From positions 105,202-169,201 of the forward strand of contig JAKASQ010000001.1 of assembly GCA_021828195.1 (NCBI GenBank): a stretch of 64,000 nt of DNA, written 5' to 3'. The notes beneath the pieces were generated by a model. That model worked only from the letters and a program-made list of their open reading frames with translations, did no database searches and had not been told where the DNA came from. Origin of the DNA: Thermoplasmata archaeon (GTDB taxonomy: Archaea > Thermoplasmatota > Thermoplasmata > Lutacidiplasmatales > UBA184). The translations under genes were made by a program, and so were the position numbers. This document shows, piece by piece, positions 1 through 64,000 of the stretch (its first letter is position 1; each line of letters begins with the position of its first letter).

Positions 1-2
1 GG

Positions 3-830
3 GTGTACTTCCACCGCTGGCCCACGAACCGCGTGTGGACGCGGGACTCCGGTCCGATCTTCGTGCAGCGCATCGACCCGAGCCTTCCGGGCCCCCGGCT
101 CGGATTGACCAATTGGAAGTTCAACGCGTGGGCCAAGTACGACGATTGGCAGCTCGACGACCAGTTGCCCGCCCACATCGCCCAGGACCTCAAGATCCCG
201 GAATGGATGCCGATGCTCGGCGACCGACGGATCGTGTTGGAAGGAGGCAGCATCGATGTCAACGGGTCGGGCACGCTGATGACGACGGAGGAGTGCCTCC
301 TCAGCGATGTCCAGGCCCGGAACCCCGGCGTCCCTCGGGAGGATCTGGAGGCGGCCCTGGGCGAGTACCTCGGCATCGAGCGGGTGCTCTGGCTCGGGCG
401 CGGGATCGTCGGTGACGACACCCACGGGCACGTCGACGACGTCGCTCGCTTCGTCGGAGAGTCCACGATCGTGGCGGCCGTGGAGCCTCGCTCGCGCGAT
501 CCGAACCACGCGGCGCTCGCGGAGAACCTCGAGCGACTGCATGCGGCGCGCACCTCGAACGGCGATCCCTACCGCATCGTCGAATTGCCCATGCCGGCGC
601 CGGTTTCCTTCCACGGCCAGCGCCTGCCCGCCAGTTACGCGAACTTCTACATCGCGAACCGGCTCGTTCTGGTGCCCACGTTCAACGACCGAAACGATCG
701 GCGCGCCCTCGAGGTCCTTGAGGGGGTCCTCCCCGGCCGCGAGATCGTAGGGATTCACTGTCGAGACTTCATCTGGGGGCTGGGCACGATCCACTGTATG
801 ACCCAGCAGCAGCCCGCGCCTCCAGCGTAA
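3..830 (+). CDS. aguA: Agmatine deiminase / peptidylarginine deiminase family, 5' end truncated by window edge
   Basis: WTRDSGP, GDDTHGHVDDVARF and C-terminal GLGTIHCMTQQ (catalytic Cys) motifs; frame open to the window start. Confidence 0.87.
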   Translation: MYFHRWPTNRVWTRDSGPIFVQRIDPSLPGPRLGLTNWKFNAWAKYDDWQLDDQLPAHIAQDLKIPEWMPMLGDRRIVLEGGSIDVNGSGTLMTTEECLLSDVQARNPGVPREDLEAALGEYLGIERVLWLGRGIVGDDTHGHVDDVARFVGESTIVAAVEPRSRDPNHAALAENLERLHAARTSNGDPYRIVELPMPAPVSFHGQRLPASYANFYIANRLVLVPTFNDRNDRRALEVLEGVLPGREIVGIHCRDFIWGLGTIHCMTQQQPAPPA

Positions 831-845
831 GGTCGCCCGTCCGGT

Positions 846-1985
846 CTACCCTGCGGGTGCGCTGACCGAAACCGAATGGATCTTGGGGAACTGGAACGGA
901 ACGGCCGACCAGCTGCGGCCCGCATCCGGGGTGTAGATCACCTGGCCCCCGGTCGAGCCGTAGTAGATCCCTGCCGGATCGAGCCGGTCGATCGCGAGAC
1001 CTTCGCGATGGTTCCCGAACTCGCCGAGGAAGGGAGAGGACCGGACCATCGGCCGGAAGTTGCGCTTCTTCCGGTCGAACCAGTAGAGCTGGAAGCGTTG
1101 ACCGGGCATGGTCCGAGTGACTTCGGGCGGGCTCAGCGGCGCGAAGATGGCTCCTCCGGGAAGTGAAGGGGAGGTCGCGACCACGAACCCGAAGTCGGTG
1201 GAGAGCGGCTTGCCGACGCGCGTCCAGTGTTCCATCGAGTCCTCGCTCAGATAGATCCCGTTGTGGTCCTGCCGATAGGCCACTGTGGAATCCGACGGGT
1301 CGAGGGCGACGTGGTGGACGCACTGGCCGACCTCGGGACGCGTTTCGGGGAGGAAGTTGACCGCGACTCCGCGATTCATGGGTTTCCAGGTCTTCCCCGA
1401 GTCGTCCGTGCGGAACGTCCCCGCCGCGGACAGGCCCACGTACATGCGCGAGGGGCGCTCGGGGTCCAACAGGATGGTGTGCAAGCAGGGGCCGCCTCCT
1501 CCGGGGGCCCACTTCGGGCGGGTGGGATGCTGGGCGATTCCTTGGTTCTCCTCCCAGGAGGCGCCGCTGTCGTCACTTCGGTACAGCCGATGGGGGTCCG
1601 CACCGAGGAACAGCGTCTTCGGCTCGTCCGCGCGTCCAGGCTCCAGGTGCCACAGGGCGCGGATCGCCTCCGGGGGGAACTTGCCGAACTCTTTCGGGGC
1701 CTTGCGTTGGCCCGGGGGCGGGAAGCCCGGAGTCGCGACCTCGGACCACTTCACCCCGTAATCTCGGGAGCGAAAGATGCCGGGGCCCCAGAATCCGCTA
1801 TTGGCCAGCGCGTACACATCGCCGGGCGTCCGCGGATCGGGGACGACGTGGAAGACGGCCGAGCCGGGCTGGAACGGTCCGGTGACTTTCCACTTAGACC
1901 TCTGGAGATCGGTCGTCGCGACGTAGGTCCCCTTCTCGGTTCCGAGATACAGACGGACACGGGAGGAACGCGCGGGCGCCATCAT
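846..1985 (-). CDS. BNR/sortilin-like beta-propeller (exo-alpha-sialidase-like) protein
   Basis: Repeated S.D.G..W motifs (YRSDDSGASWEE, FRTDDSGKTWKP, TPDAGRSWSA); start placed at MMAPARSS because the longer ORF upstream overlaps the MoaD frame. Confidence 0.75.
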   Translation of the reverse strand: MMAPARSSRVRLYLGTEKGTYVATTDLQRSKWKVTGPFQPGSAVFHVVPDPRTPGDVYALANSGFWGPGIFRSRDYGVKWSEVATPGFPPPGQRKAPKEFGKFPPEAIRALWHLEPGRADEPKTLFLGADPHRLYRSDDSGASWEENQGIAQHPTRPKWAPGGGGPCLHTILLDPERPSRMYVGLSAAGTFRTDDSGKTWKPMNRGVAVNFLPETRPEVGQCVHHVALDPSDSTVAYRQDHNGIYLSEDSMEHWTRVGKPLSTDFGFVVATSPSLPGGAIFAPLSPPEVTRTMPGQRFQLYWFDRKKRNFRPMVRSSPFLGEFGNHREGLAIDRLDPAGIYYGSTGGQVIYTPDAGRSWSAVPFQFPKIHSVSVSAPAG

Positions 1986-2266
1986 CCGCCCTGAATCGAA
2001 TGGAGGATATCCACCTTGTCCCCGACCCGGAGCCGGGTGGTCAGGCCCGGGACGAGCGACACGTCCTGCCCGTTGACAAAGATCCGGACGAATCGCCGGA
2101 GCGTCCCGGCCTCGTCCCGAAGGCGGTAACGGAGGCGAGGGTAGACCTCTTCGATCCGATCGATGAGGCCGGATACATCCGCCGCCTCGACCTCGACCGA
2201 GCGCGCGGAGACGTATTGCCGCAGCATCCCATCGAGGTGGACCGTGGGCATTTCGCTCGCTCCCAC
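1982..2266 (-). CDS. MoaD/ThiS-family ubiquitin-like sulfur carrier protein
   Basis: 94 aa beta-grasp-like sequence ending in HSIQGG; overlaps the downstream BNR gene by 4 nt; start could be the internal Met at 2251. Confidence 0.83.
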   Translation of the reverse strand: MGASEMPTVHLDGMLRQYVSARSVEVEAADVSGLIDRIEEVYPRLRYRLRDEAGTLRRFVRIFVNGQDVSLVPGLTTRLRVGDKVDILHSIQGG

Positions 2267-2337
2267 GGCGGAGGAAGGGCGCGCCTATATGGTCGATGGG
2301 AGGTCGCCGGCGCCGCGTCCGCGCGGGTCCATCTCGG

Positions 2338-3198
2338 TCACTGGGCCATCCGGACATAGAGCCGAGATTCGATCAGCAACAGCCCCGCGGTCACCCCGAC
2401 GAGCACCCCTAGATCGAGACCGAGGGCGGAACCGCTGAGGGTAGCGGGGGTCATGAGGCCGCGCAGGGCCTCGACCATGTAGGTCAATGGGTTGGCCAGC
2501 GCCACCGGCTGGAGCCATGCCGGCATCGACGCAATGGGGTAGATCGCGCTGCTCGCGAAGAAGAGCGGCATCGTGATCAACTGCCCGATGCCGAGGAACC
2601 GTTCTTGCGTCTTCACCAAGCTCGCGATGATCATCGACAGGATGCTGAACAGCATCGCGCCGAGGACGGCGACGAGCAGCACACCGACGATCGCGAGAGG
2701 ATTGAGGCTCGGGTCGATCCCGAGGGCGATCGCAAGCGCGTAGACGATCATGGCCTGGCTGATCCCCCGCACGCTCGCGCTCAGCGCCTTGCCGAGCACG
2801 AGGGCCGTCCGGGGTGCCGGGCTCACGAGGAACTTGTAGATGATTCCGAGCTCGCGATCCCGGATCGAGGCGATCCCGTAGAAGATCGCGATGAACATCA
2901 CGCTCTGAGCGAGGATGCCCGGCGCGAGGAACTGGAGATAGGTCAGGTTGCCCGTCGATATGATCGCCGCCTTCGCGATCACCTCACCGAACACGACGAG
3001 CCAGAGCGCCGGCTGAATCGCTCGCAGCAGTAGCTCGGAGGGGTCGTGGCGGAGCTTGAACAGCTCGTAGCGGACCAAGACTTGGGTCTGGGCGAGGTAG
3101 GTGGCGATGCGCGACCGGCTCGAGCCGGCCCCCGCAGGATCAGCGGAGTCGGACCGACGTGCTGCGGGTCTGTCGAGTGTCCCGGAAGCTCCCTCCAC
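2338..3198 (-). CDS. ABC-2 type transporter permease
   Basis: Six hydrophobic segments; FLAPGILAQSVMF and PLTYMVEALRGL motifs; downstream of an ATPase gene. Confidence 0.86.
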   Translation of the reverse strand: MEGASGTLDRPAARRSDSADPAGAGSSRSRIATYLAQTQVLVRYELFKLRHDPSELLLRAIQPALWLVVFGEVIAKAAIISTGNLTYLQFLAPGILAQSVMFIAIFYGIASIRDRELGIIYKFLVSPAPRTALVLGKALSASVRGISQAMIVYALAIALGIDPSLNPLAIVGVLLVAVLGAMLFSILSMIIASLVKTQERFLGIGQLITMPLFFASSAIYPIASMPAWLQPVALANPLTYMVEALRGLMTPATLSGSALGLDLGVLVGVTAGLLLIESRLYVRMAQ

Positions 3199-4021
3199 TG
3201 TCCATTCCCTCCCCCGCGTAATGCACGAAAACGTCCTCGAGCGTTGCGTGGGGCCTCCCCAGCTCCTCCTTGAGTTCGCGAGGAGATCCGAGCGCGACGA
3301 CCTTGCCGTGATGGAAGATTGCGAGTCGATCGCAGAGGCGATCGGCCTCCTCCATGTAGTGCGTAGTCAGCAGTACGGTGGCCCCGCACTTCTCCCTCAA
3401 CTGTTCGATCTGGAGCCAGACGGCCTCGCGCGCGATCGGGTCGAGCCCGACGGTCGGTTCATCCATGAAGAGCACTCGCGGGCGGCTCAGCATCGCTTGA
3501 GCGATCTCGAGTCGTCGGATCATGCCCCCCGAATACTGGCGCACGAGGACGTCGGCGTACTCCTGGAGGCCGATGGATTCGAGGGCATCCCGAATCCGGG
3601 GCTTTCGTTCGGAGCGCGCGATTCCGTAGAGTCCCGCAAAGACCCACAGATTCTCGTACCCCGAGATTCCCGGATCCGCGGAGATGAGCTGGGGAACGTA
3701 TCCGATGCGGGCCCGGACCTCGGCGGAAGAACCGGTGATCTCGAACCCCGCGACCGAGCCCGACCCGGAGCTGGGCGGCAGGAGGGTGGTGAGCATCTTG
3801 ATGGTGGTGGTCTTTCCGGCGCCGTTGGGGCCGAGCAAACCAAAGATCTCCCCCTCCCCGACACTCAACGAAAGTCCATCCACCGCGGTCAGCGCCCCGA
3901 ACCGCCGGGTGAGCTCTCGCGTGACCACGGCCGCAGGCGCCCTGGTCGTCCCCCCGGAAGAGGGGGAACCGGGCGGATCCGTCGCGCCCTCATCGAAAGG
4001 CATCTGAGCCATCGTCGTCAC
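3140..4021 (-). CDS. ABC transporter ATP-binding protein (daunorubicin-resistance DrrA-like)
   Basis: Walker A GPNGAGKTTT, signature YSGGM, Walker B VLFMDEPTVGLD, H-loop TTHYMEEAD. Confidence 0.93.
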   Translation of the reverse strand: MTTMAQMPFDEGATDPPGSPSSGGTTRAPAAVVTRELTRRFGALTAVDGLSLSVGEGEIFGLLGPNGAGKTTTIKMLTTLLPPSSGSGSVAGFEITGSSAEVRARIGYVPQLISADPGISGYENLWVFAGLYGIARSERKPRIRDALESIGLQEYADVLVRQYSGGMIRRLEIAQAMLSRPRVLFMDEPTVGLDPIAREAVWLQIEQLREKCGATVLLTTHYMEEADRLCDRLAIFHHGKVVALGSPRELKEELGRPHATLEDVFVHYAGEGMDSGGSFRDTRQTRSTSVRLR

Positions 4022-4044
4022 GATATTTCCGGCGACCGCGAAAG

Positions 4045-4061
4045 TAAGGTTCCTTATTATA
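4045..4061. promoter_or_regulatory. Candidate divergent promoter/operator between ABC exporter and marR-like gene
   Basis: Inverted repeat TAAGG-TT-CCTTA (4045-4056) running into AT-rich TTATTATA in the 74-bp divergent intergenic region. Confidence 0.45.
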
Positions 4062-4095
4062 CCTCACCCGTGCCTCCCGCATCCGGAGGTGGGAG

Positions 4096-4617
4096 ATGGT
4101 CCCGACCACCCGGAGCTCGGTCACGGCCCGGTCGGCAGGCATCGCACGCGCACCAGCGGCCCGGCGGGTGGACCCCGGGTCCCGGCCCGGCGATGCCCTG
4201 TGGGACGAGCTCGGGGCATGCCATCGGATGCTGCGAGCCGAGCTCCGCGATGTGGTGCGACGACGGGGGATGTATCTGTCCGAGTACCGCGCCCTGAACC
4301 GGCTCAAGGACGGGGAGTACCGACTCGCGGACCTCGCGGAGAGCCTGGGGCAGTCTCCGGCCTCAGTGACCGACCTCGCCCGTCAACTGGAATCGCGCGG
4401 GTGGGCGGTCCGGCGACCGGATCCTCGGGATCGCCGGGCTTACCTACTGAGGTGCACCTCGCGGGGCACTCGAGCCTTTCGCGCCTCTCGCTCGGAGTAC
4501 CGAAGACGCCTCGATGAGGTCTACCGGCTCCTGAGTCCTCGAGCCCGGCGGAACCTCGCGCGGAGCCTGAAGGAGCTGCATGCGCTCCTTCAGGAACGCC
4601 GTCGCCCGCTTGCCTAG
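4096..4617 (+). CDS. MarR-family winged-helix transcriptional regulator
   Basis: LADLAESLGQSPASVTDLARQLESRGWAVRRPDPRDRRAYLLRCTSRG wHTH and wing; divergent from ABC exporter. Confidence 0.83.
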   Translation: MVPTTRSSVTARSAGIARAPAARRVDPGSRPGDALWDELGACHRMLRAELRDVVRRRGMYLSEYRALNRLKDGEYRLADLAESLGQSPASVTDLARQLESRGWAVRRPDPRDRRAYLLRCTSRGTRAFRASRSEYRRRLDEVYRLLSPRARRNLARSLKELHALLQERRRPLA

Positions 4618-4638
4618 GGGCCCTCTCCATCGGGGACC

Positions 4639-5154
4639 TTAGGGAGTCGTTTCGATTTCGAGACCGGGAAAGTGCTCCTCGAGGACCCGCGCCCACGCGC
4701 CCGATCTTCGGATCGCGAGAAGGATTCCGAGGATGTATCCGGTCAGGACGAGACACGCGGCCACGACGAGCGCCCATTGCTGGAGAACGATGAGCGCGAT
4801 CCCGTCGGCCATGGTCGCTCCAGCGAGGAGGCCGGTGAGCACGCGGAGCGTGTTCGTGGACTCCCTCCAACCCACGGCCTGCGTGACCCAGTCGATCGCG
4901 CCGGGCAGAGGAGCGAAGGCGAAGAGGAACTGGACCTGGGGAGTAAAGAACTCCGTGTATCGGGGGAGCGCGACAATCACGAAGACGATGTATGCGAAGA
5001 CTCCGATGACCTCTCCGGTGCAGCGCGCACAAATGTGGTAGCGACGCGCTCCCCACGGTACGGCGAAGGTCCTAGAGCACCGGGCCGGGAAGTGGTGAGC
5101 GATCAGGTACTCCCACCGGGGCGGGTCGCCATTCACACCGCCGCTTTCGGACAT
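4639..5154 (-). CDS. DUF2085-like small membrane protein
   Basis: H-F-P-x-R-C-S-R and HICARCTGEVIG Cys motif followed by four TM-like segments; start set at MSESGGVNGD. Confidence 0.68.
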   Translation of the reverse strand: MSESGGVNGDPPRWEYLIAHHFPARCSRTFAVPWGARRYHICARCTGEVIGVFAYIVFVIVALPRYTEFFTPQVQFLFAFAPLPGAIDWVTQAVGWRESTNTLRVLTGLLAGATMADGIALIVLQQWALVVAACLVLTGYILGILLAIRRSGAWARVLEEHFPGLEIETTP

Positions 5155-5442
5155 CGGCTGATCTAAGTCCCGATGCGGGTAAAACCTTCTCGTGGCGAGC
5201 GGTTCGGCCCAGAGGCCACCTGCGGGTCGTGACAAGCCACAAACGAACCCCGTCGTTCGACTAGGATTGCTCGCGTCACACTCCTGCTTCTCGGCTCCCT
5301 TGTTGAACCAATTCGCGAAGAATCCACCCCCAGGTCGTGGATCGCCGGCACCCGGAAGCGATGCCCGGAACGATCCCCCCATCGAAGTCGGCTATGCTCG
5401 CGAAGAACCGGGCGGCCCGCCGATGGCGTCCCCATCTCCTTC

Positions 5443-5817
5443 ATGAGGCCGCGGCCTTATCCGGCCGTCATGGGACGCAGCCCGGCACCCTCGCATGGCC
5501 GATTCACCCCAGAGGTGGCGATGCGTCTCCTGGCTCGATCCAAGGACGCCCAGTTCGTAGTTGTGCTCGAGCACGGTTCGGCCTCGGTGGAGATCTACAA
5601 ACCCCACAAAGTCGACCCGCAGGTCCCGCACGACCAGGACGAGATCTACGTCATCCTCTCCGGCTCCGGTTTCTTCGTGCACGACGGCCTCCGACAGCCG
5701 TTCGAGGCCGGCGAGGTCCTCTTCGTCGCGGCCGGAGCGCCGCACCGGTTCGAGGACTTCACCGAGGACTTCGCCACGTGGGCGATCCTCTACGGCCCCG
5801 AAGGCGGAGAGAAGTAG
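5443..5817 (+). CDS. Cupin-2 domain protein
   Basis: PHDQDEIYVILSGSGFFVHDG and FVAAGAPHRFEDFTEDF cupin motifs; start could be internal (MGRS or MRLL). Confidence 0.85.
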   Translation: MRPRPYPAVMGRSPAPSHGRFTPEVAMRLLARSKDAQFVVVLEHGSASVEIYKPHKVDPQVPHDQDEIYVILSGSGFFVHDGLRQPFEAGEVLFVAAGAPHRFEDFTEDFATWAILYGPEGGEK

Positions 5818-5950
5818 CGAAGGGACGCGCTGCGCCGGCGGGTCTTCCTCGAATACGTGGGAGAGGGTCTCGTGGGCCGTCGCCTCCATCGGGTGCGATA
5901 CTCCCGAGCACGAGAGCACCGTGGAGATCCGCGAATCCGCCGCCGCCACG

Positions 5951-6490
5951 CTACTCGATCTCGAGGTTCGCCTCGCGCGCCAGGTACAGGCGGTTCTCGC
6001 CTTCCGGGTCGATCACCTCCACATGCAGCGTACCGAGCTCCCTCTTGTCGAGGAGCGCGATGCGCTTGTCCAGCCACTCGAGCTTATGGAAGAGAAGGGG
6101 GTCGTGGGTTGCGTCGCGCAGCTGCTGAATGCGATCGACCGGAGAGCGCATCGCATGGTAATAGCTCGATATCCAGCCCCCGAACGCCTCCCAGACCATC
6201 TCCTCGTCGAGAATCTTGCGAGCGGTCTGCGCCCCGATGAGTTCGAAGAATGTGAGGACCTCCAGGCTCGTGATGTCGCCGAGGGCGTTGTCGAGCAAGC
6301 GTTCGCTGGTCGACCGTCGCGCTCTCCGCATCCGGGGCGAATCGAATCGCTCCCGGAGATTGATCACGGCGTTGGCGGAATTGAGCTTGCCCGCCTGACG
6401 GGTCTGCCAGTACAGGGCCGCTAAGGTTCCGACCGCGAGGACCCAGGTGGCAACCGTCGTCCAGAGGGCGATGCTCTCGAAGTCAACCAT
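5951..6490 (-). CDS. Hypothetical protein with N-terminal TM helix (DUF4760-like)
   Basis: Single N-terminal TM then LNSANAVINLRERFDSPRMRRAR... helical domain. Confidence 0.55.
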   Translation of the reverse strand: MVDFESIALWTTVATWVLAVGTLAALYWQTRQAGKLNSANAVINLRERFDSPRMRRARRSTSERLLDNALGDITSLEVLTFFELIGAQTARKILDEEMVWEAFGGWISSYYHAMRSPVDRIQQLRDATHDPLLFHKLEWLDKRIALLDKRELGTLHVEVIDPEGENRLYLAREANLEIE

Positions 6491-6669
6491 CGGCCGTGCT
6501 CCCGACTGCGGATACGTCGTTCTCCATCACGCTGAGGTGGTCCGAGGGGCTTCAGGTCGATAGAGACTGCGATTCGGCGAGAAGGAGCTCGGGGGGTCCG
6601 GACTCCGGGTCCCGCGAGGGGTGCTTCCCTCCGAGGGTTATACGGAGTACGCCCCTTAGGGTCTCGACC

Positions 6670-9402
6670 ATGCGGCACCGAGGAATCGGGCCGGCAACGC
6701 TCGGCGGAGTCCTCGGTTTCTTGACACTCAGCTCGCTCGTGCTCGCTTCCGGGCCCATGGCTTCGCTCGTACCCCCACTCCCATCCAGCTCCACGCTGCC
6801 CGCTACGGCCGCGGGGGTGGGGAGTGGAGGAGCTCCGGCCGCCCATCCGGCGTCCTACGCGGTAACCTTCACGGAAGAGGGACTCCCGTCGGGGGTGCAT
6901 TGGTCGGTCGTCCTCGCGGGAGCGGCCCAAGACTCCTCCGGGCCGCCCATCGAGTTCTCGGAACCGAACGGAACCTACCCCTTCGTCGTGAATGGCCCGC
7001 AGCCGTACGGCGCGACGCCGGCGGCGGGCACACTGACGGTGGCCGGATCCGGCGTGCAGCAGGTGGTTACCTTCACCACGGCGTCCGAGGGGGTCGTGGC
7101 ATCGGTGCCGGTGGGCTCCCAGCCGGGGTTCGCAGCCTACGATCCGGCCGACGGGTTCGTCTACGTCCCGAACACGGGTGCCGACACCACGACCGTGCTG
7201 AGCGGCACGACCGTGGTCGGAACCGTCCTGGTCGGGGCGCTTCCGTCGTCGGGAATCTACGATCCGCGCAACGGATTGGTCTACGTCCAGGACTTCGGAT
7301 CCGGCATCGTGAGCATCCTGAACGGAACCTCCGTTGTCGGGAAGGTGCCGGTGGGCTCCGATCCCCAGTACGCGACCTTCGACCCGGCCAATGGCTACGT
7401 CTACGTATCGAACTACGGCTCGGACTCGGTGACCGTGCTCAACGGCACGCGCCTGCTCGGCACGGCGGTCACGGGACAAGGACCGACCTCGGCCGCGTGC
7501 GACGCCGCGAGTGGACTTGTCTACGTGCCCAACTACGGCTCGAGCACGGTCACCATCTTGAACGCTACATCGGTCGTAGCGACCTTGGTGGTCGGGACAC
7601 TTCCGGATTCCGCGGTCTACGATCCAGGGAACGGATACGTCTATGTGACGAACCTGGACATGGATTCGGTGACGATACTCTCGGGAACCAGCATCGTCGG
7701 CACGGTCAGCGTCCAGGGTGCGCCGTACTCGGCCACCTACGATCCGGGCGATGGCCTCCTGTACGTCACCAATTACGGCTCGGGAACGGTCAGCCTCTTC
7801 CAAGGTACCGAAGTCGTCGGCACCGTCCGAGTGGGTGCAGGACCCGAGTTCGCGACGTACGACTCCGGTAACGGGTACGTGTACGTGACCAACTCCGGAT
7901 CTGCGACGGTGACGATGGTGAACGGCACGAACGTAGTGGCGACGGTGCCGGTCGGAGAGCTACCGTCCTCCGGCGTCTACGATGCGGGCAACGGCTATCT
8001 CTACGAGACGAACTCGGGCTCGGACAATGTCAGCGTCTTCGCTTCTCGAGCGGCGTACCCGGTAACGTTCACCGAGCGGGGCCTGCCACCGGGCACGCCT
8101 TGGGAGGTTTCCCTGGACGGTGCCTCCGAGCGGTCCGTGAACCCCGTCCTTGCCTTCACCGAACCGAACGGGACCGCATCGTATGCCATCCACGACGTGC
8201 CGGGGTGGCATCAGACCAATCTCTCCTACCGAGGGTCGATCTCCGTGGTGGGATCTGCGGTCCGGGTAACGGCGCTGCAATTCGTTCCGGTGACATACAC
8301 GGTGACCTTCCGCCAGGAAGGGCTCGGGAGCGGTTCGTGGGGCGTGACGTTTGACGGCCGGACCGCTCGGGCCCCGGTGGGCAGTGAAGTCCGCTTCGAC
8401 GGCGTTGCGAACGGGACGTACGGCTACAACGTCTCGGCGTTCGCGGGGTACACGATCCAGGCGCGCCATGGCGATCTCGTCGTGGCCGGCCCGCCCGGGA
8501 CTGTCACGCTACGATTCTCCCAGGTGACCTACGCGGTCAGTTTCGCGGCCGCTGGGCTGCCCAACGGGACGAACTGGGTGGTGGAGTTGGATGGGGTACG
8601 GCAGAATTCGACCCGAACTGCCATCGCCTACCACGAGCCCAACGGCACGTATTCGTACGCTCTCCTCGACGTCTCGGGGTGGCATCAATCCACCATTCCT
8701 TACGCGGGGTGGCTCACGGTGAACGGATCGCTGCGGAGCGAGCCGACCCTCGAATTTTTCGAGGTCACCTATCCGCTGGTTGCCGTAGAGTCGGGGCTGC
8801 CCCTGGGCACGGGGTGGTACCTCAACCTCAGCGACGGGCGCACCATCCGTTCGACCACCAGCGATCTCAGCTTCAGCGAACCGAACGGCACCCAACAGTT
8901 CTCCTTCGGAACGGCGGCCCACTACATCGCGATAGGAGTCCGCAATCTGACCGTCAACGGGGATCCGCTACCCGTACGTTTTTCTATCTCCTTCGTGCCG
9001 ACGTTTGGAATCACCTTTGAGCGGCCCTCCGGGGCAGCCGCCGGGACGCCCTGGACGGTGTATGTGAATGCCACGAGAGGCACCGGTACCGGAGTACCCC
9101 CCTCCCTTAGGTTCCTCCAGACTGCGACGACGAGCAGCGTCCTGGTCTATGTCCCGAATGGGAGCTATGATTACTCTATAGTGGTCTCGGGGAACCCGAC
9201 GCTAATGACCCAGGGGACGGTGACCATGGCGGGATCGCCTATCGTGGCAAACCCATCGGCGTCGGCGAGTACGTTTCTGGGGTACTCCGGTTTGAAGGGC
9301 TTCTACATTCTCGCGGCAGGGGTGGTCACGGTGGTGGCGATTGCGGTGCTGGTCGTCGTGATGCGGCGCAAGCCACCCGCGTCGGCCCCACCCGCGACCT
9401 GA
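6670..9402 (+). CDS. Large cell-surface protein: YVTN beta-propeller plus FTExGLPxGTxW repeat domains, C-terminal TM anchor
   Basis: Signal-like N-terminus, eight 40-aa YDPxNGxVYVxNxGSxxVxVLNGT repeats, several VTFTExGLPxGTxW repeats, C-terminal FYILAAGVVTVVAIAVLVVVMRRK. Confidence 0.88.
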   Translation: MRHRGIGPATLGGVLGFLTLSSLVLASGPMASLVPPLPSSSTLPATAAGVGSGGAPAAHPASYAVTFTEEGLPSGVHWSVVLAGAAQDSSGPPIEFSEPNGTYPFVVNGPQPYGATPAAGTLTVAGSGVQQVVTFTTASEGVVASVPVGSQPGFAAYDPADGFVYVPNTGADTTTVLSGTTVVGTVLVGALPSSGIYDPRNGLVYVQDFGSGIVSILNGTSVVGKVPVGSDPQYATFDPANGYVYVSNYGSDSVTVLNGTRLLGTAVTGQGPTSAACDAASGLVYVPNYGSSTVTILNATSVVATLVVGTLPDSAVYDPGNGYVYVTNLDMDSVTILSGTSIVGTVSVQGAPYSATYDPGDGLLYVTNYGSGTVSLFQGTEVVGTVRVGAGPEFATYDSGNGYVYVTNSGSATVTMVNGTNVVATVPVGELPSSGVYDAGNGYLYETNSGSDNVSVFASRAAYPVTFTERGLPPGTPWEVSLDGASERSVNPVLAFTEPNGTASYAIHDVPGWHQTNLSYRGSISVVGSAVRVTALQFVPVTYTVTFRQEGLGSGSWGVTFDGRTARAPVGSEVRFDGVANGTYGYNVSAFAGYTIQARHGDLVVAGPPGTVTLRFSQVTYAVSFAAAGLPNGTNWVVELDGVRQNSTRTAIAYHEPNGTYSYALLDVSGWHQSTIPYAGWLTVNGSLRSEPTLEFFEVTYPLVAVESGLPLGTGWYLNLSDGRTIRSTTSDLSFSEPNGTQQFSFGTAAHYIAIGVRNLTVNGDPLPVRFSISFVPTFGITFERPSGAAAGTPWTVYVNATRGTGTGVPPSLRFLQTATTSSVLVYVPNGSYDYSIVVSGNPTLMTQGTVTMAGSPIVANPSASASTFLGYSGLKGFYILAAGVVTVVAIAVLVVVMRRKPPASAPPAT
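7117..8043 (+). repeat. Eight tandem 120-bp (40-aa) YVTN propeller repeats
   Basis: Repeat boundaries recur every 120 nt (for example 7117, 7237, 7957) in the reading frame. Confidence 0.85.
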
Positions 9403-10018
9403 GCCGTGGTTCACCGGAACACTGCTTCCTATCGGGCGCGCACCTCCGCCATCCAGGTGACCGGTGAACCCACCCGGTCCGCGGGACTCTCATCCGCCGG
9501 GCCAGTAGCTGGCACGCCGCTCCGCACCAGGCTCTCCGTGATGCGCAACCGCGCGTAGAACCACGTTGCCCGCCGCCAATGGCTCTCAAGCAACTCATCT
9601 ATTCCCGGCGTCTTCGCAATCATCACCTTTGCGGCCTTAACGCGCCCGCGAGTCGTCGATGAGCCCGTTCGTTCTTCCGACCGGTATCAACGAGAGTAGG
9701 TGAGAGTGTAGTTTACTTGCTGTCCGTACTGCGCGGGCGAGGAGTTAGCCCCGAAGGTGTAGTTCCCGCCCGCAGATAGGAAGGCACACTCGCCTGCCGT
9801 ACCCATGCTCCCGCATGGGGACCATCGATAGCCACTGTGCCCCGAGAAATCCAGCACGGCCTGTCCGTTGGTAACATCGATCCAATGTATCTGTTCCCGC
9901 GCTTGAGCGGGCCCGGGTAGCGCTCGCAGGAACGGGCTCGCTCACCGGATGACGGAAGGTCCGTTCGGCGAAGCGGACTCCCTGTTCTCGGGACTCGCAT
10001 CCTCCCTCGTGAGCTGAA

Positions 10019-10363
10019 TCACTTCCATCCGATCCATCCGGTCCGCAATGCGCCGGTCTTCACGGCGTACCAGCTCGTCTTGATGTACAGCTGCGGGCGG
10101 CCGGCCCGACGCTCCGTCCCGACCCTGTCGAGCGCCCTGGAGGGGAACGTCTTGTTAGGGCGTTCGGCGGCGATCTTTGTTAGGATATCAGGGTCAAGCC
10201 CGCTTCGCCGGCAGAACAGCTCCAGCTGTTCGAGTTGGGCTCTTGTGGTGCTCGGGCGGCGGTGGTCTTTAATCCACCCCTGAATGTCCGCGTTCGTGAG
10301 GAGGGTCGCTTTGCGCTCTCGCGGAGTTCGTTCGGACGCCACCCGGAAGACCACCCGGGTCAT
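10019..10363 (-). pseudogene. Integrase/tyrosine recombinase N-terminal-like fragment next to tRNA-Ile
   Basis: 114 aa: LLTNADIQGWIKDHRRPSTTRAQLEQLELFCRRSGLDPDILTKIAAE resembles the SAM-like N-terminal domain of recombinases; no catalytic domain follows. Confidence 0.4.
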
Positions 10364-10402
10364 GCCGGAGGGCCTCCAAGAGCGTTATTGTCCCTTCTAC
10401 AT

Positions 10403-10477
10403 GGGCCCATAGCTTAGTTTGGCTGGAGCACCCGGCTGATAACCGGGAGGTCGTCGGTTCAAATCCGACTGGGCCCA
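10403..10477 (+). tRNA. tRNA-Ile (anticodon GAU)
   Basis: GGGCCCA/TGGGCCC acceptor, CCCGG-CTGATAA-CCGGG anticodon arm, GTCGG-TTCAAAT-CCGAC T-arm, discriminator A. Confidence 0.96.
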
Positions 10478-10927
10478 CTTACCGTCAGAGAATCGCCGCG
10501 TTTCTGAGACACCGTTCGCCGTTGGGATAGCGAAATCGCGGGTCCCACGCCCCCTCGGATGTGGGCGTCTAGAAGAGCCAGTTCGACCAACATCTCCTCC
10601 TGACCAACCGTGCCACCGGCGGTTCTCGGGATCCCACCGCAGGCCAAGCTCGCGCCGTGCCGCGCGGTGGTCGTACGTCGTGGGGCTCCCGGGCAGGAGC
10701 ACCGTGCGCTCGGGGGACGGATTCGCGTCGAGCGGTGCGAGTGACGCGCGCGCCCGATGGCCGAACCGCCATCAGCGCGACAAGGAACGGATGTTGAGAC
10801 CTGCCTGAACCGCGGCCGAATGACTAAACGGATGCAGCGGGGGTGGGTTTCCCGTGCCGGATCCACGGAAAGCGATGCGACCGCTCTACACCGGCCTGAA
10901 GGTCCGGTCATTCAGGCCGCGAAGAGC

Positions 10928-11932
10928 TCAGCGGGCTTCCTCGACCCGCTTCAGAACCCGGAGAGCCTTCAACGTGATCCACTTGCTGGGCCTGCCCGGC
11001 TCCTCGATCACGAGCGGTTTGATCTTCCTCTTGTCCGGATGGACGGTCATTCCCGGCCCCACGTCCGGATGCGACCGGTCCATGAGCCAGCTCCCGTCGC
11101 TCCGGCGCTTCTCCATCAGGATCTTCAGCGCCGGTTGGAGCCGCCGATCGCCACCGAATCCCAGCTGGGTGAGCACATCGAGCCCGACCAAAATGTCGTA
11201 GAAGTAGTGGTTCGGATAGTGGAGCCTGAGCCAGGGGGCGTATGGCCGGCCCTCCTCGAACAGCTTTCGCTCGAGATAGAACTCCGCACCCATCGAGATT
11301 CCCCGCTCCATCTTGGGCGAGCGCTTCGCCTTCGGGAGAGCTGCGAAGGCGGCGAGAGGTTCCCACACGTCCAGTGAACCCGGCGTATCCTGGGAACAAT
11401 TCCATCCGCCATCCTCCCGCTGATCCTCGAGCAACCAGTCGTAGAGCTTTCGGACCCGGATGTCGTCAGCGTGCCCGAACCGGGTCATCATTCGGGCGGT
11501 GTTCGCCGAGATGCACGCTTCCTCGTAGAAGAAGTTGAACGGTGAGCCGCGCCGGAGTTTGTACTCGAAAATGAGGTCCGCGATCTTCTTGATCCGCGAG
11601 TTCGTCGCGTCGAGTCCAAAGTCCGACAAGACCAGGGCCCTCCAATTCGTAGAGAGGAAGGGAGGGAAGTAGAGGAAGTCGACCCACTCCCGGACGTTCT
11701 TCGGCTCGTGCGCCTCCCAGAATCCCTTGGACCCCTGCTGCCTCAGTTGGTCGTACGCCCATCCAACGCGGGCGATTCTCGAGCGGGCCGACCGCACTTC
11801 AGGATCGTCATCCTTACGCCCCAAAAGGTCGACCAGCGTGTAGTACCTCGCGGCAGGCTGGTCGCCCTCCAAGAGCCACTGGATGATCCGGGCGTCTTCG
11901 TCGGGGCGGACGGATTTTGAATACTCGTTCAT
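10928..11932 (-). CDS. Prenyltransferase/squalene-oxidase-repeat (alpha-alpha toroid) protein
   Basis: WLLEDQREDGGWNCS, LKILMEKRRSDGSWLMD QW-like repeats; paralog of 31873..32862. Confidence 0.74.
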   Translation of the reverse strand: MNEYSKSVRPDEDARIIQWLLEGDQPAARYYTLVDLLGRKDDDPEVRSARSRIARVGWAYDQLRQQGSKGFWEAHEPKNVREWVDFLYFPPFLSTNWRALVLSDFGLDATNSRIKKIADLIFEYKLRRGSPFNFFYEEACISANTARMMTRFGHADDIRVRKLYDWLLEDQREDGGWNCSQDTPGSLDVWEPLAAFAALPKAKRSPKMERGISMGAEFYLERKLFEEGRPYAPWLRLHYPNHYFYDILVGLDVLTQLGFGGDRRLQPALKILMEKRRSDGSWLMDRSHPDVGPGMTVHPDKRKIKPLVIEEPGRPSKWITLKALRVLKRVEEAR

Positions 11933-12612
11933 CGCCAGGTAAGCCTCTGCTTGTCACTGCCTCCCTCCGTATATGAACCGTCTACGGTGGTAGTGGAACG
12001 GCCGGTCCTCCCCACCGCGTTGATCACCTCGCTCGGAGCCCACTTGAGGCGATCCCGATCTCCCACCCCGACCGGGTCGGAAGCCGGACCACTGACCACG
12101 GACCACCTTCCTTTACCTCACCGGGCTGGGGATCAATCGACTCGAGTTCAACCTCGAGAGTGAGGATGGATGATGCCTACCGTGGGTGGGACCCCGCCTT
12201 CGGAGTCCCACTCCTGGAGGGCGTCCCTTCTCCCGCAACGGATTCGGTGTGCCTCCAGCGCCTGCACAGAGGATCCTGAGAGGGCGGATACGGGCTCTTC
12301 ATGAAGGAGGGGCGCCCGAGGACCGGGCCGCGATCCACGCGCGGAACGAGAGTGCCCCGGCGGGAACTGTGGAGACTTGGACCGTCGAGGGGATCCGCGG
12401 TCGCCCGCACGGCGGGGTCCGTGGGGAAGTTGACGAAGCGCTAAGTTGAGGTCCCATCCACCGGTTAGCGTTCCCCTTCCTTCTTGTGCCCGTCCTCGCG
12501 ACAGGGCCGTCGCGCGACGGGCCCCCGATATGGGTGGTATGCTGAGACCCCGGGAGATCCGGTAAGGCTCAGTCCGTCCCAAGCACTAAAGGCACCCGCT
12601 CATGCGGAGGTG

Positions 12613-13542
12613 ATGACGAACACTCCATCCCTTCCGTCCGAAAATTACACTTTCGAGACTATCGGGGACGGAGTCACATTCGCCCGTGCGCGACGTGAAC
12701 GCACAGCCCTTTCCAACACGGACCTTGCCGATCTAGGGCGGTCCACCCGGGTTTTCGACACTAGCTCGACGTTGCACTCGGCCCAGGATGTTCGTACGGC
12801 GTCGATGGCACTTACCCATCGATTCCCATCCCTGAGTGTGAACAGTCACGGGCATCTGGATCACGTCGTCGGCAACCAGGTGTTCGCGGACCGACCGATG
12901 TACGCGTCCCGACGAACTGTCGAGATTCTCCTCGATAAACGTGCCGAGATGGAGACGGAACTGAGCCCGGAGAAGCTCGAGGCTGAAATTCGAGAGTTTG
13001 AGCGGTAGCGGAGCGCGCAATCTACCGAAGCCGGACGGGCGGCCTATGATTCCGTTCTGAGAGTCAACCGGCGGCTTCTGGAGGAGACAATCGATCTGCG
13101 ATTCACCCCGCCGTCGACCGGCTTCGATGGGGTGCTTCGGCTACCGGGAGAGCGGGATGCATCATTGATGAGCTTCGGCAGCGGGCACACCGAGAGCGAC
13201 ACGTTGCTGTTCCTCGCGAACGATCGCATTCTCTTCGCCGGGGACTTGATCGTTGCCCAGAACCACCCAAACCTCACATCCGGGGATCCGGAGCATTGGC
13301 TCACCGTGCTGGACAAGATTGATGATTTGCGACCGGAACGGATTGCGACGGGCCACGGACCTGTGGGGTCGGCCGAAACGGTCGCGGAGATACGGGACTA
13401 CCTCGCCACCGTCCTCGAACTAGCTCGGGAGAGAACTGCTCCTGAGATTCCAACACGATTTCGCTCGTGGGCAGAGCCAGACCAGTTCAGTTCGAACATC
13501 GCCTACGTTCGATTGCGGCAAGCCGCTGCGACACCGAAGTGA
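12613..13542 (+). pseudogene. MBL-fold metallo-hydrolase interrupted by an in-frame TAG at 13006-13008
   Basis: SHGHLDH motif before, and GHTESDTLLFL...FAGDLIV...GHGPVGS after, in the same frame; similar to the intact gene 18010..18963. Confidence 0.75.
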
Positions 13543-13689
13543 GGGCATCGCGCAAGCGCCCACCGGTCGACGTGTGGCAGGGACAAGAACGGGTTCGCCG
13601 CGTCGGCGGTCTCACAGGCCTTGCGCCGGTCCGAAGAGGGTCATTCCTTCCTTGAGGATCGCAGATGCTCACCCCCCGATGCGGCCGCG

Positions 13690-14649
13690 CTAGAAAACCG
13701 CCGCTCCCGGCCGCTCTTTCGGCATCGCGACCGAGACGCCCAGGTCTCGGGACTCCGCGAGTTCGTACATCATCTCCGCCAGCATCAATTCCTCCCAAGC
13801 AGCACCCGTATTGAGGATGATGCGGGTGGACGTTTGGTCGCGTGCCGAGCGGTCGGCTATTCCTTCGCCGAGCGGATGGAGCTTGGCGCGTCGCGCGTCC
13901 GGCTCGAACAGACCTCCCGGCCCGCTCGCCTGTGCGACGCTGTCAGTCCAGATGCGCGTGGCCGAGTCCAAGAGCCGAACGTCGATCTCGGGACGTCGAT
14001 AGGCGCTGATGCTCAGGAGCAGCTTCGGCTCTACAGCCATCTCCGACGTGACGACCGTGCTCTCACCCGAGGTCACGAGGATGACCGCCGGCACGCTCCG
14101 GACGACCTCTGCGGCGTCCTGGCCAAGCTCGATCCGAAGACCAAGTACACGCTCCGCCCACGCGCGGAACTCCTCTCGTCGAGCCAAGGTCGGGCTCCAC
14201 GCGACCACACGGCTCGGTCGCAACACGGAGGCGATGCAGGCGAGGGCGTTCCGGGCCTGGTCACCGGTTCCGATGAACCCGACCTCTCGCACGCCCGGCT
14301 CCGCGAGGTGGAGAGCTGCGGCCAGGGCCGCCCCGGTGCGAAGATTCCCGACGAGACGGCCGACGAAGATGGCCCGAACATCCATGCTCGAGTACCCATA
14401 GAGCGCCACCACCTGTTCCCCTCGGTCGTATCCCTCGGCGTTGTAGGCGTAGGAGCGGTAACCCAGCAGGTCTTCGGAAGGGATCGCGGCTCCCGCCCAG
14501 GCGAGGAACGTCCCACGGGCATCGAAGCGGCTCCGGGGGAACGTCACGATATCTCCCCGGGCGTCGGCTCGGTACCCCGCCTCCATGCGCTCGACCACCT
14601 TGGGGAGGTCCACCAGCTCTTGAATATCGAGGTCCCGAAGGATCCGCAT
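13690..14649 (-). CDS. Ornithine cyclodeaminase / mu-crystallin family protein
   Basis: GFIGTGDQARNALACI Rossmann motif; VGNLRTGAALAAALHLAEP; TDSVAQASGPGG. Confidence 0.9.
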   Translation of the reverse strand: MRILRDLDIQELVDLPKVVERMEAGYRADARGDIVTFPRSRFDARGTFLAWAGAAIPSEDLLGYRSYAYNAEGYDRGEQVVALYGYSSMDVRAIFVGRLVGNLRTGAALAAALHLAEPGVREVGFIGTGDQARNALACIASVLRPSRVVAWSPTLARREEFRAWAERVLGLRIELGQDAAEVVRSVPAVILVTSGESTVVTSEMAVEPKLLLSISAYRRPEIDVRLLDSATRIWTDSVAQASGPGGLFEPDARRAKLHPLGEGIADRSARDQTSTRIILNTGAAWEELMLAEMMYELAESRDLGVSVAMPKERPGAAVF

Positions 14650-15006
14650 AGTGATCGCTCGCCCTGACCAGAGCCGGTCGTGATAATGGGCTTGCGGGTT
14701 CGGCGGCCTCGACGGCCCTTCACGTGATCATCGACGCGGAGCGAGCGCGACGACCGGAGCATGGGGTGGGCCTTTGCAGGGTCCAGAGGGTTGCCGGGTC
14801 CGCGCGGGGTGTGGGAACCGAGGTCCCGCCATGGTTGCTGCACTGACGGGGAGTGTCCTAGATTCCCTAGGAGCCTCAAGGGAACAACGGGAGGCCATCC
14901 CCGATACCGGACACCCTTTTCTGAGCAGCCTTCGCCACCCGATAACGAACAGAACCGGTGCCAGACCCGTGCTCGCGGCAGGCTGAGAAGAGAGAGTTAC
15001 TCCGCG

Positions 15007-15972
15007 ATGAGCACAGAGCTATTTGCCGCCGGGCCGTACGCCTTTCGTTGGATCATGGCGCATTCCGAAGAGCTCACGGGAAGGTCTCCCGAGATCAAGC
15101 GAGTCTTGGTAACAGGGGCGACGGGACAGCAGGGAGGGGCCCTCGCGCGCATCCTTCTTCGGCGCGGTCATCACGTAAGGGCCCTGACTCGAAAGCCTGA
15201 GGGCATCGCCGCTACCGAACTGAAGCGAGGAGGAGCCGACGTGATCACCGGGGACCTCGGGGATCGCGCCTCGGTCGAACGGGCCGCGAAGGGCGTCGAC
15301 GTGGCGTACATCGTGGCGACTCCCTATGAACAGGGCACGGCCGCCGAGACTCGATTCGCTACGAACGGCGTCGACGCAGCGCACCACAGCGGAGTCCCGT
15401 ACATCGTCTACTCCTCAGTGAGCGACGCTGATCGGAAGACGGGTATCCCCCACTTTGACAGCAAGGCCAGTGTGGAGACGCATCTCAAGGAACTGGGTAC
15501 CGACTACTCCATCGTGGCGCCGGTGTTCTTCATGGAGAACTTGTTCGCACCGTGGATCACCACGGGTTTCGCGAAAGGAATCCTCGCGACGGGAATGGCT
15601 ACCGACCGAAAGTTGCAGCTCATCTCGCTACCGGAGGTCGGGGAGTTCACGACGCTCGCCGTGGAGCAACCGAGTGCCTTCCGGGGAAAGCGAATCAACA
15701 TCGCCTCCGACGAACTTACCATGCCCGAGATCGCCCGACGGATCTCGGAGGCCGCCGGAGAGCAACTGGCGTACTACCCGGTTCCCCTGGAGGAGATGCG
15801 ACAGCAGAACGAGGATTTCGCGAAGATGTTCGACTGGTTCAATCGGGTCGGCTACAGCGTCGACATCCCGAAGCTGAAGCAGGAGTACCCGCAGGTCCAC
15901 TGGACCTCGTTCCAAGCATGGGCCAAGACCCAGAACTGGTCACGGGTCCTACCGCCGTCCACGAAGGTGTGA
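15007..15972 (+). CDS. NmrA-like NAD(P)-binding protein
   Basis: VLVTGATGQQGGALARILLRRGHHVRALTRKP; YIVYSSVSDADR; FFMENLFAPWITTG. Confidence 0.88.
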   Translation: MSTELFAAGPYAFRWIMAHSEELTGRSPEIKRVLVTGATGQQGGALARILLRRGHHVRALTRKPEGIAATELKRGGADVITGDLGDRASVERAAKGVDVAYIVATPYEQGTAAETRFATNGVDAAHHSGVPYIVYSSVSDADRKTGIPHFDSKASVETHLKELGTDYSIVAPVFFMENLFAPWITTGFAKGILATGMATDRKLQLISLPEVGEFTTLAVEQPSAFRGKRINIASDELTMPEIARRISEAAGEQLAYYPVPLEEMRQQNEDFAKMFDWFNRVGYSVDIPKLKQEYPQVHWTSFQAWAKTQNWSRVLPPSTKV

Positions 15973-16284
15973 CGGGTCCGGCGAATAGCGTCTGAATAGA
16001 AGGAAAGGGGTAGGATTCGAATCGACGGGTGCGCGATGCCGACTGCGGGGCACTCTTCATCCTCAAGGAGCGCGTTACTAGGGTTCTTGAATCCACTTCC
16101 ACCGGGGACTGACAGCTCTCCCCTTGAACCCTAAGTCCGACCGAGTTCCGGAACAACCCTTCGCATCGCGTTGGGCCCCCACGTTCGATGCGTGCTAGAT
16201 CCGCTCCGGCGACCCGAACGCGTGCGAATTCAAGCTGACCTCGCCCATATATTCTCCTCCGACAATCCAGACACTGGTGTGTTC

Positions 16285-17079
16285 ATGAAGACCTGGGGGG
16301 AAATGTTCGACTTCAAAGGCCGCGTGGCGATCGTTACCGGTGGGGCGATGGGGATCGGCGAAGGCATCGCGCGACGGTTCGCCGAACAGGGGGCCACGGT
16401 CGTCCTCGCCGATGTCGACGAGAGTAAGGGGAACGAGGTCGTACGCGATCTCGCCCGCTCGGGCGGAGGGGAGCCACTCTTCGTGCGGACGGACATCCGT
16501 GATGTTGTCCAAGCCGAACGGCTGGTCCAGACTACCGTGGCGGAACGAGGGCGACTCGATGTTCTGATCAACAACGCCGGCGTCTTCCCAGTCGCTCCCG
16601 CGATGACCACAACTCCCGAGCTCTGGAACCGCGTGCTGGAAGTGAACCTACGAGGTCCGTTCTTCCTGACGCAAGCGGCCGCTCGTCAGATGAAGAGCCA
16701 GGGAACGGGGGGCAGCGTCGTCAACATCGCCTCCATCGACTCGCTCCATCCAACCGGCCAGCTCGCCGCCTACGATGCGTCGAAAGGCGGGTTGAGAATG
16801 CTGACGCGCTCCCTCGCGCTCGAACTCTCGCCGCTCGGCATCCGCGTCAACGCGATCGCGCCCGGGTCGATCGCAACGCCAGGAGCCGCAGCGGCGAGCG
16901 CCGGGGCGAGCGCCTCCGATGTGACCAAGATGCTCGAGGCGTTCACCGCCCGAACTCCGCTCCGACGGATGGGCGAGCCGGACGACATCGCCTGCGCCGC
17001 CCTGTTCCTGGCGAGCCGAGCGGCGAGCTACGTCACCGGTGTCACGCTCGTGGTGGACGGCGGGTATCTCCTCTCCTAG
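16285..17079 (+). CDS. Short-chain dehydrogenase/reductase
   Basis: TGGAMGIGEGIA, NNAG, YDASKGG, C-terminal YVTGVTLVVDGGYLLS. Confidence 0.92.
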   Translation: MKTWGEMFDFKGRVAIVTGGAMGIGEGIARRFAEQGATVVLADVDESKGNEVVRDLARSGGGEPLFVRTDIRDVVQAERLVQTTVAERGRLDVLINNAGVFPVAPAMTTTPELWNRVLEVNLRGPFFLTQAAARQMKSQGTGGSVVNIASIDSLHPTGQLAAYDASKGGLRMLTRSLALELSPLGIRVNAIAPGSIATPGAAAASAGASASDVTKMLEAFTARTPLRRMGEPDDIACAALFLASRAASYVTGVTLVVDGGYLLS

Positions 17080-17295
17080 ATTCCAGGGGCCCATCCCGAT
17101 TCTGGCCCGAGGAGATCCCTTCGCGGCAGGAAGGGCGTGTCCCACTCCGGCCGAAGCGACATCGCCCAAGCACCCGCCCAGGTCCGACGGCTCCACGGTT
17201 TAAGATCTGGTGCAGGGTTCGCATCCAGACCCCCGAACGGATTGGGCTCGAGCGCCGGAGCAAAGACTTACGTCCAACCGCTGCTCGCATCGTCG

Positions 17296-17739
17296 ATGGC
17301 CCGGAACCTCTGCGCAGAGGTGTGCGTCGGAGCCGCCATCTTTCGCGGTCCGGAACTCCTCCTCATTCGGCGACGCACGGATCTGAGAGCCTTTCCCGGC
17401 ACTTGGGACATCCCCGGAGGACACGTCGAGCAGGGGGAATCCATCCCGGGAGCGCTTCGGCGAGAGGTTACCGAGGAGACCGGATTGTCCATTCGATTGG
17501 GCACTCCATTCCACTCGGGGCTGTTTGACTACCCTGTCGGGTGGGGTCGGTCGGTCCCGACCATTGAAGTCGACTTCCTCTGCACGCCCCGGACTAGCGC
17601 GCGGCCGCGACTGAATCCCGCAGAGCACACCGAATTCGCGTGGGTCAGCGAGGATGGCGCTCCGGAATACCCCACTACGGAGCGGCTGACGAGGATCATC
17701 CGCGCCGCGTTCTCAACGAAGTCGGGATCCCGAAGTTGA
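17296..17739 (+). CDS. NUDIX hydrolase
   Basis: GGHVEQGESIPGALRREVTEETGL Nudix box. Confidence 0.9.
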   Translation: MARNLCAEVCVGAAIFRGPELLLIRRRTDLRAFPGTWDIPGGHVEQGESIPGALRREVTEETGLSIRLGTPFHSGLFDYPVGWGRSVPTIEVDFLCTPRTSARPRLNPAEHTEFAWVSEDGAPEYPTTERLTRIIRAAFSTKSGSRS

Positions 17740-18009
17740 CGCGGGACGGACCTCATCGTGGTGGACGTCACCGATTGCGCATTCGCCGCCTCGATACGGG
17801 AACTCGAAGCGCACTCGGTGGTCCCGGCTTTCCTCGATAAACTGACGACCATTGGGACAGCGCTCGACCACAGCCTGGTGGACGTTCTCTGCCATCGGCT
17901 CGCCCCGCGGTTCAGCGTCCCGAAGGTCGAGGCACGGGTCGATCCGCTACAGACCGCCGATCCGCCCAACCGCCGGACCTAAGCCCGCCGGATCTGGTTC
18001 CTCGGCCCC

Positions 18010-18963
18010 TCATCGTCCAGAGGGTGGCTTCGGCCGGGCCAACTCGAGCTGGTACGCACGCGCGACATTCCCCGGGAACATGAACGCAAAGCGCCAGCTC
18101 CGGTACCGTTCGGGGATGCGGACCTGGCTTGCCTCCTCGATGGAAAGACCCTGTCGGACCGCTCGAACGGCCATTCGATCGAGATCAGCAAGGTAACGCG
18201 ACACCACCCGAAGCGTGCTTCCCGGGCCCATCGGGCCGTGACCGGGGAGCACCTGCTGGGGGCGGAGCCCCTGCATCCGGCGCAGGATTCGCACCCAGCT
18301 ATCGGGCCAGCCATCGCCTACCGATGGGTGGAGACCGACCATGGCAAGATCCCCCGCGAAGAGGATTCGCTCGTCCGGCAGGTATCCGAAGACATCGCTC
18401 GGGGAATGGCCTCCCCCGTACGTGAGGAGGTGCAGGGAGCGACGAGATCCTTCGAGGACGAGCTGCTCGTCGAACGTAACCTCCGGGGGAACAATCCGCG
18501 GGGGATTGGGCGATTCGAGGACTCCGCGAAACCACGCGCGCACGCGGGGACGGTCGGCCGGAGCGATGGGGGACTTCGATCCATCCATCGACTTCAGCTC
18601 CTTGGGGAACTCGCGGCGACATTCAGCGAATTGGTTCCGGCTCTTGCGGAGCACCACTTCCCGAACCTTCCGGGAGGAGACCACACGTCCGCCGTCGAAC
18701 GCGGAGTTTCCCCAGATGTGGTCACCGTGCCAGTGGCTGTTGACGACCCAATCGGGTTTCCGCCCCGTGCATCGCTCGGCGGCACGAGCCAAATCAGCGC
18801 CGGCCATCGGGGTCAGCATCGAATCGAATACGACGGTGCGGCCCCCAAGGTCTACGATCCCAGCGTTGCAGAGCCCGTAGCCGTTCGTACGGGCGATCGC
18901 GGCGTAGATTCCGGGTCGGAGCTTCTCGATACGGAAGTGGGGGCTGGCGCGTACTGCTCGCAT
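18010..18963 (-). CDS. MBL-fold metallo-hydrolase
   Basis: NSHWHGDHIWGN, GGHSPSDVFGYLPDERILFAGDLAM, LPGHGPMG. Confidence 0.9.
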   Translation of the reverse strand: MRAVRASPHFRIEKLRPGIYAAIARTNGYGLCNAGIVDLGGRTVVFDSMLTPMAGADLARAAERCTGRKPDWVVNSHWHGDHIWGNSAFDGGRVVSSRKVREVVLRKSRNQFAECRREFPKELKSMDGSKSPIAPADRPRVRAWFRGVLESPNPPRIVPPEVTFDEQLVLEGSRRSLHLLTYGGGHSPSDVFGYLPDERILFAGDLAMVGLHPSVGDGWPDSWVRILRRMQGLRPQQVLPGHGPMGPGSTLRVVSRYLADLDRMAVRAVRQGLSIEEASQVRIPERYRSWRFAFMFPGNVARAYQLELARPKPPSGR

Positions 18964-19175
18964 GAAGCCTGCACGTCACTCGATACTTAGACCTCTAGCG
19001 AGCGCGCTCTGAAGTTCGAGGGGACCGGGCTTCGAGCGGATTCCCGAGCGCGGTGAGCTGCGTGCCCTCGGTCCGGCGGATCCAGTTGCGACCCGGCGGT
19101 AGAGCCATTTCCCGCGAACTTGGACTGCTCCGCCGGAAGGGAAGGCTCTTCTACACCCCTGGTCATGCTGAACCG

Positions 19176-19496
19176 ATGACAGACAGCAAGCCCGCCACGC
19201 CAATCTCCCAACTGAAGGCCAATCAGACGGCCACGGTCCACGCGACCGTCAAGTCCTTGGAAGCCACTCGCGAGATCCCCAGCAACGACGGAAGCACGCG
19301 CAAGGTGCGCAACGCCAACCTCAAGGACCAGAGCGGCGAGATCGTCTTCACGCTGTGGGCCGGCGAGGTCGACATGGTCCAGGAAGGCGACCACGTAATG
19401 ATCACCGATGGGTGGGTCAAGGACTACAAGGGCAAGCCCCAGATCTCCCTCGGACGCTCGGGCAAACTCACCAAGGTCCCGAACGCCCCCGCGTAA
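19176..19496 (+). CDS. Single OB-fold nucleic-acid-binding protein (archaeal SSB/RPA-like)
   Basis: TATVHATVKSLEATREI...RKVRNANLKDQSGEIVFTLWAGEVDMVQEGDHVMITDGWVKDYKGKPQISLGRSGKL. Confidence 0.82.
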   Translation: MTDSKPATPISQLKANQTATVHATVKSLEATREIPSNDGSTRKVRNANLKDQSGEIVFTLWAGEVDMVQEGDHVMITDGWVKDYKGKPQISLGRSGKLTKVPNAPA

Positions 19497-19642
19497 GCGG
19501 GCGATCGTCGATTCGGGTACTGCCGCACGGTGCGGTTCGCGCTGGCGGCAGGAGACGGATTCCCTTAGCGTAGCTGCCCGGCCACGGGCCGTACCTAGCG
19601 CGAGCGCGAGTTTAAGCGGGTGGCAAGCTCTCTCTCTCTTCG

Positions 19643-19771
19643 ATGACCGACAAGTGCGAGTACTGCGGAGATTCCCTCGCCGACGATTGGGTTGCCTGCC
19701 CGAAATGTGGGAAACCGAAGTACGGCGGAAAGCCCCTCGTGGAGATCGTCCCCAAGGAAGAGAAGCGCTAG
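19643..19771 (+). CDS. 42-aa zinc-ribbon microprotein
   Basis: Read directly: MTDKCEYCGDSLADDWVACPKCGKPKYGGKPLVEIVPKEEKR; two CxxC knuckles; below the ORF-track length cutoff. Confidence 0.65.
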   Translation: MTDKCEYCGDSLADDWVACPKCGKPKYGGKPLVEIVPKEEKR

Positions 19772-20018
19772 GTCGCGTTACCAGGGTGAGTATTCAGCCG
19801 GGCCCATCGCGTCGCGCGCCGGTGCGACGGTCCTAGCATGCACAGGTTATCCTCGGAGCGAACGACCCGGTTCGTCGCCATCGTGCGATCGTTTCGACCG
19901 AGTCTCACGCCCGACACGAGCCGCCGTTCTGCTCCCGAAACGCACCGAAGATTGCAATGGACTCGTGAAATCGTGCGAAGCAAGACATAAAGAGCGAGCT
20001 GGTGGATGGGGATTGAGT

Positions 20019-20099
20019 ATGCCGAAGGCGAAGGCCGGGAAGAAGGGCGCGAAGAAGGGAAAGAAGACCGCGAGGAAAGGAAAGAAGAGTCGCCGCTAG
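20019..20099 (+). CDS. 26-aa Lys/Arg-rich basic microprotein
   Basis: Read directly: MPKAKAGKKGAKKGKKTARKGKKSRR followed by TAG and a strong hairpin. Confidence 0.5.
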   Translation: MPKAKAGKKGAKKGKKTARKGKKSRR

Positions 20100-20115
20100 G
20101 CGATTGACCTTTCCC

Positions 20116-20142
20116 CGGCCCCACCCCACTTGGGTGGGGCCG
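20116..20142 (+). terminator. Strong hairpin downstream of the basic microprotein ORF
   Basis: CGGCCCCACCC-CACTT-GGGTGGGGCCG, perfect 11-bp stem with 5-nt loop. Confidence 0.55.
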
Positions 20143-20286
20143 CCACATACCCCTTCGCGTCCCCCAACACGGCCGAGAAAAGTCGATCGGAACCGCTCTG
20201 AAGCGTTCTACGCGTTCCGCCGGGACCTACATCCAATCACCGCGTCGCGGAGCCCCAGCTGAGACGCGCCCTAGGGGGCTCGCCCT

Positions 20287-20586
20287 CTAGGGTGGGACGG
20301 CCGGGAGGGGCTTGCCGCAGGATCGGCAGAAGCCGGCCTGCTTCGAGTTCGAGGTCCCGCACGCCGGGCAGAAGCGCTCGCCACCGGCCGTCGCCGGGAG
20401 CGGAGCCACCGGCGGAGGAGCGGTCGCATACGTCTGGAACTCCTGTACCGGCACCTTCTCGCGCGTGAAGTAGTAGATGATCGCAATCGGCCAGCAGAGG
20501 ATGATCAGGACGACCAGAATCCAGAGCGTGTACTTGCGCTTGTATTGAACGGGGCCCCCAACCATGGTGGTCTGACCGGTCGCCAT
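20287..20586 (-). CDS. Membrane protein with C-terminal zinc ribbon
   Basis: YTLWILVVLIILCWPIAIIYYF TM segment; FCPACGTSNSKQAGFCRSCGKPL zinc ribbon. Confidence 0.62.
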   Translation of the reverse strand: MATGQTTMVGGPVQYKRKYTLWILVVLIILCWPIAIIYYFTREKVPVQEFQTYATAPPPVAPLPATAGGERFCPACGTSNSKQAGFCRSCGKPLPAVPP

Positions 20587-20710
20587 TGGACGGGCGTATC
20601 CGTAGGGGGTTATAGACTCAGCGGCCGGGCCGCACCCGTGGATCTTCGCAGCGAACCCAGGTTCCGGCTTCGTGATGAGGCCCGCGGGCGTGCTCCCGGT
20701 CGAGGCTACC

Positions 20711-21304
20711 ATGGCCATCGATCAGTGGACCGAGGTCGACGATTACATCTCGAACCTCCTCGTCGCATCGGATTCCGTACTCGAGCAGGCGCTCATCGAC
20801 AGCCGCATGGCCGGGTTGCCGCCCATCCATGTCTCACCGAATCAGGGGAAGCTGCTCCAGATCCTGGCACGCGCGCTGAGGGCACGCTCGATCCTCGAGA
20901 TTGGGACGCTCGGTGGGTACAGCGCGATCTGGACGGGACGCGCCCTACCGGCGGACGGGCATCTGATCACGCTGGAAGCGAACCCGCTCCACGCCGAGGT
21001 CGCGCGGACCAACATCGGGCGAGCGGGCCTGAATCACATCGTGAGCGTCCGTCCTGGAAAGGCGCTCGATACGCTCCCGGTACTGGCCGAGGAGAAGCTC
21101 GGGCCGTTCGACCTGACGTTCATCGATGCCGACAAGCCCAACAATCCCGGCTACTTCGAATGGGCGCTCAAGCTCTCGCATCGCGGCCGCGTGATCGTTG
21201 TCAACAATGTCGTGCGCAACGGGGCCGTCCAGGATCCGAACTCCTCGGACCCCAACGCGCTCGGCGTGCGACGCATGAACGATCTCATCGCCACGGAGCC
21301 TTGA
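20711..21304 (+). CDS. O-methyltransferase family 3 (COMT-like)
   Basis: GKLLQILARALRARSILEIGTLGGYSAIW; LEANPLHAEVARTNI; FDLTFIDADKPNNPGYFEWAL. Confidence 0.92.
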   Translation: MAIDQWTEVDDYISNLLVASDSVLEQALIDSRMAGLPPIHVSPNQGKLLQILARALRARSILEIGTLGGYSAIWTGRALPADGHLITLEANPLHAEVARTNIGRAGLNHIVSVRPGKALDTLPVLAEEKLGPFDLTFIDADKPNNPGYFEWALKLSHRGRVIVVNNVVRNGAVQDPNSSDPNALGVRRMNDLIATEP

Positions 21305-21385
21305 GTGAGCGCCACCGCCACCCAGACCGGCGGCAGTGAGGGTTACGACGGCTTCGCGGTCATCCTCGTCGTCGACGACCTATAG

Positions 21386-22150
21386 ATGGCCCGATCAGAA
21401 GATCCTCTGTCGGCCCCGTCCGAGGTTCCCGGGCCGGCCGCGAGGCACGCTGCAGCCGTCCTGTGGACCGGCGGCAAAGACTCGGCGCTCGCCCTGCACA
21501 TCGCCGCACGCCTCGCGAGGGTCCGCATCGACCGCCTCGTGACATTCGCACCACCTCGAGCTCGGTTCCGTGCGCATCCCCTCGAGGTCGTGAGACTTCA
21601 AGCTCAGGCTCTCGCTCTGCCGCATCAGACCATCGTGATCCGCAAGCCGTACCGGGCCTCCTACGAGCGAGCACTTGGCCAACTCCAGGCCGACGGGATT
21701 GAAACCCTGGTCACCGGCGACATCGACCGGGTGGGTGGTGCGCCGAACTGGATCGCCGAGCGCGCTCGGCCCTTCAATCTCGAGATTTTCGCACCGCTCT
21801 GGCAGCGGTCACGAACCGGGATCCTGCGGGCCCTCACCCGATCTCGTTTCGAGGCGATCGTCTCGTGCGTGGACAATTCGAAGCTGGGACCGGAGTGGCT
21901 GGGCCGGAGGCTCGACCCGGAAGCGCTGCGCGACCTCCGAGGTTTGTCGCGCTCGGCCGGGATTGACCCGGCCGGCGAACAAGGCGAGTACCATACGATC
22001 ACGCTCGATGCCCCGATGTTCCGGAAGCGTCTCGTCGTGCGGAGCTGGACACCGAGCCGATCCGGACCGTGGTCGTACATGAGGATTCGCGAGCTCGCGC
22101 TCGTCGATAGGCATTCTCCCGGGCCCGGGCGCGCCCAGTTACGTGTGTGA
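21386..22150 (+). CDS. Diphthine-ammonia ligase-like ATP-pyrophosphatase (Dph6 family)
   Basis: WTGGKDSALAL PP-loop; VTGDI; GEQGEYHTITLDAPMF motif. Confidence 0.87.
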   Translation: MARSEDPLSAPSEVPGPAARHAAAVLWTGGKDSALALHIAARLARVRIDRLVTFAPPRARFRAHPLEVVRLQAQALALPHQTIVIRKPYRASYERALGQLQADGIETLVTGDIDRVGGAPNWIAERARPFNLEIFAPLWQRSRTGILRALTRSRFEAIVSCVDNSKLGPEWLGRRLDPEALRDLRGLSRSAGIDPAGEQGEYHTITLDAPMFRKRLVVRSWTPSRSGPWSYMRIRELALVDRHSPGPGRAQLRV

Positions 22151-22185
22151 GGCTTGGAGTCCGTCCTAGCCCGTCTCCATGTTGT

Positions 22186-24654
22186 TCATTTCGCGCCGGG
22201 CGGAGGGTTCGCCGGGCGCCGGGCGCGAAGGAGGAATGCAGCGGCCAAGATCGCGATTACGATCACCACAATCCCGCCCAGCAGCACGTACCCCGCCCCG
22301 GGAGGCAGGCCCAGGAAAGTGCTTCCCGAACTCGAGGAGCTCGACGTGATGGTGACCGGGACGGATGCTTGCACGACCGCGCTCCCGAGTTCTGCCGTCA
22401 GAGTGACCGTGAGGGATCCCGTGGCACTTCCCGCGACGAACGTGGTCGCGCGGCCCGAACTATTGGTAAGTTGCCCGAGCGAGGAGCTGACGTTCCAGGT
22501 GAAGGCAGTGCTCGTGGGGCACGCGCCCCCCCTACAACTGATCGAACCGGTCAGCGCGAGGCTCGAGTTGACGTTCACCGATACGCTCGAAGGCTGCACC
22601 GTTACTGCGCCCAGCGTGATGTTCGAGAGGATCGAGATTGAACTGCTGCCGGAGTTGGTGACATAGACCGACCCATTCGGAAGCTGACCGGCAGCGATCG
22701 GCTCCGCACCGACCACAATCGAGCCCACCGTGCGCTGGAGCGGCACGGAGATCACCGAGAGGTTCCCGGATCCATAGTCGGCCACGTACATCAGGCCCGA
22801 GAGGCCATTCGCGAGGATCCCCTCCGGCTCGCCCCCAACGGGAATCGTTCCGGCGATCTCGTTCGTGCTGACGTTGATCCCAAACACGACATTGGTCAGG
22901 AAGGAGGAAACGTAGAGCGTGCGATCGGAACCGTCGTACGCCATGAGCGTCGGCCCTGCCGGGACTGGAAAGGTCGCGGTGACCGTGTTCGTCGCGGTGT
23001 CGATCACGCTGACGCTGCTGGACCCGTAGTTTGTAACGTAGATCTCTCCCGGACCCTGCGGAACGTACGCGAGGCCATACGGAGTCTTGCCCACGGTGAT
23101 GTTGGCGACTATGGTCCGGGTGGCCAGATCGATCGTCTCGACGAAACCGGCGTGCCCGATCCCTACGTACATGTATCCCGTCGCCGGGTCGATCGCCATG
23201 CTCGTAGGCCCGTCCCCGGTCGCGATCGTGCCGACGACCGCATCGGTGGTTCCGTTGATCACGCTGATGGTGTCCCCGAGATGGTTGTCCACATAGATGA
23301 GCTGGGTCGCCGGATCGTACACCGCGAAGGCCGGCTCGTTCCCGCTCTGTAGGGCCGTAAGAACCTGGTTCGCGCTCGGATCGATAACGTCCACTCCGGG
23401 ACTGCCTCCGATGGGGACGAACAGCTTGTTCGTCGCGGGATCGTAGGCCAGGCCGCGGGGGGATGCTCCCACGCGAAGAGTTCGTGTGACCTGATCCGTG
23501 GCCGGAGAGATCACGCTGATGTTGAACGAGCCCTGGTTCGCCACATAGATCCCGTCCGGTTGGACGCTCACGGCGATGGGATGGACGCCCACGGGAATGT
23601 CGGCCACGACCGCGTAGGCGGTGGCGTTGATGACCGAAACCGTGCCCGATGCGTTGTTCGTTACGTAGAGTTGGTGGCTCTGCGCGCTATAGGCCAAGCT
23701 TTCCGGATCGATGCCGACGGGGAGGTTGGCGATCACGGAGTTGGTCGAGACCGAAATGACACTCACATTGCCCGAACCATCGTTCGCGACGAAGACGTTG
23801 CCGGTGTCCGTATCCACGGCCAGCGCGATGGGGTGGACGCCGACGGCTACAGTGGCGACCACGGCATTCGTGAGGCTGGAGATGAGGCTGACCGAGTTCG
23901 AACCTCGATTGGCGACGTAGATCAGTCCGTTCAGACCGTTGTAGGCGATGCCGTAGGGTTGCGCTCCCACGGGGATGGTGGCGATCTCGCGGTCCGTCAC
24001 GTCGGAGAGCACGGCCACGGTCGAGAGTCCGGATTCGGTGACGTAGATGTTCCCGTTCCCGAAGTTCTTCGCGACTCCCGTCGGCCGGGTCCCCGTTGCC
24101 AGCGGCACAGATGCCACGACCCGGTTCGTAGCCGGAGAGATCACGCTGAGATTGTCGGAGTAGAGGTTCGCCACCCAGATCTGATTGCTCTGGGTCAGGG
24201 CTCCCGGATACTGTCCTACGGGGATGTTGGCGAGGACTCCGCCGGTCGTGGAGTTCACCACCAGCACGTTGTTGCTCGAACAGCTGACGAACAGTTCGCC
24301 GGTTCCGGCAACGGCGAGAACCCCCAGCGGGCCATTCGGTTCATGGATGACATAGGGCGCCGCGCGTTGCCCATTGCAGGAGTTTAGCTGGGGGTTTTGA
24401 GGGTAGAGCACGTTGTTGAGGGTATCAAGGGTGTACGCGACGTACGCGCTCCCGCCCGGGCTCCCGATAGTGGCCGTGCTCTCCGTGGCCAGGTGTGTTC
24501 GATTGGTCGGTGCCGCGGCGTTCGCGGCAGTTGCCGCCACCGAGAGGGGCGCTGCGATGGTTAGGAGGGCCACGAGCGCGACAATGCCGACGGTCTCTTG
24601 CACCGGCCGGGAAGATCGACCTGGGGGGGAGTGCACGGGAGGAAATCCCGCCAT
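22186..24654 (-). CDS. Large cell-surface YVTN beta-propeller protein with Ig-like domain and C-terminal TM anchor
   Basis: N-terminal signal-like segment; about 14 repeats of the PVGxxPxGxAYDxxxxxxYVxNxxSxxVSVI type; VTVQPSSVSVNVNSS... domain; GYVLLGGIVVIVIAILAAAFLLRARR anchor. Confidence 0.87.
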   Translation of the reverse strand: MAGFPPVHSPPGRSSRPVQETVGIVALVALLTIAAPLSVAATAANAAAPTNRTHLATESTATIGSPGGSAYVAYTLDTLNNVLYPQNPQLNSCNGQRAAPYVIHEPNGPLGVLAVAGTGELFVSCSSNNVLVVNSTTGGVLANIPVGQYPGALTQSNQIWVANLYSDNLSVISPATNRVVASVPLATGTRPTGVAKNFGNGNIYVTESGLSTVAVLSDVTDREIATIPVGAQPYGIAYNGLNGLIYVANRGSNSVSLISSLTNAVVATVAVGVHPIALAVDTDTGNVFVANDGSGNVSVISVSTNSVIANLPVGIDPESLAYSAQSHQLYVTNNASGTVSVINATAYAVVADIPVGVHPIAVSVQPDGIYVANQGSFNISVISPATDQVTRTLRVGASPRGLAYDPATNKLFVPIGGSPGVDVIDPSANQVLTALQSGNEPAFAVYDPATQLIYVDNHLGDTISVINGTTDAVVGTIATGDGPTSMAIDPATGYMYVGIGHAGFVETIDLATRTIVANITVGKTPYGLAYVPQGPGEIYVTNYGSSSVSVIDTATNTVTATFPVPAGPTLMAYDGSDRTLYVSSFLTNVVFGINVSTNEIAGTIPVGGEPEGILANGLSGLMYVADYGSGNLSVISVPLQRTVGSIVVGAEPIAAGQLPNGSVYVTNSGSSSISILSNITLGAVTVQPSSVSVNVNSSLALTGSISCRGGACPTSTAFTWNVSSSLGQLTNSSGRATTFVAGSATGSLTVTLTAELGSAVVQASVPVTITSSSSSSGSTFLGLPPGAGYVLLGGIVVIVIAILAAAFLLRARRPANPPPGAK

Positions 24655-24805
24655 GGACTGCGAGACGTAGGAGCGGCTATAAGAGCGCGGTCCGGAGAGC
24701 CTCTCGGCCGAAGTTCTCCCGGCGGATCGGGTGCAGCTCGCCCCCCGATCGAGGGTCAGCCTTCGTGCTCCCGGAACTCAATTAAGCACCGTCGCGGCTG
24801 CGCGG

Positions 24806-25300
24806 ATGCGTATGGAGCGATGGCCCCCGCCCCAGTACCGAATCCATGTCGAGTTCCGAGCGCCGAGAGCGTTCGTCTATCGTTGGTGTACGGACTACCA
24901 GCCGGACGACGGCACCTTCGCAGGAGAGACGTACGATCGGCGCATCCTCGAGCGCTCGAAGCACAAGGTCGTCTACGAGGATCTCTGGTGGGAGCCCGAT
25001 GGGTGGCGCTGGCGACGCACCCTCGTCATACTCGACCCACCCCACGGCTGGAGGGCCTACTCCATCGGGAACGTCCGAACGGCGCGGATCGGCTACCGTC
25101 TCGCGGAACTCGATCGGAATCGCACTCGGCTCACCTTGACGATGCGGCGTCGCCCCGGGCTGAGGCACCGCCGTCAACCCTTGAAGGCGGTGCTCGAGCG
25201 CGAGTTGCTCCGGATGTGGCGAGGATTCGGTCGTGCGCTGGAGGCAGACTATCGCCGTTCTCTGAAGAAGAGCTGGGCGATCGGCTCGCCCGCGCGCTGA
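24806..25300 (+). CDS. SRPBCC-superfamily (START/polyketide cyclase-like) protein
   Basis: FRAPRAFVYRWCTDYQPDD...VYEDLWWEPDGWRWRRTLVILDPPHGWRA; paralog of 30649..31122. Confidence 0.68.
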   Translation: MRMERWPPPQYRIHVEFRAPRAFVYRWCTDYQPDDGTFAGETYDRRILERSKHKVVYEDLWWEPDGWRWRRTLVILDPPHGWRAYSIGNVRTARIGYRLAELDRNRTRLTLTMRRRPGLRHRRQPLKAVLERELLRMWRGFGRALEADYRRSLKKSWAIGSPAR

Positions 25301-25359
25301 ACGGTGGCGGCCCCGTACCGGTCCGCGCTCGTCGGGAATCCCGGGGCGAGGAATCCTGG

Positions 25360-25743
25360 CTAAACGCGTTGCCCGTGCGACCAGCCCCGCTTGTCGATCA
25401 CATCGAACAGATTGCCATCCGGGTCGGCCAACGTTACGAAGTCTTGCCGGGGCGCCATCGATTGTTCGAGCGTCGCCCCGAGCCCGAGAAGTCGTTGGAT
25501 CTCTTCTTGCGGATGCGAGGAATAGAGGTCCAGATGGAGGCGATAATCTCGGAGCGGCCCTTCGCGAGTGCGGTACAGTGACAGGTTCGGGCCCCGACCC
25601 TTGGGATCCTTGAGGACGACCCCATCGGGCTCGGGTGGATCGCGTGGGACGTAGTGGAGTGCCTCCGCCCAGAACGCCATCATGCGGGGGAAGTCCGTGC
25701 AGTCGACGACGATCGAGCCAAGCCAGAGCCTTCCCTGCTCCAT
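25360..25743 (-). CDS. VOC/glyoxalase-family protein
   Basis: IVVDCTDFPRMMAFWAEALHY...RLHLDLYS...TLADPDGNLFDVID. Confidence 0.87.
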   Translation of the reverse strand: MEQGRLWLGSIVVDCTDFPRMMAFWAEALHYVPRDPPEPDGVVLKDPKGRGPNLSLYRTREGPLRDYRLHLDLYSSHPQEEIQRLLGLGATLEQSMAPRQDFVTLADPDGNLFDVIDKRGWSHGQRV

Positions 25744-25840
25744 GGAGCACCCCAGAAGTAGCCCGAGAATAAAGTTGCCGAGGTGGGCAGTTCCTCCGAG
25801 ACAGCGGATCGCGGTCTAGAGAGGGTCTGGGAATCCTGGA

Positions 25841-26035
25841 TCAGATAGGGCGGACGGTGTGATCGATCGCGATTCCTCCGCGCAGGGTCCGGGACACGGT
25901 GCAGAAGTCGGGAACGACTTCGACATCGAGATCGAAACGGGCCCGGTCGGCCTCGTTGACTGTGAATCCGGAGAAGGGGCCTCCGTGAAGGCAGCCGTGA
26001 ATCGGTACCTCTCGATCTGTTCGAGATAGATGCAA
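25841..26035 (-). pseudogene. Possible OsmC-family C-terminal fragment
   Basis: FDLDVEVVPDFCTVSRTLRGGIAIDHTVRPI resembles the OsmC C-terminal Cys region; YRFTAAF N-terminal-like piece lies in another frame. Confidence 0.28.
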
Positions 26036-26248
26036 CCGTCCTCCGCTGACCTACGCACACAATTCGCTCGACATGATTCGCTGAGGCGGAGTACGCATGG
26101 TAGCCATTCACGGGGCGTCGGAGCTCAGCCCTCCGACGAAGCTCGGATCGAGTTCTTCCGCGGAGTCGTCTGCCGGAGTCCGGGGCACCGAGCCCTGGGA
26201 GGCAGCGCACGAGGTTCGCGTCGGGCGTCACAAACCGTCCGAGCACTC

Positions 26249-26536
26249 TTCAGTGCCCACCCACCGATCGTGAACTGGAGCCTCGGGCCGACAACGGGCC
26301 AGCCGTACTCCACAACCTTCACCGCTCCACCCGCTCTCGGCCCCCACGAGTTCGTTTGCCTGATCCACGTTCCCTCGATGGCCGGGAGCATGTCCGTCGC
26401 GAACACGCCACCCACGCCCGGGAATAGCTCCAACTTCTCCGCTCTCGAACTCGTCGCAATAGGTGCGGTGGTGGGAGTGGTCGCCATAGCAATCGCACTA
26501 CTGGCGTGGAGTCGCGCACGCCTCCGGGCTCCTTAG
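26249..26536 (+). pseudogene. Cupredoxin-like C-terminal fragment with TM anchor
   Basis: NWSLGPTTGQPYSTTFTAPPALGPHEFVCLIHVPSMAGSMSV (C-x2-H-x4-M-type copper site) plus hydrophobic C-terminus; upstream reading frame not protein-like. Confidence 0.4.
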
Positions 26537-26669
26537 GACGCCAACTTCCTCCTTCCCCCGGTGGGTGAAGCCACGATCGGCGCGCGAGATTCCTCGCTCG
26601 AGCCTGAGAGGTGGTCCGGAGCAAAGGGCGCCGGCATGGAGCTATCTCCGACTCGGATCTCTCGATAAC

Positions 26670-27215
26670 ATGCGGGAACTTGACACGATCCGGGACTGGT
26701 GCGCATTCAACGCCCGGGCCCGTCGCGGCTACTTGGAGACCTTCGCGAGGTTGCCTCTCAAGGAGCTTACGCGGGAGCGGGGCGCGTCCTATCCGACATT
26801 GCTCAAAATCATGGAGCACACCCTGGATGCGGATCGGATCTGGATCCAGAAGGGGTCCGTGGGGGAGGAGGCCGCTCCGTACATCGAGCTCGGCCCGGAT
26901 CCTTCCCTAGACGAAATCCGCCTGTACGAGGACCAGGTCCATGCGGAGATGGTACGATTCCTCAACGGACTCACGGAGGGGGATCTCGATCGAACCTTCC
27001 GAGTCCCCAAGAGCGGCGGATTCCCTAACGATCTCGTGCTTTCTGTCCGTGATATGCTCTGGCATCTCGTAGAGGAGGAGCTCCAGCATCGAGGCGAACT
27101 CAATGCCTTGCTTTGGCAGTTCGATGTCGATCCTCCCATCTTCGATTGGATCGACTGGACCAACGTACCAGAGCGGAGCCAACCCGAGGCCCGTTCCCAT
27201 CAAGCTCGAGAGTGA
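26670..27215 (+). CDS. DinB-family protein
   Basis: Helical protein with MEHTLDADRIWI and MLWHLVEEELQHRGELNALLWQ (DinB-type His motifs). Confidence 0.77.
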   Translation: MRELDTIRDWCAFNARARRGYLETFARLPLKELTRERGASYPTLLKIMEHTLDADRIWIQKGSVGEEAAPYIELGPDPSLDEIRLYEDQVHAEMVRFLNGLTEGDLDRTFRVPKSGGFPNDLVLSVRDMLWHLVEEELQHRGELNALLWQFDVDPPIFDWIDWTNVPERSQPEARSHQARE

Positions 27216-27370
27216 GGTGTTCTCCATCGCCTTGTTGCGGCGTGCCTTTCGAGCGTGGGTTCCGCATTCTCAGATCGCCGAATCTCTGATGAAGCTCCCT
27301 GCGATCTGGGGATATCGGCGCTCTGCGCGACCTGACGGATCCCCGACCGTACCGCCGCCTCCTGGCTCGG

Positions 27371-28213
27371 TTGCTGCCTTCCTTCGGCGTCCGTCACGCT
27401 CGACCAATCGATGCCGGCTGGGGGTCGTTCATCTTGGAGGTGAACCACGAGTGGACAGTCCGTTTTCCCCGGAGCCTGGAGGATTCCAGCCGGGTGGAGG
27501 CTGAAGCCCGGCTCCTGGACCGGCTATCTCCGCGGCTTCCGGTTCCTGTGCCTCAGTACGAGCACATCTGTAAGGACGTCGACGGCCGACTCCGCCTGGT
27601 GATCTATCCCAAGATGGTAGGTCGGCCCCTACCTACTCGCAATCTCTCCGGGGCGATCCCACGGAAATGGGAGGCGGACATCCTCAGAACCCTTCAAGCA
27701 TTGGAGCGCTTTCCGCGACGCCTCGGGCGATGGCTCGGAGTCGAGTGGAGCGCGGAGCGAGGGCGCATGGCTCGATGGAGGGCGCTTTACCCAAAAGTCC
27801 GGCGACGGATTTACCCGCTTCTCTCGCCCGCAGTACGGGCACGAGACCACGCGTACTGGGAATCCTTCCTCCGGGACGAGGAGAGTCTCAAACTGCCCCC
27901 AATACTCAATCACGGAGATCTGTTCCCCTACCACATCATCGTCAACGATCGTGGAGTCGCCGGGATATTGGACTGGGAGAGCGCCCGTTATGAGGATCCG
28001 GTCGGGAACCTCACGGGCCTTCCTCTGGCCGATGGGTTCGCAGCCCGAAGCATCGATCGAGCGTTAGGAGACTCCGCCTCGGTTCGCCGGCGACTCACTT
28101 TTCATCGCCACGCGATGCCCGCGCACTCCGTGCTCTACGGGCTGCAGACTAAGAATCGAGAGAGAATCCGACTCGGCCTCCGCAGTTACTCACGGACGAT
28201 CCCACCGGGCTAA
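27371..28213 (+). CDS. Aminoglycoside phosphotransferase-like (APH) kinase
   Basis: LNHGDLFPYHIIVNDRGVAGILDWESARYEDPVGN; TTG start. Confidence 0.8.
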   Translation: MLPSFGVRHARPIDAGWGSFILEVNHEWTVRFPRSLEDSSRVEAEARLLDRLSPRLPVPVPQYEHICKDVDGRLRLVIYPKMVGRPLPTRNLSGAIPRKWEADILRTLQALERFPRRLGRWLGVEWSAERGRMARWRALYPKVRRRIYPLLSPAVRARDHAYWESFLRDEESLKLPPILNHGDLFPYHIIVNDRGVAGILDWESARYEDPVGNLTGLPLADGFAARSIDRALGDSASVRRRLTFHRHAMPAHSVLYGLQTKNRERIRLGLRSYSRTIPPG

Positions 28214-28272
28214 GTCCGAACGATAGGGAAACTCGTCGTGGTCCAAACCCTCTTGATCCTCAACGGTCGCAT

Positions 28273-28300
28273 TGCCGGCCCCTACGGTCGAGGGCCGGCA
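28273..28300. terminator. Hairpin in convergent intergenic region, possible bidirectional terminator
   Basis: TGCCGGCCC-10 nt-GGGCCGGCA, perfect 9-bp stem between the + gene ending 28213 and the - gene ending 28343. Confidence 0.5.
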
Positions 28301-28342
28301 CGCATATCGCCCCTAAAGGAACGGTGGCCACCCCGGACCCGT

Positions 28343-28771
28343 CTACTGAATGTCGTCGAGAGCACGGTTGACGACTGCGAGTGCGGCATCAATCTGTGCC
28401 GTTACCTCATCCGCCGTTGGCGAAGGAGATTTTGTGGCCGCCGCAGCTAGGTGCGCATTCCGAACCGTGGTCAGGGCGCTTTGGGTAGACTTTGTGACCG
28501 ACCTCGCCAGCTTCGTGTTCGCCTCTCCGGCTCGTAGTCCGGCGGCCCCAGCTGCCGATCCCGTCTTCGTACCCATTGCCACTCCAACGACCGCGCCGAC
28601 CACGGATCCAATCACTCCCAGCGAAGCACCAAGGACTGCCACCGTCGATGCCTGCCCGCCACTCCCGTAGAACCACATGGAGAAAACTGCAAGAATCACC
28701 ACCGCGACAATCCCTGTCAGCGCGATGGCGGCTTCCAAGGGACCGATGTCCGTCGCATGCGGCTCGGCCAT
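28343..28771 (-). CDS. Hypothetical membrane protein with glycine-zipper-like segment
   Basis: IALTGIVAVVILAVFSMWFYG TM and VAVLGASLGVIGSVVGAVVGVAMG Gly-rich TM. Confidence 0.55.
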   Translation of the reverse strand: MAEPHATDIGPLEAAIALTGIVAVVILAVFSMWFYGSGGQASTVAVLGASLGVIGSVVGAVVGVAMGTKTGSAAGAAGLRAGEANTKLARSVTKSTQSALTTVRNAHLAAAATKSPSPTADEVTAQIDAALAVVNRALDDIQ

Positions 28772-29133
28772 CCGAGCCCTATCGTTGAAGGAACTATCTG
28801 AATCTTGCGTGACCCCGGTCGGCTTCGCCTTTGAGTGGATTCAAGGCCCGCTCAAGGGATCCAAGGAGTTCTTCATCTACACGCCGCATGGCAAGAGAAC
28901 TTGGATCGGTGTGCACGCCGAGATCACCTCCCGTGCTATGCCTCCCAGCCGGCTCAAATCGCTCGTAGGGCGCATGCTTCGGGCGAAGTTCAACGAAGGC
29001 GCTTCCGTATTCGGGGCCTTCGACCGGAGCACGTGGGCTGCGACTCCTCCCTCCGAGATGTATCCGCGATCAGGAGGAAGCCGGTTCGCTCTCGTCCGCC
29101 TCCGTAACGAATCCTGTGAGGACCACCTCTCCT

Positions 29134-29538
29134 TCACATGGGAGGGAAGTTCTGCCAGAGCATCAAGAGATTCCCCTCGGTATCTTTGAAGAACGCGGAC
29201 GCGCCAAAGGAGTCGTAAGCGATCGAACCGTCCATCTTCGATTCCCGACTCATTCGCTCAGGTCGCTGGAACTTCACACCCTTGGCCTTTAGCCTGGCTA
29301 CGGTTGATCGGGCACTCTTGACGAGGAGAACGGAGTACGCCAGGGATCTCCTCTCGCGCTTTTGCGGGACCACCAGCCAGATATCACTGCCACCGACCTT
29401 TAGCGCGGCCCAGAGATTCCTCATCGCGCCCCTCCCTCGGTACACGACCTTACCGCCAAGAGCCTCCGTGTAAAATCGGATGGCGCGGTTCATATTGCTA
29501 ATCGGGACGAGTGTCACCCATTGTGCTCCTGTCGCCAT
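29134..29538 (-). CDS. VOC/glyoxalase-family protein
   Basis: WVTLVPISNMNRAIRFYTEALGGKVVYRG...SAFFKDTEGNLLMLWQNFPP. Confidence 0.8.
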   Translation of the reverse strand: MATGAQWVTLVPISNMNRAIRFYTEALGGKVVYRGRGAMRNLWAALKVGGSDIWLVVPQKRERRSLAYSVLLVKSARSTVARLKAKGVKFQRPERMSRESKMDGSIAYDSFGASAFFKDTEGNLLMLWQNFPPM

Positions 29539-29644
29539 GGTTCCCACCTTGTGAGTCCTCGGCTCGCCGAGTCCGAGAAGCAAACCGTGGCTAACTAACT
29601 ATCTGAGACCTGCCGTCAGCCGGCCTGCCGGCGGCATCAACTGC

Positions 29645-29962
29645 GTGATATCCTCCACCGATTGAAATCGGTAGCTTCCTGAGGGAGCGCAAACAGCCTG
29701 GGCATTACCCCCGAGTATTTCCGTGTCGTGCCCCCCGGGTTGCCCCGGGGGGCTGGGTCCGGGTTGGCCGGACTCGCCCTCCGTTGCCGAAGGTGTTTGC
29801 GCTCCCTCGGTGGTTCCTGCTTCCTCGACCGTAGCGCCGACCCTCGCGAGCCGCCGTCTTACACAATCTCTGCCGGCGTGGAATCCCCGGTGCCCCCGGG
29901 TACGAAGGAACCCATGCGACGCGGGTATTTCAGGCTCGCTAACCCCCCTACAAGTAGGGGGG
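29645..29962 (-). other. Hairpin-rich segment, candidate structured RNA / degraded IS200-IS605 TnpB 3' end
   Basis: 15-bp inverted repeat 29681-29695/29794-29808, nested hairpin GCCCCCCGGG-TTGC-CCCGGGGGGC (29730-29753), hairpin CCCCCCTA-CAAG-TAGGGGGG (29943-29962); minus-strand ORF tail GSYRFQSVEDITQLM. Confidence 0.3.
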
Positions 29963-30119
29963 CTTGCGCTCGCCGGAGTCGTCATAGATACATCGTCGCG
30001 GGAGGCCGTATCCATAGCCTGGACGTGGGATGTAAGAAGTTGACATCTCCGGTCAGCAGCGACTTGCTTCTTTGGGAGGGATAGTCGAAACCTTAACCTC
30101 GCCCCGACTTTCCGGTGTC

Positions 30120-30509
30120 ATGGTCGAGATGGTCACCGGACTTCACGCCGTGACGATTCACATTCGTGACATTCAGAAGGCGCGAACCTTCTATCGCGAT
30201 GTTCTAGGCTTGAAGGAAGTCAGTTTCGACGATAAAGTGGGTCGGGCCAGCTTTGCCCTCCCGGGGACCTCAACCCTCCTGAAGATGCATGTTCAGGGAC
30301 CGGATGAAGGAGGACGAGAACCGGGTACTGTTTCGGGCATCTTGTTTCGACATCCTGACCCGGCTGCGGCGTGCGCGGAGATTCTGCGTCGCGGCGGACC
30401 GATCACGAACGAGGCGCGACTTGTCCAGGTCCCGCACGCCTCCTTCGTTCTAGCCGTTGTTGCCGACCCCGACGGAAACGAATTCATCATCACGAACCGT
30501 ACCGACTAG
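30120..30509 (+). CDS. VOC/glyoxalase-family protein
   Basis: TGLHAVTIHIRDIQKARTFYRDVLGLKEV...VADPDGNEFIITNRTD. Confidence 0.88.
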   Translation: MVEMVTGLHAVTIHIRDIQKARTFYRDVLGLKEVSFDDKVGRASFALPGTSTLLKMHVQGPDEGGREPGTVSGILFRHPDPAAACAEILRRGGPITNEARLVQVPHASFVLAVVADPDGNEFIITNRTD

Positions 30510-30648
30510 CGTGCTCGACGCTTCTCAAACGTGATGCCCGATCACATACGCACCCTCGTCGCTCCGCTCCCCGGGTTCGAGGACGACCCCCGTTCACGCT
30601 AAATGACTGGGGACTCGTAGGGATGCTCGGCCGGAGCTCCATGCGTCG

Positions 30649-31122
30649 ATGACCAACCTGGTTTCGACTTACAAGATTAGGCGAGTTTTCCGTGCCCCGC
30701 TTCCCTTCGTCTATGAGTGGTGTACCGATTACACCAAGGCAGATCGTAGACTCCAGGGCGACCACGGCTCCCGCCAGATCATCAAGAAGACTTCGCGCAC
30801 CGCAGTCTATGAGGACCTGAACGAGACCCCCCACGGGTGGATGTGGAGCCGTCAGACGGTCACCTTTCACCCGCCGAACCGATGGCACGCGACAGCTGTT
30901 GGTAACTACCGTACATGGAACCTCGAGTATTGTCTACGCGAGTTGCCCGATGGGCGAACGGAGTTCACCATGCGCGGTGAACGACGCGCGACCGCTCTGG
31001 GTGTAAAGAACCCCCCCCGGGCCGTTCTCGAGAAAGAGCTCCAGGTGTTGTGGCGCAACCTCGGGAATGCCCTGGAGCGGAGCTACCGGACGCGACGTCC
31101 TAGGACTTCCAGCCGCCGGTAG
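30649..31122 (+). CDS. SRPBCC-superfamily protein
   Basis: FRAPLPFVYEWCTDYTKADRRL...VYEDLNETPHGWMWSRQTVTFHPPNRWHA; paralog of 24806..25300. Confidence 0.68.
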   Translation: MTNLVSTYKIRRVFRAPLPFVYEWCTDYTKADRRLQGDHGSRQIIKKTSRTAVYEDLNETPHGWMWSRQTVTFHPPNRWHATAVGNYRTWNLEYCLRELPDGRTEFTMRGERRATALGVKNPPRAVLEKELQVLWRNLGNALERSYRTRRPRTSSRR

Positions 31123-31303
31123 CATTCCTCGTTCAAGCTCGAGAGGGGCGCTTGAAAGAGCGACCTCCGACGACTGACGAGTCTCCGCGAGGTGCTTGGG
31201 CCACCCGGTGTGCCCACATTTCCTCCTGAAAGCGGTCTGCGGCACGCGCGGCCAGCCGCCGCCTCCGAGACTGCCAAGCAAGAAACAGTTGCTCCGCGAG
31301 TTC

Positions 31304-31814
31304 GATGAGCGAGCAGTCTAGATCCACCAACCCTGAACTCGCCACGCTTCGACTATCCTTTCGGTACATTGCGGACGCCCGGCACGTGTCCCTGGAGACT
31401 TTCTCGAGACTACCCTCGAATGCGTTGTAGAAGGATCGTGGAGCGAGCTTCTCGTCCATCCTGGACATTTTCGGTCACGCATTGGATGTGCAAGAGTTGG
31501 GCCGTCTACGCCTACGTTGATGGCAACGAACCGGAAAGCAAGAGAGTGGGCTGGGCGCTCCCCGAGTGCAAAGCGCTCGCTACCGAAATCGTTGGGATCC
31601 TCGATGGGTTCCTCGCATCCCGGGCCTCCCCTGACCTCGACCGTGAGTTCACGTTCCACTGGATCCCGGGGGTGAGAGCACCCGAACCTCCATGATCACT
31701 CACAACATGCTCGGGCATCTGGTGGAGGAGGATCTTCAGCACCGGGGCGAGTTGCGTGCCCTCCTTTGGCAGATGGATATCGAAGCACCCACCCTGGGCT
31801 GGGAGGACTGTGGG
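31304..31814 (+). pseudogene. DinB-family pseudogene (in-frame stop plus frameshift)
   Basis: FRYIADARHVSLETFSRLPSNAL-TAG-KDRGASFSSILDIFGHALD then, in another frame, MLGHLVEEDLQHRGELRALLWQMDIEAPTLGWED; collinear with 26670..27215. Confidence 0.75.
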
Positions 31815-31872
31815 TCAAGATTCAGGCCGGCGCAGCCGCCTTGCGGTGTGGATGGAACCGGGCGGAGTGAGG

Positions 31873-32862
31873 TCAGCGTGCCGCGGTGACCTGGTCCACT
31901 CGATCGAGCACCCTCTGGGCGATCAGCGTGATCATCTTGCTCGGCTTACCCGGCATCTCCAGTCCGAACGATGTCGGCGCCCGCTTGGGGTGCCGCCGAA
32001 ACCAATCCGCGATACCCCCCTCGACATCCGGGTGCAGGGCATCGAGGTTCCACCGTCCGTCCTTCCGGCGTTTCTTCTTCAGGACCGAGAGAGCAAATCG
32101 AAGCCTTCGGTCGCCCGAGTACCCCAGGGACGTCAGGAGATCGAGACCGACCAAGAGATCGTAGTAGTAGTGTACCGGGTAGTGAAAGCGGTACCAAGGT
32201 TCGTAGTGGTCCCCTTGACGATGAAGTTCCCGTTCCAAGAAGAACTCTGTCGCCTTCTCGATCCGGTCCTTCATGGCGGGCGTCCACTTCTCTCGCGGGT
32301 AGGCGGCGAACGCGCTGAGCCCCTCCCAGGAGTCGAGGTTCCGGCCAGACCCCCAACAGGACCAGCCTCCAAGGTGACTTGCGTTCTCGACCAGCCAATC
32401 GAGAGTTCGGCGTACCGCAGGATGGTCCTCGTATCCGAACTTGATCAGGGCGCGCGCCGTGTTGCCGGCGGTGCATAGATGGCCCTTGGTTCCACCGTCC
32501 GGCCCGAACGAGCCATCCGGAGTGGCGAAGCGTCGAATCCAGAGCTCACAGGAGGTCCGGATCATCGGCAGCGTTCGATCGACCCCGAGGTCGGAAAGAA
32601 TGAGGAGCTTCCAGTTGGTGGAGAGGTACTTCGGCTGGTAGAGGCTCTTCGGGTCGACCCACCAGCCGCCACGCTGCCGGTCGGCGAGGAGATCGGCCAC
32701 CCAGCCGTGCTCGATTATCGCTCGTTTCACCGCCCGAACATCGGGATCTGCCTCGGACTTGCCGAGGAGATCTCGCAACGTCAGATAGCGAACCGCGGGC
32801 TGGTCATCCTCGAGCAACCAGTCGAGGACCGCGCGAGATGCCATTCGACGTGGATTCGACAC
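31873..32862 (-). CDS. Prenyltransferase/squalene-oxidase-repeat (alpha-alpha toroid) protein
   Basis: WLLEDDQPAVRYLTLRDLLGK, TLDWLVENASHLGGWSCW, LSVLKKKRRKDGRWNLD; paralog of 10928..11932. Confidence 0.75.
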   Translation of the reverse strand: MSNPRRMASRAVLDWLLEDDQPAVRYLTLRDLLGKSEADPDVRAVKRAIIEHGWVADLLADRQRGGWWVDPKSLYQPKYLSTNWKLLILSDLGVDRTLPMIRTSCELWIRRFATPDGSFGPDGGTKGHLCTAGNTARALIKFGYEDHPAVRRTLDWLVENASHLGGWSCWGSGRNLDSWEGLSAFAAYPREKWTPAMKDRIEKATEFFLERELHRQGDHYEPWYRFHYPVHYYYDLLVGLDLLTSLGYSGDRRLRFALSVLKKKRRKDGRWNLDALHPDVEGGIADWFRRHPKRAPTSFGLEMPGKPSKMITLIAQRVLDRVDQVTAAR

Positions 32863-32973
32863 TCAGTACTTGAGGAGAATCAACGGGTGGGTCCCACACG
32901 GGAACCTATAGGCTCCGACCTTTGCGGGTGCGTTCGTCGCGATCGGACTTGCTTTGCGCGCCCGACATCAAGA

Positions 32974-33570
32974 TCACTGTCGAGGGAGGCGCCCCCTCCC
33001 CCTCGTTCCGCCTCGCCTCGCTCGGCGATCAATGTTCCGCTCTAGTCGCATCTCCTCTACGACCCGCCACGCACCTCGGCCGCGGTGTCTTCTCAGAGCG
33101 TACCAGCGGAAGGAGTTCCGGCGAATATCAGCAAAGACCCAGTGCTCGGTAAGTCCGCCCCGATTCTCCTCCTTCAGGACGATCTCGCCGCCCACTTGGC
33201 GACCGATGAACCGACGAACCACCTCTTGGGAGGGGGAGATCCATGTGCTCCGCCAGGCGTCCAGTACCGGGTCGTAGAATCGTATGGTCGTGCCTGCTGG
33301 AATCAGCTTCTGAGTTACCGGGTCGAGCGCTCCCCAGACGTCTTGGATCGCCCGTCCTCCCAGGACCCAGTTGAAATGGACCTCGCCGGTCCAAGTCGAT
33401 TCACGTGCGTTCAGCCGAGGAACTCGCCGTTCGATAATGTCCCAGGATCCGACAAACTGCCCGAAAAGGCGAAGCTTGTTTCGAAGATGGCTCGCCGGGC
33501 CGTGGGCGGGCAGCCCCGGTATCATCCAATCCGCTCCAGGGTTCGGGGAACCTCTTCGCTTCGGGGCCAT
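32974..33570 (-). CDS. DUF1579-like protein
   Basis: FGQFVGSWDIIERR...GEVHFNWVLGGRAIQDVWGALD...FYDPVLDAWRSTWISP. Confidence 0.55.
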   Translation of the reverse strand: MAPKRRGSPNPGADWMIPGLPAHGPASHLRNKLRLFGQFVGSWDIIERRVPRLNARESTWTGEVHFNWVLGGRAIQDVWGALDPVTQKLIPAGTTIRFYDPVLDAWRSTWISPSQEVVRRFIGRQVGGEIVLKEENRGGLTEHWVFADIRRNSFRWYALRRHRGRGAWRVVEEMRLERNIDRRARRGGTRGRGRLPRQ

Positions 33571-33705
33571 CTGCGCCCGAACGAAAGGGGGACAGAGGGA
33601 TATCGGTTCCCAAACCGGTCCGTTCTCAGCGTTGCTGAAAGATTCTCACTTGGCATCGGTGAGCACGACCCAATTGTTCGAAGAGGTCGACTCCGCCGGT
33701 TGGAT

Positions 33706-34245
33706 TCACCGCGCACCTTCCTGCGGTGAAACCGCACTGGTCCTTGTCTGGGATCGGGGTTCGTAGAGCCGCTTGTACCTGCTCCAGAATTCGGTTCGAA
33801 TCTCTGCCTCGCCACGGCCGGTCGAGTACGCCGGCGAAATGAGGGGGGCGGCCTTCTCGACCCGGACAAGGACCAACGACCGGATCCGTTTCGGCGCATC
33901 CCTCAACTTCGCCCGCTCGAAGAATCGAAGGCCTTGCTCAAGTCGGGGACCCCCACGGAGTACCTCCGCCCGCCCTTTGAATCTCCACCCCTTGCGAAGA
34001 ACCGGATCGACCACATTGACTTCGACTCGGGCGTCGCGCTCGAGATTGGCGACCGTTCCCGGGGAGTCGAGATCGGCAAAGACCAGATGATCACTGTCCC
34101 AGACCGAGACCGTCCCCTTAGGGGAGAGATTCGGACTCCCATCCTTGCATATGGTCGCGACGAATCCTAGCCTTTGTTGATCGACGAGCTGGCGCGCCGC
34201 CAACGGAATCGTAGGGGTTTCGGCCAAGTCACCCATTTCAATCAC
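33706..34245 (-). CDS. Pyridoxamine 5'-phosphate oxidase-like FMN-binding protein
   Basis: LGFVATICKDGSPNLSPKGTVSVWDSDHLVFADLDSPGTVANLERDARVEVNVVDP. Confidence 0.8.
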   Translation of the reverse strand: MIEMGDLAETPTIPLAARQLVDQQRLGFVATICKDGSPNLSPKGTVSVWDSDHLVFADLDSPGTVANLERDARVEVNVVDPVLRKGWRFKGRAEVLRGGPRLEQGLRFFERAKLRDAPKRIRSLVLVRVEKAAPLISPAYSTGRGEAEIRTEFWSRYKRLYEPRSQTRTSAVSPQEGAR

Positions 34246-34653
34246 CAGTGCGGATCTCTGCCTATCGTCGTTTGAGAACGTCCACGGAAGCGGTCCCGGC
34301 CTTATACAAGCTCCCTACAGATCGAGGGAAAAGGGCGGGTTACCCCCCGTGGGGGTGCGCACGAACTCCCAAATCTGCCCACAGAGACCATCCGGAGTCC
34401 CCCGATTGCCAGTCCGTCCCACGGCTCGCTCTGGCGCGGACTTTGGCCCACATTCTCAACGCCACCCGGCCGCGAATACCCTGCTGTCGATCGTGCGGCC
34501 CGGGATCCCCGTGATCTGCGTCTACGGCTCCATACGCCAACGTTCGCGATCGTCGGAGCCGGGCTCGTGACGCTCGAGGTAATCCACGGTCCGCCGGGCC
34601 CTCTCCTCCGCGAGCTCGGAGGGTCGTGAGGGCGGACGGCTCGGTCTACCGCG

Positions 34654-35280
34654 CTACAGGTTGACAAGCCCGCTCGCGAGGCTCGCCATCACGAAGATGA
34701 GGGCGATTTGGAAGACTGCCTGGACCCCGGCGAGCCGAGCGTTGAGGAGACCGAGCCGGCCGATCTTCAGGATGTCTGGTTTCGCCTTTCGGAGCTCGAG
34801 GACGATCCGAAGCTCGTTCGGGAGGAAGACGCCGAACCCTTGGCCCGCGAGGACAATCACGAAGATCCCTGCGAGCTGAATCGCGACATAGTGAAGATTG
34901 AAGATGCCCACATTGATGGCCAGGTAGATTCCGGCGGTGATTGCTACGGACGCAAGCGCCGGCATGAGGAAGAGCATCGTCGGCACGAGGCGTTGGACGA
35001 AATCCGCGCGCGCCGGGCCGCTCATGCGGCCGAGAATCGGGCCGATGACGAGACCCATGAAGACGTCAATCCCCGTCCACAGTCCTCCGGTGATGACATG
35101 CACGTAATCGAGATAGACGAACTGACCGACCGCGAGCGCGGCGACCAGGGCGACGATGGGAACGAAGAGCAGAAGGAACGACCGGTAGCTCACAAGCGGC
35201 GGGGGCGCCGATCCGACCGGTGCGACCGCTCGGCTGACATCGCCCACCACTGCCGAAGCCGAAGGAGACATGCCCGACAC
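34654..35280 (-). CDS. Integral membrane protein of unknown function
   Basis: About five TM segments (FLLLFVPIVALVAALAVGQF, VAIQLAGIFVIVLAGQGFGVFL etc.). Confidence 0.6.
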   Translation of the reverse strand: MSGMSPSASAVVGDVSRAVAPVGSAPPPLVSYRSFLLLFVPIVALVAALAVGQFVYLDYVHVITGGLWTGIDVFMGLVIGPILGRMSGPARADFVQRLVPTMLFLMPALASVAITAGIYLAINVGIFNLHYVAIQLAGIFVIVLAGQGFGVFLPNELRIVLELRKAKPDILKIGRLGLLNARLAGVQAVFQIALIFVMASLASGLVNL

Positions 35281-35550
35281 AGAGTCCGAACGCGAATCTG
35301 GGCTTTCAACGTAGAGTTGTTACAAGGTGTCTTGCGAAGTGGACGGCTCGGCCGCCCCATCCTTCTGGGTACTGCCCAGCGACCGGAAGACGTGAAGGTG
35401 ATACCGAGGCTGCCAATCGACCAGGTCTGACCGGGGCTGAGACCCAGGACGACCACTACGATCGCAAGGGGTGCATTTCCGAAGCGGTCGGAATGAGCCC
35501 CTGAACGCTTTAGTGAATCCCGTTGCTCGGCCCGATCGCCGGGTGAGCGT

Positions 35551-35994
35551 ATGGCGACCAAGTTCACGTTAACGGTTGATTGCGCTAATCCCGAGAGACT
35601 GATCCGTTTCTGGACGGAGACCTTGGGATACAAGGTAGAGGGGCCGCCGGGAGGGTTCGATAGCTGGTGGTCCTATTGGAAGAGCAAGGGACTTCCGGAT
35701 GAGGAGAACTACGCCCGGAACGACTCCATATTCGACCCGAGCGGGGCCGGGCCACGCACTTGGTTCCACCAAGTCCCAGAGAAGAAGGTCGTCAAGAATC
35801 GCCTCCATCTCGACCTTCACGAAAGCGAGGGACGTGAAGTGCCTCGTGATATCCGCAAGAAGCGGCTCGACGCCGCGGCGGAGCAGCGAGTCGCTCTCGG
35901 AGCCGAGATCTTGGAAGTGTCGGATGATCCCGAGATCGATCATTACGGCGTGCTCATGCGGGATTCCGAGGGGAACGAGTTCGACGTCAACTAG
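35551..35994 (+). CDS. VOC/glyoxalase-like protein
   Basis: FTLTVDCANPERLIRFWTETLGYKVEGP...RLHLDLHES...VLMRDSEGNEFDVN. Confidence 0.87.
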   Translation: MATKFTLTVDCANPERLIRFWTETLGYKVEGPPGGFDSWWSYWKSKGLPDEENYARNDSIFDPSGAGPRTWFHQVPEKKVVKNRLHLDLHESEGREVPRDIRKKRLDAAAEQRVALGAEILEVSDDPEIDHYGVLMRDSEGNEFDVN

Positions 35995-36312
35995 CCAAGT
36001 GGGCTGTGGCGAGGGATCGGTTTCCGTGCGCAGGGGGATACCGGGATTCGCCCGGGGTGTTCCGGGAGCCCACCCGGGGTTTCTCACCCTCGGCATCTCG
36101 ACCGGCAGGACGAACGCGGACCGGTCGTCGGCCGGACCGCTGGCTGTAGCACACATCGTCCCGACTTCGCAATGGCCCACAAACTTGCTGAAGAAGGTTC
36201 ACCCAGCATCTCGTGAGCGCAGTCGCCGAGGACGTTCAGGGCATCCCTTGATTTTGGGGAAGGTGGTGGTCCGGAGTGGTTCCTGTTTCGCACTCCGGAT
36301 GCTCCCTGGCGA

Positions 36313-37464
36313 TCAGAACCAGTGGTGCATCCAATACCTCTCGAAGAGAATCTTCTGCATGTGATAGACCGCACTTGGAGATCGAAAGTCGAGGTCCGGG
36401 CGAGGATCGGCCAGAAAGTTGCCCTTGAGGAAGGCACTCTTCCCCCGCGATACCTCCAGAAAGCACGCCCCCTTGCCGTCCCACGTCTCTGGATGAAGCC
36501 TACCGCCAATCTCGGCCGAGATGTTGTGGGCCACGACCTTCGCCTGTCCGTGGGCGAACACCCCGGCCTTAGGGAGAGAAGGAACATATCCGTGGGGAGT
36601 GGGAACGACCGTGATGTCTCCCACCGCGTAGACGCCCGGCTCCTTGGTCCTGAGCGTACGGGGATCGACGGGAACCCATCCCGACCCGTCCGTCAGACCC
36701 GCCTCTACCACTACCTTCGGGGCGCGGTGAGGCGGGATGCAAATGAGCAGATCGAACGCGATCGGAGCACCCTCTTCGAACGAGACCGTGCGTTCGCCGA
36801 TTTCCCACACCTTATGTTTGGGGTGATAGGAGATTGCGCGCTCCCGGAGCATTTCCGCGACTCTGCTTCCGTTTTCGGGCCCGGCGGCGGGAAGGGGATT
36901 GCCCTCGGGGGAGAACAGCCCCAGCTCGACCCGGTCTCTCATCCCCCGCTGACGGTAGAGGTCGTCGAGCAGGAATGCCATCTCGTAGGGGGCTGCGGGG
37001 CATTTGTAAGGAAGACGCGCTATCCCGATGAGGACCTTGCCCCCTGAGAACGCCTGGACGGCCTCCCCCATTCGGACGGCGGAATCGAGATCGTACATGT
37101 GGTGAGCCCAACGGGAGTACCCGGGTACGAGCTCGGTGTCATACTCGGCACCCAGTGCGATGATCAATTGATCGAAGGGAACGCTCCCGGTCGAGGTGTG
37201 AACGACCCTCGCCCGTACGTCGAGGCCGTTGACCTCGGCTTCGTGCACCTCGATGCCCTTCGATCGCAGCGATTCGAGCGGTCGCTGAACCTGAGCGGGC
37301 TCCCGAAACCCCGTCACCAGCCAAGGGAAGGAGGGCGGGAATTGGAAGTTCTTCTTGCGATCGATGAGGATGACCCGAGCACGGCCTCCTAAGCTCTTCT
37401 TAGACTCCACGGCGGCCACAACTCCGCCCACGCCGCCCCCGAGGACCACAATGTTCGCCGACAT
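36313..37464 (-). CDS. FAD-dependent sulfide:quinone oxidoreductase-like protein
   Basis: NIVVLGGGVGGVVAA dinucleotide fold; LPYKCPAAPYEMAFLLDDLYRQRG; PGVYAVGDITVVPTPHG. Confidence 0.88.
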   Translation of the reverse strand: MSANIVVLGGGVGGVVAAVESKKSLGGRARVILIDRKKNFQFPPSFPWLVTGFREPAQVQRPLESLRSKGIEVHEAEVNGLDVRARVVHTSTGSVPFDQLIIALGAEYDTELVPGYSRWAHHMYDLDSAVRMGEAVQAFSGGKVLIGIARLPYKCPAAPYEMAFLLDDLYRQRGMRDRVELGLFSPEGNPLPAAGPENGSRVAEMLRERAISYHPKHKVWEIGERTVSFEEGAPIAFDLLICIPPHRAPKVVVEAGLTDGSGWVPVDPRTLRTKEPGVYAVGDITVVPTPHGYVPSLPKAGVFAHGQAKVVAHNISAEIGGRLHPETWDGKGACFLEVSRGKSAFLKGNFLADPRPDLDFRSPSAVYHMQKILFERYWMHHWF

Positions 37465-37484
37465 GCTCGTCCCCCCGGGGACGT

Positions 37485-37841
37485 TCAGAAGACCGGGGTC
37501 TTATCGGCCCACAGCGTCCACTCCGTCCACTCGTCCAAACTGCTCCGGCGAGTTCCCGCGATCAACTCTGCGTCCTTGATCCCTCGGGCCTCCATACAGG
37601 TCCCGCAGACTCCGATCACGCCGTTGCGGAGCACGACGGCCTTTACCATGGTCTCGATGTTGTAGTAGCCCTTCGGGACGGACTGGCCGGCTTTCGCGCA
37701 CGCAGCCGCGTCGCCGACCAGGAATATTCGAAGTTCAACGGTCGGACCGTTCTTCAGCAGGTTCGCTGCAAGCCGGAGGGCGTTGTAGGCTCGTTCGGTC
37801 CCGTAGGGAGGATCGTTCACCGTGATCAGCACCTTCGTCAT
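37485..37841 (-). CDS. DsrE-family sulfur-relay-like protein
   Basis: MTKVLITVNDPPYGTERAYNALRLAANLLK...FLVGDAAACAK...GVIGVCGTCMEARGI CxxC. Confidence 0.87.
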   Translation of the reverse strand: MTKVLITVNDPPYGTERAYNALRLAANLLKNGPTVELRIFLVGDAAACAKAGQSVPKGYYNIETMVKAVVLRNGVIGVCGTCMEARGIKDAELIAGTRRSSLDEWTEWTLWADKTPVF

Positions 37842-38185
37842 GAGTTCCGGCCCCGTCGAGTTCGCTCGAGCAACCTTCGGTTGGCCCGGATCTGCTCGAT
37901 CACTACCTCGCGCATCAGGTCGAACGCCTCGAGGACCTTGGGGTTCTCCGCCCGGTAGAAGACCGTAGTCCCTTCCCGACGAGACCGGAGAACCCCCCGT
38001 GCGTGCATCAGCGACAGATGCTTGGAAATCGTGGGCTGGCTCAACCCCATGGTCTCGGCGAGCCTTCCGACCGAACTCTCGCGGTCCCTCAGGGAACGGA
38101 GGAGGTAGATCCGGGTGGGATGGGAAAAAACCCTGCAGGCCTCCGCGTGCATGGCATCCAGTTTTCGATCCTCGTCCATCCTCAC
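37838..38185 (-). CDS. ArsR-family transcriptional regulator
   Basis: FSHPTRIYLLRSLRDRESSVGRLAETMGLSQPTISKHLSLMHARGVLRSRREGTTVFY wHTH. Confidence 0.92.
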   Translation of the reverse strand: MRMDEDRKLDAMHAEACRVFSHPTRIYLLRSLRDRESSVGRLAETMGLSQPTISKHLSLMHARGVLRSRREGTTVFYRAENPKVLEAFDLMREVVIEQIRANRRLLERTRRGRNS

Positions 38186-38193
38186 GCTTCGAA

Positions 38194-38226
38194 CGATCAG
38201 TAGGCTTGATCGTATTTTATATTTTA
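38194..38226 (-). promoter_or_regulatory. Candidate ArsR operator and TATA box
   Basis: Perfect inverted repeat CGATCA-N7-TGATCG (38194-38212) abutting AT-rich TATTTTATATTTTA (38213-38226), 8 bp upstream of the ArsR ATG at 38185. Confidence 0.6.
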
Positions 38227-38389
38227 GGCATAGAGGAATGATGTCCTTCTTCCGGGTGGCCGGTATGGGCTGGAGGGTGAGCCCCGTGCCGACTGTTCCG
38301 ATGAAGCGGAGATCGGGGCTCGGATGCGCCGGATGGATGCAGAGATCTGTGCGGGGCTGAGGGGTGGCCCGAACGGGTGTGGTAGGGGC

Positions 38390-38785
38390 TCAGCGGGTCG
38401 CGCGCAACTCGTCGAGCATCTGCCGGTACTGATCCGACGTGATCTCCCCCCGAGCGAAGCGCATCCGGACCTCTAGGACGGGATCGGGAGCCGTGGACGT
38501 CGACACGACCCAGGGCTGCGGGGACCGGGGTCGGAGGAGCAAGGCGACCAGCAGAACCAGGAATATCAGCGGTATTGCCATCATGAACGCGCCGATTCCC
38601 CACATCCAGCTCCAGTTCCCGCCCATCATCCAGCCGAAGCCGCTGGAGGCAGTCGATAGACTCCACGTTGCGATCACGACCATGAACACAAGGGCGATCA
38701 AGACGAGCGCTGCTAGGGAAAGTACCCAACGACGTTCGTCGCTCGTCGTGCCTGTGGGAGAGGAATGGCTCTGCATCTCAGCCAC
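38390..38785 (-). CDS. Two-TM membrane protein with C-terminal SHOCT domain
   Basis: Two TM segments then DPVLEVRMRFARGEITSDQYRQMLDELRATR. Confidence 0.7.
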   Translation of the reverse strand: MAEMQSHSSPTGTTSDERRWVLSLAALVLIALVFMVVIATWSLSTASSGFGWMMGGNWSWMWGIGAFMMAIPLIFLVLLVALLLRPRSPQPWVVSTSTAPDPVLEVRMRFARGEITSDQYRQMLDELRATR

Positions 38786-39051
38786 CTGATCTTACATGCG
38801 ACGAGCCGCATTAAGGTCTGCGAGTCGAATCGGATTGACCCACGGTCGGTTCCGGCTGCAGAGAGTGCGGGCGCCCCCTCAAGCGGTTTCGAGAGTCCGT
38901 CGGTGGGTTCCCACTTGAGGCAGTTCGGTCCATAGGACGGGATCCATCCAACAGGAACGACGCTCCGGTTGGGACGGCTTGGCCCCTCGCTCGACCGGTT
39001 CGACGGGGGTGCCAGATTCGGCGGGGAGGGTCGGCGCAGGAGGTTTTAGTA

Positions 39052-39420
39052 ATGCGTTCCGATACCGTCCGGATGCCCGGGTACAAGAGAGCGTGCCGAT
39101 TTTGCGGCCAGCTGGTCGACGAGGACTCCGTCGTCTGCCCGTTCTGCACTCGGGCCCATCCACTCGTGCCGGTCTGTCCGTACTGCGTCGCCCCCATCGA
39201 CCTCGCCTGGACTGTTTGCAACTCCTGCAAGAAGCCCCTTACAGTCGTGTGCCCGAAATGCACGAGCCCCGTCGGGCCCGACACCGACGTCTGCGAGAAA
39301 TGCCACGCCGTTGTTCGCTACCGCTGCCCGGCGTGCGCGGTAGTGGTGGTCCTCGACGCAAAGAAGTGTGGTCGGTGTGGGGCGAAGCTCAAGGATTACT
39401 GGAAAGCCCAGGGACGCTGA
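39052..39420 (+). CDS. Multi-zinc-ribbon protein
   Basis: CRFCGQLVDEDSVVCPFC, CPYCVAPIDLAWTVCNSC, CPKCTSPVGPDTDVCEKC, CPACAVVVVLDAKKCGRCGAKL: four CxxC-CxxC ribbons in 122 aa. Confidence 0.75.
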   Translation: MRSDTVRMPGYKRACRFCGQLVDEDSVVCPFCTRAHPLVPVCPYCVAPIDLAWTVCNSCKKPLTVVCPKCTSPVGPDTDVCEKCHAVVRYRCPACAVVVVLDAKKCGRCGAKLKDYWKAQGR

Positions 39421-39447
39421 CGCGGACCCGCCTGCTGGAAATTTATA

Positions 39448-40158
39448 GTGGACCACCCATTCGCGCTCGGGGTGACTTCTACGGCGCTGCTCGACCACCC
39501 GAAGAACGTCGACGATTTGAGCGACGACAAGGGATTCCAGTGGAAGTTTCACTGCGACATCTGCGGGAGCGGATACGACTCGGGCTTCATCGCTTCCAAG
39601 AGCGCGGCCTCTTCCCGAAGATTCGGTTTTCTCAGCTCGGGCCTTTCCGCCCTCGGGAGCGCGGCGAGCAGCGCCGGCGGCAGCCTCTCAAGCGGACTGG
39701 GAGGGGCGAGTCAGGCCGCCGGAGGGGCGAGCCAGTTCCGAGGCATGTCCGCCGACTGGCACAAAGAGCACGACAACGCCTTTGCGCAAGCGGTCAACGA
39801 GGCAAAGGTCCACTTCAAGATCTGCCCGAAGTGCAAGCTCTACGTCTGTCCCGACGATTGGAACAACGAGGCGGGGTTGTGCACCACCGATTCGCCGTCG
39901 CTCGCCGCGGAGATGCAGGCCGCCAAGGCTCAAGCCCGGATCGAGCAGATGCAGACCGCGGTCAAGGCCCAGTCGCAGTATGATGGTGACTCGACCGACC
40001 GCGCCACGATCTGCCCGGCCTGCGGCAAACCCTCGGGCGCGGGAAAGTTTTGCAACAATTGTGGAGCCCCCCTCGGGTTTCGGGTCTGTCCGAAGTGTCA
40101 GCACCAGAACCCATCGACCGTCAGCTTTTGCGGGGAGTGCGGCGCGAAGCTCGGGTGA
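39448..40158 (+). CDS. Zinc-ribbon protein with Gly/Ser/Ala-rich low-complexity linker
   Basis: FHCDICGSGYDSGFIASKSA; KICPKCKLYVCPDDW; CPACGKPSGAGKFCNNCG; CPKCQHQNPSTVSFCGECGAKLG; GTG start. Confidence 0.72.
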   Translation: MDHPFALGVTSTALLDHPKNVDDLSDDKGFQWKFHCDICGSGYDSGFIASKSAASSRRFGFLSSGLSALGSAASSAGGSLSSGLGGASQAAGGASQFRGMSADWHKEHDNAFAQAVNEAKVHFKICPKCKLYVCPDDWNNEAGLCTTDSPSLAAEMQAAKAQARIEQMQTAVKAQSQYDGDSTDRATICPACGKPSGAGKFCNNCGAPLGFRVCPKCQHQNPSTVSFCGECGAKLG

Positions 40159-40169
40159 CCCGGTCGACC

Positions 40170-41483
40170 ATGTGCCGGTACTGCTTCTCCGACTCGCCGT
40201 GTGACCACGGAGCTGAAAAGACCCCAGGCTCCGCGTGTACATGCTCGCTCGCGGGGCCGAGCAAGTGTCCCGGCTGTGGATGCGAGTGCATGCCCTGGCA
40301 CTGGGGGCTCGGGTTCGTGGGTCCACTGTCCATCCGGTCGTTTTTCGGGGTCGGGGGTGACGAGAACCCCGGCTTCTCGGGATTCCCTGCGTCGAAGACC
40401 CAGATCGTGGACGCGGCCCGTGAAGCGCTTCAGGATGCGGAGGCCGACATGACCGATGTGGGCTGGCTCTCCGGAAACCTCCCAGACGGGACGTTTCGGG
40501 ATGTGGGCGAAGTATTCATTGCGCTGATGCCGGTCATTGCCTGCCGGGGGCAGGACGCTTCCGCGCTCGTGACGGCGCTCCCGATGACTGCGGTTGCGTC
40601 GGGGACACGAATGGTGGTCGGCACCGACCAGTCGGCCGTGCTCGTCGGCTCGGACGGTCGACCTCTGGATCGTTTTGGGCCCGGCGAGCACCTCCTATCG
40701 CGAGAGGCCGCTCCTCAAGCCGCCGCCGGATCCCGACCGGTGGCCGCCGGATTCGCGAGATCCGCGATCGACGCCACGCCGGTCTTCGCATCAACCCAGG
40801 AAGTTCGAACGTCGCTGAACCGCTCGACCCATACTCGCTCCGGGGAGAGCGTCGCCGTTCGTGGAAGCGTAACGGTATCGATCGGCGCGCTGCCCGAGTT
40901 TCTCGCGAAGGTGGGCTCGCGGCCACGCGGGCTCTCGGCTGCCGAGGGAGAGGCCGAGATCGCCAAGATCCTCGGATCGGCCCTGGAACAGACCGTAGCC
41001 TCCCACGAGATGAGGGAGCTGACGGGGTCGGGCGCCCTTCTCGAAACAGCCGTTCGCGCGGGGGCCGCGCAAGCCGGCCTCCGCGTACTGGCGCTGTCCT
41101 TCGAGCCGGTTACCGCTCTGTCCGCGGTGGATCAGTTAACCGCGGTTCAGGAGATGCAGCGCCGAGCGCTCGCAAACATGCCACCGGAAATGCAAGCCAA
41201 GATCTCGGCCCAGCTGACGCAGGCGATGGAACGGGCCCAAGCCGGGAGAGGGACCGTCGCGAGGGGAAAGAACGATGGGGCGCCCTCGGTCCCCGCCGCC
41301 CCGAGCCGTGCCACTCCCGCCGTGTTGACGTGCCCGTCGTGCCACGCTCCGAACGCTCCGGACCGCAAGTTCTGCGGGAACTGTGGCAAACCCCTCCCCT
41401 CCAAGCGCGTGTGCGCTAGCTGCGGGAAGGAGGCGGAACTCGTCGTGAAGTTCTGCGGCAGCTGCGGCGCCCGGCTAGCGTAA
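40170..41483 (+). CDS. SPFH/band-7-like domain protein with N-terminal Cys cluster and C-terminal double zinc ribbon
   Basis: MCRYCFSDSPCDHG...KCPGCGCEC; GTDQSAVLVGSDGRPLDRFGPGEHLLS; SPFH-like middle; CPSCHAPNAPDRKFCGNCGKPL and CASCGKEAELVVKFCGSCGARLA. Confidence 0.7.
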   Translation: MCRYCFSDSPCDHGAEKTPGSACTCSLAGPSKCPGCGCECMPWHWGLGFVGPLSIRSFFGVGGDENPGFSGFPASKTQIVDAAREALQDAEADMTDVGWLSGNLPDGTFRDVGEVFIALMPVIACRGQDASALVTALPMTAVASGTRMVVGTDQSAVLVGSDGRPLDRFGPGEHLLSREAAPQAAAGSRPVAAGFARSAIDATPVFASTQEVRTSLNRSTHTRSGESVAVRGSVTVSIGALPEFLAKVGSRPRGLSAAEGEAEIAKILGSALEQTVASHEMRELTGSGALLETAVRAGAAQAGLRVLALSFEPVTALSAVDQLTAVQEMQRRALANMPPEMQAKISAQLTQAMERAQAGRGTVARGKNDGAPSVPAAPSRATPAVLTCPSCHAPNAPDRKFCGNCGKPLPSKRVCASCGKEAELVVKFCGSCGARLA

Positions 41484-41760
41484 CTCACACCCCATAGGAG
41501 GGACGAGGCAGAGAAATTGCACTCAGGAGACGGGGTCGAAGCGTAGGAATGCCTTCGAGCACGCGGTGCGATCCGAACTTGCGGTCGAATCCTGGTCAGC
41601 GATCTTCCACTCGATCTGACGCCACGGGGTCCGCGAGGGGGCACCCTTCGCTCTAGCGGCCGTGGGCGTTCGAACCATCGGGGATGAAGTACGATCCTCT
41701 TGAGGTGCGTCCACTCCCTCGTGAGCCGGAAGACGCTCGACGCCACGGCCGCGATGCCCT

Positions 41761-42630
41761 TCAGGGAATCTGCGCGGGGTTCATCCGACTGACGCCACCG
41801 CCGCCGCGGAGCCCGTCGAGCCTTGTGACTTCGTCGGGGGTGAGGGAGAAGTCGAAGATCCGTGCGTTCTCCGCGATCCGCCCTCGGTGCACCGACTTCG
41901 GGAGGACGATGAATCCATGCTCGATCCCCCATCGAAGCAGGATCTGCGCCGGAGTGCGGCCGTGCGCCTGGGCGATGCGGGACACCGTAGGGTCCCCGAA
42001 TCGAAGTCCGCGGGTCAGCGGGGCCCACGCTTCCAGCCGGATTCCTCGGCGCTCGCAATAGCCCGCGAGCTCCGGATCGTAGACGAACGGATGGAACTCG
42101 ACCTGGTTCACCGCCGGCACCGTTTTCGAGCTCGCCGCGAGCTCTTCGAGGTGCCGCACGGTGTAGTTGCTCACCCCGATGGCTCGGCAAACCCCTTCGC
42201 GTTGGAGCTTCTCCAGTCCTCGCCAAGAGTCGATTCGATCCTGGGGGGAGTTCGCCCGAGGTGAGTGGATGAGATAGAGGTCGATGTAGGAGAACCCAAG
42301 CCGCTCCAGGCTCGCGTGTGCGGCCTTCTGAGAGCGCTCGAATCCCTGGTCCGTGTGCCAGAGCTTGGTCGTGACGAACACGTCCTCGCGAGGGATCCCG
42401 CTTGCTCGGACGGCTTGTCCAACATCCGCCTCGTTTTCGTAGAGCGTCGCCGTGTCGATATGGCGATACCCGAGTTCGAGCGCCCAGGCGACGGCCTGTC
42501 GGGTCACTGGACCCGGTGGAGACAGGTAGACACCGAGCCCGAGCATCGGGATCTCGCTTCCTTGGTTCAGACGCACGCGGGGGTCGCTTCGGGGAGTGGA
42601 CGCGGCGGACACCCCCGGGACAACCCCCAT
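41761..42630 (-). CDS. Aldo/keto reductase
   Basis: GYRHIDTATLYENEADVGQA, DLYLIHSP, AIGVSNYTVRHLEEL, LPKSVHRGRIAEN. Confidence 0.93.
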   Translation of the reverse strand: MGVVPGVSAASTPRSDPRVRLNQGSEIPMLGLGVYLSPPGPVTRQAVAWALELGYRHIDTATLYENEADVGQAVRASGIPREDVFVTTKLWHTDQGFERSQKAAHASLERLGFSYIDLYLIHSPRANSPQDRIDSWRGLEKLQREGVCRAIGVSNYTVRHLEELAASSKTVPAVNQVEFHPFVYDPELAGYCERRGIRLEAWAPLTRGLRFGDPTVSRIAQAHGRTPAQILLRWGIEHGFIVLPKSVHRGRIAENARIFDFSLTPDEVTRLDGLRGGGGVSRMNPAQIP

Positions 42631-42658
42631 CGGTGCTTATCGTGCGTCGCCCGCCGCC

Positions 42659-43435
42659 CTAGCGCGCGCCGTTCGTGCGCCTTCGGGAGGTCGGGAGGCC
42701 TTCCGGCCAAACTGGGTCCTCACCGGTGGAGGCGCTCCGGTAGGCGTCCGCATAGCCGATCGACAATAGACCGTAGGTCACGAAGAGCGGGGCGATCGCG
42801 AAGATGAACGGTGCGAGCGCGAGGAACATCGCCGGCCAGTTCGTGAAGAAGTCGATGAAGAGACCTACGATCGCCTGGCCGAGAGCGAGACCGGAGATCA
42901 TCGAGACGCCGAGCGACCATGCGAACGCGGCCCAGCCCAGCACCCGGCCGGTCGAACCCTGGAGCGGATCGACCATCGCTCGCAGCCGGTGGATCCACGC
43001 ACCGATGGCGAAGACCAGGGCTCCGCCGATGATCCACGCGAGGAGGGCCGGGGTGTCGCCGCCCCCGACGGTGCCGAGCCCGAAGTTGAGGAGGGCGGTT
43101 GCGACTATTCCTCCTCCGAACATCGAGATCGTCGGCCAAGGAACCCCACGGTGGGCCGGAGGAACGGGTCGTGGATGAAGTCGGTTCCATTCGTGAAGAC
43201 CCCGCCAGAGGAAGTAGAACCCGGCCAGGGTCGCCGCGATGCTGAGGTAGTATCCGAGCGGGTTCGTCCGGACCGGGCCCACGCTGATGAGAATCTGATA
43301 GATCTCGGTCACCGCCTCCATGAGGAAGCCTCCGATGAGTGCCCGGATCGCATGACGTTCGGAGGTGACCTGCGGCATGACGAGCCAGCGCCACCCCGGC
43401 GGCGGTGAGAGCGTGGGCGAGGAGGCCGGAATCAT
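42659..43435 (-). CDS. Polytopic membrane protein of unknown function
   Basis: Multiple TM segments (IGGFLMEAVTEIYQILISV, PTISMFGGGIVATALLNFGLG, MFLALAPFIFAIAPLFVTYGLL). Confidence 0.62.
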   Translation of the reverse strand: MIPASSPTLSPPPGWRWLVMPQVTSERHAIRALIGGFLMEAVTEIYQILISVGPVRTNPLGYYLSIAATLAGFYFLWRGLHEWNRLHPRPVPPAHRGVPWPTISMFGGGIVATALLNFGLGTVGGGDTPALLAWIIGGALVFAIGAWIHRLRAMVDPLQGSTGRVLGWAAFAWSLGVSMISGLALGQAIVGLFIDFFTNWPAMFLALAPFIFAIAPLFVTYGLLSIGYADAYRSASTGEDPVWPEGLPTSRRRTNGAR

Positions 43436-43796
43436 CGACGAGGCCCCGGAGAATCCGGGAGCGGAAGGCAATACCCTAGGGCGCACGTTTCCGGGCAGGC
43501 GATGCTCCGAATGGATGTCCGAGCATCGATCTGCCGAGAGTTGGGCGGTAGCGACCCGGATCGGACGCGACCGGCCGCTCGGAGAGGTTCGGGAACAAGC
43601 GCCATCTACAGCCCCCCGGCTCGCCGTACTTCGCCCCGGACCGTCTGACCAAGGGGGCCTCCTCGACGTGGATCGGGTACCCGAAGCAGGTGATTCCATC
43701 GATGCGGGTGAAGATCCATCACGAACTCCAGCGCGACGGAGCTCGGCCTCTTGAAGCCGGCGCGACCTCCGAGAATGGCGCCGTCGGCATCACCCG

Positions 43797-44420
43797 TCAA
43801 GCGTACCGAAACTTCGTCAGGGTCGTTCGGGCGACCGGGACGCGCTGAGCTACCGAACCCAACAGATCGTGGATCGCATCTCGGGTCCACACGCCGTTCA
43901 GGTCGAGCGAGATGGCGTGGCGACGCTGGGTGCGACGGACGACCACGTCGACTCGATGGCCCTGCTGGTCGGAAAGTCGTGCGGCGAAGGACCGCGCCTT
44001 GAGCAGGGGGGACGCGCCGTCGCCCTCGAGCACGGCGAGGAGATCTCCCACCGGTTCGTTCGAGCCCCGACGCGACTTCTCCGCGGGTAGAGGAAGCCAG
44101 CCGCCCGGGGAAACCTCCCAGTGATCGATCTGCCGAAACCGCCGGGCGGAAAGCGCATGAAGAGTCCCGACCGTGAGCAGCACCAGATCGGGTGTCCGCG
44201 CGACCTGAGCCCGGGACAGGGCCCGCTCGACCTGTTGGAGGTGAGGGGCGTCTCCCCGAAGGGCGGCGTCGGTGGAGACGTCGATGTCGAGATGGGCGTG
44301 ATCGTACGGTCGGCGCTTCGCGCGTCGGTTCGCCCGCGGACCCGATACCGGCTCGTTGAGGATCGAGACGGGTCCGATTAGGTCGGGTGCGGAAAGTGCG
44401 AGGGGTTTGGATGCGGGCAC
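43797..44420 (-). CDS. Hypothetical protein
   Basis: Open 207-codon frame with protein-like composition; no family recognised. Confidence 0.4.
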   Translation of the reverse strand: MPASKPLALSAPDLIGPVSILNEPVSGPRANRRAKRRPYDHAHLDIDVSTDAALRGDAPHLQQVERALSRAQVARTPDLVLLTVGTLHALSARRFRQIDHWEVSPGGWLPLPAEKSRRGSNEPVGDLLAVLEGDGASPLLKARSFAARLSDQQGHRVDVVVRRTQRRHAISLDLNGVWTRDAIHDLLGSVAQRVPVARTTLTKFRYA

Positions 44421-44489
44421 CGAGGCGACAGTCGATCACCCCGCCGATAACCTTTGCTGGAAGCGACCGGCTCGATGGTTCGAGCGGTG

Positions 44490-44795
44490 TTACCGGCCCG
44501 AGCCTCGGTCCGGATCCAGGGCCGATAGGGCGCGGGCGCGCAGCCGGTTCGTGGTCTCGATATCGGTGAGGCTCTCGATCTCCAGCATCTTCGCTCGCGA
44601 GGTTCCGGACCGTACCCAGTGAACCGCGGAGTGGGGCACCGAAAGCCAGTCCGCGATCAGGATCGCCACCGAACGGTTGGCCTCTCCGTGCGTGGGAGCT
44701 GCCCGGCAACTCACGACCCAGCGTTGGCGCCACGCGTCCCAGGCGAGTGCGTCGTTCGCAGCGGCGGGCTTCACCCACATGGAGATCCGGGCCAT
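44490..44795 (-). CDS. DUF167 (YggU-like) protein
   Basis: VSCRAAPTHGEANRSVAILIADWLSVPHSAVHWVRSGTSRAKMLEI. Confidence 0.83.
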   Translation of the reverse strand: MARISMWVKPAAANDALAWDAWRQRWVVSCRAAPTHGEANRSVAILIADWLSVPHSAVHWVRSGTSRAKMLEIESLTDIETTNRLRARALSALDPDRGSGR

Positions 44796-44824
44796 CGTTC
44801 TCCTCGACTTGAGAGCGTGCGATG

Positions 44825-46381
44825 TCAGAGAGCGCTCGCCCCTTCGAGCGGCTCGATCGGTTGGGCCGGGGCGCTTTCGGCGTCGGGGAGCGCATCGGAC
44901 TTGCGAGGCAAGCGGCCCCTCAGGAAGAGGATGAACACGAGCGCGACGACGAGCAGCGCGACCATGACCGCGAAGGTCTGGTCATACGAGCTGATCAACG
45001 ATTCGGGAAGCACCGGGTCCAGCATCGAGAATCGGGTCTCCTGAAAGGAGGTCAGCACCGATAGTCCGATCGCGCCCCCGAGCGTTTGGAGGAACTGGAT
45101 CAGACCTCCGGCCTCTCCGACATCGACGCTCGCGACCTCGTTCTGCGCCGCGAGCAGAAACACCGGGAAGGTCAGCCCGATCCCGAAGCCGAGAGGGATC
45201 AACGGGAGAATGATGCCTCCCACCGGGATGAACCCGAGGTAGAAGGTCCACAGCGGGGTGGCGACCGTAAGGGTCGTAAGGCCCATCATTCCGGCCAGAC
45301 CGATCACGACCCCGACGAGCGCGACGGTTCGGTAGGACATGCGGGTCAGTAGCTGGCCGCCCAGCGCGGCTCCGACGACGAGCGGAATCACGAGGAAGTA
45401 CAGGATGTCCCGCACCACATCCGCCGGATTGCTCGCCGTGGGATCAAGAGCGCCGGCGACCACCAAGGACAGGAACGTCGCGACCGGATAGAACACCATC
45501 CCGATGAAGAACGTCGCACCGCTTCCGGCGGCCACGACCCGGTGGGCGAAGAGGCGGACCGGGACGAGCGGGTTCTCCGCCCGGTATTCCCGGATCACAA
45601 AGGCGATCACGAGGACGACGCACACGGAGAGCAGGCCGATCACGCGGGGGTCGGTCCACGACCAGCCCTCACCGGAGATCTGGTAGAGCGGGAACATGAG
45701 CGTCGCCACCCACCCCGACAGGAGCGCGGCGCCGACAAGGTCGAAACGTCGTGCGCGCTCCGGAACGAGGGGACCCAGGGTCGTGGCGATGAGCACGAAC
45801 CCGAGGAGTCCGATTGGGATGTTGACGTAGAAGATCCAGCGCCAGGTGGTGAACCCGAGGATAGCGCTTCCGAGCAAGGGTCCGGCCACGACGGCGATGC
45901 CGAAGACCCCCGAGAGCAGCCCGATGACCCGGGCGCGGGTCTCCGGCGGAAAGGAGACCGCGACGATAGCGATGCCGACCGGGAAGAACCCTCCACTTCC
46001 GAACCCCTGGACCGCTCGGAACACGACGAGTTCCGAGAGGTTCTGACTGAGTCCGGAGAAGATCGAACCGACGATGAAGATCAAGAGGCCGCCCAGGAAG
46101 ACGTTCCGCCGGCTGCGCAGATCGGAGAGTTTGGCGAAGATCGGGATGGCGATGGCGGACGCGATGACGTAAGCGCTGATGACGAACGTTCCGCTGTTCG
46201 GTTGGCCGAAATCCCCCAGGATCGTGGAGAGGGCGGTGAGGACCACGAAGTTATCGAGCGCACCCATCAGGAGCGCGAGCAGGATCCCGACCACCACCAG
46301 GAGTTCGAAGCGTCGGCTCGGCCGGGCCGCGGACGGGGTCGCTGCGACCTCGCGGCCGGCATCGGTCGAGAGATCGGTCAC
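44825..46381 (-). CDS. MFS drug exporter (DHA2/EmrB-QacA-like)
   Basis: 14 TM-like segments; LLMGALDNFVVLTALSTILGDF; LSDLRSRRNVFLGGLLIFIVGS; GTG start chosen. Confidence 0.92.
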   Translation of the reverse strand: MTDLSTDAGREVAATPSAARPSRRFELLVVVGILLALLMGALDNFVVLTALSTILGDFGQPNSGTFVISAYVIASAIAIPIFAKLSDLRSRRNVFLGGLLIFIVGSIFSGLSQNLSELVVFRAVQGFGSGGFFPVGIAIVAVSFPPETRARVIGLLSGVFGIAVVAGPLLGSAILGFTTWRWIFYVNIPIGLLGFVLIATTLGPLVPERARRFDLVGAALLSGWVATLMFPLYQISGEGWSWTDPRVIGLLSVCVVLVIAFVIREYRAENPLVPVRLFAHRVVAAGSGATFFIGMVFYPVATFLSLVVAGALDPTASNPADVVRDILYFLVIPLVVGAALGGQLLTRMSYRTVALVGVVIGLAGMMGLTTLTVATPLWTFYLGFIPVGGIILPLIPLGFGIGLTFPVFLLAAQNEVASVDVGEAGGLIQFLQTLGGAIGLSVLTSFQETRFSMLDPVLPESLISSYDQTFAVMVALLVVALVFILFLRGRLPRKSDALPDAESAPAQPIEPLEGASAL

Positions 46382-46422
46382 GAAGTTCGCCCGGCCAGCG
46401 CACCGAGGCTCCTTACTTAAAC

Positions 46423-46435
46423 TTTGGATTCTAAA
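46423..46435. promoter_or_regulatory. Imperfect palindrome in the MFS/HxlR divergent promoter
   Basis: TTTGGATTCTAAA (TTTnGAnTCnAAA) between start codons at 46381(-) and 46477(+). Confidence 0.35.
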
Positions 46436-46476
46436 GCACAAGGATTTCACCTGGTGATGCCTCGGGTGCCCCCACG

Positions 46477-46941
46477 ATGAAGACCGCTCGCGCACCGCCG
46501 GGCTCCCCTTCCTGCAACTTCGAGGCCACGTTCGAGCTTCTCGGCCAGAAGCACGTCCTCGTCATTCTGCGAGCTCTGTTGGAGAAGAGCCCGCGGCGGT
46601 TCAACGAGCTGCAGACGAGTGTCTCCGTCAACACCGCAACGCTCTCGGATCGGCTGAAGCGTCTGGAGAACCTGGGCATCGTCCAGCGCCGTGCGCTCGC
46701 CGCCACGCCCCGACAGATCGAGTACCGCCTCACACCGATGGGCTGGGACCTGCTGAAGATCTTCCGGACGATGATGGAGTGGCGGCGGAAGTACTCGGCG
46801 GGTACCGGGTCGCGGGAAAGGTGCCCCCGAGCAAGGCGAGACCGAATCCGGGTTGAGCAATCGCCCCGGCGGCTGGATTCGCTCGTGCCCTACATCCGAG
46901 GAGGCTGCGGCGTCGATCGGCGCGATAGGAATGCCATGTAG
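46477..46941 (+). CDS. HxlR-family transcriptional regulator
   Basis: FELLGQKHVLVILRALLEKSPRRFNELQTSVSVNTATLSDRLKRLENLGIVQRR...EYRLTPMGWDLLKIF. Confidence 0.87.
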   Translation: MKTARAPPGSPSCNFEATFELLGQKHVLVILRALLEKSPRRFNELQTSVSVNTATLSDRLKRLENLGIVQRRALAATPRQIEYRLTPMGWDLLKIFRTMMEWRRKYSAGTGSRERCPRARRDRIRVEQSPRRLDSLVPYIRGGCGVDRRDRNAM

Positions 46942-47564
46942 CACGCCGGTCCGGCCTCCTCGCTCTCCGCCTGGAATGCGGTGTGGACGAACAGAAACTT
47001 TGGCTCGAACGCGACCGCTACCTCCTCGAGGGAAGGGCGGTGAGGGGGCCCCCGCGCCCCGGTGTGCTCGCGCGCGACCCAGGTCAGCACAAACCTTCCA
47101 TCGCGCCGGAGGACGCGATGAACCTCGGCGGCGTACTCTGCGCGACGCCCGATCGGGAGGGTGTGGAAGCATCCGTGATCGATCCCTCCGTCCAGCGAAC
47201 CGTCGCCGAACGGGAGGGCGAGGGCGTCCCCCTCCCGAACATCTACGCGGACCCTCGCCTTGGAGGCTCGCTCCCGGGCGGCGGCGACCGCGCCGGGCGA
47301 GATATCGATCCCGTGGGCCACGTAGCCCTGCTTCGCGAGGAATATCACGTTCGAGCCGGCTCCGCAACCGATGTCGAGGATCGACCCTCCCTTCGGAAGG
47401 AATCCCTGCGAGACGGCCAGCCGGGTCGATGGGCTCGGCCCCGGATCGAACCATGGGAGTTGATGGTACGGCGTTCTCTCGTACGTCGTTCTCCACCGCG
47501 CGCGCGCCTGTGCCGAGAGGCCGACGGGAGGACGCGCCGAGGGGCGTTGAGCCGCTCGCTTCAC
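46890..47564 (-). CDS. Class I SAM-dependent methyltransferase
   Basis: GGSILDIGCGAGSNVIFLAKQGYVAHGIDISPGAVAAARERA; overlaps HxlR gene tail to tail. Confidence 0.9.
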   Translation of the reverse strand: MKRAAQRPSARPPVGLSAQARARWRTTYERTPYHQLPWFDPGPSPSTRLAVSQGFLPKGGSILDIGCGAGSNVIFLAKQGYVAHGIDISPGAVAAARERASKARVRVDVREGDALALPFGDGSLDGGIDHGCFHTLPIGRRAEYAAEVHRVLRRDGRFVLTWVAREHTGARGPPHRPSLEEVAVAFEPKFLFVHTAFQAESEEAGPACYMAFLSRRSTPQPPRM

Positions 47565-47619
47565 CTCGCTCCTTCCCTCCGATCAGACCGGTTCCCCAGA
47601 TGAGGGCTTCGGCAAGCCA

Positions 47620-49068
47620 CTAGGCCGAGCGGTCGGTGGCGCCTCCCGAGCGCTGCGTCCCACGGCCCCTCCCCCAGAGGATGACCACCAGAGCCGCGCC
47701 CGTGAGCGCGGCCGAGACGAAGAAGACCGTGTGGATCCCGGCAAGGAACTGGGCCGCTTCGTTCGGTCCGGAGGAGGTCTGGGACCCGAGCAAGATCGAC
47801 TCGAGGGCGGATATCGGCAGCGCCGTGGACATGATGGCAAGGGTCAGACCGAGACCGATCGTCGCGCCCGTGTTCATGAGGGTGGTCCCGACCCCCGAAG
47901 CGACCCCGCGCCTCTCGGGAGGAACGGCGCTCATCATGGCCGCCCGGTTCGGGGAGGCGAACAGACCCATTCCGGCTCCCAGCAGGACGAACGGCCCGAG
48001 GAGAAGCGCGAACGGTGCGGCCGATGGGATCGCCGCGAGCCAAAGGAAGGCGCCGCCGCTGAACGCCAGGCCCGTGACCGTGAACCACCTACGGCCATAC
48101 CGGTCGGAGAAGATGCCGCTCAGCGGCCCCATGATCGCGAGGGAAGCCGAGACCGGGATCAGGAACAGTCCGGCGGTGAGGGCGCTGAGGTAGGTGGGGG
48201 GTCCTTGGAGATAGAACACCATGACGAAGATGAACGCCCCGCGGCCCAGAGCGTTCAGGAATGTGGCCAGCCCCGTCTCGGTGAACTCACGGTTGCGGAA
48301 CAGAGAGAGATCTAACATCGGGAACCGCTCCCGGCGCTCGATGAGGATGAACATCGCGATCAGCGCACCGCCGCCCACGAGGCCGGCCCCGGCCTCGAGG
48401 CCCGTCCACTGTCCGAGCGCGCCGAACGTCATCGCGACGAGCACGAGCCCGAGACCCGCGGCGAACACCACATTGCCTACCCAGTCGATCGGCTGCTCGC
48501 GCTGGGGCTTCTGCAGCTCTCTCAGATCGTAATGGGCGCGGATCGTCGCGAACGCTCCGATCGGGACGTTGACGAAGAAGATCCACTGCCAACCGATGGT
48601 CGTCGTGATGATTCCCCCGAGGACCAGCCCCATGACGGACCCGACGACGATGGAAACCTGGTTGATCCCGAGCGCGCGACCCCGTTCGTTCGGGGGAAAG
48701 GCATCCGTGATGATCGCGGCCGAGTTCGAGAACAAGAAGCCGGCGCCGATCGCCTGGACCATCCGGAATGCCACGAGCTCGGACCCGGTCTGGGAGAACC
48801 CGCACAGCAGCGAGCCGATCGTGAAGATGGCGAATCCGAGAACGTACAGCCGCACTCGCCCGAACATGTCGGAGAGGCGCCCGAAGTTCAGCAGGACCAC
48901 GGCGGTAACGAGCGAGTAGCCGAGCAGGATCCACAGCAGACTGGTCGCGCTCGTGTCGGGAAGCTGGCGGCCGATCGTCGGTAGCGCGATCAGCACGATA
49001 TTGGTGTCGAGCGCCGCCATCAGTGTCGCGACGGTCGTATTGGAGAGGACCCGCCACTTGTATTCCAT
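47620..49068 (-). CDS. MFS transporter (DHA2 family)
   Basis: ATLMAALDTNIVLIALPTIGRQL; GRLSDMFGRVRLYVLGFAIFTIGSLLCGFS; 12-14 TM segments. Confidence 0.93.
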   Translation of the reverse strand: MEYKWRVLSNTTVATLMAALDTNIVLIALPTIGRQLPDTSATSLLWILLGYSLVTAVVLLNFGRLSDMFGRVRLYVLGFAIFTIGSLLCGFSQTGSELVAFRMVQAIGAGFLFSNSAAIITDAFPPNERGRALGINQVSIVVGSVMGLVLGGIITTTIGWQWIFFVNVPIGAFATIRAHYDLRELQKPQREQPIDWVGNVVFAAGLGLVLVAMTFGALGQWTGLEAGAGLVGGGALIAMFILIERRERFPMLDLSLFRNREFTETGLATFLNALGRGAFIFVMVFYLQGPPTYLSALTAGLFLIPVSASLAIMGPLSGIFSDRYGRRWFTVTGLAFSGGAFLWLAAIPSAAPFALLLGPFVLLGAGMGLFASPNRAAMMSAVPPERRGVASGVGTTLMNTGATIGLGLTLAIMSTALPISALESILLGSQTSSGPNEAAQFLAGIHTVFFVSAALTGAALVVILWGRGRGTQRSGGATDRSA

Positions 49069-49165
49069 CGTCCTCCTCAGGGGCGGCGGGCAGGATCGGC
49101 TTCCCCGGTCGCGTGACGCGACGGGAAGCCCACGGAGCGCCGGACCACGGGCCGGACGACCGCCC

Positions 49166-49609
49166 TCAGTTGCCGGTCGGCATTTCGCTGGCGCCGTAGC
49201 CGGCGATCTCGGCGGTGAGCTGATCGATGTACTTGCGGAAGCTCGACATCACGCACCGGGGTGTGATGATCCCGACGACCCGGTCCCCGTGGCAAACGAC
49301 CATGCGCCGGATCTCTCGCTGCGCCATGCGGGCGACCACCTCATCGGTCGGCAGATCGACCGGGCACGTCTCCACGGGGAACGATGCGATTTCCTCCACG
49401 CGGACGCTCGCCGGGTCCCGACCGACGGCCACGACCTTCTCCACGATGTCCCACTCCGTCACGATCCCGCGGATCGGCAGCGTGCCGGTGCCCAGGATGG
49501 CCGAGCGCTGGTCGCTCGTCGCCAACAGCTTCGCGCATGACAAGACGTCGGTACCGACCTCGACGGTGAGGACATGTGGATCCATGATGTCCTTCGCCTT
49601 CAACCCCAT
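49166..49609 (-). CDS. CBS-domain-pair protein
   Basis: KAKDIMDPHVLTVEVGTDVLSCAKLLATSDQRSAILG...GIVTEWDIVEKV...VVGIITPRCVM. Confidence 0.9.
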   Translation of the reverse strand: MGLKAKDIMDPHVLTVEVGTDVLSCAKLLATSDQRSAILGTGTLPIRGIVTEWDIVEKVVAVGRDPASVRVEEIASFPVETCPVDLPTDEVVARMAQREIRRMVVCHGDRVVGIITPRCVMSSFRKYIDQLTAEIAGYGASEMPTGN

Positions 49610-49669
49610 GGCCGCCGCACCGCGCGGCGTGATATATCGCCGGCTGGCCCGCTTCGACCCGATCCGCCC

Positions 49670-50407
49670 TCAGTCGCGCGAGGGGCGCCGCCGCTTGCGG
49701 TAGTCATCGCGGTCGTCCCCGGTATCCCCGTAGCGTCCGCGGGGCGGACCCCGCGCAGCGTCAAACCGGCGGGGACCGCCACGCCCGCCGCCCGGAGGAT
49801 ACCGGCCCCCGCTGCGGCCGCCGGAGCGCGGAGCGAAGCCACGATTGAACGGCCTTCCCCCACCCCGCTCGCCGCGTCCGCCCTCGTCGTCCCGCCGCGG
49901 CGGTAGGGTGAACTTGTTTCCGCAGGAGCCGCACTCCCCCGCGACCGTCCCGTCCGGGTTCGTGGAGAACCGGAGCGGCCCGCCGCACTCCCGGCACGGC
50001 CGGGTGCGCGGCGCCCCAAAGTCGGAGTCTCGTCCGGGCGATGGGCGTCCCCGCGGGGCGCGCATCCGGGGAGGGCCCTCCAGCTCTCCGCCGGCACGGA
50101 GGTAACCAAATTTCGATTGGCAGCCAGGGCATATCCCTTCCACCCCTCCGCCCCCGGTTACGCGAAAGGACAGCGTTGAGCCGCAGTCTTCGCACTTCGG
50201 GCGATCCCCTCCGATCTCGGAGCCCTCCTCGGTATCGGGGCTCTGGGCCACCCTGGAGCCGCGGGCGGGCAGATTCGAAGCGTCGCCTCCGGGGGCCTGG
50301 AGGATGGTGAAGGTGTGGCCGCACTCCGCGCAACTGCCCGTCCTCACCTGAGCCGCTCGCTCGACGTATTCTACCGGGGTTCCGCAGTCCGGGCATGTCG
50401 GGGTCAT
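49670..50407 (-). CDS. Triple zinc-ribbon protein with C-terminal RGG/Gly-Arg-rich tail
   Basis: CPDCG...CAECG, CEDCG...CPGC, CRECG...CGSCG; tail GGRGERGGGRPFNRGFAPRSGGRSGGRYPPGGGRGG...KRRRPSRD. Confidence 0.72.
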   Translation of the reverse strand: MTPTCPDCGTPVEYVERAAQVRTGSCAECGHTFTILQAPGGDASNLPARGSRVAQSPDTEEGSEIGGDRPKCEDCGSTLSFRVTGGGGVEGICPGCQSKFGYLRAGGELEGPPRMRAPRGRPSPGRDSDFGAPRTRPCRECGGPLRFSTNPDGTVAGECGSCGNKFTLPPRRDDEGGRGERGGGRPFNRGFAPRSGGRSGGRYPPGGGRGGPRRFDAARGPPRGRYGDTGDDRDDYRKRRRPSRD

Positions 50408-50580
50408 GATACTACCTACGGAGCGTCAGCCGACGCCCCTCATTATCTAGAGCGTCCGTGGTCGGTGGGCCCGACGCAACCGTTCCGGGCCCGAGGAAGG
50501 CGCATGCTACAGGCTGACGCGCCAGCCGAAGAGCCCATGCCGGCCCGAGCGGCCCCGAGGAGCCGCGGGTCTCGTTCGAG

Positions 50581-51165
50581 ATGAACGCGCTCGCCCCGAT
50601 CCTGCTCGGGATCGTGCTCGGGATCTCGCTGGCGGCTCCCCCCGGTCCAATGACGGCGTTCATCATGTCCGTCGCGGTCCACTCGCGGAAGCGGGGATTC
50701 CTCGCGGGCATCGGCGCGCTGAGCGCCGACGGCGTGCTCGCCGCGATCGTTTTCGGGCTCAGCTCCACGATCAACCTGGGCGCCTACGTTCGGTACGTCT
50801 ACGTCCTGGGCGCTGCCGTGATGGTCGGGTTCGGACTGCTCATCCTGCGCTCTCACGAGAGCGCGGCGCCGTTCGACCGGCCGGGTTGGCAGGTGTACTT
50901 GCAGGGCTTCGGCCTGGGGCTGGGCAACCCGTTCCAGATTCTTTGGTGGTTTAGTGCGGGGCTCGCGTTCGCCTACGCCGGGGGGGCGCTCCTGTTTGCC
51001 GGACTCTTCGGGGCGATCGCGGCCTACGTGCTCGGGTTCACACTCCTTGTCCACCAGGGCGCCGGCCAGCACCCATCGGCCCGCCGATGGATCATCGGGG
51101 GCTCGGCGGCCCTGATCTTCGCGTTCGGCGGCTACTTCGTACTCCTCGCGGTAGGTGGGGTCTAA
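50581..51165 (+). CDS. LysE-family transporter
   Basis: LGIVLGISLAAPPGPMTAFIMS; GFGLGLGNPFQILWW; six TM-like segments. Confidence 0.85.
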   Translation: MNALAPILLGIVLGISLAAPPGPMTAFIMSVAVHSRKRGFLAGIGALSADGVLAAIVFGLSSTINLGAYVRYVYVLGAAVMVGFGLLILRSHESAAPFDRPGWQVYLQGFGLGLGNPFQILWWFSAGLAFAYAGGALLFAGLFGAIAAYVLGFTLLVHQGAGQHPSARRWIIGGSAALIFAFGGYFVLLAVGGV

Positions 51166-51174
51166 GCCCGTCGC

Positions 51175-51978
51175 CTACGGCGTGCGGAGCGCGCGCCGCC
51201 CGAGCACGACGGCGAGCGAGATGAACGCGGCGGCCCATGCGAGCAGGGCCAGCAGGTAGACCTCAGGAATGTACGGGTAGTACGAGCTCGAACCGAAGAG
51301 GTTCTCGCGCAGCACGTTGACGCAGAGGGAGACCGGGTTGTACTCCGCGATCTGATGGAGCCAGTCCGGACCGACCCCCGGGGGATAGAGCGCGTTCGAC
51401 GTGAAGAGAATCGGGAGGTTCAACAGGTTCACGATTCCGAAGTACGACTGCGGGCTCTCGAGCGCGAACCCGAAGGCGAGGAAGAGCGCGTTGAACATCA
51501 GGGCCAGCACGAGGACGGCGATCACGATCTCGAACCCCCCGAGACCCCCGACCGATCCCGTGACGGTCAGGCCCACGAAGCCGGGAATGTGCGCGAGCAG
51601 GACCGCGAGACCGAGTACGAGGAACGCCGGCACGAGCGCGATTAGGGAGCGGAAGATCAGCGGCGAGAGGAAGATTACCGACCGGGGGGCGGGGGTTGCG
51701 GCCTGGCGCTTGACGATGCCGAGCCCCTTGTCGAAGATGACGTTCGCCCCGGAGAACAGAGACATTGTCAGCGCGACGAATCCGACCATGCCCGCGGCGA
51801 AGTACGAGATGTAGTTCGGAGCGCCGAGGTACTGCGCCGGTCCGCCGGGGTAGTTGAATCCCTGCCCGAAGAGGATCAAGTAGAGGACGGGAACGAGCAG
51901 GCTGGAGATGATCCATACCGGGGTCCGGATGTACCGGAGCCACTCCCGGCGTAGCAGGGCCCCGAGCTCGCGGAGCAT
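51175..51978 (-). CDS. ABC-2 type transporter permease
   Basis: MLRELGALLRREWLRYIRTPVWIISSLLVPVLYLILFG; six TM; ATG overlaps ATPase stop (TAATG). Confidence 0.89.
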   Translation of the reverse strand: MLRELGALLRREWLRYIRTPVWIISSLLVPVLYLILFGQGFNYPGGPAQYLGAPNYISYFAAGMVGFVALTMSLFSGANVIFDKGLGIVKRQAATPAPRSVIFLSPLIFRSLIALVPAFLVLGLAVLLAHIPGFVGLTVTGSVGGLGGFEIVIAVLVLALMFNALFLAFGFALESPQSYFGIVNLLNLPILFTSNALYPPGVGPDWLHQIAEYNPVSLCVNVLRENLFGSSSYYPYIPEVYLLALLAWAAAFISLAVVLGRRALRTP

Positions 51979-52979
51979 TACGGACGACCCCCGCGCATCT
52001 GGCCCATCCGCTCCGACGCCCACCCGCTGTGCTCGGTACCCTCCTCGCGGTACTCCCGTCCGGTGAGTTCGAGGAAGACCTCGTCCAGGCTGGGCTTGCG
52101 GATCTCCACGCTCACGATCTCGACCCCCGCCCGGTCGCAGGCCGTCACGATCTGGGGGACCATCGCTTCTCCGCGATCGCACTTGACTCGGTACGCTCCG
52201 GCGATCACTTGAACCGCGAGCGCCCCCGGGACCGCCGAGAGGATCGGCGTGAGATCCTCGCCCTTGCTCGGCTTGACCACGACCGTGTCGCCTCCGGTGC
52301 GCTGCTTGAGCTCGTCCGGCCGACCGGTCGCCACGATCTTCCCGTGGTCGACGATCGCGAGCCGTTCGCAGAGCTGGTCGGCCTCCTCCAGGTAGTGGGT
52401 GGTCAAGAACAGCGTGACCCCGGTGTCCTTCCTCAAGTGACGAATGTAGTCCCAGAACCCCGCGCGTCCCTGCGGGTCGAGACCCAGGGTCGGTTCGTCC
52501 AGGAAGAGGATCTTCGGGGAGTGCACGACGCCGACCGCGAGCTCGAGCCGACGACGCATCCCGCCGGAATAACCCTTCACCAGACGGTCCGCGGCGGGAG
52601 CGAGCTGCATCTGATCGAGCAGCTCCCGGATCCGGCGACGTGCCTCGGGCGCCCGGATTCCCTGAAGCCCCGCGGCCACCTCGAGGTTCTCCCGACCGGT
52701 GAGCTCCCCGTCCGCCGTCGAGACCTGGAAGGCGAGGCCGATCCGCCGGCGGACCTCCTCGGGGTGCTTCGCCACGTCCAGGCCGTCGACGATGGCCCGT
52801 CCCGACGTGGGCCGCACGAGGGTCGTCAGGATGGAGACCATGGTCGTCTTGCCGGCCCCGTTGGGTCCGAGCAGTCCGAACGCTTCGCCTTCGGGAACGT
52901 TGAGCGAGACCCCGTCCACCGCGCGGATAATGTCGCCGTACACCTTGACCAGGTTCTCGCAGACGATCGCGTCGGACAT
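51978..52979 (-). CDS. ABC transporter ATP-binding protein (DrrA-like)
   Basis: GPNGAGKTTMV, YSGGMRRRLELA, ILFLDEPTLGLD, TTHYLEEAD; longer ORFs rejected. Confidence 0.93.
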   Translation of the reverse strand: MSDAIVCENLVKVYGDIIRAVDGVSLNVPEGEAFGLLGPNGAGKTTMVSILTTLVRPTSGRAIVDGLDVAKHPEEVRRRIGLAFQVSTADGELTGRENLEVAAGLQGIRAPEARRRIRELLDQMQLAPAADRLVKGYSGGMRRRLELAVGVVHSPKILFLDEPTLGLDPQGRAGFWDYIRHLRKDTGVTLFLTTHYLEEADQLCERLAIVDHGKIVATGRPDELKQRTGGDTVVVKPSKGEDLTPILSAVPGALAVQVIAGAYRVKCDRGEAMVPQIVTACDRAGVEIVSVEIRKPSLDEVFLELTGREYREEGTEHSGWASERMGQMRGGRP

Positions 52980-53144
52980 CGGGTCGAGGGACGCGTAGCA
53001 TGTGAGGATAAAACGTGGAGACGCAGGAGGGGATGGAGACCGGCCGTGCGCTCGGGGGTCCAGCCGAACCGTCCGCCGGGCGCCTCGCTCCCGGGAGGAC
53101 CCCCGTTTCGGGAAGTTTATCTGCTCGCTGAGAACTCGGCGAGC

Positions 53145-53591
53145 ATGGCGCACTGTCCCGGCACGGGCGGGGTTCCGACCTCCCGGGCGCGCCCCGAGGA
53201 GTTCCTCGAGCTCCATGCCGACCCGGCCGTGATCGGCGAGATCCACGCTGATGTCCTGCATCACAGCATCGTGCGATCCTCACCGAAGGAGTCCGCCTTG
53301 GAGCGAACGCTCCGGGTCCCGCGAAATCAAACCCTGAATTCGACCGGGAAGGTGACCAGCGACCCGCCGGAAACATTCCGGTGGGAGATCATCGGCGGCG
53401 ACGGGCCCATGGAAACGGGGTCGTGGGTCGAGAACGACTGCGCCGACGCGCCGGTAGGATCCACGCGGATCCGGACCGAGGCCGAGACCAGCCTCCGGAA
53501 GGTCCCGCGCTTCCTCCAGAAGACGGCGGCCCGGCGCGTACTGAACTCGATCGACTCACAAGACCTCGCCTACCTTCAGGTGCATCCGTAG
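53145..53591 (+). CDS. SRPBCC-like protein
   Basis: IHADVLHHSIVRSSPKESALERTLRV...ETFRWEIIGGDGPMETGSWVEND...STRIRTEAET. Confidence 0.5.
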   Translation: MAHCPGTGGVPTSRARPEEFLELHADPAVIGEIHADVLHHSIVRSSPKESALERTLRVPRNQTLNSTGKVTSDPPETFRWEIIGGDGPMETGSWVENDCADAPVGSTRIRTEAETSLRKVPRFLQKTAARRVLNSIDSQDLAYLQVHP

Positions 53592-53654
53592 CGTGGCGCG
53601 CGGTCACGACGCCCACGGGCCATCCCGATCCTCCATCCACGGGCCGAGGCGCCG

Positions 53655-54614
53655 TTGACGGACGTGATCACGGCCACGGGGCTCTCGCGGGCGTACGGCC
53701 GCGGTCCCCTCGCGGTGGACGGGCTCGATTTCTCGATCCGCCGAGGTGAGATCTTCGCGCTTCTCGGCCCGAACGGCGCCGGCAAGACCACGACGATCCG
53801 CCTGATCGCCGGGCTGATCGAGCCAACCGCGGGTCGGGTCCTCGTCCACGGGATGCCGACGACCGACCGGTCCCACCTGCAAGAGATCCACGACGCGGTC
53901 GGTGTGCTTCCCGAGGTCCCCGGCCACTACGAGAGCCTGTCGGCGTACCGCAATCTCCGCTTTCACGGTCGCCTGCACGGCCTATCGGACGGGCAGATCC
54001 ACGATCGCGCGCGCGAGCTCCTCGGCGCGTTCGATCTGTGGGAGCGCCGCGACGAGCGCGTCGCCACCTTCTCCAAGGGCATGAAGCAGAAGGTCGCACT
54101 CGTTCGGGCGATGCTCCACGCGCCGAGCTGTCTCGTGCTCGACGAGCCTATCTCGGGCCTCGACCCGCAAGCGGCGAAGACCGTGCGCGACTTCCTGATC
54201 GAGCAGCGACGCCAGGGCACGACCATCGTCCTGTCGACCCACAACTTGGACGACGCCGATCGCGTCAGCGATCGGGTCGCCGTGATCCAGACGCGGCTCC
54301 TCGCCCTCGACACTCCCTCGGCGCTCAAGGGCCGGCTCTTCCAACGTTCGGTGGCCGTTCGGCTCCAGAACGGGAACCCCGCGGTCCTCGAAGTGGCCCG
54401 GCGCCTCCCCTTCGTGCTGCACGCGACGTGGGAAGAGCCCCGCCTCCAAATTCGGATGGACCGCCCGGATGAGGACATGCCCACGGTGATCGAGGCGCTC
54501 TTGCGTGCCGGATACCGGATCCAGTACGTCGAACCGGTCTCGCCCTCGCTCGAGGACGTCTACCTGCGACTGATCCAAGAGCGCGGAGCCCCGGCCACGG
54601 AGGGTGGACCATGA
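53655..54614 (+). CDS. ABC transporter ATP-binding protein
   Basis: GPNGAGKTTTIRLIAGL, FSKGMKQKVAL, CLVLDEPISGLDP, STHNLDDAD. Confidence 0.93.
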   Translation: MTDVITATGLSRAYGRGPLAVDGLDFSIRRGEIFALLGPNGAGKTTTIRLIAGLIEPTAGRVLVHGMPTTDRSHLQEIHDAVGVLPEVPGHYESLSAYRNLRFHGRLHGLSDGQIHDRARELLGAFDLWERRDERVATFSKGMKQKVALVRAMLHAPSCLVLDEPISGLDPQAAKTVRDFLIEQRRQGTTIVLSTHNLDDADRVSDRVAVIQTRLLALDTPSALKGRLFQRSVAVRLQNGNPAVLEVARRLPFVLHATWEEPRLQIRMDRPDEDMPTVIEALLRAGYRIQYVEPVSPSLEDVYLRLIQERGAPATEGGP

Positions 54615-55354
54615 GACAGGACCGCGTCCGGGAGATCGTTCTCAAGGACCTTAGCGAGCTGCGCGCGAACCGCTCCACGCTGATCTCCCTTGTCATCTTC
54701 CCGGTCTTCCTGCTCTTCTCCGCCCTCGTTCAGGTGCAGTCCGCGGTCGCCGCGGCGACGCCCGGCGGCGCCGACCTGCGCGATGCCCTCCTCGGGCAGA
54801 CCGTGCTCGCCTCGAGTCTCTTGATGTTCACCGCCCCCCTGATCTCGGTCGTGGTCGGTTCCACCGGGATCGTCCTGGAGAAGACGAACCGCAGCCTCGA
54901 GCCTCTCCTCGCCAACCCGATCTCCGACTCCGAGCTGTTGTGGGGCAAGGCGCTCGCCCCGCTCATCCCCGCCCTCGCGACGGGCTATGCGGCCTTCGTC
55001 GTGCTCTTCGTCGCCGGGGACGCGATCGCCTGGGGCACGCTCGGCGGTCCGCTCTACCCGGGCCCCTTCGCGCTGTACCAGATGCTCGTTCTGATGACCC
55101 TGCTCGCGCTGATCGGAACCTTCTCCACCCTGATCGTCTCCAGCCGGGCAAAGGACGTCCGGGGAGCCCAACAGATCAGCATGCTTGTGGTCCTGCCCGT
55201 GGTGGCCGCGGCGATCGTCGGAGTCGCCCTCGCCGGAACGAACGTCGATCTGATGGGGATCCTGACGCTCGCCTTGGGCCTGATCGCGTGGCTCGTGGTG
55301 CGGATCGCCATCCGCCGCTTCCATCGCGAATCGATCCTGGTCAATTGGCAGTAG
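54611..55354 (+). CDS. ABC-2 type transporter permease
   Basis: KDLSELRANRSTLISLVIFPVFLLF; EKTNRSLEPLLANPISDSELLWGKAL; overlaps ATPase stop by 4 nt. Confidence 0.89.
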   Translation: MRQDRVREIVLKDLSELRANRSTLISLVIFPVFLLFSALVQVQSAVAAATPGGADLRDALLGQTVLASSLLMFTAPLISVVVGSTGIVLEKTNRSLEPLLANPISDSELLWGKALAPLIPALATGYAAFVVLFVAGDAIAWGTLGGPLYPGPFALYQMLVLMTLLALIGTFSTLIVSSRAKDVRGAQQISMLVVLPVVAAAIVGVALAGTNVDLMGILTLALGLIAWLVVRIAIRRFHRESILVNWQ

Positions 55355-55366
55355 CCCGCGTCGGAG

Positions 55367-56410
55367 CTAGTACGGAGGGGCGTTCTCCGCGCGGGAGGAG
55401 TACGCCGGGGTCCACACGAAGGGCGCGAGCGCCGGGTTCTGCTTCCCGAGGAACTGGACGAGCGATTCCACGCACTGTCCCACGTGGCGAGAGGCGGGAT
55501 CGCCCTTCTCCTCGGCCGGCCATCGGGCCCACCATCGGTCCACCGCCTCGGTCCAGGTGATCCCCGCGGGCACGCGGTAGCGGCGGAATCGTGGGCGGCG
55601 GTGCTGCATCCATCGTTCGATGCGGTGGGTCGCCTCGTCCGAGAAGTCATCGATCATGGCATGGAGTTCGCTTCCGGCTGGAACCGACGCGTCGACCGTT
55701 CGTAGGAAGACGAGGAGGTCCTGCACGGAACCGGCGCGATGCGCAGGGCCCGTGCTCTCGTACCGCCACCGATCCAGCACTCCGAGAAGTCCGTCCCAGC
55801 CGGAGTGGGAGTCCTCGGGCGACCCGGATCCCGAGGGAGGTTCGACGATGACCGCCTTGGGCACCGTCGGCTGGAAGAACGTCTCGACTCGGAAGATAAT
55901 CGCCCGGCCGTGAGGGGCGAGGTACACGCCCGCGACGTCGATCTGGTGGACCTGCTGGAGCGTGGACGGCGGGGCGCCGCTCGCTCCGGAGCCAGCCGCA
56001 CCGAGCCGTTGGGCCTGCCACGCCCGCTGGACCCGCATGTGGCTGACCCCGAGCGAGTGGGCCAGTTGTCGCGTCGTCCAGGGCGAACCGTCCGGACGGG
56101 CCCCGTGGGGAGGGATCCGCCAAATCCGATCGATGAGATCCGCGGGAAGGGCCGGGCGACGCCCGGAACGTGGTGCGTCCCACTGGATCCCGTCCAGCCG
56201 GTTCATGCTGAACCGGCGTCGCCACAGCGCGACGGTCTCCGGGTCGATCAAGAGATCCGCGGCGATGGCGCGGTTCGTCCAGCCGTCCGCCGCTTCGAGC
56301 ACGATCCGGGCACGGCGCGCGAGCCGAGGGGAGGTCTCGGGGGCGTCCCGCCATGTGCCGAGCTGCCCGCGTTCCTCCGGTGTCAGGGAGATCGGAAGCG
56401 CGGGCCGCAT
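55367..56410 (-). CDS. IS630-family transposase-like protein, diverged
   Basis: N-terminal LTPEERGQLGTWRDAPETSPRLARRARIVLEAADGWTNRAIAADL...VALWRRRFSMNRLDG HTH region; C-terminal DDE_3-like but atypical (IDVAGVYL, MIDDFSDEATH, TWTEAVDRWW). Confidence 0.62.
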   Translation of the reverse strand: MRPALPISLTPEERGQLGTWRDAPETSPRLARRARIVLEAADGWTNRAIAADLLIDPETVALWRRRFSMNRLDGIQWDAPRSGRRPALPADLIDRIWRIPPHGARPDGSPWTTRQLAHSLGVSHMRVQRAWQAQRLGAAGSGASGAPPSTLQQVHQIDVAGVYLAPHGRAIIFRVETFFQPTVPKAVIVEPPSGSGSPEDSHSGWDGLLGVLDRWRYESTGPAHRAGSVQDLLVFLRTVDASVPAGSELHAMIDDFSDEATHRIERWMQHRRPRFRRYRVPAGITWTEAVDRWWARWPAEEKGDPASRHVGQCVESLVQFLGKQNPALAPFVWTPAYSSRAENAPPY

Positions 56411-56461
56411 CGACCCCACTAGCGCGGCACCGCACAAATATGTTGGCGGGAAACACCCCGC

Positions 56462-57280
56462 TCAGAATCGCGCGATGCTCCCGGTGGCCAGCGCACGGTG
56501 CTCGAAGACATCCCACAGGAGGATCGCCGCCCCGTAGGCGACGAGCGCGCAGATCGCCACGGCGCCCCAGAGGATCGTGAGGGTGCCGAGAGAATCTCCG
56601 GAGATGGCCGCGCGGACCGCGGACAGGCCCCAGGTCAGGGGCAGCGCGTACCCGATCCATTGCAAGGACGATGGCAGGCTCGAGAGAGGGAAGTTGACCC
56701 CGGATAGGAGCAACCCGACGAACAGGAAGATGTTGCCGAGGATGATGGAGGTCCGCAGATACAGCGCGACGCCCCCGAGGAGGAGGCCAAACCCCACCAT
56801 CGCGAATGCCGTCAGGACGACGGAGACCGCGAGCGCCCACTCCGAGCCGGGAGCGAGAGGCACCCCGAAGAGGAACACGGCGTAGACGAGTCCCATCGCG
56901 ACCGTGGCGAGCGAGATCAAGATCGGGATCATGCCCCGTCCAAAGTACAGCGCGAGGCGGTTCGCCGGCGAGACGAGGAGGTGCTCCATCGTGCCCTGCT
57001 GCTTTTCGGAATCCGTCGTCTGGCAGACCGAGAACACGCTCGAGTAGGTGACGGTCGCGACGGCATTGCCGATCACCACGAACTGGATCTCGCTGACCGA
57101 GTCGTTGGCCAGTTGCGCCGTCAGCGCGAAGAACGAGATCTGGGTCAGCGGGATGATGAAGATCATGCCGAGGATGAAGTCGATGCGCATGAACCCGAGG
57201 GACGTGCGCGGAGCGACCACCGCGTTCGCCCAGAACGTTCTCCAGAAGGAGACCCGGTTCGCGCTCGCATCGCCCGTCAT
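56462..57280 (-). CDS. ABC-2 type transporter permease
   Basis: DSEKQQGTMEHLLVSPANRLALYFGRG; six TM. Confidence 0.88.
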   Translation of the reverse strand: MTGDASANRVSFWRTFWANAVVAPRTSLGFMRIDFILGMIFIIPLTQISFFALTAQLANDSVSEIQFVVIGNAVATVTYSSVFSVCQTTDSEKQQGTMEHLLVSPANRLALYFGRGMIPILISLATVAMGLVYAVFLFGVPLAPGSEWALAVSVVLTAFAMVGFGLLLGGVALYLRTSIILGNIFLFVGLLLSGVNFPLSSLPSSLQWIGYALPLTWGLSAVRAAISGDSLGTLTILWGAVAICALVAYGAAILLWDVFEHRALATGSIARF

Positions 57281-57283
57281 GGC

Positions 57284-58093
57284 TCAGTAATCCCCCAAGC
57301 TACCCTTCTCGAGCACTTGGCGCTCCACGCGGCGGAAGACCGACGTGGAGATCCCCAGGTACACGGCCGTGGTGGCGATCGCGCCGACCATGTCCCAGCC
57401 GAATCCCCACGAGAACCCAGCGTACCCGGGGATCCCGTTGTACCGCAAGGCATCGAGCGCCCACGTCGGAGGAAAGAGGAGGCCAATCGGGTTGGTCCAA
57501 AACGGCAGGAGAACGACCGGGAACATGCAACCCGTGCCCACGTAGAAGGCGAACTCGCCGATGTTCTGGATGAACCCGGCGTAGCGGGTGTAGACGTAGA
57601 CCGCGGCGAGCAGAGTACCGACGCTCGCGAGGGTCAACATGACGAACACGAAGAGGAGGGCGAACTCGGCCGGGTTGGGCAGCGTCGGGGACGCGCCGTT
57701 CACCGTGACGACCACGACGTACACGATCAGGCCTCCGATCAATCCGGAAACGACGTTCCACAGCACCCGCCCCAGCACGACGTAGAGGTACGGCGTTGGC
57801 GCCTGCAGCGTGGGCTCGAGAGTGCCCCAGACTCGATCCTGCCCGGTGGCCCAGCCGCTCCCGTAAAGCGTCTGGCCCCACATGCTCATCATGCCGGCCC
57901 CGAGGATCGCGTAGACGAGGAAGTTCGGCCCGGAGTTGGCGAACAGGCCGAAGGCGACGAGGCCGAAGATGACCGGCGCAATCATCGAGGGGATCAGCCA
58001 CTGCGGGTCCGCGACGAACTGCAGGACGCACAGCCGGATCGACGCGAGCGTCGAGCGCCCCCGGGACCAGCCGTAGACCTGAGCGGTCGCCAT
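57284..58093 (-). CDS. ABC-2 type transporter permease
   Basis: LQFVADPQWLIPSMIAPVIFGLVAFGLF; DRVWGTLEPTLQAPTPYLYVVLGRVL; six TM. Confidence 0.88.
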   Translation of the reverse strand: MATAQVYGWSRGRSTLASIRLCVLQFVADPQWLIPSMIAPVIFGLVAFGLFANSGPNFLVYAILGAGMMSMWGQTLYGSGWATGQDRVWGTLEPTLQAPTPYLYVVLGRVLWNVVSGLIGGLIVYVVVVTVNGASPTLPNPAEFALLFVFVMLTLASVGTLLAAVYVYTRYAGFIQNIGEFAFYVGTGCMFPVVLLPFWTNPIGLLFPPTWALDALRYNGIPGYAGFSWGFGWDMVGAIATTAVYLGISTSVFRRVERQVLEKGSLGDY

Positions 58094-59077
58094 CTAGTTC
58101 GCCTCCTCCTCCACCAGATCCAGATAGACATCCTCGAGCGAGGTCCGGCGCTCTCGCAGGGCCAGCGTCGCGTGCTCGGAGAGCAGCGCCCGGATGTCCT
58201 CGGTCGTGGGCCGTTGGGCGCGGATGCGGATCGTCGCCCGGATTCGGGCGCCGAACTCTTCCGTCACGACCTTCGAGACCCCCGAGAGCGCGCGCAGCGC
58301 CGCGAGTTCGTCGTCGTCGAATCCGTAGTCCTCGATCTCGATCGTCCGGTCTCCGCCCACGAGCTGGCGCAGGCCCGCGACGGTGTCGTGCGCCGCGATC
58401 CGGCCCTTCGTGAGGACCGCGATCCGGTGGCAGAGCTCCTCCGCCTCGAACATGTAGTGCGTGGTGAGGAAGATCGTGACCCCATCGGAGACCAGGGACC
58501 GGATCAGCTTGCGCGTCTCCCGGGCGGACTTCGGGTCGAGCCCGATCGTGGGCTCGTCCAGGAACAACAGCTCCGGGCCGTGGAGGATGCCGCGGGCGAT
58601 GTGCAACTTCTGCTTCATTCCTCGCGAGTACTCCTCGACCCGCCGGTCGGCCGCGTCGGAGAGCCCCACCCGTTCGAGCACGGCGTCGATGCGGTGTTCG
58701 CGTTCCCCGCGAGGAACTCCGTACAGGTCCGCGAAGTAGCGCAGGTTCTCGCGCGCGTTGATGCGGTTGTACAGCCCCCGCTCACCTCCGAGCACGAGTC
58801 CGATACGAGGGCGCAGGTGCTCGACCTGCGTCGTGACGTCGTATCCCAGGACGTGAGCGGTGCCCGACGTCGGAAGCAGGAGCGTCGACAGGATCTTGGT
58901 TAACGTGGTCTTTCCCGCCCCATTCGGCCCCAATAGACCGAAGATCGCGCCATGCTCGACCGTCAGGTCGATGCCCCGCAGCGCCTCGGTCCGGGTCTTC
59001 TCCGTGAAAAGGAATCCCTTGCGGGACTCGAAGACGCGGGTGAGTCGCTGGGTCTCAATCGCGGGGGGATCTGCCAT
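58094..59077 (-). CDS. ABC transporter ATP-binding protein
   Basis: GPNGAGKTTLTKILSTLL, YSRGMKQKLHIARG, LLFLDEPTIGLDPKS, TTHYMFEAEEL. Confidence 0.93.
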   Translation of the reverse strand: MADPPAIETQRLTRVFESRKGFLFTEKTRTEALRGIDLTVEHGAIFGLLGPNGAGKTTLTKILSTLLLPTSGTAHVLGYDVTTQVEHLRPRIGLVLGGERGLYNRINARENLRYFADLYGVPRGEREHRIDAVLERVGLSDAADRRVEEYSRGMKQKLHIARGILHGPELLFLDEPTIGLDPKSARETRKLIRSLVSDGVTIFLTTHYMFEAEELCHRIAVLTKGRIAAHDTVAGLRQLVGGDRTIEIEDYGFDDDELAALRALSGVSKVVTEEFGARIRATIRIRAQRPTTEDIRALLSEHATLALRERRTSLEDVYLDLVEEEAN

Positions 59078-59305
59078 GCGCGCACGGGCCTCGGTGCGAT
59101 GGCCAAGCGAGCCGGCATAAAAGCTGGGGATGCACTCGGAAGCCTCCTCCCATGTGAGTCGGGCCGCGGAGGGGCCCCCGCCCGGCTCCGCCGCCGTCCG
59201 GGGCTCCCGAAAGCGCACCCCCGGGCCTCACCCGGAGGGCTCCCGAGCTCGCACCGTCACAAGCCGTTATATCGCGTATGGCTTCCAAGCTGCCGAGAGC
59301 TTCAC

Positions 59306-60382
59306 ATGGCGAAGGCGGCCACCTCGAAGACCGGGTCCCAGGGATCTGCGGATTCCTTCCCGGAAGACCGCATCGTCGAGATCTACCGGACCGAGGTGCT
59401 CGCGCGGGTGATGGATGAGCGCTGTCTGACCCTCCAGCGCCAGGGGCGGATCGGGTTCTACGTACCGCTCGCCGGCCAGGAGGCCGCGCAAATCGGGAGC
59501 GGCTACGCACTCGACCCCTCCGACTGGATCTTCCCGGCCTACCGCGAACTCGGCCTTGCCCTGGTGCGCGGAATCCGCGCGAAGAGCCTCATCGACCAGT
59601 TCATAGGAAACTCCGCCGACCTCACCAAGGGCCGACAGATGCCGAACCACTACGCCTTCCGAGAGCAACGGTTCGTGTCCGCCTCCAGTCCCATCGGCAC
59701 GCAGATTACCCAGGCCGTAGGCGCGGCGATGGCGGCGAAGAAGCGGCAGGACCCCATCGTGACGATCACCTTCTTTGGGGACGGGGCCACGAGCTCCAAC
59801 GACTTCCACGCCGGGCTCAACTTCGCGGGCGTCTTCGCCGCTCCGACGATCTTCTTCTGCCAGAACAACGGCTGGGCGATCTCACTTCCTCGGGAGAAGC
59901 AGACCCTGAGCCCGACGCTCGCGGGGAAGGCCGACGCCTACGGACTTCCCGGCGTCGTGGTCGACGGGAACGACGTGCGCGCGGTGTACCGGGCCGTGCG
60001 CGAGGCGCGGGCTCGTGCGATCGCCGGCGACGGCCCCACCCTCATCGAGGCCCAGGTGTACCGCTTCGGCCCGCACTCGACCTCGGACGACCCCAGTCGC
60101 TACCGCCCCGAGGAGGCCGTCCGCAAGGCTCGTGAGCACGACCCGGTGCTCCTCCTTCAGTCCGAACTAATCCGCAACCGGATTCTCACGAAGGACTCCG
60201 ATTCCAAGATCTGGGAGGAGCTCAAGGCGGAGGTGGCTCGCGCGATCGAGGCCGCTGAGAACACCCCGGCCGTGGAGCCGCTCTCCTTCTTCGACGACGT
60301 CTTCGCTCAGCCGACCCCCACGCTGGAGGAACAGCGAGCGTCCTTCGATCAGCTTCTCCGGGAGGGGGTGCTCCGCCCGTGA
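59306..60382 (+). CDS. pdhA: 2-oxoacid dehydrogenase E1 component alpha subunit (copy 1)
   Basis: TFFGDGATSSNDFHAGLNFAGVF...FFCQNNGWAIS ThDP motif; YRFGPHSTSDDPSRYR. Confidence 0.92.
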   Translation: MAKAATSKTGSQGSADSFPEDRIVEIYRTEVLARVMDERCLTLQRQGRIGFYVPLAGQEAAQIGSGYALDPSDWIFPAYRELGLALVRGIRAKSLIDQFIGNSADLTKGRQMPNHYAFREQRFVSASSPIGTQITQAVGAAMAAKKRQDPIVTITFFGDGATSSNDFHAGLNFAGVFAAPTIFFCQNNGWAISLPREKQTLSPTLAGKADAYGLPGVVVDGNDVRAVYRAVREARARAIAGDGPTLIEAQVYRFGPHSTSDDPSRYRPEEAVRKAREHDPVLLLQSELIRNRILTKDSDSKIWEELKAEVARAIEAAENTPAVEPLSFFDDVFAQPTPTLEEQRASFDQLLREGVLRP

Positions 60383-61356
60383 CGGAGCTCACTCTCGTCC
60401 AGGCCGTGAACCGGGGTCTCCGCGTGGCCCTCTCGTCGGATCCGGATGTGCTCATCCTCGGAGAGGACGTCGGAGTGAACGGAGGTGTCTTCCGGGCCAC
60501 CGAGGGGCTCCAGAAGGAGTTCGGACCCGAGCGGGTGATCGACACGCCACTCTCCGAGACGGGGATCATCGGTACGGCGATCGGGATGGCGCTCTACGGC
60601 CTGAAGCCGGTGGCCGAGATCCAGTTCATGGACTTCATCTACCCGGCCTTCGACCAGATCGTCAGCGAGCTCGCCAAGATGCGCTACCGGTCGGGCGGGC
60701 AGTATCCCTGCCACGTGGTCGTCCGTGCCCCGTACGGCGGCGGCATCCGCGGCGGCCTCTATCACTCTCAGTCGACCGAGGCCTACTTCGCCCACACCGC
60801 CGGGCTCAAGGTGGTCATCCCCTCCAACCCGGCCGACGCGAAGGGACTGCTCCTGACGGCCATCCACGACGAGGACCCCGTGATCTTCCTCGAGCCGAAA
60901 CGGATCTACCGATCACTGACGGGCGAGGTCGCCGATGGGGACTATCGAGTTCCGTTCGGGAAAGCGAACGTCGTCGTCGAGGGAACGGATGTGTCGCTGT
61001 TCGCCTACGGCGCCATGGTACCCCCGACCGTGGAGGCCGCGCAGGCCCTCCTTTCGGAAGGCATCTCCGCCGAGGTCGTGGATCTTCGGACGTTGGTGCC
61101 TCTGGACGAGAAGGCGATCCTCGCTTCGGTGGAGAAGACCGGACGGGCCGTTGTGGTCCACGAGGCGGCCCGCTTCTGCGGGTTCGGCGGCGAGTTGAGC
61201 GCGATCCTCGCGGAAAAGGCGTTCTACTCCCTCAAGGCCCCCATCGCACGCGTAACGGGGTACGACACTCCGTTCCCCTACGCTCTTGAGAACTCCTATC
61301 TTCCGAACCCCGCCCGGATCGCCCACGCCGCTCGAGCCGCGGCTCGGACCCAATAG
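60379..61356 (+). CDS. pdhB: 2-oxoacid dehydrogenase E1 component beta subunit
   Basis: ILGEDVGVNGGVFRATEGLQKEFGPERVIDTPLSETGIIG; QYPCHVVVRAPYGGGIRGGLYHSQS. Confidence 0.95.
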   Translation: MTELTLVQAVNRGLRVALSSDPDVLILGEDVGVNGGVFRATEGLQKEFGPERVIDTPLSETGIIGTAIGMALYGLKPVAEIQFMDFIYPAFDQIVSELAKMRYRSGGQYPCHVVVRAPYGGGIRGGLYHSQSTEAYFAHTAGLKVVIPSNPADAKGLLLTAIHDEDPVIFLEPKRIYRSLTGEVADGDYRVPFGKANVVVEGTDVSLFAYGAMVPPTVEAAQALLSEGISAEVVDLRTLVPLDEKAILASVEKTGRAVVVHEAARFCGFGGELSAILAEKAFYSLKAPIARVTGYDTPFPYALENSYLPNPARIAHAARAAARTQ

Positions 61357-61367
61357 GAGGACGGCGA

Positions 61368-62645
61368 ATGGGTACGTTCGAGTTCCGGCTCCCCGACATC
61401 GGCGAGGGCGTCGCCGAGGGCGAGGTCGTTCAATGGTTCGTGAAGGAAGGGGAGACGATCCAGGAGGATGCCCCTCTCGTCAGCGTCCTGACGGACAAGG
61501 CGAACGTCGAGATCCCGTCTCCGAAGGCGGGGCGGATCGCAAGGCTTCACGCCTCCATCGGGCAGAAGGTGAAGGTCGGCGGCCTCCTCGTCACGATTGA
61601 GACGCAGGGCGGTCCCGCCGCTGCGGCACCGGCTTCACCCGCCCCTGCGCCTTCGCCGGCACGGACACCCGCCGCGCCCACAGCTCCCGTTCCGCCACCG
61701 ACCCTGGCCACGGGAGCCTCCGCGACCTCCACCGGCCGGTCCTTGGCGTCTCCGTACCTCCGCCGGTTCGCGGCCGAACGCGGGATCGACCTCGCCACCG
61801 TGAAGGGCTCCGGGCCCGGCGGTCGGATCACCGAAGCGGACCTGACGGGCTCCTCCGCGCCCCGCACCGAGGCGGCGGGGGCCGCGACTCCCCGGGCCGG
61901 GCCGCCGGGGGCCCCGACCTTCGTCGCCGCGGGGGACGATATCATCGAACGCGTGCCAATCCGAGGCGTCCGCCGCGCCATCAGCGAGCACATGTCCCAG
62001 TCCGTCCACACGGCCGCTCACTTCACCTACGTCGAGGAAATCGATGTCTCCGAACTCGTTCGCTTCCGCGAGCGGATGGGGCGCCACGTGGAGAAGGACG
62101 GCGTCAAGCTCAGCTATCTACCGTTCATCTTGAAGGCGGCCATCGCCGGCCTCCGGGCCCAGCCGCGGATGAACGCGACCATGGACGACGCGAAGGAGGA
62201 GCTGCTCGTCCATGGCTCCTTCGATATCGGCATCGCCACGGCGGCACCGGAGGGCCTCGTGGTCCCCGTGGTTCGCGCCGCCGACACGAAGAGTGTCGGC
62301 CAGCTCGCGCGAGAGATTCAATCCCTGGCCGAGCGAGCCCGCCAAGGCAAGCTCGCTCGGGAGGAGCTCATCCACTCCTCGTTCACGATCACTAGCCTCG
62401 GGGCGCTCGGGGGTGTGATGGCGACCCCGATCCTGAACTATCCGCAGGTCGCGATTCTCGGCGTGCACAAGATCGCGCGCCGGCCAACGTACCACGCGGA
62501 CGGGTCGATCGGACCTTCGGACCTCATGAACCTCTCGGTCTCGCTCGACCACCGCATCCTGGACGGCATCGTCGCCGCCCAGTTCCTCGCGGTCGTCAAG
62601 GCCCACCTCGAGGACCCGCACAAGCTGTTCGCGGAACTCGCATGA
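61368..62645 (+). CDS. pdhC: Dihydrolipoamide acyltransferase E2
   Basis: Lipoyl VLTDKANVEIPSPKAGR; subunit-binding SPYLRRFAAERGIDLATVKGSGPGGRI; catalytic SLDHRILDGIVAAQFL. Confidence 0.94.
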   Translation: MGTFEFRLPDIGEGVAEGEVVQWFVKEGETIQEDAPLVSVLTDKANVEIPSPKAGRIARLHASIGQKVKVGGLLVTIETQGGPAAAAPASPAPAPSPARTPAAPTAPVPPPTLATGASATSTGRSLASPYLRRFAAERGIDLATVKGSGPGGRITEADLTGSSAPRTEAAGAATPRAGPPGAPTFVAAGDDIIERVPIRGVRRAISEHMSQSVHTAAHFTYVEEIDVSELVRFRERMGRHVEKDGVKLSYLPFILKAAIAGLRAQPRMNATMDDAKEELLVHGSFDIGIATAAPEGLVVPVVRAADTKSVGQLAREIQSLAERARQGKLAREELIHSSFTITSLGALGGVMATPILNYPQVAILGVHKIARRPTYHADGSIGPSDLMNLSVSLDHRILDGIVAAQFLAVVKAHLEDPHKLFAELA

Positions 62646-63697
62646 GTGCCGGCGCCGGTGTGGTGCCACTCCCTTACGACGCCGCGATGGCGGGGTCCCT
62701 CCTGGGTCCGGAAGCCCGGGCGATCGCGCTCTCGGCATACCGCTGGATGACCCTCGGCCGCGCGCTCGACGCGCGCATGCAGGGGCTGCAACGCCAGGGA
62801 AGGGTGGGGTTCTACGGGGCCGCCACGGGCCACGAGGCGGTCAACGTCGCGCTCGGCCTTGCCACGAGCCCTGCGGATTGGATCGTGCCGGGGTTGCGCG
62901 AGCAGCTCGCCGCACTCGTGCGGGGCCACCCGCTCGCGGCGTACGCCCAGCACCTGTTCGCCACGGACCTCGACCCAGCGCGGGGCCGTCAGATGCCCTG
63001 CCACCCCAGCGCGCGGGACGTCCACTACGTGTCGATGTCCTCGGTGATCGGCACCCAGATCACCCACGCGGTCGGCATCGCCGCTGGACTGCGCGCGCGC
63101 GCCGACCCCGGGGTCGCGCTCGGCTTCTTCGGCGATGGGGCGACGAGCGCGAACGATTTCCATGCGGGCCTCAACTTTGCGGCCGTGTACCACCTCCCGG
63201 TCGTCTTCGGCTGCGCCAACAACCAGTGGGCGATCTCCGTTCCCGTCGAGCGGCAGACCCGTTCGGCGACCCTCGCCGCCAAGGGCGCGGCGTACGGGAT
63301 CCCGGGGGAGCGGATCGATGGCACCGATTTCTTCCGATCCTACGCCACGCTCCGTGACGCGATCGCCCGGGCTCGCTCCGGGAACGGCCCGACCCTCATC
63401 GAGTTCCAGGTCTATCGGATGACGCCTCATTCCAGTTCGGACGACCCTACGCGCTACCAGCCCCGGGACTGGGGAGCTCGGGCGGCGTCCCACGATCCGG
63501 TTCTCCGACTGGAGGACTGGCTGCGGAAGAACGGGCAGCTCGACCCGGAGCTCGAGGGACAGATCCGGATCGAGGCCGAACGTCAGGTGCGCGAGGCCGT
63601 GGCCGAGGCCGAATCGGCGCCTCCGCCGCGGCCCGAGTCGCTCACCGAAGACGTTTTTGTCGATTCTCGGCCCTTCGTTCCCGAACGGGGTGAGTAA
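62642..63697 (+). CDS. 2-oxoacid dehydrogenase E1 component alpha subunit (copy 2)
   Basis: GFFGDGATSANDFHAGLNFAAVY...FGCANNQWAIS; YRMTPHSSSDDPTRYQ; paralog of 59306..60382. Confidence 0.92.
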   Translation: MSAGAGVVPLPYDAAMAGSLLGPEARAIALSAYRWMTLGRALDARMQGLQRQGRVGFYGAATGHEAVNVALGLATSPADWIVPGLREQLAALVRGHPLAAYAQHLFATDLDPARGRQMPCHPSARDVHYVSMSSVIGTQITHAVGIAAGLRARADPGVALGFFGDGATSANDFHAGLNFAAVYHLPVVFGCANNQWAISVPVERQTRSATLAAKGAAYGIPGERIDGTDFFRSYATLRDAIARARSGNGPTLIEFQVYRMTPHSSSDDPTRYQPRDWGARAASHDPVLRLEDWLRKNGQLDPELEGQIRIEAERQVREAVAEAESAPPPRPESLTEDVFVDSRPFVPERGE

Positions 63698-63702
63698 CGC
63701 CG

Positions 63703-64000
63703 ATGGCCGGAACCTACTCGCGCGCGACCCAGGTGCTGGTGATCGGGGGCGGTCCGGCGGGATACATGGCCGCGATCCGAGCGGGACAGCTGGGACTCAA
63801 GGTCCTCCTGGTGGAGCGCCAGTTCCTCGGCGGGGAATGCCTCAATCGGGGATGCATCCCATCGAAGGCCCTGATCCACGCCTCGGAACTCTACCACCGT
63901 CTCGTCACCGAGGGCCCGGAGATCGGCGTGACCGCCGGATCGGCCCGGTTCGATCTCACGACCGCGATGCGCTGGAAGGATTCGGTCGTCGCCAAAGAGC
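63703..64000 (+). CDS. lpd: Dihydrolipoamide dehydrogenase E3, 3' end truncated by window edge
   Basis: VLVIGGGPAGYMAAIRAGQLGLKVLLVERQFLGGECLNRGCIPSKALIHAS; open to window end. Confidence 0.93.
   Translation, partial: MAGTYSRATQVLVIGGGPAGYMAAIRAGQLGLKVLLVERQFLGGECLNRGCIPSKALIHASELYHRLVTEGPEIGVTAGSARFDLTTAMRWKDSVVAKE

Follow-up and report, generated by a model that had tools for sequence, protein, structure and literature searches.

The window analysed here, a stretch of 64,000 nucleotides from a Thermoplasmata MAG, encodes a diverged protein of the SPFH/band-7 superfamily (gene 3) next to two zinc-ribbon proteins (genes 1 and 2). The latter two genes stand beside an unrelated tandem-repeat protein in other lineages. 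Our reading, which is tentative and which we place somewhat below an even chance, is that genes 1 and 2 specify an undescribed adaptor pair, distributed throughout the Thermoplasmata and with gene 2 relatives in a few bacteria, that would operate on interchangeable scaffolds of the SPFH or tandem-repeat (possibly PH-like) kind. The locus would then be a PspA-independent archaeal membrane-organising system running parallel to the cell's canonical SPFH operon. The genome-wide checks were carried out as searches of the host genome (1.62 Mb, 93.6% complete).

Locus layout and probable transcription units

Genes 1, 2 and 3 are co-directional ORFs on the forward strand with intergenic gaps of 27 and 11 bp (Table 1), and the coordinates and strand given in an earlier note on this DNA were confirmed. 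The same note had called the locus an operon; the genes are indeed co-directional neighbours but are probably not a single unit. Judging from the aligned upstream regions, gene 1 probably stands alone and genes 2 and 3 form a pair, i.e. two transcription units, because TATA-like boxes lie ahead of genes 1 and 2 whereas none is visible upstream of gene 3 in the 12 loci aligned. Boxes of the AAATAC/AAATAG/TTTTAG type are found about 25 bases ahead of the gene 1 start in 11/12 loci and TTTATA/TTTAAG-type boxes precede gene 2 in most relatives, the boxes of both genes having been scored by eye with no shuffle control. Gene 1 thus probably has its own promoter, and genes 2 and 3 would be co-transcribed; their spacing is 11-26 bp across the measured same-strand loci of family f1, the window's family.

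The ATG at 39052, annotated as the start of gene 1, is a TTG in the nearest relative and is missing in others, and the MPGYK start (39073) is common to relatives. The true start is probably 39073, the annotated one being 21 bases too early, and that of gene 2 is probably 39472. None of the three products has an apparent transmembrane segment, their 19-residue hydropathy peaking at about 1.5 or lower, and all three are matched above cut-offs by the Pfam DZR/Zn_Ribbon models.

Table 1. Features of the three-gene locus (window coordinates; starts of genes 1 and 2 are the probable ones) and tandem-repeat proteins at related loci
Feature	Position	Strand	Basis
TATA-like box TTTTAGTA of gene 1	39044..39051	+	about 25 bases 5' of conserved gene 1 start; alignment of upstream regions
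Gene 1, 115-aa protein, serial zinc ribbons (8 CxxC)	39073..39420	+	DZR 5e-15; MPGYK start; dN/dS
TATA-like box AAATTTATAG of gene 2	39439..39448	+	alignment of upstream regions
Gene 2, N-terminal zinc domain and C-terminal double zinc ribbon	39472..40158 (or start 39448)	+	alignment A3; DZR 1.2e-7
Gene 2 Gly/Ser/Ala-rich insert, predicted disordered	39607..39732	+	AlphaFold pLDDT
Gene 2 C-terminal double zinc ribbon	40012..40143	+	PF12773 DZR
Gene 3, 437-aa SPFH protein, Cys-rich/DUF2795-like N-terminus, C-terminal double zinc ribbon	40170..41483	+	Pfam, AlphaFold, Foldseek, hhalign
Gene 3 Cys-rich N-terminal segment (C2, C5, C11, C23, C25, C33, C36, C40)	40170..40301	+	alignment
Gene 3 DUF2795-like helical domain, residues 72-115	40383..40514	+	PF11387; pLDDT ~95
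Gene 3 SPFH/band-7 core, residues 121-312	40530..41105	+	hhalign; Foldseek
Gene 3 C-terminal double zinc ribbon	41322..41477	+	PF12773 DZR 2e-9
Tandem-repeat partner family member	L052:6338-7570	-	
Tandem-repeat partner family member	L051:9693-11081	-	
Tandem-repeat partner family member	L177:4704-5990	+	
Tandem-repeat partner family member	L127:2204-4222	+	

Zinc-ribbon proteins encoded by genes 1 and 2

The product of gene 1 consists almost entirely of CxxC knuckles, as had been noted earlier: its 115 residues hold 16 cysteines and 8 CxxC pairs, against a mean of 2.0 CxxC when the residues are shuffled. Gene 2 (14 cysteines and 6 CxxC, shuffled mean 0.8) does carry the zinc knuckles previously described at both ends, but the Gly/Ser/Ala-rich stretch that had been taken for a hinge between them is an insert inside the N-terminal zinc domain, which it splits between C28xxC31 and C118xxC121. 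The insert (residues 46-87) was modelled by AlphaFold with a pLDDT of about 30-50 over residues 46-86, compared with 81-88 on its flanks, and a helix downstream of the N-terminal zinc domain connects to the C-terminal double ribbon. Positions C28, C31, C118, C121, C126 and C137 and the DZR cysteines are invariant in alignment A3. A Foldseek search with the gene 2 model gave no match below E 0.6, and matches of the sequence to Prok-RING and NMD3 were both weak.

Gene 3 encodes an SPFH/band-7 protein

By fold and core homology, gene 3 is a member of the SPFH/band-7 superfamily, even though the SPFH models of Pfam and NCBIfam found no match in it, the ribbons alone being detected, and the curated family model PF13421 (Band_7_1) likewise failed. 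With four relatives as queries, a search of GTDB genomes brought up archaeal and bacterial proteins that align over residues 119-437 of gene 3; of these, the ones scanned against Pfam match PF13421 at 7e-24 to 5e-70. With the ribbons removed, comparison of the core with PF13421-type relatives gave an hhalign probability of 98.6 (E 1.3e-15), against 0.1% for the reversed control. The AlphaFold model, built from a 21-sequence alignment, has a pLDDT of 81 overall and mostly >85 in the core, and in Foldseek it matched stomatin, HflK/C, prohibitin and flotillin at E 4e-9 to 1e-7. The best match of the core was stomatin (probability 1.00, E 4e-9), and the stomatin SPFH domain 4fvg superposes on the core with a TM of 0.72 at 3.4 Å; the rmsd is high in the long Foldseek alignments because domain orientation differs. 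The hits from a phmmer search against PDB sequences were weak and scattered (ribosomal protein S5, E 0.013; prohibitin-2, E 0.86), and they were discarded.

Outside the core, C2, C5, C11, C23, C33 and C36 are invariant and C25 and C40 nearly so among 12 gene 3 members that include another family. PF11387 (DUF2795) matches 11/12 of the members weakly (best E 6.5e-5), with E 0.0012 and 19.1 bits for the copy in the window against a Pfam cut-off of 25. The DZR match spans residues 388-433, C-terminal of the SPFH core, and the whole protein contains 18 cysteines and 6 CxxC pairs (shuffled mean 0.7). The plan put forward in the earlier note for 40170..41483, an N-terminal Cys cluster followed by an SPFH-like core and C-terminal ribbons, is therefore borne out by the cysteine alignment, hhalign, AlphaFold with Foldseek and the DZR match, and the SPFH fold on which that note made its reading depend was found by modelling, structure search and profile comparison alike. 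Gene 3 is best explained as a paralogue of the YdjI-like (SPFH-zinc-ribbon) proteins of archaea that has diverged and is soluble. Its case also shows that diverged SPFH proteins are missed by curated family models.

Distribution, linkage and selection

Gene 2 was detected in 34/400 Thermoplasmata genomes, representing 15/104 genera, and full-length gene 3 in 20/400, with nine further weak matches (E 1e-13 to 1e-8) to the SPFH part only. Gene 1 adjoins gene 2 in all of the gene 2 loci examined (33/33). Gene 3 adjoins the pair in 15/33 loci, 14 from family f1 and one from family f19, so that the co-location in relatives on which the earlier reading also depended extends to two families; at three loci gene 3 is inverted yet still adjacent to genes 1 and 2. 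Among the 16 sampled genomes that carry gene 2 as well as gene 3, the two adjoin each other in 15 and are unlinked in one. Gene 3 occurs with no detectable gene 2 in four genomes, all of one genus, and there its C-terminus is a single ribbon rather than a double one, as expected, in these four related genomes, if one ribbon serves genes 1 and 2.

Codon comparison between relatives gave dN/dS values of 0.07-0.16 for genes 1 and 2; for gene 3 the range was 0.21-0.44. All three are under purifying selection and hence are real, functional genes. The tighter selection on genes 1 and 2 fits a core adaptor, but it also fits an independent role of the pair. Tree distances of genes 1 and 2 combined correlate with those of gene 3 at 0.83 (0/2000 permutations), the gene 3 distances being about 3.2 times larger; the agreement fits shared inheritance, although simple vertical inheritance predicts the same and agreement alone does not prove interaction.

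Gene 2 of a Chloroflexi-labelled bacterial MAG (L127:4363-5124, +) shares 66% identity across the N-terminal part with gene 2 of the archaeal genome G120 (L052:7619-8380, -), which suggests recent transfer or mis-binning.

Partner exchange at gene 2 loci

At 15 other gene 2 loci, and at a 16th by BLAST only, the position of gene 3 is taken by an unrelated tandem-repeat protein, and at two loci neither protein is adjacent. In none of the loci read were both found. The tandem-repeat protein, which flanks genes 1 and 2 in other Thermoplasmata families, has about 400-490 aa, no Pfam match of its own and two N-terminal repeats that match each other at E 3e-15; in the L127 bacterium a 673-aa version fused to zinc ribbons adjoins gene 2. 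Pfam and PDB searches with this family returned zinc ribbons and weak, chance-level matches and otherwise nothing. It is possibly PH-like, as judged by eye, and was rejected as a hidden SPFH protein (probability 0.5% or lower). Two of these regions hold additional genes: in G352, two paralogues, each about 830 aa long, are encoded upstream of the pair and its tandem-repeat partner (L170:2121-7141, -), and G049 has flotillin-like, short NfeD-like and stomatin-like genes and a FecR-domain protein near genes 1-2 (L051:2939-9693).

Neighbouring genes and the canonical SPFH operon of the host

The divergent neighbours at 36313-38785 of the window encode a flavocytochrome-c/sulfide-dehydrogenase-like flavoprotein, a DsrE protein, an ArsR-type regulator and a small SHOCT membrane protein, in an order identical to that of the nearest relative, G001. 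The ArsR-DsrE-sulfide-dehydrogenase genes were considered as part of the module and dropped, as they accompany it only in G001 among the loci read. No mobile or defence genes were found among the annotated neighbours and PADLOC gave no match for the module genes; PHROGs returned matches to function-unknown families alone, located in the Cys-rich/zinc-ribbon ends of the gene 1 and gene 3 products.

A canonical SPFH-zinc-ribbon operon lies elsewhere in the host genome (L193:6840-10255, G000:C6 about 360839-364254; similar in L195) and comprises a membrane protein, a zinc-ribbon helical protein, a PF13421 SPFH protein and a YdjG-like zinc-ribbon/PepSY protein. The single PF13421 match in the host is the gene of this operon, not gene 3, and PF13421 was found in 329/400 genomes of the class. 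PspA_IM30 (PF04012) is absent from the 93.6%-complete host genome, with the control positive in 9/14, and the Snf7 model, a weak one that matched 1/14 controls below cut-off, found no match there.

Discussion

YdjI of Bacillus subtilis, an SPFH protein, is soluble and acts with the membrane proteins YdjG and YdjH to bring PspA to the membrane; YdjI gets there via its partner proteins and is required for PspA placement (PMC8581546). Gene 3 shares with YdjI and other PF13421 proteins an SPFH core followed by a zinc-ribbon C-terminus and the lack of a transmembrane segment (PMC8581546). It differs in being undetected by PF13421, with about 20-24% identity to such proteins, in its extra 8-Cys and DUF2795-like N-terminus, and in having two soluble zinc-ribbon proteins as neighbours in place of PspA, YdjG and YdjH. 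A survey of PSP systems described band-7 plus zinc-ribbon proteins, as well as YdjG with two ribbons and a YpeB-related domain, and the ydjFGHI (pspA) operon resembles our locus in encoding a band-7 and zinc-ribbon protein alongside another zinc-ribbon protein (PMC11237479). However, our locus has no PspA, TPM-domain partner or transmembrane protein, and the YdjG-like gene of the host adjoins the canonical SPFH copy instead of gene 3. In the Methanobacteriales, an archaeal SPFH-zinc-ribbon protein is linked to ESCRT, and the SPFH-coiled-coil-zinc-ribbon protein of these Meth_adaptin loci is likewise an archaeal SPFH protein with a zinc ribbon (PMC10936438), but no Vps4, ESCRT-III or adaptin-type gene occurs among the scanned neighbours of gene 3. 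Stomatin, HflK-HflC, flotillin and prohibitin share the fold of the SPFH core, whereas gene 3 has no membrane anchor and carries extra zinc domains at both ends. Gene 3 is YdjI-type by fold and plan, yet it is not matched by PF13421, and its locus, having no PspA and no YdjG/YdjH-like membrane partner, does not fit a Psp operon.

No published description of the three-gene combination was found in the literature searched, whose coverage lay mostly outside subscription journals and preprints. The earlier description of an undescribed system can fairly be kept for the combination, but not for its SPFH-zinc-ribbon component, which is already known (YdjI/YdjL; PMC8581546, PMC11237479, PMC10936438) and has a canonical copy in the same genome.

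The mechanism that we favour, at a little under an even chance, is that genes 1 and 2 form a zinc-ribbon adaptor pair working on an exchangeable scaffold, which in this genome is the SPFH protein of gene 3. The observations behind it are the fold and homology of gene 3, the gene linkage and shared inheritance, the exchange of partners and the purifying selection; the scaffold is regarded as exchangeable because genes 1 and 2 lie beside an unrelated tandem-repeat protein in other lineages. The fusion of that protein to zinc ribbons in one bacterium, the single ribbon of gene 3 where gene 2 was not detected, and the partner-dependent route of YdjI to the membrane (PMC8581546) also speak for this mechanism. 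Gene 3 would oligomerise through its SPFH core, like other SPFH proteins, into a ring or patch at the inner membrane face, with its N-terminal Cys/DUF2795 domain and C-terminal ribbons offered as docking sites. Gene 2 may dock there through ribbon-ribbon contacts and, together with gene 1, may recruit or hold client proteins, probably when zinc or thiol sites are loaded under stress. The zinc-bridged assembly of the three products suggested earlier is hypothetical, and a role in membrane or proteome stress would be an extrapolation made wholly by analogy with YdjI and other SPFH proteins. As gene 3 occurs alone in four genomes of one genus and unlinked in another genome, the pair is not strictly required, and the probable promoter of gene 1 likewise counts against the mechanism.

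One alternative is a zinc- or redox-regulated holdase, in which oxidation would strip the Cys-rich proteins of zinc and let them bind unfolding clients in the manner of Hsp33 and Ruc, the SPFH protein serving as platform. In its favour, genes 1 and 2 are nearly all zinc ribbons, gene 2 with an insert predicted to be disordered, and Ruc is a small zinc-ribbon redox chaperone with a disordered tail (PMC7448276). A thermosome gene adjoins the locus in one relative, but in that genome only; family searches gave no sequence relation to Hsp33 or Ruc, and proteins that are not redox-active commonly carry zinc ribbons. We regard a holdase as unlikely. Somewhat more doubtful still is that two unrelated functions lie side by side, genes 1 and 2 specifying zinc ribbons that associate with nucleic acids or ribosomes and gene 3 a membrane scaffold that works independently of them. 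RNA or DNA binding is frequent among small zinc ribbons, the pair occurs elsewhere with a different partner or none adjacent, and gene 3 is also found alone; against this, adjacency is kept in 15/16 genomes with both genes, even after inversion, and gene 3 follows gene 2 within 11-26 bp (same-strand f1 loci measured) with no visible promoter.

We consider improbable a canonical YdjI/Psp-type membrane-repair operon in which gene 3 would bring a remodeller of the ESCRT-III/PspA family to the membrane. The SPFH and C-terminal zinc-ribbon plan of YdjI and the ESCRT-linked SPFH-zinc-ribbon protein of some archaea (PMC10936438) speak for it, but the PspA_IM30 model and the weak Snf7 model (1/14 controls, below cut-off) had no match in the 93.6%-complete genome, and the locus encodes no transmembrane YdjG/YdjH-like partner, the YdjG-like protein adjoining the canonical SPFH copy instead. 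A conflict or defence module, its patchy and fast-evolving SPFH component directed against viral or competitor factors, has an equally poor chance. It would account for the presence of the locus in about one tenth of the genus's sampled genomes, at differing sites, and for the faster divergence of gene 3 (tree distances about 3.2 times larger than in genes 1 and 2, dN/dS of 0.21-0.44); yet these values are well below 1 and relaxed constraint accounts for the same figures, the patchiness is partly due to incomplete genomes, and neither PADLOC nor the annotated neighbours pointed to mobile or defence genes.

To our knowledge, SPFH function in archaea is largely unknown. The adaptor-pair reading brings into view a lineage-specific SPFH protein whose two partners are dedicated to it and highly conserved, and which in other lineages is replaced beside them by a different protein. 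This natural partner swap offers a handle on the binding target of the zinc-ribbon pair, and with it a means of separating scaffold from adaptor function.
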